From an uncultured Eubacteriales bacterium (GTDB lineage Bacteria; Bacillota; Clostridia; UBA1212; CASDQQ01), in contig CASDQQ010000062.1 in assembly GCA_949282945.1 (NCBI GenBank), positions 1 to 34,992 of the forward strand: a stretch of DNA of 34,992 nucleotides, given 5' to 3'. The position numbers and the translations under genes were made by a program. This document shows positions 1 through 34,992 of this stretch, in pieces. How positions within the stretch are numbered: the first letter of the stretch is position 1; each line of letters opens with the position of its first letter. The notes under the pieces are model-generated. The model was not told the origin of the DNA, ran no database searches, and was given only the letters and a program-made list of their open reading frames with translations.

Positions 1-1338
1 TGCCTTGTGGGTCCTCCGGGAGTGGGAAAGACTTCTATAGCCCGTTCCATTGCCAGAGCCCTGAATAAAAAATATGTAAGAATGTCTTTGGGAGGAGTCA
101 AAGACGAGTCGGAAATAAGAGGACACAGGAAAACCTATGTAGGGGCCATGCCGGGACGTATAATAAGTTCGATAAAACAGGCGGGAACTATGAATCCTTT
201 AATACTTTTAGATGAAATAGATAAAATGAGCAGTGACTTTAGAGGGGACCCTTCTTCTGCTATGTTGGAAGTTCTGGACACCGAACAGAATTTTTCCTTC
301 AGGGACCATTATCTTGAGTTTCCGTTTGATCTGTCAGAGGTATTGTTTATCTGCACGGCGAATAATCCGGAGGGCATACCGGGTCCTTTAAAGGATAGAA
401 TGGAAATTATAGAAGTACCCAGTTATACTGAAGAAGAAAAGCTTCAAATAGCAATCAGGCATTTATTCCCCAAGCAGTTAAAAGCCCATGGGCTGAATAG
501 TAAAAATGTAAAAATCGAGGAAGCGGCAGTTACGGAAATTATAAGATGTTATACCGCTGAGGCGGGAGTAAGAGGCCTTGAAAGAGAAATAGCCAAAATA
601 TGCAGGAAAATAGCCAGACTTTTTGCTGAAGGCAAAAGAAAAAATTATACGGTTAAGTTATCTGGCATAGAAAAACTGCTTGGAACAAGAAAAAGGCTTC
701 CTGATAAAGCCATGGAAAAAGACGAAATAGGAGTGAGCACAGGACTTGCGTGGACGTCTATAGGCGGGGTTACGCTTAATATAGAGGTCAATGTAATGCC
801 CGGTACAGGAAAACTTGAGCTTACCGGACATTTGGGAGATGTTATGAAAGAGTCCGCAATGGCCGCTATGAGCTTTATACGTTCACGAATGGAAGCGCTC
901 AGACTGGATAAGGATTTTTACAGTAAATATGATATACACATCCATATTCCAGAGGGAGCTACCCCAAAAGACGGTCCGTCAGCCGGAATAACCCTTGCAA
1001 CCGCTATGGTTTCCGCCCTGACTCAGATACCGTGCAAAAAAAACGTGGCTATGACAGGAGAAATAACTTTGAGGGGAAGAGTACTTCCAATAGGAGGACT
1101 GAAAGAAAAAGCCCTGGCCGCCTATCGTACAGGAGTAAAAACTATAATTATACCCTTTGATAATATTAAAGACCTTGAAGATATACCGGAAAATATCAGG
1201 AAAGATATAAAATTTGTCCCGGTAAAAAATATGGATGAAGTGTTAGAAACAGCGCTTTCGGGTTTTAAACAGGAATTTTATTGTGGTATAATGAATAATA
1301 ATACTCCGAAGGGGGCTTATACATATGAGCATAATTGA
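1..1338 (+). CDS. lon: Lon protease, C-terminal part (5' end outside window)
   Basis: ATP-dependent serine protease that unfolds and degrades damaged or regulatory cytoplasmic proteins. The frame is open from base 1, so the N-terminal substrate-binding domain lies upstream of the window. Seen: AAA+ Walker A GPPGVGKT (about bases 10-33), Walker [11 protein letters not shown], arginine-rich sensor region, then the S16 protease domain with the catalytic Ser in DGPSAGIT (Ser codon 979-981) and the catalytic Lys in [10 protein letters not shown] (about 1093-1122). The family fold normally ends shortly after the helix EVLETAL; here about 20 further residues follow, ending in YEHN. This tail is encoded by DNA that also holds the likely promoter, SD and first codons of uppP, with a 14-base overlap. 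Confidence 0.97.
1264..1292 (+). promoter_or_regulatory. Likely uppP promoter inside the lon 3' end
   Basis: An extended -10 element, TG-G-TATAAT, spans 1284-1292, with TG at 1284-1285. A weak -35 (TTTAAA, 1264-1269) lies 17 bases upstream. It would start transcription about 25 bases before the uppP ATG, inside the lon reading frame. Inference from motif match only. Confidence 0.45.
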
Positions 1339-2128
1339 GGCGGTCATTTTTGGACTTATACAAGGAATAACGGAATTTCTTCCCGTAAGCAGTTCGGGAC
1401 ATCTGGCGCTGTTTAAGCATATATTAAACGTGGATTTCGATAAATTCGGCATGTCTTTTGATGTGGCTCTGCATGTAGCCACATTAATTGCGGTTATAAT
1501 CGTACTGTGGAAAGATATATGGGAACTTATAAAACATCCGTTTCAGAAGCTTACTTTATATATAATAATCGCTACGGTCCCGGCTGCTATAATAGGAGTC
1601 CTTTTTAATGACAAAGTAGCCTCGATATCTGAAAATCTGTGGCTTGTCGGCGTTTTTTTCCTGGCCACGGGAGTTATATTGGCGGTTTCTGACGCAATGT
1701 CTCGGGCTCCGGGACGGGGAAAACGCCGATCGATGGAAAATATGACGGTCAAGGACGCGGTTTACGCGGGTCTTGCTCAGGGAGTGGGAGTTCTTCCGGG
1801 CATATCCAGATCGGGCAGCACAATTTCCGGAGGACTTATTGCGGGTCTTAACAGAGACGGAGCTACAAGATTTTCTTTTTTAATGTCTATTCCTATTATA
1901 TTGGGATCTTGTATTTTTGATCTGAAGGATATCATAACGGGCGAAGCGGCGATGGAGTCATCCGTGCTCTTACCTACTCTTGTAGGCATGGTAGTGGCAG
2001 GAATATCGGGCTTTTTGGCTTGTAAATTTATGCTTGATTATATAAGAAAAAAAGGTATGAAAATTTTTGTCTATTATATGTTGGCAATAGGCGTATTCTC
2101 TGTAATGTGGGGATTATTTGCAAAATAG
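1325..2128 (+). CDS. uppP: Undecaprenyl-diphosphatase UppP/BacA
   Basis: Integral membrane phosphatase that converts undecaprenyl pyrophosphate to undecaprenyl phosphate, recycling the lipid carrier of peptidoglycan and other wall polymers; overproduction gives bacitracin resistance. The 267-residue length is normal for the BacA family. Both signature motifs are present: [16 protein letters not shown] near residue 14 (catalytic Glu and Ser cluster) and [14 protein letters not shown] near residue 158, each on re-entrant loops between hydrophobic segments. The ATG is preceded by a GGGGG SD at about 1312-1316, inside the end of lon. The last 14 bases of lon overlap the start. Followed by a 98-base gap before tsaD with no terminator, so cotranscription with tsaD is possible. 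Confidence 0.96.
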
Positions 2129-2226
2129 ACAGAACTCAAAGATATATTTCCCCGTACTGATCTAAGGGAGGGAAAACAGTTAATATTTAAATGCGGATAT
2201 GATTTTGCTGAAAGGTATCGTGGAAA

Positions 2227-3246
2227 ATGCTAAAGGATGTTATGATTTTGGGGATTGAATCAAGCTGCGACGAGACTAGCGCGTCGGTGGTAGTAAACGG
2301 AAGAAAGGTGTTGTCAAATATAATTTCTTCTCAGATAGATATACATAAAGAATACGGCGGCGTGGTCCCCGAAATCGCATCCAGAAAGCACGTGGAAATT
2401 ATCAACTACGTCATAAAAGATGCCTTGAAGACAGCGGGAGTATCTTTAAAGGATATTGACGCTGTCGCAGTAACATACGGGCCGGGACTGGTAGGAGCTC
2501 TTCTGGTTGGGCTTTCAGCCGCAAAGGGGATAGCGTACGCGGCTCAAAAGCCTCTTATAGGCGTACATCATATAGAAGGTCATATAAGCGCAAATCTTAT
2601 ATCAAATCCAGATCTTGAGCCTCCTTTTATATGTCTTGTGGCGTCGGGCGGACACAGTCATATAGTTAAGGTGAGCGATTACGGCAGATATGAGATTCTG
2701 GGAAGGACCAGGGATGATGCGGCGGGAGAAGCCTTTGATAAAGTAGCGAGAGCATTGGGACTGGGTTATCCGGGAGGGCCCGCAATCGACAAGGAAGCAA
2801 GAAGGGGAGACCCTTTTGCGATTAAATTCCCTCAGACTAAATTTCCTGGCAGCTACGATTTTAGCTTTAGCGGAATAAAGACTGCGGTGATCAACTACAT
2901 ACATAATCAGGTACAGAAAGAAGAAAACGTAAATATACCGGATGTCTGCGCTTCATTTCAGCAAGCGGTGATCGATATGCTTGTATCTCATACCATTCTT
3001 GCCTGCAGCGACGAGAATATGGAAAAGGTATGCCTGGCAGGCGGAGTTGCGGCCAACAGCTGTTTAAGAAACACTTTTAAGGATACATGTGATAAAAGAG
3101 GCATAGAGTTTTATTGTCCCCAACTGATTTTATGCACAGACAATGCTGCTATGATAGCGTCGGCGGGATATTATGAGTATATTAAGGGGAATTTTTCCGA
3201 GCTTACTTTAAACGCTGTACCCAATCTTAAGCTTGGAGCAACGTAA
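2227..3246 (+). CDS. tsaD: tRNA N6-adenosine threonylcarbamoyltransferase TsaD
   Basis: Transfers the threonylcarbamoyl group from TsaC/SUA5-made threonylcarbamoyl-AMP to A37 of ANN-decoding tRNAs, working with TsaB and TsaE. Seen: the ASKHA-fold start [12 protein letters not shown], the metal-binding histidines in HHIEGH (about residues 114-119), GGHSHI, and the C-terminal [14 protein letters not shown] with its metal-ligand Asp. Length 339 is typical. Two starts are possible: ATG 2227 (GAAAGG 12 bases upstream) or ATG 2242 (AAAGGA at 2232-2237, only 4 bases away), the latter giving a protein starting MILGIESS. Both fit the family. The usual partners tsaB, rimI and tsaE are not adjacent here. 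Confidence 0.96.
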
Positions 3247-3331
3247 ACCGGGTTTTGCGGCAAGTGTTTTGTCATAGAAGAAAAAGAGCCGGCATAAATT
3301 TATTCATAGGCATATTTGGAGGTTATGAGCG

Positions 3332-4309
3332 ATGAATAGATTTGAAAGGCTTTTTTTTATACTTGAGAAAAACGATTCGGTTCTGATACCAGGACTTAAC
3401 GATATGAAAGGGGTAGTAAAGATAATACTTACGGCCGATAAAATAAGGGTTATGTCGGAGGTTGGAGGTATACCCGAATCAATGAAAAACTGCTGTGAGA
3501 TATGTATATTTTTTAAAAATAAGTTTGGGGAACATGAACCGCCGATGTTCATTAAGATCAATGGCTGCGGAACAGTGCGTACGGACAACGATTTTCCATA
3601 CAACGGATACGATATATGCGGGGTAGCTTTATGCTGTGATTTAAAAGACGGAGAAAAAAGAAGCTTTCCGCTTGTTTCTTTTAAGGTAAAGCCTGAAGAA
3701 TGGAGGGAGCTTTTAAAGAAAAACGAAAGAAAAAATACAGCCTTTAATGAGATAGAGAAAAAAGAAAAAAACAGTGTAAAAAATTTGGATGAATATAACG
3801 ACTATAAAAGTAAACCGCAAAGCGACGGCGTTTTGAGCGCTGATACGGAAAAAGCGGAGAACCATAGCCAGATGAGTTCAAAAACTGCCGATGAAAATAC
3901 ATATTTTTACGACAGCGCAAAAAGAGAAGAACTTTTACATAAAAATTTTGTGACCTTCGACCCGTTCAACACTACCAATAGTGCGTACAAGTGGTGGAGA
4001 GGAACGGATATGCATGTTGTAAACAGTATATTTACTCAAATAGATATAAAGATACCTTTTGAATTAAATAAAGACGGATACTTATCCTGCGAATTATTCG
4101 GTCATGTTCTGATAGGGTTATATAAGGATAAAAGCCTTAAGAGAGAGTTTTTGATACTTGGAATACCCGCGTCGTGCAAGAGCGATCCCGGAAACTACTA
4201 CTCAAATTCCAGATGGGAAGCGGTATCTTCTAAAAGCGCCACGGGCGAACAGGGTTACTGGCTTACATATATAGACTGCGATACTTCAAAAGTGGTAAAG
4301 GTCATTTGA
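3332..4309 (+). CDS. Hypothetical protein, two conserved-looking ends and a polar linker
   Basis: I do not recognise a named family. Seen: an N-terminal globular region (residues 1-125) with a Cys cluster (KNCCEIC, ALCCD) and alternating hydrophobic strands; a highly charged, low-complexity middle (about 130-195) rich in Lys, Glu, Asn and Ser; and a C-terminal region (about 205-325) rich in aromatics with WWRGTD, GHVLIGLYKDK and GYWLTYID. No signal peptide or membrane segment. The start is fixed by GGAGG at 3318-3322; an ATG at 3325 in another frame stops after four codons. The gene stands alone between tsaD and a terminator. The C-terminal part resembles small domains seen in uncharacterised Clostridia proteins, but I cannot assign a function. 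Confidence 0.85.
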   Translation: MNRFERLFFILEKNDSVLIPGLNDMKGVVKIILTADKIRVMSEVGGIPESMKNCCEICIFFKNKFGEHEPPMFIKINGCGTVRTDNDFPYNGYDICGVALCCDLKDGEKRSFPLVSFKVKPEEWRELLKKNERKNTAFNEIEKKEKNSVKNLDEYNDYKSKPQSDGVLSADTEKAENHSQMSSKTADENTYFYDSAKREELLHKNFVTFDPFNTTNSAYKWWRGTDMHVVNSIFTQIDIKIPFELNKDGYLSCELFGHVLIGLYKDKSLKREFLILGIPASCKSDPGNYYSNSRWEAVSSKSATGEQGYWLTYIDCDTSKVVKVI

Positions 4310-4313
4310 AAAA

Positions 4314-4359
4314 TGTGCTCGGGCAGAGCCGGAAAACGGCGGTTCGGGCACAGCTTTTT
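4314..4359 (+). terminator. Rho-independent terminator after the hypothetical gene
   Basis: An imperfect GC-rich hairpin: TGTGC at 4314 pairs with GCACA near 4352, inner GCCG pairs with CGGC around a GAAAA loop, with a small bulge and G-U pairs between. It is followed by CTTTTTA. It separates the preceding gene from the MarR operon promoter. Confidence 0.7.
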
Positions 4360-4408
4360 ATAAAGGTATTTTATATTGGATATGCTGTATAAGTTTTAAT
4401 TATGGAGA

Positions 4409-4437
4409 TTGACAAATGCGTTTCAAATAAATAAAAT
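4409..4437 (+). promoter_or_regulatory. Sigma-A promoter of the marR-ABC operon
   Basis: Perfect -35 TTGACA (4409-4414), 17-base spacer, -10 TAAAAT (4432-4437). The last -10 base is also the first base of the dyad at 4437-4452, so a repressor bound there would block polymerase. About 50 bases separate the -10 from the marR start. Confidence 0.85.
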
Positions 4438-4452
4438 TAGTTAGAAAACTAA
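4437..4452. promoter_or_regulatory. Putative MarR operator (perfect 6-4-6 dyad)
   Basis: TTAGTT-AGAA-AACTAA, a perfect inverted repeat with a 4-base spacer, directly at the -10/transcription start of the operon. Size and sequence style fit MarR-family operators. Autorepression by the first gene product is inferred from position. Confidence 0.65.
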
Positions 4453-4491
4453 ATAAATAATATCTGGTTTTAAAAGGAGGGTGAAAATGTC

Positions 4492-5028
4492 ATGGATCGG
4501 TGCGGAGGAGCTTATGGTGTAAAATACTGTGAAGCTCATAGAGAAAGGCGCGGGGGACATTTAAGAAAAACTCGGCGCGAACCTATAAAAGGAAGTATTC
4601 CTGCAGATTTGCCGATGTCTATATATGTCAATGAGGTATCAAAACTTTTTTTTGACAGGATCAATGAAGAGCTTGAACGGATAGGTGTAAAAAGAGGGTA
4701 TCATCAGATAATCATGCATTTGGCAAGAGAAGACGGAAAAAGTCAGTATGAGCTTGTCAAAAAAACTCACTTTAAAGCTTCAACGATAAGCGTGGCACTG
4801 CAAAAAATGGAGGCTGACGGACTTGTTGTAAGAAAAACCGATTGCGAGGACGCCAGACAGGTCAGGGTCTATCTCACAGAATTGGGAAAGGAGCTTGACG
4901 ACAAAATAAGAGAGAAATTCGATAAGACGGAAAAAATATTGCTTAAAGGTTTTTCAACAGAAGATGAGGAAAAGATTAAATTTTATTTGATGAAGATGAG
5001 AGAGAACATTTATGAGGAAATTAATTAG
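4492..5028 (+). CDS. MarR-family transcriptional regulator
   Basis: Winged-helix repressor of 178 residues, probably sensing a ligand and controlling the downstream exporter. Seen: a basic N-terminal extension (residues 1-40, with Cys4 and Cys13) not typical of the core fold; dimerisation helix (SIYVNEVSKLFFDRINEELERIG); the winged helix-turn-helix (KSQYELVKKTHFKASTISVALQKMEADGLVVRKTD, residues 83-117) including the wing DCEDARQVRVYLTELGKEL. A strong SD (AAAGGAGG, 4473-4480) lies 11 bases from this ATG. A closer out-of-frame ATG (4487) opens only an 11-codon frame. The 3' end overlaps the first ABC gene by 17 bases, so the two are translationally coupled. Confidence 0.93.
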   Translation: MDRCGGAYGVKYCEAHRERRGGHLRKTRREPIKGSIPADLPMSIYVNEVSKLFFDRINEELERIGVKRGYHQIIMHLAREDGKSQYELVKKTHFKASTISVALQKMEADGLVVRKTDCEDARQVRVYLTELGKELDDKIREKFDKTEKILLKGFSTEDEEKIKFYLMKMRENIYEEIN

Positions 5029-6742
5029 ATATTTAAAACCATATTGGATTTTTGTTTTACTTGCTCCGATTTTTATGGTGGGGGAAGTATATATGGATTT
5101 GCTTCAGCCTGTGTATATGTCTAAAATAGTAAATGAAGGCGTTTTGGGGAACGACTTTGAACTTATACTGCGTACAGGGCTTATAATGCTTGCGCTTATA
5201 GCCGTCGGAGGCCTTTTTGGAGTAGGATCAAACGCCTTTGGTTCGGTAGCTTCCCAAAGCTTTGGAAATGATCTGAGAAAAGACTGCTTTAAAAAGGTTA
5301 TGTCTCTTTCCATAGAACAATCGGATAAATTTACTACAGGTTCTCTTATAACCAGACTTACAAATGATGTTACCGCTGTACAGGATTTTGTGGCTACCAT
5401 GATAGTAATGCTTATAAGAGTGCCCATGCAGTTTATCGGAGGCATCATAATGATATTAAGCCTTGGAAACAGTTTCGGAACAGTTCTTGTGATCACCCTT
5501 CCGTTTCAGATCCTAACTGTAGTTTTGCTTATTAAGAAAGCAGGGCCTCTGTATGAAAAGGTACAAAAAAAGTTAGATAAAGTAAATGCGGTGGTGCAGG
5601 AAAATATAGCCGGAGCCAGAGTTGTGAAAGCATATACCCGGGAGGATCATGAAATAGGCCGTTTTGATAGAGCAAATTCCGAACTTACAGGGGAGACTCT
5701 CAAAGTACAGAAGATAACGGCGACATTGAATCCTGTTCTTATGCTAATAATGAATGCGGCTGTAATAGCTATAATTTATATAGGTGGATTGCAGGTTGAG
5801 GCAAAAAATATGCAGGTAGGCGATGTAATGGCGGCGATTACATATGTTACGCAGATCCTTATGTCGGTTATGATGCTTTCAATGATGTTTCAGTCTATAA
5901 CAAGAGCTATGGCGTCTGCTAAAAGGATCAACGAGGTTCTGGAAACAGAGCCTGTAATAAAGGATGGAAAATATGAGGAATCAAAAGGCGGAGGGAATAT
6001 AGAATTTAAAAATGTGACTTTCAGTTATCCGGATTCTTCCGGCCGCCCTGTTTTAAAAAATATTGACTTAAATATTAAAAAGGGAGAAACAGTGGCGATA
6101 TTGGGGGCTACCGGACAGGGAAAAACAACTCTTGTAAGTCTGATCCCGCGCTTTTATGATGTGACTGAAGGAGAAATATTGTTAGACGGCGTCAACATAA
6201 AGGAATATAAAATTGAAAACCTGCGAAGTAAAATAGGATTTATTCTCCAAAAGAGCGAATTCTTTTCGGGAACGATCAAAGAAAACATTAAATGGGGAAA
6301 TAAAAACGCCGGGGACGCAGATGTAAAAGAGGCTGCCGTTACAGCCCAGGCCCATGATTTTATAATGTCCTTTCAAAATGGATACGACACGGTAATAGGA
6401 GAAAAAGGAGCATCGCTTTCGGGCGGCCAGAAGCAGCGTTTGGCTATAGCGAGAGGTATTTTGAAAAAACCGGATATACTGATCTTTGACGACAGTACAT
6501 CCGCATTAGATACCAATACGGAAGCTAAGCTGCAAGAGGCTCTCAGAGAACAGCTAACAGATACCACCGTTATAATGATAGCTCAGAGAGTAGCCTGCGT
6601 GAGAAGAGCTGACAGGATAATCTTGCTTGACGATGGAAAAATATGCGCGGAAGGAACTCACGCGGAGCTGCTTGAAAAAAGCGGAGTTTATAAAGATATA
6701 TATGAATCCCAGATGAAAAACGGAGGTGAAGAAAATGCCTGA
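5012..6742 (+). CDS. ABC exporter half-transporter, degenerate-site subunit
   Basis: Fused membrane-plus-ATPase half of a type IV (B-family) exporter, probably for drugs, lipids or peptides. Six hydrophobic segments occupy residues 1-300, with the coupling-helix region LITRLTNDVTAVQDF. The nucleotide-binding domain has Walker A GATGQGKT (about 364-371), canonical signature LSGGQKQR (about 469) and Walker B ILIFDDSTSALD (about 489-500). The catalytic Glu after Walker B is replaced by Asp, and the switch His is Gln (IAQR). These are the hallmarks of the non-catalytic subunit of heterodimeric exporters such as TM287/288 and BmrCD. Length 576 is normal. It lies between marR and its partner, overlapping both. 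Confidence 0.95.
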   Translation: MRKLIRYLKPYWIFVLLAPIFMVGEVYMDLLQPVYMSKIVNEGVLGNDFELILRTGLIMLALIAVGGLFGVGSNAFGSVASQSFGNDLRKDCFKKVMSLSIEQSDKFTTGSLITRLTNDVTAVQDFVATMIVMLIRVPMQFIGGIIMILSLGNSFGTVLVITLPFQILTVVLLIKKAGPLYEKVQKKLDKVNAVVQENIAGARVVKAYTREDHEIGRFDRANSELTGETLKVQKITATLNPVLMLIMNAAVIAIIYIGGLQVEAKNMQVGDVMAAITYVTQILMSVMMLSMMFQSITRAMASAKRINEVLETEPVIKDGKYEESKGGGNIEFKNVTFSYPDSSGRPVLKNIDLNIKKGETVAILGATGQGKTTLVSLIPRFYDVTEGEILLDGVNIKEYKIENLRSKIGFILQKSEFFSGTIKENIKWGNKNAGDADVKEAAVTAQAHDFIMSFQNGYDTVIGEKGASLSGGQKQRLAIARGILKKPDILIFDDSTSALDTNTEAKLQEALREQLTDTTVIMIAQRVACVRRADRIILLDDGKICAEGTHAELLEKSGVYKDIYESQMKNGGEENA

Positions 6743-8576
6743 TAAAAATGAAAGGCCTGTGGTGCGTCCTGGAATGGGACCAGGAAGAGGCGGAGGACCT
6801 ATGGGGCCGATGAATAAGGAAAAGCCAAAAAACGCCTCGGGTACATTAAAGCGACTTTTAAAATATATAGGAAAAAGTAAGTATTTGTTTTTATCCTTAC
6901 TTATCATAATGCTTTTTACAACTCTGCTTTCATTGCTTGCCCCGGCGCTGCAGGGAGTGGCTATAGATACTATAACTCTGAAAGAAGGGGATCTCAGTAT
7001 AGATTTTAAAAAGTTCATTTTAATGCTTTTTTGTCTCGGTATGATTTATATATTTTCTTCGGTTTTTACCTATTTGCAGGGAATTTGCTCGGCTAAGCTT
7101 TCGCAGTACACCGTAAAAACAATGAGGCGGGATCTGTTTGGAAAAATCGAACGGCTGCCAATAAGCTATATAGACAGGCACAGCCACGGAGATATAATGA
7201 GCAGAATGACAAATGACGTAGAAAATGTGTCCAATACCATATCTCAATCTGTTATGTCGCTGTTTTCAGGAGCGCTCACTATTTTAGGAACTATAGTCAT
7301 TATGATTTACTATAGTCCTCTGCTGACTTTAGTAAGTTTTATTACGCTTCCACTCACTTTGTTTTTAACCTCCTTTATGGCAAAACATATGAGAAAATAT
7401 TTTTTGCGGCAGCAGATACTCCTTGGAGAAATCAACGGTCAGGCTGAAGAACAGATAACGGGCTTTAAAACGGTAGTATCGTATGGTAAAGAAAAAGACG
7501 CGGTTTGGGATTTTTCTAAAAAGAGCGACGAATTAAGGACATATGGAGTGAAAGCGAGGGTAATGGGAAGCATTATGGGACCCATTATGAATTTTATAGG
7601 CAACATGGGGTTTATCCTTATTGCCGCAGCGGGAGGACTGCTAGCCTGGAGAGGGGCGATAACAGTAGGAGTGATACAGGCATTTTTAAATTACTCCAAG
7701 CAATTTACAAGACCTATAAATGAACTTGCCAATCAGTATACTCAAATAATGACGGCGCTTGCGGGCGCGGAAAGAGTTTTTGCGGTGCTTGACCACCCCG
7801 ACGAAATAGACGAAGGAAAAATAGCTCTGGAGAATGTAAAAGGAGATATTGAATTTAAAAATATATTTTTCTCTTATGTAAAGGGAGAACAGGTTCTTAA
7901 AAATTTCAATCTATCAGTAAAGCACGGACAAAAAATAGCTATAGTAGGGGCCACGGGATCAGGGAAGACTACTTTGGTAAATTTGCTTACGCGCTTTTAC
8001 GATGCGGACGAGGGAAGCATTACTATAGACGGCGCAGATATAAAAGACATAAGTAAAAATAGCCTCAGACAGGCGATCGCTGTAGTTTTACAGGATACCG
8101 TGCTTTTTTCAGATACTATAATGGAAAATATAAAGTACGGAAGACAGGACGCCAGCAACGACGAGGCTGTAAGAGCAGCGGAAATTTCTAATGCTAATAT
8201 ATTTATAGAGCGTATGAAAAATGGATATGATACGGTATTGGACGGCAACGGGGGCAAGCTGAGCCAGGGGCAGAGACAGCTTATTTCTATTGCCAGAGCT
8301 GTTTTAGCAGATCCCAAAATCCTTATTTTGGATGAAGCTACTTCAAGTGTGGATACAAGAACGGAAATGCAGATCCAGGAGGCTATGATATCTCTTATGA
8401 AAAACAGAACCAGTCTTATTATAGCGCATAGGCTTTCTACTATAAGAGACGCTGACCTGATAGTCGTGATCGATAACGGAGAGGTGGCGGAGATGGGAAA
8501 TCATGAAGAACTGCTTGCTAAAAAGGGATGTTACTATATGCTATACCAAAATCAGTTTGCGGGAATTAAAACATAA
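6735..8576 (+). CDS. ABC exporter half-transporter, catalytic subunit
   Basis: Partner of the preceding half-transporter; the two should form a heterodimer. The start is ATG 6735, because GGAGGTGA (6722-6729) sits 5 bases upstream; the GTG at 6726 lies inside that SD. It overlaps the previous gene by 8 bases. The 613-residue protein begins with a Pro/Gly/Met-rich tail (residues 5-30), then six membrane segments with MSRMTNDVENV, then the ATPase: Walker A GATGSGKT (about 405), signature LSQGQRQ (second Gly of LSGGQ changed to Gln), Walker B ILILDEATSSVD with the catalytic Glu, and the switch His in IIAHR. The altered signature faces the degenerate Walker B of subunit 1, so one ATP site is canonical and one is not. 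Confidence 0.95.
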   Translation: MPDKNERPVVRPGMGPGRGGGPMGPMNKEKPKNASGTLKRLLKYIGKSKYLFLSLLIIMLFTTLLSLLAPALQGVAIDTITLKEGDLSIDFKKFILMLFCLGMIYIFSSVFTYLQGICSAKLSQYTVKTMRRDLFGKIERLPISYIDRHSHGDIMSRMTNDVENVSNTISQSVMSLFSGALTILGTIVIMIYYSPLLTLVSFITLPLTLFLTSFMAKHMRKYFLRQQILLGEINGQAEEQITGFKTVVSYGKEKDAVWDFSKKSDELRTYGVKARVMGSIMGPIMNFIGNMGFILIAAAGGLLAWRGAITVGVIQAFLNYSKQFTRPINELANQYTQIMTALAGAERVFAVLDHPDEIDEGKIALENVKGDIEFKNIFFSYVKGEQVLKNFNLSVKHGQKIAIVGATGSGKTTLVNLLTRFYDADEGSITIDGADIKDISKNSLRQAIAVVLQDTVLFSDTIMENIKYGRQDASNDEAVRAAEISNANIFIERMKNGYDTVLDGNGGKLSQGQRQLISIARAVLADPKILILDEATSSVDTRTEMQIQEAMISLMKNRTSLIIAHRLSTIRDADLIVVIDNGEVAEMGNHEELLAKKGCYYMLYQNQFAGIKT

Positions 8577-8620
8577 AAGTAATATGCTTCGTATAAATTT
8601 GCTTGAAGAATCATCGGCAC

Positions 8621-8649
8621 TTGACATGATTGGGTATAAGGTATAAAAT
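8621..8649 (+). promoter_or_regulatory. Sigma-A promoter upstream of rny
   Basis: Perfect -35 TTGACA (8621-8626), 17-base spacer, -10 TAAAAT (8644-8649), the same architecture as the promoter at 4409. The untranslated leader would be about 150 bases. A weaker second candidate is TTGAAT (8697-8702)-N17-TATTAT (8720-8725). Confidence 0.8.
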
Positions 8650-8657
8650 AGTATGCG

Positions 8658-8719
8658 TACAAGTCTTTTTATATTGCTACAAATTGTAGTTTGGTTTTGA
8701 ATATGTACAACAGATTGTA
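8658..8719. promoter_or_regulatory. Cluster of TACAA/TTGTA half-sites in the rny leader
   Basis: Five copies of one half-site in 62 bases: TACAA 8658-8662; the perfect dyad CTACAA-A-TTGTAG (8677-8689); and the dyad TACAA-CAGA-TTGTA (8706-8719). All lie just downstream of the main rny promoter. They could be protein-binding sites or short RNA stems. Repetition is seen; function is inferred. Confidence 0.45.
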
Positions 8720-8808
8720 TATTATAACTAAATGAAAATTGAATGTGATATTTGAAATATGTAAAAGAAAAACGGAGTTTGAAAATTTAATTATGGGAGG
8801 TGTGTAGT

Positions 8809-10386
8809 ATCGATTTATTGTCACTGATAATGGGCGCAGTATTTGGTATTGCTGTCGGTGCTGTTATATGTGGATTGATTGTTTCCAAGATCATGTTCCA
8901 AAAAGGTATTGAACATAGAAAAAAGATTGCTGAAGCCGAGATAGGAAGCGCTGAGGAAGAAAAAGTAAGGATTATTTCTGAAGCGGTAAAGCTTGGTGAA
9001 GGAAAGAAAAGAGAAGCATTACTTACCGCGAAAGAAGAAATACACAAAAGCAGGATTGAGCTTGACAGAGAAATAAGAGACAGACGAAACGAACTGCAGA
9101 GAATGGAAAGAAAAATTCTTCAGAAAGAAGATGTCCTCGATAGGAAGATCGAAAATATGGAGAAAAAAGAAGATACAATGAACGAGCGTCTTAAGGAGCT
9201 TTCTGATAAACAGGAAGAATGCGAAGAGATCAAGAAGCAGCAGATAGCCGAACTTGAAAAGATAGCAGGCCTGACAAGCGAAGATGCAAGGCAGTATTTA
9301 CTCAATATTTTCGAGAACGATATAAGACATGATACAGCAGTCATGCTGAAAGAGTATGAAATGCGCACTAAGGAAGAAGCGGACAGGAAAGCAAAGGAAA
9401 TTATTTCTACAGCTATCCAGAAATGTGCGGCTGATCATGCTTCGGAGACTACGGTATCTGTAGTTGTTCTTCCTAACGAAGAGATGAAAGGAAGAATTAT
9501 AGGAAGAGAAGGAAGAAATATAAGAACGCTTGAAACTTTGACAGGAATAGATCTCATCATTGACGATACACCTGAGGCGGTCATTATTTCGGGATTCGAC
9601 CCTATAAGGCGTGAAATCGCCAGAATCGCTTTGGAAAAACTGGTGGTAGACGGAAGAATACATCCGGCCAGAATTGAGGAAATGGTTGAAAAGGCGAGAA
9701 AGGAAGTTGAGAACACTATAAGGCAGGAAGGCGAAAACGCTTCTTTTGAAACCGGTGTTCACGGACTTAATCCTGAAATCATAAAGCTTCTCGGTCGTTT
9801 GAAATACAGGACCAGTTATGGACAGAACGTATTGACTCATTCGATAGAGGTTGCTCATTTGGCAGGTGTAATGGCTGCTGAATTGGGAGAAGATATTACC
9901 ATGGCTAAGAGAGCTGGTCTGCTTCATGATATAGGTAAATCTATAGACCACGAGGTTGAAGGATCTCATATAATGATCGGAGCGGACATATGCAGAAAGT
10001 ATAAAGAGTCGAGTACGGTTATAAACGCTGTAGAGGCTCATCATGGAGATGTAGAACCTGAGACGGTTATTGCCGTATTGGTACAGGCTGCTGATACAAT
10101 TTCAGCTGCAAGACCTGGAGCCAGAAGAGAAACGCTTGAATCCTACATCAAGAGACTTGAGAAACTTGAACATATCGTTAATTCTTTTAGTGGAATTGAG
10201 AAATGTTTTGCAATTCAGGCGGGAAGAGAAGTAAGAGTTATGGTTAAGCCGGAAGAGATAAGCGACGATGAAATGGCCCTTAAATCAAGAGAGATATGTA
10301 AGCAGATAGAAGCTGAACTTGATTATCCGGGCCAGATAAAGGTTACAGTAATAAGAGAAACGAGAACTATTGATTTTGCAAAATAA
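8809..10386 (+). CDS. rny: Ribonuclease Y (endoribonuclease, membrane anchored)
   Basis: Main mRNA-decay-initiating endonuclease of many Firmicutes. Seen in order: an N-terminal membrane helix ([19 protein letters not shown]), a long charged coiled coil (about residues 30-180), a KH RNA-binding domain ([15 protein letters not shown]) and an HD domain with [10 protein letters not shown] and [12 protein letters not shown]. Length about 525 matches the family. The start is uncertain: the strong SD GGGAGG (8795-8800) is 8 bases from ATC 8809, which gives a normal N-terminus. GTG 8800 lies inside that SD, TTG 8818 is 17 bases away, and ATG 8830 has no SD and trims the membrane helix. An AUC start is my preferred but unproven reading. 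Confidence 0.95.
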
Positions 10387-10396
10387 GATTTGTATG

Positions 10397-10424
10397 TGGC
10401 GTACCTTGGGTACGCCATTTTTTT
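10397..10424 (+). terminator. Rho-independent terminator after rny
   Basis: Perfect 9-bp stem: TGGCGTACC (10397-10405) with GGTACGCCA (10409-10417), a TTG loop, then seven T (10418-10424). It lies between rny and ymdB. Because ymdB follows only 30 bases later with no clear promoter, it probably attenuates rather than ends transcription. Confidence 0.88.
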
Positions 10425-10454
10425 ATCAAAAGTAAATAAAACGGAGTGGAATAT

Positions 10455-11252
10455 ATGATTAAAGTTTTATTTGTAGGTGACGTGTGCTCAAGCGCAGGCG
10501 TCAGGACATTTAAAAAGGTGGTAGGAGATCTTAGATCAGAAAACAAAAATTATGATTTTATCGTGGTAAACGGCGAAAACGCGGCAGGAGGACTTGGTAT
10601 AACATATCCTTTGCTGAAAGAACTTTGTGAGGCGGGAGCCGACATGGTAACATTAGGCAACCACACGTGGAGCAGAAAAGAAATACTGAATTTTATAGAG
10701 GATGAAAAATGTATAATAAGGCCTGCCAATTATCCTGAAAATACTCCGGGCAGAGGAAGCGCGGTAATAGAAAAAGGGGGAAAAACTCTCGGGGTAATAA
10801 ATGTTTTAGGACTTGTTTATATGGATCCCAACAATTGTCCCTTTGAGGCATGCGACAGGGAGCTTATTGAAATTAAGAAAAGAACGAAAGCGGTTTTAGT
10901 AGATATACACGCCGAGGCTACTTCGGAAAAATGTGCTCTGGCCTGGTATCTTGATGGCAGAGTTTCGGCTGTAGTGGGGACCCATACCCATGTACAGACG
11001 GCGGACGAGAGAATACTGGAAAGAGGGACCGGATTTTTGAGCGACGCGGGTATGACCGGACCTTACGAAGGCGTAATAGGCATGGACAGAGAGGCTGTTT
11101 TAAAAAAATTCACTACTCATATACCTGAAAGGTTTGAGAGTGCGAGGGGCAGCACGCAATTTTGCGGAGTTGGATTGGAAATTGACGAAACGACTGGAAA
11201 ATGTACAGATATACAAAGAATAAAAATCGTAGGAATAAATTTTGGGAAATAA
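10455..11252 (+). CDS. ymdB: YmdB-family metallophosphoesterase (TIGR00282)
   Basis: Dinuclear-metal phosphodiesterase of 265 residues; in Bacillus subtilis YmdB hydrolyses 2',3'-cyclic nucleotides and affects biofilm and motility decisions. The metal-binding motifs are all present: LFVGDV at the N-terminus, VNGENAAGG, LGNHTW, HAEATSEK and GTHTHVQTADERIL, followed by DAGMTGPY. ATG 10455 is chosen over GTG 10446 because GGAG (10443-10446) then has an 8-base spacing and the protein starts MIKVLFVGD like its relatives. The position between rny and spoVS matches Bacillus. Confidence 0.95.
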   Translation: MIKVLFVGDVCSSAGVRTFKKVVGDLRSENKNYDFIVVNGENAAGGLGITYPLLKELCEAGADMVTLGNHTWSRKEILNFIEDEKCIIRPANYPENTPGRGSAVIEKGGKTLGVINVLGLVYMDPNNCPFEACDRELIEIKKRTKAVLVDIHAEATSEKCALAWYLDGRVSAVVGTHTHVQTADERILERGTGFLSDAGMTGPYEGVIGMDREAVLKKFTTHIPERFESARGSTQFCGVGLEIDETTGKCTDIQRIKIVGINFGK

Positions 11253-11313
11253 AGGGATTTTTTTGGAAATAAAAAAATATATTCTCATAACAATTTTATT
11301 AGGAGGTATATTT

Positions 11314-11586
11314 ATGGATGTTTTAAAGGTTTCAGCAAAATCTAATCCCAATTCTGTGGCAGGTGCTTTGGCCGGAGTTGTAAGAGAAGTTGGTGCTGCG
11401 GAGATTCAGGCGATAGGGGCAGGAGCTCTCAATCAGGCGGTTAAGGCTATAGCAATCTCAAGGGGTTTTCTCGCGCCCTCAGGAATTGAGCTTATATGTA
11501 TACCGGCTTTTACCGATATCCTGATAGAGGGAGAAGACCGTACGGCTATAAAGCTCTTTGTAGAGCCGAGAAGAGCCGTGGGATAA
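11314..11586 (+). CDS. spoVS: Stage V sporulation protein S
   Basis: Small Alba-like protein of 90 residues needed for late spore coat and cortex development in Bacillus; it also occurs in some non-sporulating lineages. Almost every residue fits the family: LKVSAKSNPNSVAGALAGVV, AAEIQAIGAGALNQAVKAIA, APSGIELICIPAFTD, then RTAIKLFVEPR. The ATG is fixed by AGGAGG (11301-11306), 7 bases upstream; the longer frame from 11242 has no support. A strong terminator follows directly. Confidence 0.96.
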   Translation: MDVLKVSAKSNPNSVAGALAGVVREVGAAEIQAIGAGALNQAVKAIAISRGFLAPSGIELICIPAFTDILIEGEDRTAIKLFVEPRRAVG

Positions 11587-11605
11587 AAATAGTACATCAA
11601 TAATT

Positions 11606-11632
11606 ACGGGCGGATATATCCGCCCGTTTTTT
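11606..11632 (+). terminator. Strong rho-independent terminator after spoVS
   Basis: Perfect 22-base palindrome at 11606-11627 (arms ACGGGCGGATA and TATCCGCCCGT) followed by six T at 11627-11632. It closes the rny-ymdB-spoVS unit. Confidence 0.9.
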
Positions 11633-11680
11633 ATTGTGATAATGGAGAAACAACCGTGGCAGATATGAAAAAACAGGTAT

Positions 11681-11736
11681 TTTAAGTAAATCCGCTTAAA
11701 TGACATCCATAAGTACCATGTCATTCTGAATTTTTT
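11681..11736 (+). other. Two overlapping small hairpins before hisS
   Basis: TTTAAG (11681-11686) pairs with CTTAAA (11695-11700), and AATGACAT (11699-11706) pairs with ATGTCATT (11718-11725). They share bases 11699-11700, so both cannot fully form at once. Six T follow at 11731-11736. They lie upstream of the likely hisS promoter, so they may end a transcript or belong to a small RNA. No T-box sequence is seen. The rest of 11633-11776 shows nothing else. Confidence 0.3.
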
Positions 11737-11776
11737 AACAAGTTGTTAATAGAGAAAAGCAAATATATTCCGTTAA

Positions 11777-11805
11777 TTGCGATTGAGAGTCTTTTGTGAT
11801 AAAAT
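11777..11805 (+). promoter_or_regulatory. Likely hisS promoter
   Basis: TTGCGA (11777-11782), 17-base spacer, TAAAAT (11800-11805). An alternative is TTGAGA (11783-11788)-N16-TATACA (11805-11810). The region directly precedes the hisS SD. Confidence 0.5.
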
Positions 11806-11844
11806 ATACAAACTTAGAAGATTTTGCGGAGGTATTTGTTTAAA

Positions 11845-13179
11845 ATGAGCAAAGATAAAGGATATATTACGCCGTCTGTTCCCCAGGGAATGATAGAATT
11901 ACTTCCGAAGGAACAGATACTTTTTAATAAAATGATGGATACTATTAAAAATACCTATGAGCTGTTCGGCTTTATACCGCTTGATACTCCGGTAATGGAA
12001 AAGGCTGAGGTATTGTTGGCCAAAAGCGGGGGAGATACGGAAAAGCAGGTCTACAGATTTTATAAAGGGGATAATGAATTGGCCCTCAGATTTGATCTGA
12101 CGGTTCCCCTTGCCAGATTCGTAGCCCAACACCATGGAGAGCTTACGTTTCCTTTCAGGAGATATCATATAGGAAAGGTATACAGAGGAGAACGGCCGCA
12201 AAAAGGACGGTTTAGAGAATTTTACCAGTGTGATATAGATATAATAGGAAATGAAGCTCTGAGCATAATAAATGACGCCGAAATACCAAGTATTATTTAT
12301 AAGACGTTTAAGGCTCTGGGATTTGAAAGTTTTACCATACATATAAATAACAGAAAAATATTAAACGGAATTTTTGAGTGCCTCAATATCTGTAACAAAG
12401 TAGAAGTAATGCGTATTGTGGATAAGATCGACAAAATAGGTCAGGAAGCCATAAAGGAGTGTCTAGAAGAAATAGGAGTGGATCGTGAAGCAATAAACAT
12501 TTTATTAGACATAATAACATTCAAAGGCAGCAATACTGAAATTATTGATAATATAGAGAAAAGCGGATTGCGGAACCCGACTCTTGAAGAGGGGATTTTT
12601 GAACTTAAAGAAGTAATTAATTATATAGGGAGCTTTGAGGTGCCAAAAGAAAATTATGTTGTAGATTTAAAGATAGCAAGGGGGCTTGATTATTATACCG
12701 GAACGGTATATGAGACCATATTAAATGATTATCCTTCTATAGGCAGTGTATGTTCCGGCGGAAGATATGACAATCTGGCTCAGAATTATACTGATAAGAA
12801 ACTTCCCGGAGTTGGGATTTCAATAGGACTTTCAAGATTGTTCTATCAGCTTACCACAGGTAATATAATCAATACTGACGGCCCGGCTACACCTACCAAG
12901 CTGCTCATAATCCCCATGAACGACAGCATGGATTATGCCATGGGCATAGCGACTAAAATGAGAAATGCCCAAATAGCCACGGAGATATATTTAAATGACG
13001 GTAAAATAGGAAAGAAAATGAGCTATGCTGATAAAACAGGTATACCCTATGTAATAGTTATAGGAGAAAATGAGAAAAATACGGGAAGATTCAGTCTGAA
13101 AAATATGCTTACCGGAATTCAGACCGATACTGACGCCGATGGAATAATATCGGTCATAAAAAGCGGATTGGAGGAATAG
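11845..13179 (+). CDS. hisS: Histidine--tRNA ligase, eukaryote-like subtype
   Basis: Class II synthetase charging tRNA-His; 444 residues. Seen: motif 2 region VYRGERPQKGRFREFYQCDIDI, the histidine motif RGLDYYTGTVYE, SGGRYDNL, GVGISIGLSRLF (motif 3) and a C-terminal anticodon-binding domain (LLIIPMN...GIPYVIVIGENE). Several blocks follow the eukaryotic/archaeal pattern and not the common bacterial one: LALRFDLTVPLARF, the insertion with INNRKILNGIF and VDKIDKIG. HisZ (the catalytically dead regulator) is unlikely, because the active motifs and anticodon domain are present and no his operon is nearby. ATG 11845 is 12 bases from GGAGG (11828-11832); TTG 11836 is too close. Confidence 0.9.
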   Translation: MSKDKGYITPSVPQGMIELLPKEQILFNKMMDTIKNTYELFGFIPLDTPVMEKAEVLLAKSGGDTEKQVYRFYKGDNELALRFDLTVPLARFVAQHHGELTFPFRRYHIGKVYRGERPQKGRFREFYQCDIDIIGNEALSIINDAEIPSIIYKTFKALGFESFTIHINNRKILNGIFECLNICNKVEVMRIVDKIDKIGQEAIKECLEEIGVDREAINILLDIITFKGSNTEIIDNIEKSGLRNPTLEEGIFELKEVINYIGSFEVPKENYVVDLKIARGLDYYTGTVYETILNDYPSIGSVCSGGRYDNLAQNYTDKKLPGVGISIGLSRLFYQLTTGNIINTDGPATPTKLLIIPMNDSMDYAMGIATKMRNAQIATEIYLNDGKIGKKMSYADKTGIPYVIVIGENEKNTGRFSLKNMLTGIQTDTDADGIISVIKSGLEE

Positions 13180-13180
13180 T

Positions 13181-14767
13181 ATGGCGTCTTTGGAACAGGA
13201 GATATTGAGAAGAAAAACCTTTGCCATAATTTCACATCCTGACGCGGGAAAAACTACCATGACTGAGAAACTCCTGCTTTATGGAGGGGAATTAAGGGAA
13301 GCAGGTTCGGTAAAGGCAAGAAAGGCCGGAAAACATGCCGTATCTGACTGGATGGATATAGAAAAGCAGAGAGGCATATCGGTTACCTCCAGCGTTTTGC
13401 AGTTTGAATATAATGGTAATTTTATAAATATACTTGACACTCCCGGACACCAGGATTTTTCCGAAGATACTTACAGAACTTTGGTGGCGGCGGACAGCGT
13501 GGTTATGCTCATAGACGGAGCAAAGGGCGTAGAGGCCCAGACCATAAAGCTTTTTCACGTATGTAAAATGAGAGGGATACCTATTTTTACATTTGTAAAC
13601 AAAATGGACAGAGCGGCTAAAAATCCTTTTGAGCTTATGGAAGAAATAGAAAATGTATTGGGCATAAGGTCATGTCCCATGAATTGGCCTATAGGTACGG
13701 ACGGAGATTTTAAAGGTGTTTACGACAGAAAAAGTAAGAAAATACTTATGTTTAACGGTGGAAATCACGGCACCGTCGAAGTAGAGTCTGTTGAAGGAGA
13801 CATTGACGATAAAGTTTTTGCAGATTTGCTAGGAGAACATTACCATTCAAGGCTTTCAGAGGAAATAGAGCTTTTAGATATTGCCGGGGATAATTTTGAT
13901 TATGACCTTGTGCGTAAAGGAGAGCTTACGCCTATGTATTTTGGAAGCGCTATGACAAATTTTGGGGTTGAGCCCTTTTTAAAGTCATTTTTGGAGATGG
14001 CTCCGGCGCCCGCTGCAAGAATGTCTGATAAAGGAGAAGTTGATCCTTTGACAGACGAATTTACTGGATTTGTATTTAAAATTCAAGCGAATATGAATCC
14101 CGCTCACAGAGACAGAATTGCTTTTGTAAGAATATGCTCGGGAGAATTTAAAAAAGGCATGGAAGTATTCCATGTGAGGGAAGGCAAGAAGATACGTCTG
14201 GCTCAGCCCACACAGATGATGGCCCAGGAAAGAACCGTTATAGAAAACGCTTATGCGGGAGATATCGTGGGACTGTTTGATCCGGGGATCTTTAAACTTG
14301 GAGATACTTTAAGCGAAAAACAAAATAATATAAGATACGAAGGAATACCGGTTTTCCCGGCGGAGCATTTCGCGAAAATATCGCCTATCGACACAATGAA
14401 AAGAAAGCAGTTTCAAAAGGGAATACTTCAGTTGGCAGAAGAAGGTACCATACAGGTATTTAAGCAAAAAGATTACAGCTCGGAGACATTGATCGTGGGG
14501 GCCGTAGGAGTACTGCAATTTGAGGTGCTTGAGCACCGTCTGTCCTCAGAATACGGAGTGGAGATAAGAATGCAGATACTGCCGCATAAACTGGCAAGAT
14601 GGATAGTGAATGAAGATATGGATATGGACAGTCTGTCAGTTACAAGTTCAACCATAAAAGCTAAGGACAGGGAAGATAATAACGTAATAATTACGGAAAA
14701 CGAGTGGGCGCTGAATTGGGCGCTTGACAAAAATAAAGGTTTGGAGCTTCGAGATATAAATGGTTAA
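13181..14767 (+). CDS. prfC: Peptide chain release factor 3
   Basis: Translational GTPase that removes RF1/RF2 from the ribosome after peptide release. The 528-residue length matches RF3. G motifs: SHPDAGKTTMTEKLLLYGG (P-loop, residues 18-36), RGISVTSSV (switch I), DTPGHQDFSEDTYR (G3) and NKMDR (G4). The C-terminal RF3 domain (LPHKLARWI) distinguishes it from EF-G and from tetracycline-resistance proteins. It starts one base after the hisS stop with GGAGG at 13170-13174, so hisS and prfC form an operon, and it overlaps the next gene by 8 bases. Confidence 0.96.
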   Translation: MASLEQEILRRKTFAIISHPDAGKTTMTEKLLLYGGELREAGSVKARKAGKHAVSDWMDIEKQRGISVTSSVLQFEYNGNFINILDTPGHQDFSEDTYRTLVAADSVVMLIDGAKGVEAQTIKLFHVCKMRGIPIFTFVNKMDRAAKNPFELMEEIENVLGIRSCPMNWPIGTDGDFKGVYDRKSKKILMFNGGNHGTVEVESVEGDIDDKVFADLLGEHYHSRLSEEIELLDIAGDNFDYDLVRKGELTPMYFGSAMTNFGVEPFLKSFLEMAPAPAARMSDKGEVDPLTDEFTGFVFKIQANMNPAHRDRIAFVRICSGEFKKGMEVFHVREGKKIRLAQPTQMMAQERTVIENAYAGDIVGLFDPGIFKLGDTLSEKQNNIRYEGIPVFPAEHFAKISPIDTMKRKQFQKGILQLAEEGTIQVFKQKDYSSETLIVGAVGVLQFEVLEHRLSSEYGVEIRMQILPHKLARWIVNEDMDMDSLSVTSSTIKAKDREDNNVIITENEWALNWALDKNKGLELRDING

Positions 14768-15689
14768 AAGTATTGAGCATATAAATGAATATATTTTGAG
14801 TGGCAGAGCCGATAAACTTATAGCTGAGGCGGAGAGCTTTCATGAAAAACAGTACCAAAAACTTATAAATGAAATTACCGAAAACTCAGACGTATATAAA
14901 GTTATATGTATAGCGGGTCCCTCTTCGTCTGGAAAGACTATTTTCACAAACACGCTGATGAGGAAAATAAGGGCGCAGGGCATGGACTCTATGGTAATTT
15001 CTATGGACAATTATTTTATAGATAAAAGTAAAATAGAACCGGATGAATTTGGAAAATATGATTTTGAATCGGTAGACATTATTGATACAGAATTATTTAA
15101 TTCTCAGATAAATTCTTTGATATGCGGAGAAAAGGTGCATTTGTCAGAGTATAGCTTTTTCTCCGGTAAAAAAAAGTTTGGCAAAAATGCGGTAAGTTTA
15201 GGCAAAAACGGGATCATATTTATAGAAGGAATACACGCTCTTAATTATGATACTCTTTTTTCTGGTATGGATAAGAAAAATATGTATGGAATATATATAT
15301 CTCCGGAGGACTCTTATAAAGGCGACGGAGGATATATTTTGCAGCCTCATCAGATAAGGCTCATAAGAAGAGTCGTGAGAGACAGCTGCTATAGAAACTG
15401 CGGAATATCCGGAACTTTGAATATGTGGGACTCAGTGAGAGTGGGAGAGTATAAGTACATTTATCCTTATAGAAAAAACGCTCAGTTCTGTTTTAATTCG
15501 TCGCTAGAGTATGAACTTCCGGTGCTGAAAAAATAATTTGACAGGGAATATATGTCTGCAGGCGAAGATGTGCATCGTATTTGTGAAAAATTTATAGACA
15601 AAAAAATACTTGAGGAATTCTCGGAAATATCTTCCGACATAGTTCCCCAAGCATCAATTCTGAATGAATTTATACCGAAAACTTTTTAA
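14760..15689 (+). pseudogene. Uridine kinase-like nucleoside kinase, broken by one in-frame stop
   Basis: P-loop nucleoside kinase of the uridine kinase/phosphoribulokinase family, expected to phosphorylate uridine/cytidine or a related nucleoside. Seen: Walker A GPSSSGKT (residues 53-60), MVISMDNYFIDK, YDFESVDIID, GIIFIEGIHALN and RRVVRDSCYRNC. The first frame stops at TAA 15534-15536 after ...YELPVLKK (258 codons). The same frame then runs on to TAA 15687-15689 and encodes the family's expected C-terminus (DIVPQASILNEFI, like the conserved ..PxTSIIREF.. ending). Relatives usually carry Tyr after LKK, so a TAT or TAC to TAA change explains the break. The truncated 258-residue product may still fold. 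Confidence 0.82.
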
Positions 15690-15897
15690 TTTCCTCTAAA
15701 AGTTCGCTACAATCATCAGAATGTATATTTACAGCAATCGGTTTTGCTAAATCAAGACTGAATATACCCATTATAGATTTAGCGTCGACAATGTATCTTC
15801 CTGAAACAAGATCTACATCATACTCACATTTGTTCATTATATTAACGAATTCTTTAACATCCGCTATTGAACGTAATAAAACACTCGCAGTTCTCAT
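15670..15897 (-). CDS. HPr-like protein lacking the phosphorylatable His
   Basis: Small 75-residue protein with the HPr fold pattern. The Ser-46 region is well kept (DAKSIMGIFSLDLAK), as is the last helix (SELLEEIKKF). The phosphocarrier loop GxHARPA with catalytic His15 is missing; the equivalent stretch reads LLRSIADVKEF. It therefore cannot pass phosphate from Enzyme I but could keep a regulatory Ser. Excellent SD (AAGGAGGG) 6 bases before the ATG. This is the only minus-strand gene in the window, and its 3' end overlaps the tail of the broken kinase frame by 20 bases, tail to tail. Confidence 0.85.
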   Translation of the reverse strand: MRTASVLLRSIADVKEFVNIMNKCEYDVDLVSGRYIVDAKSIMGIFSLDLAKPIAVNIHSDDCSELLEEIKKFSV

Positions 15898-15929
15898 AAA
15901 GTATCCCTCCTTTATTTTTACCTAATGCT

Positions 15930-15958
15930 ATGATATACTTTTCAAAAATAATCGTCAA
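15930..15958 (-). promoter_or_regulatory. Promoter of the HPr-like gene
   Basis: Read on the minus strand: TTGACG (15958-15953), 17-base spacer, TATCAT (15935-15930), about 30 bases before the ATG. The -35 sits beside the mtaB SD on the other strand. Confidence 0.65.
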
Positions 15959-15966
15959 GGAGATAA

Positions 15967-17295
15967 TTGGCAAATAATATGAAAAAAGCTGCAGCATACA
16001 CTCTGGGCTGTAAAGTAAATCAATATGAATCAGAGGCCGTTTTAAATATATTAAGGGACGCAGGATATGAAATCACTGATTTCGATGAGTATGCCGACGT
16101 TTATATAATAAACACCTGTACGGTTACAGGTTTGGCAGATAGGAAATGCAGACAGATAATAAGGCGGGCTAAGAAACTTAATCCGCAAAGTATAATAGTC
16201 GCTATGGGATGTTATTCTCAGGTATCTCCTAAAGAGGTGGCAGAAATAGACGGAGTAAATCTGGTTATAGGCACAAATGAAAGAAAGAGGATAGCCGAGC
16301 TACTGGACGGGAGTATAAATTGTGATTCTAATATGATACTTGTAGGCAACATAATGGACGTAAGGAAATTTGAGGAGCTTGGCCTTGAAACATATACTGA
16401 ACATACGAGAGCTTTTTTGAAGATCCAGGACGGATGCAACAGATATTGTTCATACTGTATAATTCCTTACGCCAGGGGTCCTGTGCGCAGCAGACTTCCG
16501 GAAAATATAACCGAAGAAGTTAAAAGGCTTGCGGCTTCAGGATATAAAGAGTTTGTTTTGACCGGTATACATCTGGCTTCATATGGAACTGATCTGAAAA
16601 ATGTAGGTCTTATAGATATTCTACGCCGCATAGCTGAACTGGACGGCGTAGAACGCATTCGGCTCGGGTCCATAGAGCCAATGACCGTAACGGAGGCTTT
16701 TGTAAAGTTTGCAGAAAGTTGCGAAAAGCTTTGTCCCCATTATCATATTTCATTGCAGAGCGGAAGCAAAAGCGTACTTGAACGGATGAACAGACGGTAT
16801 ACGCCAAAAGAATATTTTGAAAAATGTAATATACTTAAGAGTAATATACCGGGAATATCTTTTACCACTGATATCATAGTAGGGTTTCCTGGAGAAACGG
16901 AAGAGGAGTTTATGGAAACGATGGACTTTGCGGAAAAAATAGGATTTTCTAAGATACATGTTTTTAAATACTCTCCAAGAAAAGGTACTAAGGCCGCCTC
17001 AATGGAAGGACAGATTTCCAATAGTATAAAGGAAAATAGAAGTGAACGGCTCATGGCTTTGTCTGATAAAATGGGATCGGACTTTGCTGAAAAAATGACG
17101 GGTTCAGTTGTAAACGTACTGTTTGAAAGAAAAACACCGGACGGGAATTTTTTTGAGGGACATTGTGAAAACTATATGAAGGTTTTAACAGAATGCGGCA
17201 AAGATACCGGAATTTTTCCGGGAGACATAAAGCCGGTAAAAATTATCGGACATTCAGGAGAAGTTCTCCTCGGGGCTTTGCAATTGACAAGATAA
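15967..17295 (+). CDS. mtaB: tRNA (N6-threonylcarbamoyladenosine-C2) methylthiotransferase MtaB
   Basis: Radical SAM enzyme with two iron-sulfur clusters that converts t6A37 to ms2t6A37 in tRNA, acting on the product of the TsaD pathway encoded earlier in the window. Seen: UPF0004 domain with its three cluster Cys (TLGCKVNQYE, NTCTV, MGCYSQ), radical SAM motif CNRYCSYC, GFPGETEEEF and a C-terminal TRAM-like domain. Length 442 is typical for MtaB; the LGCKVNQYE start separates it from MiaB and RimO. TTG 15967 is 4 bases from AAGGAG (15957-15962); ATG 15979 is an alternative but 16 bases away. Confidence 0.94.
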   Translation: MANNMKKAAAYTLGCKVNQYESEAVLNILRDAGYEITDFDEYADVYIINTCTVTGLADRKCRQIIRRAKKLNPQSIIVAMGCYSQVSPKEVAEIDGVNLVIGTNERKRIAELLDGSINCDSNMILVGNIMDVRKFEELGLETYTEHTRAFLKIQDGCNRYCSYCIIPYARGPVRSRLPENITEEVKRLAASGYKEFVLTGIHLASYGTDLKNVGLIDILRRIAELDGVERIRLGSIEPMTVTEAFVKFAESCEKLCPHYHISLQSGSKSVLERMNRRYTPKEYFEKCNILKSNIPGISFTTDIIVGFPGETEEEFMETMDFAEKIGFSKIHVFKYSPRKGTKAASMEGQISNSIKENRSERLMALSDKMGSDFAEKMTGSVVNVLFERKTPDGNFFEGHCENYMKVLTECGKDTGIFPGDIKPVKIIGHSGEVLLGALQLTR

Positions 17296-17306
17296 CATGT
17301 TATAAT
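17278..17306 (+). promoter_or_regulatory. Extended -10 promoter of ireB
   Basis: TTGCAA (17278-17283), 17-base spacer, TATAAT (17301-17306) preceded by TG-T, a consensus extended -10. It overlaps the end of mtaB. The -10 lies in a perfect 12-base palindrome ATAACATGTTAT (17292-17303). A nearby TTGACA (17284) is only 11 bases from the -10 and so is not the -35. Confidence 0.75.
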
Positions 17307-17343
17307 CTCTATATTAAAAATTTTATTTGCAGGAGGTGTTCTT

Positions 17344-17592
17344 GTGGTTGATAAAAATACCATGCTTTTTAAAGTGGACAGGGAAAAGCCTGTTGAACCG
17401 AGAACGGTTTTAGAGTCTGTTTACCAGTCTCTTAAAGAAAAAGGATATAACCCTATAAGTCAGCTTATAGGTTATATAATGTCGGGAGATCCTACTTATA
17501 TTACAAATCACAACGGCGCCAGATCTTTAATAACAAGACTTGACAGAGATGAGTTATTAGAAGAAGTTTTTAAATACTATTTGGAAGAGTAG
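17344..17592 (+). CDS. ireB: IreB family regulatory phosphoprotein (UPF0297/DUF965)
   Basis: Small 82-residue protein. In Enterococcus faecalis IreB is a substrate of the PASTA kinase IreK and limits cephalosporin resistance. Seen: family core [29 protein letters not shown] and [19 protein letters not shown] start supported by AGGAGGTG (17331-17338). It heads the conserved ireB-ruvX-DUF1292 trio found across Firmicutes (yrzL-yrrK-yrzB in Bacillus). Confidence 0.94.
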
Positions 17593-17604
17593 GTAATTTT
17601 GATA

Positions 17605-18024
17605 ATGAGAATATTGGGTCTGGATTATGGCGACAGTCGAATAGGAGTTGCGGTAAGCGATCCGTTAGGATGGACGGCTAATGGGTTGGATACTGTCAAA
17701 GCAAAAAATGGCTTTAATAAAGCTGTAGATGAAATAGCTGAGATCTGCGCCAAGTATCAGCCTGAAAAAGTGGTCGTAGGTTATCCGAAAAATATGGACG
17801 GAAGTTCCGGAGAAAGGATAGAAAAGACAGAAAGCTTTATAAAGGCGCTGCTAGTAAGAAATCCGGAGCTTGACATCGTAAGGTGGGACGAACGGCTTAC
17901 TTCGGTGGCAGCCCACAGAACAATGAGGGAAATTGGCATAAATACGCGGAAAAAGGGAAAAGGAGTTGTAGATTGTATAGCTGCAGAGCTTATATTACAA
18001 GCGTATTTAGACAGTATAAGATAA
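17605..18024 (+). CDS. ruvX: YqgF/RuvX-like RNase H-fold nuclease
   Basis: Member of the YqgF family, implicated in 16S rRNA 5' maturation and annotated as a putative Holliday junction resolvase. Seen: GLDYGDSRIGVAVSDP (first catalytic Asp), VVGYPKNMDGSSGER, WDERLTSVAAHR (second acidic site) and GVVDCIAAELILQAYLD (last Asp). 139 residues, as usual. ATG 17605 gives the standard MRILGLDYG start; TTG 17599, two codons earlier, is closer to the weak SD AGGTAA and is possible. Confidence 0.94.
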   Translation: MRILGLDYGDSRIGVAVSDPLGWTANGLDTVKAKNGFNKAVDEIAEICAKYQPEKVVVGYPKNMDGSSGERIEKTESFIKALLVRNPELDIVRWDERLTSVAAHRTMREIGINTRKKGKGVVDCIAAELILQAYLDSIR

Positions 18025-18045
18025 AATATTTCAGGAGGGTACAAA

Positions 18046-18327
18046 ATGGCGGATGAAAATACAATAGTTTTGACAGATGAAAATGGAGAGGAAGATTCTT
18101 TTGAGTATTTAGATACCATAGAGTATGAGGGAGAGGAATTTGTTGTGATGACCCCCGTAAGCGAGGAAGAGTCGGATGAGCTAGAGGTCGTGATATTCAG
18201 AATTTTACATGAGGAAAACGGTGATGATTCTTTTGTTACTGAAGAGGATGATTCTATAGTAGAATCTGTATTCGAGATTTTCAGAGAAAGATATGAAGAA
18301 GCCGATGATGATGAATATGGCGAATAA
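18046..18327 (+). CDS. DUF1292 family protein
   Basis: Acidic 93-residue protein of the YrzB/DUF1292 family; molecular function unknown. Seen: the family pattern ITLTDENGEE-like start (IVLTDENGEEDSFEYLDTIEYEGEEFVVM), then VVIFRIL and an acidic C-terminus ending EADDDEYGE. SD AGGAGGG sits 7 bases upstream. It follows ireB-ruvX in the order conserved in Firmicutes. Confidence 0.92.
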   Translation: MADENTIVLTDENGEEDSFEYLDTIEYEGEEFVVMTPVSEEESDELEVVIFRILHEENGDDSFVTEEDDSIVESVFEIFRERYEEADDDEYGE

Positions 18328-18342
18328 TGGGAGATATGCGGA

Positions 18343-18582
18343 ATGGATGTTTTTTCAACTCATGGAGTATGTTCAAGACAGATACAGATAGATGTAGAAA
18401 ATAAGATCATCAAAAAGGTAAAGTTTATAGGAGGCTGTTCCGGAAATACTCAGGGAGTAGCGGCTCTTGTAGAGGGAATGACGGTTGAGGACGCTGTGAA
18501 AAAGCTTAAGGGTATAAAGTGCGGAGGAAAATCAACTTCCTGTCCTGATCAATTGGCCATAGCTTTAGAACAGTACCTGTAA
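18343..18582 (+). CDS. TIGR03905 family TSCPD domain protein
   Basis: Small 79-residue protein of the TSCPD domain family, named for its motif, seen here as KSTSCPDQLA near the C-terminus. The domain also occurs at the end of some ribonucleotide reductases, where the Cys residues bind metal or act in redox; the stand-alone function is unknown. Other conserved parts: THGVCSRQI, GGCSGNTQGV and GIKCGGKSTSC, giving four Cys. Start ATG 18343 with weak SD GGGAGA. It is the last gene of the ireB unit, before a terminator. Confidence 0.9.
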   Translation: MDVFSTHGVCSRQIQIDVENKIIKKVKFIGGCSGNTQGVAALVEGMTVEDAVKKLKGIKCGGKSTSCPDQLAIALEQYL

Positions 18583-18617
18583 TTAAAAATATTTACAAAT
18601 CATTAAATGAAATTGAA

Positions 18618-18648
18618 GCGGCGTATATGATTTTCGCCGTTTTTTTTA
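18618..18648 (+). terminator. Rho-independent terminator after the TSCPD gene
   Basis: CGGCG (18619-18623) pairs with CGCCG (18635-18639), with an additional G-T pair, followed by eight T. It separates the ireB unit from the large transport operon. Confidence 0.75.
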
Positions 18649-18701
18649 TTATAATGGTAGAATTTTTGTACAAAACTTATAATTTCTGTTAACGAAAATT
18701 A

Positions 18702-18731
18702 TTGACAATTACTGTTTGGGAGAAGTATAAT
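18702..18731 (+). promoter_or_regulatory. Promoter of the seven-gene transport operon
   Basis: TTGACA (18702-18707), 18-base spacer, TATAAT (18726-18731): both hexamers perfect. About 43 bases separate the -10 from the first ATG. Confidence 0.85.
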
Positions 18732-18732
18732 A

Positions 18733-18748
18733 AACTAAATTATTAGTT
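18733..18748. promoter_or_regulatory. Putative operator at the transport operon start
   Basis: Perfect dyad AACTAA-ATTA-TTAGTT directly downstream of the -10, where transcription would start. It uses the same half-sites as the MarR site at 4437 but in reversed order. No regulator gene lies in the operon, so any binding protein is encoded elsewhere. Confidence 0.5.
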
Positions 18749-18774
18749 CTATTATTATCAATGAGGTGGATTGT

Positions 18775-21700
18775 ATGTGCAATACTAATTGTTCGAAGCC
18801 TAACGCTTTAAGAACTTATATGATTGTGTTTTTGGCTGTGGCAATCGCGCTTACGTCTATGAACGTCAGTGTATATGCCGCGCCGGGAGCATCTCTTTCA
18901 GACAAAGTTCAGGAAAGTATAGGCGGAAGCACGGAAGAAGAGGATGAGTTTATTCTTTCAAGTGAAACCTATTATCCTGATTACATCGCTCAGAAGGATT
19001 CGGAAGGATTTACAGATTATAAAGGAGAAGATGTAGATGTTTCTTTAGGTACTGCGAAGCTTCCCGATGGATTTAATGCAAGCGATTATTTGAAGGATAA
19101 ATATTTAGCGGAAGAGCTTAATGAAGAATATTCCGGAGAATTTTTCGTATGGGACAACAGCGACGTCAGATGGGTAGAGTTTAGCGTCGATATAAAAGAA
19201 AAAGGGTATTACAATATTGAAATCGAATATTATACTCCAACAGGTTCTGTACAGACTCCGCAGCGTTCACTGAATATAGACGGTCAACTTCTTTTTACCG
19301 AGTCGGTGACGGTTGATTTCAGCAGACTGTGGAAGGATTCCACTCCTGTAGATAAGGAACATATGATACTTAATTCCATAGGGGATCAGGTAAGGCCTAA
19401 ACAGGAGCAGGTATTCGGACTGAGAACAATGAGGATCAACGACCATGACGGAAAGTATAATAACCCGTTAAAATATGCGTTGGATGAAGGCTCTCACACG
19501 ATTAAATTTTTATATCAATATGAAGACATTGTCATAAAGAGCATAAAGCTTGTAGCTCCGGAGGAAATCCCTACATATGAAGAAAAGCTTGCCGAGTGGA
19601 AGAGCAACGGAGCCAAAGAAGCTACAGGAACAATCAGAATAGAGGGTGAGGCAGTAACTTATAAGTCAGATTCTTCTCTCAGAGTTGATGCTTCATCTGA
19701 CCCGGTAGCTTATCCGAGTTATGAAAATGGGAGTACAAGGCTTAATGTTATCGGTGGGTCTACATGGGCGGCTTCCAATCAGACGCTTACTTGGAGATTT
19801 AAAGTAGAAGAATCCGGACTTTATAAGATCGTTCTGCGTGCGTATGCAAAGTATACGGACGGTATTCCTGTTTATAGGCAGGTAAAGATCAACGGCGAAG
19901 TTCCATTTAAAGAGTTTGAATGCTATGAAATAGCTTTTGATGACTGGAATTGCTTTGCTCTGGAAGATGGAGGCGAGGCGCTTCTTGTTTATCTTGATGC
20001 CGACAGGGAATACAATGAACTCCAACTTACCGTTAAGCTCGGAGAGATAGCCGAGATAATGAATGCTCTTGAGGTTGACGCAAACAGACTTTCTTCTCTT
20101 GTTAAGGATATTACAAAGATTACAAGTACAAATCCTGATCCTAACTTTGAATATAATCTTGAAGATAAGATACCTAATCTTGTAGAGAGATTTCAGCAGA
20201 TATCAGATAGTTTCGGAGAACAGATAGACAGAATATCCGGGCTTTCTTCAAAAAGACCTTCTGCTGTCAATAACTTTATAATGATGCAGGAACAGATTGA
20301 CAGGATGATCGCCAATACAGAAATCATAGCTAAAAACTATTCTTCACTTACCGACGCTATGACAAACCTTTCTACATGGATAAAGAACTTTGCAAGTCTT
20401 CCTATGCAGATAGATTATATTGAGTTTATACAGCCTGAGGCTGAGGTTGAAGTGGTTGTTTCAAACATATGGCAGAAACTTTCAGCGGCATTCGTGGCGT
20501 TTATGGTTTCCTTTACAAAAGATTATGACAACGTAGGAGGAAAGGCCGGAGTAGATGGAGAGGAAGCTGTTACTTTACAGGTTTGGATATCCAGAGGTAA
20601 AGAATGGGCTGAGATATTAAAACAGTTGGCTGATGAAGAGTTCTATACTGAGAAAAATATATCGATAAATATGAATATCTTGCCTAGCGGACAGCTTAAT
20701 GCTTCTGCAAGCAGCGTTCTTTTACTTGCGCTTGCTTCAGGGACGGCTCCCGACGTTTGTCTGGGTGTTGCGTCCAACCTGCCAGTGGAGTATGGTATGC
20801 GTGACGCTATTTATCCTTTGACAAACTTCGGAGAAGAATTTGATGAAGTTAAGAGCAGGTTCCTGGACGGTATAATGATTCCTTTCTATTTTAAAGGTGA
20901 TTATTACGGGCTGCCTGAGACAATGGATTTCCAGTGCCTATATTACAGAAAAGATATTTTGAGCGAGTATAATCTTGAGATACCGGATACATGGACTGAT
21001 GTATATACAAAGATACTTCCTGTTCTTAATAATAATGGTATGGACTTTTATTACGCCGGAGGCTATAATCCGTTCCTTTTCCAAAATGGAGGAACTTACT
21101 TTAAAAATGACGACAAAGAGTCTGCGTGGGATTCCCCTGAAGCCGTTACCGGATTTAAACAGTGGACAGATTTGTATACTATATATGATATACCTGTAAC
21201 TGCCGATTTCTACACAAGGTTCAGATCAGGACAGATGCCTCTGGGAATTGGCGGAATAGATGTTTACACTAAGCTTGTGTCAGCTGCTCCTGAAATTTCA
21301 GGTAAGTGGGGCGTTGCTTCTATACCTGGAACAATGCAGGCTGACGGCGAAATCAACAGAGCCGCCGGAGGAGGCACTACTGCGTGTATCATATTAAATG
21401 ACAGCGATAAGCATGCTGAAAGTTGGGAATTCCTAAAGTGGTATACCGACGCGGATACTCAGGTTTCATATGCCAATGATATAAAATCTATAATAGGTCC
21501 TGAAGCCATATGGGCCTCGGCGAACGTGGAAGCTTTCAATGATCTGCCATGGGATGCCGAACTTAAAGATGTTATCGAGGAATACCAGAAATGGTATCAG
21601 GACGCTCCTAACGTAGTGGGCGGATATATCGTTGCAAGGTATCTTGAAAATGCGCGTGTTGCTGTTGTAGTTAACAGTGAACCATACAGGCCTTCATTGG

Positions 21701-21807
21701 AAAAAGCTGTTAAAGAAATAAACCGTGAGTTAGAGCTTAAGAACGCGGAGTTTGAACGAAGAGAAAAAATAGAAGCGGAAAAAGCTGCTCAAAATAATAA
21801 TGAATAA
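18775..21807 (+). CDS. Large extracellular solute-binding protein with carbohydrate-binding-like N-terminus
   Basis: Secreted 1010-residue protein. Order: signal peptide (about 1-34, hydrophobic MIVFLAVAIALTSM, possible SPase I site after VYA, no lipobox); a beta-sandwich-like region (about 120-275); a second one (about 285-420, with FKVEESGLYKIVLRAY); a helical stalk (about 422-595); then a family 1 solute-binding domain (about 598-975) starting TLQVWISRGKEWAEIL, with ASGTAPDVCLG, YGLPETMDFQCLYYRKDIL and WEFLKWYTD; and a charged helix tail. The sandwiches look like CBM6/35-type sugar-binding folds, by pattern only. ATG 18775 has GAGGTG 6 bases upstream; GTG 18766 lies inside that SD. Ordinary binding proteins are about 450 residues, so this is more than twice the normal size. 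Confidence 0.9.
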   Translation: MCNTNCSKPNALRTYMIVFLAVAIALTSMNVSVYAAPGASLSDKVQESIGGSTEEEDEFILSSETYYPDYIAQKDSEGFTDYKGEDVDVSLGTAKLPDGFNASDYLKDKYLAEELNEEYSGEFFVWDNSDVRWVEFSVDIKEKGYYNIEIEYYTPTGSVQTPQRSLNIDGQLLFTESVTVDFSRLWKDSTPVDKEHMILNSIGDQVRPKQEQVFGLRTMRINDHDGKYNNPLKYALDEGSHTIKFLYQYEDIVIKSIKLVAPEEIPTYEEKLAEWKSNGAKEATGTIRIEGEAVTYKSDSSLRVDASSDPVAYPSYENGSTRLNVIGGSTWAASNQTLTWRFKVEESGLYKIVLRAYAKYTDGIPVYRQVKINGEVPFKEFECYEIAFDDWNCFALEDGGEALLVYLDADREYNELQLTVKLGEIAEIMNALEVDANRLSSLVKDITKITSTNPDPNFEYNLEDKIPNLVERFQQISDSFGEQIDRISGLSSKRPSAVNNFIMMQEQIDRMIANTEIIAKNYSSLTDAMTNLSTWIKNFASLPMQIDYIEFIQPEAEVEVVVSNIWQKLSAAFVAFMVSFTKDYDNVGGKAGVDGEEAVTLQVWISRGKEWAEILKQLADEEFYTEKNISINMNILPSGQLNASASSVLLLALASGTAPDVCLGVASNLPVEYGMRDAIYPLTNFGEEFDEVKSRFLDGIMIPFYFKGDYYGLPETMDFQCLYYRKDILSEYNLEIPDTWTDVYTKILPVLNNNGMDFYYAGGYNPFLFQNGGTYFKNDDKESAWDSPEAVTGFKQWTDLYTIYDIPVTADFYTRFRSGQMPLGIGGIDVYTKLVSAAPEISGKWGVASIPGTMQADGEINRAAGGGTTACIILNDSDKHAESWEFLKWYTDADTQVSYANDIKSIIGPEAIWASANVEAFNDLPWDAELKDVIEEYQKWYQDAPNVVGGYIVARYLENARVAVVVNSEPYRPSLEKAVKEINRELELKNAEFERREKIEAEKAAQNNNE

Positions 21808-21823
21808 GGAGGGGAGACAATAA

Positions 21824-22783
21824 ATGAGTTCTGGTGAAAATATTATTGAAAATAATAGTATAATTAAGGGCGGTTCCAAACCAAAGAAGAGACAGCGTCT
21901 TGGACACTCGGTAAAAGATGTTACAATTGCGTGGGCTTTCTTTCTCCCATTCTTTATAGTATTTATAGTATTTACGATTGTTCCGGTGGTAATGGCCATA
22001 TACCTGAGTTTAACGAATTATACGGTTTTACAGGACGCGATCTGGGTAGGCCTTGATAATTATATATATCTTATAACCTCAGATAATACATTTATAACGG
22101 CAATGCAAAATACCTTTGCTTTCGCTATATTATCCGGACCTATAAGTTATTTCATGTCTTTTATAATGGCGTGGGTCATAGACGGGCTGAAGTTTAAAAA
22201 CGTTTTCTCATTAGCGTTTTATGCTCCGTCTCTGGCAAGTGGTATAGCCATGAGTTCTATTTGGTTAGTATTTTTTGCAAATGACAGTACCGGTCATTTG
22301 AATAAGCTGCTCCTTGATCTGGGATGGATAACATCCCCGATACTTTGGACGCAAACCCCGGCTTACATACTTCCTATAGTTACTATAGTATCTGTTTGGA
22401 TGGGTATGGGTAACGGATTCCTGGGTTTCCTTGCCGGGTTTCAGGGCCTTGACAGGCAGGTATTTGAATCGGGAGCTATCGACGGTATAAGAAATAAGTA
22501 TCAGGAACTTATATACCTTATATTGCCAATGATGAAGCCTATGCTTCTTTACGGCGCTATTAATACTATAACCGGATCTTTGGGAATATTTGATATAGTT
22601 GTCAATATTGCCGGATTCCCCGGGCCTGATATGGCCGGCCTTACTATAGCCGGACATTTGAACGACTATGCGTTTACAAGATTTGATATAGGTTATGCTT
22701 CTGCGATAGCTGTTATATTGTTTATCATAACCTTTATTTTAGGAAAGATAGTATTTAAAGTCTTGGGAACTAAGGATGAATAA
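21824..22783 (+). CDS. Carbohydrate-type ABC permease, UgpA/MalF-like (pair 1)
   Basis: Inner-membrane permease of 319 residues, starting with a cytoplasmic polar tail (residues 1-33) followed by six hydrophobic segments. The ATPase-contact EAA loop reads FESGAIDGIRNKYQELIYLI, with ESG in place of the usual EAA. It lies 16 bases after the binding-protein gene and 12 before its partner. It should form a heterodimer with the next gene product and use an ATPase encoded elsewhere, as none lies in the operon. Confidence 0.92.
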   Translation: MSSGENIIENNSIIKGGSKPKKRQRLGHSVKDVTIAWAFFLPFFIVFIVFTIVPVVMAIYLSLTNYTVLQDAIWVGLDNYIYLITSDNTFITAMQNTFAFAILSGPISYFMSFIMAWVIDGLKFKNVFSLAFYAPSLASGIAMSSIWLVFFANDSTGHLNKLLLDLGWITSPILWTQTPAYILPIVTIVSVWMGMGNGFLGFLAGFQGLDRQVFESGAIDGIRNKYQELIYLILPMMKPMLLYGAINTITGSLGIFDIVVNIAGFPGPDMAGLTIAGHLNDYAFTRFDIGYASAIAVILFIITFILGKIVFKVLGTKDE

Positions 22784-22795
22784 GGGGGGATTATT

Positions 22796-23668
22796 ATGGC
22801 GAGTATTAGAGTAGGAAAGAGAATTGTTATATTACATCCCGGAACATTCTTTAAGTATGTTTTTATGATAGCTTTGGTTTGCTTTACTGCACTTCCTCTG
22901 GAGTTTTTGGTGGTTCAGGCATTCAAACCGCTTGATGAGCTTTTCATATATCCTCCGAGATTTTATGTTGTAAATCCTACGCTGAAAAATTTCAGCGAGC
23001 TGCTTATGGCGATGGACGGCTCTACTGTTCCATTTACAAGGTACTTCTTTAACAGTGTAGTTGTAACTATTTTGACGGTTGGAGGTACTCTTTTGGTATG
23101 TTCATTGGCGGCGTATTCACTTACAAAACTTCCGCTTACGTGGAAAAATCAAATATTTAATGTAATAGTAGCTACGTTAATGTTCAGCGCTCCTGTTACT
23201 CAGATTTCTAACTATCTGATCATTAACTCGCTTGGTTGGGTAAATACTTATTGGGCGCTCGTGATTCCAAAGTTGGCTACTCCGATGTACTTTTTCTTGT
23301 TAAAGCAGAACTTTGACTCGGTTTTGCCGAATCAGCTTCTTGAGGCTGCCAAGATAGACGGAGCTAACGAATGGAAATCTTTCTGGAAGATTGCTATGCC
23401 TATAATGAAGCCGGCATGGTCTACGGTCATAGTATTTTCCTTTGTTGCTAACTGGAATGACTACAGCGGACCGTTGGTATACATAAACAGAGAAGCTTTA
23501 AAGACATTGCCTCTTGCTCTTTCACTGCTCCAGGGTGGTTTGGGCCAGGTGGCTCGTACAGGTGCGTTTAACGCCGCAGCGCTAGTTACTACGGCGCCTA
23601 CGATAATAGTTTATCTTGTAATGCAGGCTAAGGTTATGAAGACCATGGCTCATGCAGGTATTAAATAA
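22796..23668 (+). CDS. Carbohydrate-type ABC permease, UgpE/MalG-like (pair 1)
   Basis: Membrane permease of 290 residues, the second half of pair 1. The canonical EAA loop is LEAAKIDGANEWKSFWKIAMPIMKP. Six hydrophobic segments, with the usual cytoplasmic start and a short C-terminus. SD GGGGGGA sits a few bases upstream. The clean EAA motif here, compared with the altered one in its partner, suggests uneven ATPase contacts. Confidence 0.93.
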   Translation: MASIRVGKRIVILHPGTFFKYVFMIALVCFTALPLEFLVVQAFKPLDELFIYPPRFYVVNPTLKNFSELLMAMDGSTVPFTRYFFNSVVVTILTVGGTLLVCSLAAYSLTKLPLTWKNQIFNVIVATLMFSAPVTQISNYLIINSLGWVNTYWALVIPKLATPMYFFLLKQNFDSVLPNQLLEAAKIDGANEWKSFWKIAMPIMKPAWSTVIVFSFVANWNDYSGPLVYINREALKTLPLALSLLQGGLGQVARTGAFNAAALVTTAPTIIVYLVMQAKVMKTMAHAGIK

Positions 23669-23686
23669 GGAAAGGAGGATATAAAA

Positions 23687-25906
23687 ATGAAATTTAGTAA
23701 AATATTTAATTTAGCTGTTATCTTTCTTATCCTGCTTTCCGTTTTAATGGGAGCGGTTCCTGTTTCGGCTGATTCGAATTATTCATATTATTTGCCGTCA
23801 AGCGGCGGAATGAGCGGAGGATTTAGTATTCCCCTTGCTTACGAAACTACTAAAACTATAACTTATATCGAAGGTTTGGATTCTCAGATGAGTATGCCTT
23901 CAGATCTGTTCCTTTCGGAGGATGGATATATTTTTGTAGTGGATAAGAATAACGCGAGAGTTCTTAAGATAACTAAAGATGGAGAGTTGGTGGCCAATTA
24001 TGACGGTCTTTACGGAGAGTATGATGACGAGACTTATAATCAGAAAATTGCAGAAATAGACGAGGCCTATGCAAGAGGGGAGTTTGACGAGACCGAATAC
24101 AGGCACAGAAAAAGAGTTGTAGACGCGAGAAAGATAAGGAAGATGAATCAGCCTGGAGGCGTGTATGTTGATAGCGAGGGAGATATATTTATTGCGGATA
24201 CTAATAACGCGAGAATTTTACACCTTTCTCCGGAAGGAGAGTATGTAGAAATGTTTGTTGAGCCTGAATCGGATACTTTCGACTATGAAGATCATCCGTT
24301 CCAGCCTTATAAAGTATATGTAAATTCCGTATATAACATATATGTAATAAATTTCGCTGATTACCACGGATTTATCACTCTGGATGCCAATAATACGTTT
24401 TTAGGATATGTTGCCGCGTCAAAAATCGATTATGATTTTTGGTATAATGTTCAGAAGTTTATATATTCTAAAGAGGTCATGGAGATGATCGAGGCCAGAA
24501 CAACTCCGCCGTATTTTTCCAACTTTGTAATTTCAAAATATGACAGCCTTATATATGCGGTAGCGGAAAATGATAAAAAAGATCAGATCAAGAAACTTAC
24601 CCCGGCAGGAAATAACGTATATCCAACCGGAGTATACGGAAGTACCGGTATTGACCAGAGCGGAAAAGGTACATTCGCGTCTTTTAAAGATATAGCGGTT
24701 GGAAATACCGGACTTGTGTATGCGGCTGACGGAGCTACAATGGAAATATATATATATGATTCTGAAGGAAGCAGTGTTGCCGTAATCGGAGGACAGGGAA
24801 ACTATAAGGGAACATTTGGAAATATAAGCGCGATAGATATAGATTCCGATTCAAACCTTTATGTTCTTGATCAGGAAAAAAATACTATACAGGTAATGGA
24901 GCCTACCAAATTTATGCAAAAGGTAATGGAGGCGTCGGCTCTTTATTCTGACGGTAAATACGCAGAAGCTCTCAGTCCGTGGGAAGAGGTTTTAAGTATG
25001 CATAATACCTATTCTCTGGCGGTAAGAGGTATCGCAAAAGCTAAGTACGGAGAACTTGAGTATACTGAAGCTATGGAGCTTTACAAGTTGGCTTTGGACA
25101 GAGAGGGATATTCAGACGCTTACTATGAATACAGACTGGATTATTTCAGAGAGCATTTTACTGTAGTGGTGATCATTATAATATTGGTCGTAGTAGCTGT
25201 TATCCTTCTTATAGGGTATTTAAGAAGACTTTCGGCTAAGGTCGATCTGGTATACGACTATTCAAAGGATAAATATGGTATAAAAATATTTTTCCATACA
25301 TTGATATTAGTCATATTCCATCCTATTGACGCTTTTAATAAATTAAAGGCGAACAGAGACCGGTATAAGATATGGTCTATTGTAGTTATGATATTTGCGA
25401 TTCTGGCAGTAAGGATAGCATATATTTATTTGGTGCATTTCCCTATGTCCAGTCAGATACCTCAATATACGGATTTACTTCAGGAAATTATCGTTTACTT
25501 GCTTCCTTTGGCGGCATGGGCTATCGTGGGATTCGCGATTACCTCCATATCAAACGGCAAAACTAAGTTTAAAGAAACTTGCGTATCAGTTCTGTTCGCA
25601 TTTTCCCCGTATATTTTGTTCACATTGCCTTTAGGTGCCTTGTCAAATATTTTGTGTACAAATGAGATCGGTCTGTATGTAGGCTTGCAGACTATAATAC
25701 TGCTGTGGTGCGTAGCTCTTGAGTTATTGGCTCTTATGAATCTTAATGAATATTCATTTAAGGAAATGGTAACAAATACCATCAAGATCCTGTTTGCTAC
25801 GGTATGTATAGTTTTGTTGGTAGGTATGTTCTATATCATAGTAGATCAGTTCTTCATCTTTATCGAAGAGATAAATATGGAGCTTGTGTATATGAGTAGA
25901 CGATAG
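23687..25906 (+). CDS. NHL beta-propeller / TPR-like / Yip1-type membrane protein
   Basis: Unusual 739-residue architecture. Signal peptide or N-terminal anchor (1-28, VSA before DS); NHL-type repeats from about 55 to 406, with blades such as PSDLFLSEDGYIFVVDKNNA and PGGVYVDSEGDIFIADTNNA; a TPR-like segment (about 409-480, ASALYSDGKYAEALSPWEEV); a very hydrophobic helix (about 490-513); and a Yip1-type domain with about five membrane helices (530-739, starting HTLILVIFHPIDAFNKLK). The propeller would face outside while the Yip1 part sits in the membrane. SD AAAGGAGG upstream. It lies between permease pair 1 and the DUF5696 gene. Probably a scaffold or glycan-contacting partner of the transporter; function unknown. 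Confidence 0.85.
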   Translation: MKFSKIFNLAVIFLILLSVLMGAVPVSADSNYSYYLPSSGGMSGGFSIPLAYETTKTITYIEGLDSQMSMPSDLFLSEDGYIFVVDKNNARVLKITKDGELVANYDGLYGEYDDETYNQKIAEIDEAYARGEFDETEYRHRKRVVDARKIRKMNQPGGVYVDSEGDIFIADTNNARILHLSPEGEYVEMFVEPESDTFDYEDHPFQPYKVYVNSVYNIYVINFADYHGFITLDANNTFLGYVAASKIDYDFWYNVQKFIYSKEVMEMIEARTTPPYFSNFVISKYDSLIYAVAENDKKDQIKKLTPAGNNVYPTGVYGSTGIDQSGKGTFASFKDIAVGNTGLVYAADGATMEIYIYDSEGSSVAVIGGQGNYKGTFGNISAIDIDSDSNLYVLDQEKNTIQVMEPTKFMQKVMEASALYSDGKYAEALSPWEEVLSMHNTYSLAVRGIAKAKYGELEYTEAMELYKLALDREGYSDAYYEYRLDYFREHFTVVVIIIILVVVAVILLIGYLRRLSAKVDLVYDYSKDKYGIKIFFHTLILVIFHPIDAFNKLKANRDRYKIWSIVVMIFAILAVRIAYIYLVHFPMSSQIPQYTDLLQEIIVYLLPLAAWAIVGFAITSISNGKTKFKETCVSVLFAFSPYILFTLPLGALSNILCTNEIGLYVGLQTIILLWCVALELLALMNLNEYSFKEMVTNTIKILFATVCIVLLVGMFYIIVDQFFIFIEEINMELVYMSRR

Positions 25907-25917
25907 GAGGCGAAAAA

Positions 25918-28659
25918 ATGGCAAAAAAATTATTTATATGTTTACTTTCTATAATTTTGGCATTTTCTGTGATGCTTAGTTCTCTGGTCGTTTTTGCTGA
26001 TGAGCCTGTAGGGGATGAACCGGGAGAAACCGAAGGTTCTGAAACAACAGGTACGGAGGGAGAAGGGTCTGAAGGTGGAGAATCCTCGGAAGAAACCGGA
26101 ACAAATGGACCGGCTCCGAATAATAACGGAGCTTCAGAGTCTCTGGAAGGTTTTAAGCTTGTATCTCCTGATGATGATGCAAATGAAAATCTTGATTTAT
26201 ATTTTAATCAGGAGGAGATTGCTTTTAAGATTGCTCAGAAAAATTCTGCCGGAGAGATTGTGAAGGTTTGGAGCTCTCAGCTTTTACCTTCTGATCTGGG
26301 ACTTTCAAAGGATTTGTCTTTGGAAGAAAAAAAGAATGTTTATGCTTATGACAGACGAAGTATGTCTTTGCTTGTTATAGACTACGTTAACCTGGGTAAT
26401 ACTGTAAACCCAAAAGAGATTACAACAACTTCTTATGAGGAAGAACATTTTATCGTTGATGAAGCAGTAACAATGACCGGAAAAGGAGTAAGCTTTAAGA
26501 TATCTTTCCCGAGGCTTAATATTATAATACCGATATGTGTTGAGGTTGACGGACAAGAGCTTAACGTAAGAATTCCAAAAGACGGATTTTTTGAAAACCT
26601 TGAAGGCGCCGAAGAAGTTTTGGAAGCCGATGAGGAAATGAATAGACTTATTGATGAAATAAATACTATGATCGTTAGGGTTAAGAAATATTTCAAAGAT
26701 AGGGATGAGAAGAAATATGTAGAAAACAGGTTTTCCGGTGTCACACAGAATCTTGATACTATTAAAGAATACGTAATGACCGGTTCTGAGAACAGAACGG
26801 TGACTCCGCAGGATATAATAAACGCTATTACGACTATTGAAAGAGATTTTGAAAGACGAGAATATTTTTCAACCTATGAGGGGCTTAAAGAAGATACAGA
26901 AGAAATAGCCAAATTGGTTGATGAATGTATGGCGGCTTATAATATTATTGCGTCAGAGGTTACTTATGGGGTTTACTCCCTGGAAGTTATGCCTTTTCTC
27001 GGTGCTGGAACGATTACAGAAGAAGGGTACGCTTTTTATCCTGATGGAGCGGGAGCTATATCATACTTTAATGTAACTCATCCTTCTTTGACAGGTTATT
27101 ATTCTCAGGCGATATATATGGATCATGTTTTTAATCTTCAGTATATGTATGAATCGGATACAGTTTCCTGGAATCCAGCTTTATACCCTGTTTTCGGCGT
27201 AAATAAGGGAGACTATGGATTTGTAGCTATAATTACTGAGGGAGATTGCGACGCGTCCATAGAATATTGGCCGGGAAATAAAGATTATGTACTCGGAAGA
27301 GTTTATTCGATATTCATGTACAGACATAAGAGTAAGTACATAAGAGATTCCGCGACTTACGATATGTATGAGACAGAAAGATTGGATTATGACAGAAATA
27401 TAAAATATGTGTTTTTACAGGGCGAAGACGCTGAGTATTCTGGAATGGCTAATGCCTATAGAGAGTATCTCAAGGAAAATGATCTGATCAACGACGCTAT
27501 TGCGGACGGAGAAGAAATTCCCCTGGCCGTAGATTTTCTTGCCGGAGTTAAGGAACAGGGAGTACTGTGGGAAACTACCATAGATATGACTACTTATCAG
27601 CAAATCAAGGATACTCTTGAGAGACTCAGACAAGATGGTATAAAAGGAAAAATTTACAGCAATATACATGGTTGGACAAAAGCGAATTATAATCCTGATC
27701 CTCTTAATGCCGACGGAGCCTTAGGTGGCAAAAATGATCTTATGGATCTTACAGAGTACGCAAAAGAAAACAACATTATTTTGGGGCTTGCGTTCAATCC
27801 GGTTTTTGCGACCAAGCAGTATGCTACAGGAGAACAGGTAAATAAATATATGGTTCGTGATAGTATAGGAATGCTCGTAAATTATGAAGAAAGAAGATAT
27901 GTTTTCAGCCCTAAATATATACAGGAGCTTTATGCTGAAAAGCTTATTGAAAAAATTGGCTCTTACGGAGCAAATGCCGCTCAGATAAATTCCATAGGAT
28001 ATTATCTCTACTATGATTACAGTAATGTGTATGGATTTACTTCGAGGGTAGATACAGCAAAGGCGTTTTCCGAAGTAGCCAGAATATCCAATGAGAAGCT
28101 TGGTTATTCTTCGATAGCTAACGGTAATATGTATATGTGGAAGTACGCTACAAGAATTGATGAAATGCCTCTAAGCGATCTTGAGTATTTGTTCTCTGAT
28201 ATGTCGGTACCGTTTTTACAGATGGTTCTCCATGGGAGCATAGCGTACTCCGGAAGCTATCCGTACAATGTAATGTACGATGATAAAAAGCAGATGCTTG
28301 AGTATATTGAATTCGGTTGTATGCCTTACTTCTTCCTTACTCAGCGTTCGATGGGGGATATGGCTTTTTCAAATGCCACCTACAGCTATGACTGGCTGTA
28401 TTCTTCTGACATTGGAACCTGGTACGATGATGTAATTGAAGTTTATAATGAATTTAACGATAATGTAGGTTATCTTTGGAGTCAGGAGATTGTGAAGCAT
28501 AATCAGCTTTCTGACGGGATCAAACGTGTAGAGTATACTGACGGAAGCGTAATTTATATAAATTACAATGAAGCAGAGGCTGAATTTACTGATCCCTACA
28601 GCAATGAAACAGTAAAAGTAGATGCACAGTCGTATATCGTAAGAAAGGGGGCGGCGTAA
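25918..28659 (+). CDS. Secreted DUF5696-type protein
   Basis: 913 residues. Signal peptide (1-27, cleavage likely after VFA), an acidic Gly/Ser/Thr/Glu linker (about 29-75), a beta-rich domain (80-230), a helical insert (about 234-341), then the part I recognise as DUF5696, including VMPFLGAGTITEEGYAFYPD near 355. The C-terminal half (about 530-800) alternates helices and strands and has a barrel-like feel (GKIYSNIHGWTKANYNPDP, NNIILGLAFNPVF), reminiscent of glycoside hydrolases, but I cannot identify catalytic residues. No lipobox or LPXTG anchor. SD AGGAGG upstream. Function unknown; a glycan-binding or glycan-cleaving role is inferred from context. Confidence 0.85.
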   Translation: MAKKLFICLLSIILAFSVMLSSLVVFADEPVGDEPGETEGSETTGTEGEGSEGGESSEETGTNGPAPNNNGASESLEGFKLVSPDDDANENLDLYFNQEEIAFKIAQKNSAGEIVKVWSSQLLPSDLGLSKDLSLEEKKNVYAYDRRSMSLLVIDYVNLGNTVNPKEITTTSYEEEHFIVDEAVTMTGKGVSFKISFPRLNIIIPICVEVDGQELNVRIPKDGFFENLEGAEEVLEADEEMNRLIDEINTMIVRVKKYFKDRDEKKYVENRFSGVTQNLDTIKEYVMTGSENRTVTPQDIINAITTIERDFERREYFSTYEGLKEDTEEIAKLVDECMAAYNIIASEVTYGVYSLEVMPFLGAGTITEEGYAFYPDGAGAISYFNVTHPSLTGYYSQAIYMDHVFNLQYMYESDTVSWNPALYPVFGVNKGDYGFVAIITEGDCDASIEYWPGNKDYVLGRVYSIFMYRHKSKYIRDSATYDMYETERLDYDRNIKYVFLQGEDAEYSGMANAYREYLKENDLINDAIADGEEIPLAVDFLAGVKEQGVLWETTIDMTTYQQIKDTLERLRQDGIKGKIYSNIHGWTKANYNPDPLNADGALGGKNDLMDLTEYAKENNIILGLAFNPVFATKQYATGEQVNKYMVRDSIGMLVNYEERRYVFSPKYIQELYAEKLIEKIGSYGANAAQINSIGYYLYYDYSNVYGFTSRVDTAKAFSEVARISNEKLGYSSIANGNMYMWKYATRIDEMPLSDLEYLFSDMSVPFLQMVLHGSIAYSGSYPYNVMYDDKKQMLEYIEFGCMPYFFLTQRSMGDMAFSNATYSYDWLYSSDIGTWYDDVIEVYNEFNDNVGYLWSQEIVKHNQLSDGIKRVEYTDGSVIYINYNEAEAEFTDPYSNETVKVDAQSYIVRKGAA

Positions 28660-28660
28660 A

Positions 28661-29605
28661 ATGACTGCAGCAGAGGTAGCGAATAAACCTGAAAAGGTTA
28701 AAAAGGTTAAGCAAAAAAAGCCTGCCAGACATAAAAGAGGCTTTAGTCTTGAAAAGAGAAGAGCCGCGGCGGGATATGTATTTGTTTTGCCTTTTATAAT
28801 AGGTTTTATAATATTTATGCTTTATCCGTTGGTAAATTCCATTATTTGGAGCTTGGTTAACGGTCACGTAGGCGTAAATCCAGAAACAGGCAAAGGCGGA
28901 TTTATAATAGACGCTTTTGTCGGATTAAAGAATTATGAAACGATTATCGGTACAAACGTTGAATTTGCAACCGCGTTTTTGGATACCATACAGAGAACTT
29001 TTATATGGACTCCCTTCATAATTGTTTTTTCATTGTTTATAGCTATAATGCTTAATACTAAAATAAGGTTTAGAGGGGTTTTCAGAGTTATATACTTCCT
29101 TCCCGTGCTTTTGGGAACTGGTCTTGTTTTCGCTAAGCTCAGCCCCGTAACGGAAATGCTCGCAATTCCGGAAGAGCTTACCAGAACATTGGCTTATCTT
29201 ATAAATAACGGAGAGGTAGCGACGTTCCTTAATGACCTGCTTGCGGATATGATCTCTATTTTCTGGAAAACGGGTGTGCAGATTGTAATTTTCCTGTCAG
29301 CTCTTCAGGGAATTTCCGAGTCTCTTTATGAAGCGGCCAGGGTTGACAGCGCAAATAGTTGGGATATGCTGTGGAAGATTACTATACCGATGCTCTCGCC
29401 TATGATTCTTTTGAATACGATCTATACTATAATAGATTCATTCAGAGATTCTTCAAACCCTATTGTTGCGTTTATTCTCAGACAGTATGAACTTGCCGAA
29501 TGGACTAATCTTACCGCCATGGGGTGGATGTACTTTATAGTTACTTTGATTCTTTTGGGAATTGTATTTGCTGTTACAAGGAGGTTTGTATTCTATGAAA
29601 AATAA
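28661..29605 (+). CDS. Carbohydrate-type ABC permease, UgpA/MalF-like (pair 2)
   Basis: Permease of 314 residues that starts one base after the DUF5696 stop. A Lys-rich cytoplasmic tail (residues 8-40) precedes six hydrophobic segments. The EAA loop is LYEAARVDSANSWDMLWKIT, with DSA in place of DGA. A long extracytoplasmic stretch between the first two helices (NGHVGVNPETGKGGFIIDAF) is polar and may contact a binding protein. It overlaps its partner by 11 bases. Confidence 0.92.
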   Translation: MTAAEVANKPEKVKKVKQKKPARHKRGFSLEKRRAAAGYVFVLPFIIGFIIFMLYPLVNSIIWSLVNGHVGVNPETGKGGFIIDAFVGLKNYETIIGTNVEFATAFLDTIQRTFIWTPFIIVFSLFIAIMLNTKIRFRGVFRVIYFLPVLLGTGLVFAKLSPVTEMLAIPEELTRTLAYLINNGEVATFLNDLLADMISIFWKTGVQIVIFLSALQGISESLYEAARVDSANSWDMLWKITIPMLSPMILLNTIYTIIDSFRDSSNPIVAFILRQYELAEWTNLTAMGWMYFIVTLILLGIVFAVTRRFVFYEK

Positions 29606-30626
29606 AATAAAAAATGATAATAAGCCGGAAAAGAAGAGTAAGGCAAATAGTTCTGAAAAGAAAAATGAAAAGAAAGTGAAAGTAAGCAGCTTTCCTTCTA
29701 TATCTATTTTAAAAAGTGACTTGGCATTTAAGGTCAAGGTTCAGCTGATATGGAGAAGATGCAAAGGCAGCTTGTTTAAGATTCCGATATATTTTATGCT
29801 GATAGCAATGTCTTTTGTATTCCTGCTTCCTTTTGCATATATGATCTTGAGATCCATGATGTCTAATACTGACTTGCTGAATGCCACTATGGTTAAGTGG
29901 CTTCCGCGAACCATAGATTTTAAGAATTATTCTTATGCTATCATATCACTGGACTATTGGAATAAGCTTTTTACTTCGGTATGGACTACCGGAATAGCAG
30001 TAGTGGCTCAGTTGATTTCTTGTACTTTTATAGCTTACGGATTGGCAAGAATTAATTTTAAAGGCAGAGGATTTATTTTTGGATTGGTAATCTTTACTCT
30101 CATAATTCCTCCTCAGGTAACTATAGCGCCTACATATATAATGTTTTCGCCTAACGGTATAGTTAACTGGCTTGATACGTTCTTACCTATAATAGTACCT
30201 TGTTTCTTTGGAATGGGTTTAAGCGGGGGTCTGTTTATATTCATATACCGTCAGTATTTCAAGGGCATGCCTGCGGAACTTGAAAACGCGGCGCTCATAG
30301 ACGGCTGCGGAATATTTGGGTCTTATTTTAGGATTATTTTGCCTAATGCGAAATCGCCTATGCTCGTATCGGTTATATTGTCCATGGTTTGGCAGTGGAA
30401 TAACTATTTTGAACCTTCCATATTTATAACTGATGTTGTAAATAAAGGTAATTTGCCTATGCAGCTTAACGTTATGTCACAGAACCTGGGCGTTTTAGGA
30501 AATAAGATGAATTCGGCTACTGAAATGGCGGCTACTTTCCTGGTTGTTTTACCTATTATTTTGGTATTCTTCCTCGTTCAGAACCAGTTTATGAAAGGTA
30601 TCGAAAGAGTTGGTCTGGCCAACTAA
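29595..30626 (+). CDS. Carbohydrate-type ABC permease, UgpE/MalG-like (pair 2)
   Basis: Permease of 343 residues. The start is ATG 29595, which has AAGGAGG at 29578-29584; the longer frame from 29562 has no SD. An unusually long basic N-terminal tail (about 60 residues, rich in Lys, Asn and Ser) precedes six membrane helices. The EAA loop is LENAALIDGCGIFGSYFRII. It ends the operon, just before a terminator. Together with the preceding gene it forms the second complete permease pair, although the operon encodes only one solute-binding protein. Confidence 0.92.
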   Translation: MKNKIKNDNKPEKKSKANSSEKKNEKKVKVSSFPSISILKSDLAFKVKVQLIWRRCKGSLFKIPIYFMLIAMSFVFLLPFAYMILRSMMSNTDLLNATMVKWLPRTIDFKNYSYAIISLDYWNKLFTSVWTTGIAVVAQLISCTFIAYGLARINFKGRGFIFGLVIFTLIIPPQVTIAPTYIMFSPNGIVNWLDTFLPIIVPCFFGMGLSGGLFIFIYRQYFKGMPAELENAALIDGCGIFGSYFRIILPNAKSPMLVSVILSMVWQWNNYFEPSIFITDVVNKGNLPMQLNVMSQNLGVLGNKMNSATEMAATFLVVLPIILVFFLVQNQFMKGIERVGLAN

Positions 30627-30656
30627 ACGGAGCAGCAGAATTTTTAAAAATTTTTT

Positions 30657-30690
30657 AAGACAGAATAAAACATGTTTTATTCTGTCTTTT
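30657..30690 (+). terminator. Terminator closing the transport operon
   Basis: A perfect 32-base palindrome at 30657-30688 (arms AAGACAGAATAAAACA and its complement), AT-rich, with T at 30687-30690 and further T after one C. A hairpin this long should terminate despite its low GC. No clear promoter was found in the remaining 50 bases before the next gene. Confidence 0.75.
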
Positions 30691-30737
30691 CTTATGTTAA
30701 TATGTGAATGTGTAAATTTTTTCGGAGGTAAAATAAG

Positions 30738-32267
30738 ATGTATGAAGAATTGCCAAGATCAAAGGTAAAAGTAACTGAACTTAAAGAAATCAAATCAACG
30801 GATATGACAGGAGCCGAGGCTGCTATGATCGCTACTCTTCAGGGATTGATAGCAGATAAGACTGATAAGAGAATTTTTATAAACTGTAAACGAACAGATT
30901 GGTCTTTGCAGGATCTGAAGGAAAATCACGGAGTTTTGGTAAAAAATGTTAAATGCCCGTGGGAGCTTATTAAAGAATATAAAAGTTACATAAAAGGATA
31001 TATTCTTTATTCGGGGGATTGCCCGGACTACAATCCGGACGCTGAGCTTGATTATGACCCCAATGCTGACGAATCTATAAATGTGGCAAATACTATAGCT
31101 CCTTTTTATGATGCCGTAATTGTTGATCAGTCCATAGAGGAAAAGGCCAAAGAAGCGGGGCTTAATATGCTCGTTGATGTGAGCGGCAAAACAAGTGAAT
31201 GGACGCTGGAGAACTATTGGGATAAATTAAACCATGATTTGGTGGTAGAGGTATTTCCTCAATTAAAAATGTTTTTAAGGGACTACGCTTATATGACGAA
31301 AGCTCTTGTATTTCATAACAGAGGCGGAAAAGGTTCGCTGAGGGAAAAGATACTTTCTGGAATGAATATAAACGGAGTATTAATGGGATGGTCTGATTCA
31401 GACAGAGGAGAGCTCGGTTATATAAGCGAGGCTTCAACTTATGGGATAGCTACTATACCGAGCGACTGGTCGCCTAATATAAGTGTATTGAGCGGATTCC
31501 CCAAATGGGATGCCAGGCAGTGGAAAAGAAATCCGGTCAAGGCTGAGGAAAACGTGCATTATGTTTCAATTTTAATGTCAGACGGAGATAATGAACAATG
31601 GGTGCTGAACGATCTTCTTACAGACAGAAAATGGTATAATAACGATTATAAGGGACAATTCGACATGGCCTACGCAATGCCGCCATATCTTTATGACCAT
31701 GCACCTACGCTTTTGGAAAAGCTTTATAAGACGGCCGCGAATACTGAAAAGGGTCAGGATCAGTTTGTGGTGGGACCGTCAGGATGCGCGTATATGTATC
31801 CTTCGATGTATCCTGAAAAGAAGCTTGACGCTCATCTTGACAGACTTAATGACTATATGAAAAAAACGGATACTCATGTAGTAGCTATAATAGACGATAA
31901 AGTTTTTGACCGGATGGATATCTGGGATAAATATACGGAAAAGTCTGAGGTTACCGGACTTATTTATCTGGATTATTCAAAACATTCAAATTATTCTGGA
32001 GAAATACTGTTTTCTAATGGAAAGCCTGTAATTTCCTGCACAGATCTTCTTTGGGAGGGGCTTACCAAGGACGAAGAGGTAATTGAAAGAGTGAACAACG
32101 GTTCTACAGATATAACTTCCAGAGCGGCCTACTCATTAATATATGTTCATGCGTGGAGTAAGGATATGGACGATGTGGCCAATATGGTATCTAAGTTTAA
32201 TGAAAATGTAAGAATCGTAAATCCGGAACAGTTTGTGGAGCTGATAACAAAGAATGTTAAAAGATAA
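30738..32267 (+). CDS. GxGYxYP domain protein, putative cytoplasmic glycosidase
   Basis: 509-residue protein of the GxGYxYP family (putative glycoside hydrolases). The N-terminal domain contains the family's helix (TGAEAAMIATLQGLI) followed by RIFI. The C-terminal domain has HYVSILMSDGDNEQW and the naming motif region at about residue 355, here GCAYMYP, with Ala for the second Gly. There is no signal peptide, so it is probably cytoplasmic. SD CGGAGG is 12 bases before the ATG. It follows the transport operon but also overlaps the radical SAM gene by 14 bases. I infer that it processes an imported substrate; activity is unproven. Confidence 0.85.
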   Translation: MYEELPRSKVKVTELKEIKSTDMTGAEAAMIATLQGLIADKTDKRIFINCKRTDWSLQDLKENHGVLVKNVKCPWELIKEYKSYIKGYILYSGDCPDYNPDAELDYDPNADESINVANTIAPFYDAVIVDQSIEEKAKEAGLNMLVDVSGKTSEWTLENYWDKLNHDLVVEVFPQLKMFLRDYAYMTKALVFHNRGGKGSLREKILSGMNINGVLMGWSDSDRGELGYISEASTYGIATIPSDWSPNISVLSGFPKWDARQWKRNPVKAEENVHYVSILMSDGDNEQWVLNDLLTDRKWYNNDYKGQFDMAYAMPPYLYDHAPTLLEKLYKTAANTEKGQDQFVVGPSGCAYMYPSMYPEKKLDAHLDRLNDYMKKTDTHVVAIIDDKVFDRMDIWDKYTEKSEVTGLIYLDYSKHSNYSGEILFSNGKPVISCTDLLWEGLTKDEEVIERVNNGSTDITSRAAYSLIYVHAWSKDMDDVANMVSKFNENVRIVNPEQFVELITKNVKR

Positions 32268-34107
32268 TCTTGATGAAATTTTAAGTAAAGTTGAAAAACC
32301 GGCCAGATACACCGGTGGAGAATGGAACAGTGTAATAAAGCAAAGGGATGAAGTAAACGTAAGATTTGCCTTTTGCTTTCCTGACACATATGAAATAGGA
32401 ATGTCTCATCTTGGTATAAAAATACTCTATCATGCAGTGAATGAAGTTCCCGGATATTGCTGTGAGAGGGCTTTTGCTCCCTGGATAGATATGGAAGAGC
32501 AGATGAGGAAAAATAACATTCCTCTTTATACTCTTGAATCTAAAGATCTGGTGCGGAATTTTGACTTTGTTGGATTTACTCTTCAATATGAAATGAGTTA
32601 TACAAATATACTGAATATGCTTGACCTTTCCGATATACCTATAATGGCTGAAGAAAGAGATGACTCTATGCCCATAATCTGCGCGGGAGGTCCATGCGCA
32701 TGTAATCCAGAGCCTCTGGCGGACTTTATAGATTTGTTTATGATAGGAGACGGGGAAGAGCATATTATAGAGATAATGGACCTTTATAACGAAATGAAGA
32801 AAAACGGCACATACAGCAAAAAAGAGTATCTTTTAAGGGCTTCTGGCATAGAAGGGGTATATGTTCCGTCGCTTTATGAAACCGGTTATAAAGAAGACGG
32901 CACAATAGCGTATTTCAGACCAAAAGCTGAAGGCGTGCCGGAGAAAATAAAACGAAGAGTTATATTGGATCTTGATAGCGCTTTTTATCCGGAAAAGCCT
33001 ATAGTCCCATTCACGGAAGTAGTACATGACAGAATAACTCTTGAGCTTTTCAGAGGATGCATGAGAGGGTGCAGATTCTGCCAGGCAGGTATTATTTATC
33101 GACCTGTAAGATGGAAATCTATGGATAAGCTTGTGGAGAAGGCTGTAAATCTTGTGAAAAATACGGGTTACGATGAAATTTCCCTTATGTCGCTGAGTTC
33201 CTGCGATTACCCTGAGCTAGGACCATTGGCAGACAAACTGATGGACAAACTTGAGGAAAAAAAGGTTAACTTGGCTCTGCCTTCTCTCAGACTGGATTCC
33301 TTTACGCTTGATCTGCTCAACAAGACGTCAAAAGTAAGGAAGAGCGGACTTACATTTGCTCCTGAAGCAGGTACTCAGAGGCTTAGAGATATAATCAATA
33401 AAGGCATAACGGAAGAGGATCTTTACAAGGCGGTATATTTAGCTTTTGACGGAGGATATAACAGAGTAAAGCTTTATTTTATGCTTGGGCTTCCGAGGGA
33501 AACAGATGAGGATGTGGAAGGTATAGCAAAGCTTGCGGAGGGTGTTGTTGAAGAATATTTTAAGGTCCCAAAAGAAAAGAGAAATAAGGGCCTTACAGTT
33601 ACAGTAAGTACGTCTACTTTTGTTCCCAAACCGTTTACCCCTTTTCAATGGGAGGCTCAGGATACGCTTGATAAAATAGCTGAAAAACAGCGCTTTTTAA
33701 AGAGCATCATGCCTAAAAAGGTGACCTATAATTATCATGAATCAAAGCTCAGCGTTCTTGAGGCGGTTATATCCAGGGGCGACAGAAGAGTTGGAAAGGC
33801 TATAAAATATGCTTTTGAAAAAGGTTGTAAATTTGACAGCTGGGGTGATTTTTTCAGCTATGAAAAATGGCTTGAGGCTTTTAAAGAAGCAGAGATAGAC
33901 ATAAGCTTTTATGCCAATAGGAAAAGAGATTTTGACGAGATACTTCCATGGGACCATATAGATATGGGAGTTACAAAGGAATTTTTGATAAAGGAATGTG
34001 AAAGAGCTTACAGGGGAGAAGTAACGCCAAACTGCGCCGTGAAATGTCAGAACTGCGGCATGGCTTCATATAAAGGGGGGATTTGCGTTGAAAAGCGTAA
34101 GGATTAA
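32254..34107 (+). CDS. TIGR03960 family radical SAM protein
   Basis: 617-residue radical SAM enzyme of unknown substrate. Seen: an N-terminal B12-binding-like half (FCFPDTYEIGMSHLGIKIL, GGPCACNPEPLADFID), the iron-sulfur motif CMRGCRFCQAG (about residues 269-279), GLTFAPEAGTQRLRDIINK, and a C-terminal Cys pair region (NCAVKCQNCGM). It overlaps the genes on both sides (14 and 20 bases). This protein and the next one are regularly neighbours or fused, next to RNase E/G and the L21-L27 ribosomal genes in Clostridia, so a role in ribosome or RNA modification is plausible but unproven. Confidence 0.92.
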   Translation: MLKDNLDEILSKVEKPARYTGGEWNSVIKQRDEVNVRFAFCFPDTYEIGMSHLGIKILYHAVNEVPGYCCERAFAPWIDMEEQMRKNNIPLYTLESKDLVRNFDFVGFTLQYEMSYTNILNMLDLSDIPIMAEERDDSMPIICAGGPCACNPEPLADFIDLFMIGDGEEHIIEIMDLYNEMKKNGTYSKKEYLLRASGIEGVYVPSLYETGYKEDGTIAYFRPKAEGVPEKIKRRVILDLDSAFYPEKPIVPFTEVVHDRITLELFRGCMRGCRFCQAGIIYRPVRWKSMDKLVEKAVNLVKNTGYDEISLMSLSSCDYPELGPLADKLMDKLEEKKVNLALPSLRLDSFTLDLLNKTSKVRKSGLTFAPEAGTQRLRDIINKGITEEDLYKAVYLAFDGGYNRVKLYFMLGLPRETDEDVEGIAKLAEGVVEEYFKVPKEKRNKGLTVTVSTSTFVPKPFTPFQWEAQDTLDKIAEKQRFLKSIMPKKVTYNYHESKLSVLEAVISRGDRRVGKAIKYAFEKGCKFDSWGDFFSYEKWLEAFKEAEIDISFYANRKRDFDEILPWDHIDMGVTKEFLIKECERAYRGEVTPNCAVKCQNCGMASYKGGICVEKRKD

Positions 34108-34735
34108 ATACTCCAAAGAGGAACAGGTAAAATATGTATCCCATTTGGATACCCTGAAAACCTTTACAAGAGCGGCGCGCAGAGCTGAGCTGCCTTTAAA
34201 GTATTCTAAAGGGTTCAACCCGCATCCCCATATGGTGTTTGGCCTGCCGTCTTCCGTAGGAATGATCAGCGTATGTGAATACGCTGATATAGATTTTGAA
34301 GACGGCGTAAACTGCGCTGATATAATGGATAAAATGAATGAAGCCCTTCCCGAGGGATTTAATATAGTCGAATGTTCGGAACGGCCTGAAAAATCTAATA
34401 TTATGGCGGAGGTCGCCGCCTGCGAGTATGTCATATATGTTAAGACGCGAAAGAGCGTAATGGACCTTATGGATGATATAAGTCATTTTATAAGCCGGCA
34501 GGAAATATATGTTACGAAAAAAAATAAACGCGGGGAAAAAGAGATCGATATTAAAAGTATGATAAATTTTATCAGCGTTGGAGAGGACAGTATGGGGACA
34601 TATCTTATATCCAAGACCGCCGCCGGAAACGAGAAAAATCTTAAGCCGGAACTGCTCATAGACGCTATAAATAAGTATGAAGATACCGATATTGAAATTA
34701 GACAGATAATAAGAACGGAAGTATTTTTAAAATGA
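34088..34735 (+). CDS. TIGR03936/DUF2344 radical-SAM-linked protein
   Basis: 215-residue protein always found with the TIGR03960 radical SAM enzyme, as a partner or C-terminal fusion. Seen: family start VRIKYSKEEQVKYVSHLDTLKTF, RAELPLKYSKGFNPHPHM and the following GLPSSVGM. The start is TTG 34088, supported by GGGGGG (34075-34080) 7 bases upstream; no ATG or GTG fits. It overlaps the radical SAM gene by 20 bases and the RNase gene by 4 (ATGA), so all three are translationally coupled. Function unknown. Confidence 0.92.
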   Translation: MKSVRIKYSKEEQVKYVSHLDTLKTFTRAARRAELPLKYSKGFNPHPHMVFGLPSSVGMISVCEYADIDFEDGVNCADIMDKMNEALPEGFNIVECSERPEKSNIMAEVAACEYVIYVKTRKSVMDLMDDISHFISRQEIYVTKKNKRGEKEIDIKSMINFISVGEDSMGTYLISKTAAGNEKNLKPELLIDAINKYEDTDIEIRQIIRTEVFLK

Positions 34736-34992
34736 GAGAAATACTTGTTGGAAAAAGAAAAGGTATAAATACTGCCGCGATTTTTGAAAACGGAATACTA
34801 TGGGAATATATTACCGAAAGCGGTCCTGAAATAAAGAAGGGAAATATATACAGAGCTCAGGTCATAGAAAGGGTAAAGGGCCTTGATGCGTGTTTTGCGA
34901 AAATTTCAAAAGAAGATTATATATATATCGAACATACAGGATTTATTCTAAAGAGCGGCAATACGGCCGTAGTCCAAATAAAAGGAGAAGCC
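34732..34992 (+). CDS. Ribonuclease E/G, N-terminal part (3' end outside window)
   Basis: First 87 codons of an RNase E/G-type endonuclease. Seen: MREILVGKRKGINTAAIFEN, then GNIYRAQVIERVKGLDACFAKI, the typical entry into the S1 RNA-binding domain. The catalytic region lies beyond the window. ATG overlaps the previous stop (ATGA). With the two genes before it this matches the order seen in other Clostridia, which usually continues into rplU, a Prp protease gene and rpmA. Confidence 0.9.
   Translation, partial: MREILVGKRKGINTAAIFENGILWEYITESGPEIKKGNIYRAQVIERVKGLDACFAKISKEDYIYIEHTGFILKSGNTAVVQIKGEA

Follow-up and report, generated by a model that had tools for sequence, protein, structure and literature searches.

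A conserved cassette of two ABC-importer modules with Yip1 and DUF5696 partners, predicted to serve glycan uptake, in an uncultured Eubacteriales bacterium

The window, that is the whole stretch of 34,992 nucleotides that was analyzed, contains at positions 18702-30688 seven tightly packed genes with a perfect 12/12 promoter in front and a terminator behind. Since the deduced proteins include two permease pairs, a very large binding protein (SBP) and two further extracytoplasmic proteins, the locus raises the question of what kind of transport system is encoded here. In the initial annotation, the seven products were regarded as one surface machine that binds, perhaps trims and imports a complex carbohydrate. 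The features of the locus are the following:

18619..18647, plus strand: upstream terminator-like stem-loop (CGGCG/CGCCG, 11-nt loop, T run), read from the sequence
18702..18731, plus strand: sigma-A-type promoter TTGACA-18-TATAAT (12/12 match, 18-bp spacer)
18733..18748, no strand assigned: dyad AACTAA-ATTA-TTAGTT, directly 3' of the -10 box
18775..21807, plus strand: SBP of module 1, 1010 aa (Pfam, structure model)
21824..22783, plus strand: permease A1 of module 1, UgpA/MalF type, with EAA loop (NCBIfam UgpA similarity)
22796..23668, plus strand: permease B1 of module 1, UgpE/MalG type, with EAA loop (Pfam BPD_transp_1)
23687..25906, plus strand: NHL-TPR-Yip1 protein of module 2 (Pfam NHL and Yip1)
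25918..28659, plus strand: DUF5696 protein of module 2 (Pfam DUF5696, 1.5e-127)
28661..29605, plus strand: permease A2 of module 2, UgpA type, with EAA loop (Pfam BPD_transp_1)
29595..30626, plus strand: permease B2 of module 2, UgpE type, with EAA loop (Pfam BPD_transp_1)
30657..30688, plus strand: intrinsic terminator with a 14-bp stem (terminator scan)
30738..32267, plus strand: GxGYxYP putative glycoside hydrolase (PF14323, 8e-68; 3sgg, E 4e-73)

The promoter is the only perfect match in the 35-kb window, with 0.03 such matches expected from shuffling. The frame of promoter, dyad and terminator that had been described around the seven genes was located completely, and the dyad represents a possible operator, for which the evidence is weak because its arms comprise only 6 bp. 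The spacing given in the initial annotation, with gaps of 1-18 bases or overlap, agrees with the measured intergenic gaps of 16, 12, 18, 11 and 1 nt and an overlap of 11 nt between the two last genes. Two start codons were reassigned: the list of open reading frames gives a GTG at 18766 for the SBP gene and a TTG at 29562 for the B2 gene, and the ribosome binding sites GAGGTGG at 18763 and AGGAGG point to the ATG codons at 18775 and 29595, respectively. The upstream neighbours are of housekeeping type (mtaB, ruvX, a DUF1292 gene and a TSCPD gene), the last of these being closed by the stem-loop at 18619-18647, the loop of which exceeds the length range of the terminator scanner. Downstream, the GxGYxYP gene, which is absent from the initial annotation of the operon, is followed by a TIGR03960 radical SAM gene. 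Searching the window for Rfam families and tRNAs yielded no hits. At positions 3332-4309 of the window, a 325-aa open reading frame without Pfam match is located between tsaD and a marR-ABC exporter gene set.

The conservation of this gene set was examined in two scans. A search for DUF5696 proteins that made no use of gene order gave matches in 43 of 58 related genomes, and the flanks of the matches were scored with the window proteins and thereafter with HMMs made from the first set. In the second scan, an alignment of permease B1 was compared with named bacterial genomes, which resulted in 80 loci. Among these, L115-L118 and L120-L150 were discarded as unrelated generic permeases with a low HMM score and no cassette, and the whole gene set was present at all loci where B1 scored high and the flank was sufficient. 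After the removal of duplicates, 103 loci hold all seven genes, and the order SBP-permease-permease-NHL/Yip1-DUF5696-permease-permease on one strand was found in 103 of 103, with median gaps of 5, 2, 12, -4, -4 and -8 nt. In these loci the neighbourhood of the Yip1/NHL and DUF5696 genes with the two permease pairs is strictly conserved, and the earlier suggestion of similar gene sets in other Firmicutes proved to be strongly right, with some spirochaetes in addition. Taxa with the cassette include Lachnospiraceae MAGs, Butyrivibrio proteoclasticus, Thermobacillus, many Paenibacillus, Neobacillus and Treponema/Spirochaetaceae MAGs. Moreover, pairwise distances computed for each of the seven proteins are correlated with one another (Spearman coefficients 0.58-0.77), a range that includes the effect of shared phylogeny. 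At one locus (L084:4150-20822) the usual order is present, yet several cassette genes are separated by about 1-2 kb with extra genes between them. When 120 high-completeness genomes were sampled evenly across the phylum, a DUF5696 match was present in 13 and exceeded the family cut-off in nine of these, so that the family is widespread but patchy.

Open-access full-text literature contained no description of the seven-gene set as a system, and queries for DUF5696, or for Yip1 together with NHL, SBP/ABC or Paenibacillus permeases, returned nothing relevant from open-access publications. The view that the complex is undescribed thus held within that literature, and the fixed two-module cassette with its Yip1 and DUF5696 partners appears to be undescribed as a system.

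The operon is composed of two separable ABC-importer modules that are nearly always joined, a reading that follows from the occurrence of each module alone. Module 1 comprises SBP-A1-B1, and module 2 comprises Yip1-DUF5696-A2-B2, often along with a second SBP. Module 2 occurs alone at about ten loci of small genomes (L233-L237, L241-L243, L245 and L252) and is often followed directly by a second SBP gene; this count excludes L032, which lies at a contig end, and includes L242, where unrelated permeases are present further downstream. Module 1 occurs alone at two loci of such genomes, L254 and L256, and some of the half cassettes adjoin genes of the GH106, GH43 or GH3 type. Since the two sets are found apart, a single machine of seven parts, as assumed in the initial annotation, is not forced by the data. 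The solitary modules are also consistent with two independent importers that are merely co-transcribed and take up different oligosaccharides from one polysaccharide without forming a joint complex, and either permease pair, with its EAA loops, has the appearance of a complete heterodimer. The order and packing kept in 103 of 103 complete loci, including genomes with 14 or more copies, and the position of the Yip1 and DUF5696 genes between the two permease pairs speak against independent importers. We consider this alternative possible and give it a substantial minority chance.

The permeases of the two modules are paralogues, with 26% identity between A1 and A2 and 25% between B1 and B2. The EAA loop of the family consensus is kept in all four; Pfam BPD_transp_1 recognizes three of them, and A1 was assigned instead by its similarity to NCBIfam UgpA (9e-16). 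A second SBP gene is located within 2 kb of the cassette in 63 of 114 full loci, and a gene for a MalK-type ATPase is present upstream in 22 of the 114, such an in-cis ATPase being frequent in Paenibacillus. The operon of the window has neither an adjacent second SBP gene nor an ATPase gene. Accordingly, the gene set of the initial annotation stands with respect to the seven conserved members and is incomplete for other genomes, in which a second SBP often belongs to it and, in Paenibacillus, an ATPase as well. The only OB_MalK ATPase in the draft genome of the window, a MAG of 84% completeness, is encoded by an orphan gene on contig C44 (L156:367-1521) and is most similar to the cassette ATPases of Paenibacillus. 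The same draft genome yielded nine BPD_transp_1 matches, four counted for the operon, one pair belonging to Pst and three singles on contigs C95, C14 and C65; a further permease pair of the sugar type was not identified in this 84% complete sequence. A lipoprotein-like SBP (SBP_bac_8) is encoded at the end of contig C144 (L155:8465-9784) after a response regulator gene, and this protein may be the missing second SBP.

In the giant SBP, the SBP_bac_1 domain (PF01547, 2.5e-23) covers residues 614-899 and is preceded by an N-terminal extension of 600 residues. The structure model (pLDDT 87) consists of two beta-sandwiches, helices and a C-terminal MalE-like domain; the beta-sandwich domains gave weak CBM35/DUF5077 matches, and the C-terminal domain is closest to oligosaccharide-binding proteins (Foldseek matches 5ci5, 9xf5 and 5yse). 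The protein of the window has a signal peptide and no lipobox. In general, the giant SBPs begin with a signal peptide or with a hydrophobic anchor at the N terminus, and a lipobox is rare among them (2/32), in contrast to the two clusters of neighbouring second SBPs, where it is present in 24/30 and 31/36 proteins. The next gene product of the extracytoplasmic type, the NHL-TPR-Yip1 protein, has a signal peptide followed by an extracytoplasmic NHL propeller, TPR-like helices and a Yip1 membrane domain. Of its three originally named parts, NHL and Yip1 were confirmed by Pfam matches, and TPR is read from a helical segment that has no Pfam match. The protein is specified by one gene in 74 of 114 full loci and by two adjacent genes, for the NHL part and the Yip1 part, in the other 40.

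The AlphaFold2 model of the DUF5696 protein (pLDDT 79, pTM 0.80) shows a TIM-like barrel between two beta domains, one N-terminal and one C-terminal, with DagB (5opq, E 1.2e-30) and NagBb (5wzr, 3.7e-26) as the best matches among solved structures. By sequence, the DUF5696 family profile matches DagB (8rzk, 3e-17) and NagBb (2e-11) as well, and the Pfam GH129 model PF11308 has no match in the window's own genome. We take the aspartate at D435 of NagBb and D486 of DagB to be the nucleophile. A catalytic Asp at this position is common to GH129-like enzymes, and DagB lacks the second catalytic residue of NagBb, yet is active (PMC5698469). The respective positions were compared after aligning 113 operon DUF5696 proteins with four stand-alone short DUF5696 proteins and four proteins matching the GH129 model. 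Asp occupies the nucleophile position of GH129 in 14 of 113 operon proteins, or in 33/113 if the offset is chosen most generously, 11/113 have the acid/base Glu and 1/113 has both; the protein of the window carries Asn or Ser at the nucleophile position. The GH129 controls and the short DUF5696 proteins together have the Asp in 8/8 and the Glu in 7/8 cases, the eighth, a control, being shifted by one column.

The operon proteins possess conserved acids of their own, which are in the numbering of the window D700 (101/113), D761 (93/113) and E798 (108/113). D700 was considered as the GH129 nucleophile and rejected, as the corresponding residue is Cys in three of the four GH129 controls and likewise in all four short DUF5696 proteins. 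The three residues could nevertheless form a rewired active site, and along with the complete GH129-like fold, the sequence similarity to active GH129-like enzymes and the variation of the second catalytic residue even within that group they speak for an enzyme that is active outside the cell and, as a member of a new GH129-like glycosidase family, trims the glycan prior to its import. The counts given above, with both residues rare in operon proteins and kept in the controls, argue against such an enzyme, and we regard it as rather unlikely. Since the operon DUF5696 proteins have not conserved the catalytic residues of GH129, which the stand-alone ones keep, a glycan-holding subunit is more likely than a trimming enzyme, a judgement drawn from an alignment at about 20% identity. 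The trimming that had been suggested earlier is therefore disfavoured for DUF5696. The stand-alone short DUF5696 proteins (565-585 aa; L066:1087-2787, L067:7007-8761, L068:4332-6026 and L069:9243-10958), with both GH129-type catalytic residues kept, look, on the same comparison, like an uncharacterised family of active glycosidases.

With respect to the substrate, the flanks of the relatives' loci encode many glycoside hydrolases and pectin-degrading families (among them GH2, 3, 5, 9, 10, 26, 28, 31, 35, 36, 43, 53, 66, 95 and 106), and additionally pectic lyases, esterases, sugar oxidoreductases and LacI/GntR/AraC or two-component regulators; these scans represent a listing of families and not a test of enrichment against background. 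The flanking gene sets differ between loci and do not indicate a single substrate. The carbohydrate import beyond one SBP and two permeases that was initially proposed is supported by the conserved neighbourhood and by these glycan-degrading neighbours. At the window locus a putative glycoside hydrolase is located downstream and no regulator is adjacent: the GxGYxYP gene starts 49 nt after the operon terminator. It was rejected as a conserved eighth member since none of the first 40 relative loci has a homologue in its flanks, and its product is a possible functional partner enzyme in the genome of the window only. Elsewhere in this genome, beside pst genes on contig C35 (L158:45-2660), a large protein is encoded whose sequence looks like that of a beta-galactosidase with a LamG-like terminus.

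The cassette is multiplied in some genomes. P. thermotolerans (L100) has 14 DUF5696 matches, all 14 of which were examined and are full cassettes, and P. eucommiae (L098) has 15, of which the 13 examined are full cassettes, giving at least 13; matches to the giant SBP are about as numerous as those to DUF5696 in both Paenibacillus genomes. Three genomes of 2.2-3.0 Mb (G155, G176 and G194) contain at least nine scored DUF5696 matches each, a high share for genomes of such small size. Most genomes of the order to which the window belongs have one full-length DUF5696 protein and few recognizable glycoside hydrolase neighbours of the cassette. Together with the lack of another identified sugar-type permease pair in the organism's draft genome, this would fit a general or housekeeping importer, for instance of envelope-derived or cross-fed glycans, to which the hydrolase neighbours found elsewhere are secondary. 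The 14-15 copies with diverse glycoside hydrolase and pectinase neighbours in other lineages and the GxGYxYP putative hydrolase adjoining the window operon argue against this explanation, which we consider improbable.

The best explanation overall, with a probability of about 60% in our estimate, is a glycan uptake system of two CUT1-type ABC-importer modules that is equipped with holding subunits and relies on separate hydrolases. In this system, module 1 with the secreted SBP and the permease pair A1/B1 and module 2 with the NHL-Yip1 membrane protein, the DUF5696 surface protein and the permease pair A2/B2 would serve the uptake of an oligosaccharide or polysaccharide. Glycan chains would be held at the membrane by the giant SBP and by the DUF5696 protein, whose catalytic site would be degenerate, a role that may be likened, by analogy, to that of the surface glycan-binding proteins of Bacteroidota PULs, and the propeller arm of the Yip1 membrane protein would scaffold DUF5696 beside permease pair 2. 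A single ATPase of the MsmX/MalK type, namely the C44 orphan, would power all four permeases in trans. Oligosaccharides or longer chains would be imported, and hydrolysis would be left to separate, locus-specific glycoside hydrolases. Both the assembly of all seven products into one complex and the nature of the substrate are points that we infer.

The transporter core is a CUT1-type ABC importer, and what appears to be new, as judged from open-access literature, is the combination of two modules in a fixed cassette along with Yip1 and DUF5696 proteins. Known CUT1 importers with a shared ATPase, such as MsmEFGK, MalEFG-MsmX and UgpABCE, resemble it in the MalE-like SBP domain, the MalF/G-type permeases with EAA loops and the separate MalK-type ATPase, whereas the cassette adds a second permease pair, a giant SBP with N-terminal beta-sandwiches and the fixed NHL-Yip1 and GH129-like subunits. 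CUT1 importers usually have one permease pair, although this is not strictly defining; two pairs were found in 103 of 103 complete loci, in separable modules. A MalK-type ATPase with OB/TOBE domains is provided in trans by the C44 orphan, which presumably serves the operon. In comparison with GH129 and GH129-like enzymes (NagBb 5wzr, DagB 5opq), the operon DUF5696 proteins share the three-domain fold and a detectable sequence similarity, but their catalytic positions are not conserved and they are encoded inside a transporter operon. The gene at 30738 belongs to the GxGYxYP family (BT2193), which occurs in Bacteroides PULs (PMC4071793) and is not part of the conserved cassette. The gpPULs, exemplified by the MLG locus of Blautia producta, combine ABC transporter genes, regulators and glycoside hydrolases as do many of the relatives' loci; they are said to lack surface glycan-binding proteins, and the B. 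producta locus has one SBP/permease set (PMC10318527), whereas the window encodes a two-module cassette of fixed composition that includes candidate proteins for holding glycans. The likeness to SusCD of Bacteroidota, an analogy only, lies in a core cassette that is multiplied per genome beside differing sets of glycoside hydrolases. In contrast to SusCD, the cassette involves no outer membrane, TonB transporter or SusD and predicts ABC-type import across the cytoplasmic membrane; accordingly, Pfam detected no TonB-dependent SusC or SusD lipoprotein domains in the seven window proteins.

A bolder proposal, which we regard as doubtful, is that the seven proteins form a double-channel complex for polysaccharide capture and import in Gram-positive bacteria, a counterpart of SusCD in which a former GH129 glycosidase would grip the glycan on a Yip1-anchored propeller scaffold and the copies would have diversified for plant and host glycans. 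The holding and import of large glycans are poorly defined in Gram-positive gut and soil bacteria when compared with SusCD. The fixed and multiplied cassette provides a genomic marker for glycan loci of Firmicutes and offers a candidate, open to testing, for the binding of glycans at the surface, a function that is said to be missing from gpPULs (PMC10318527).
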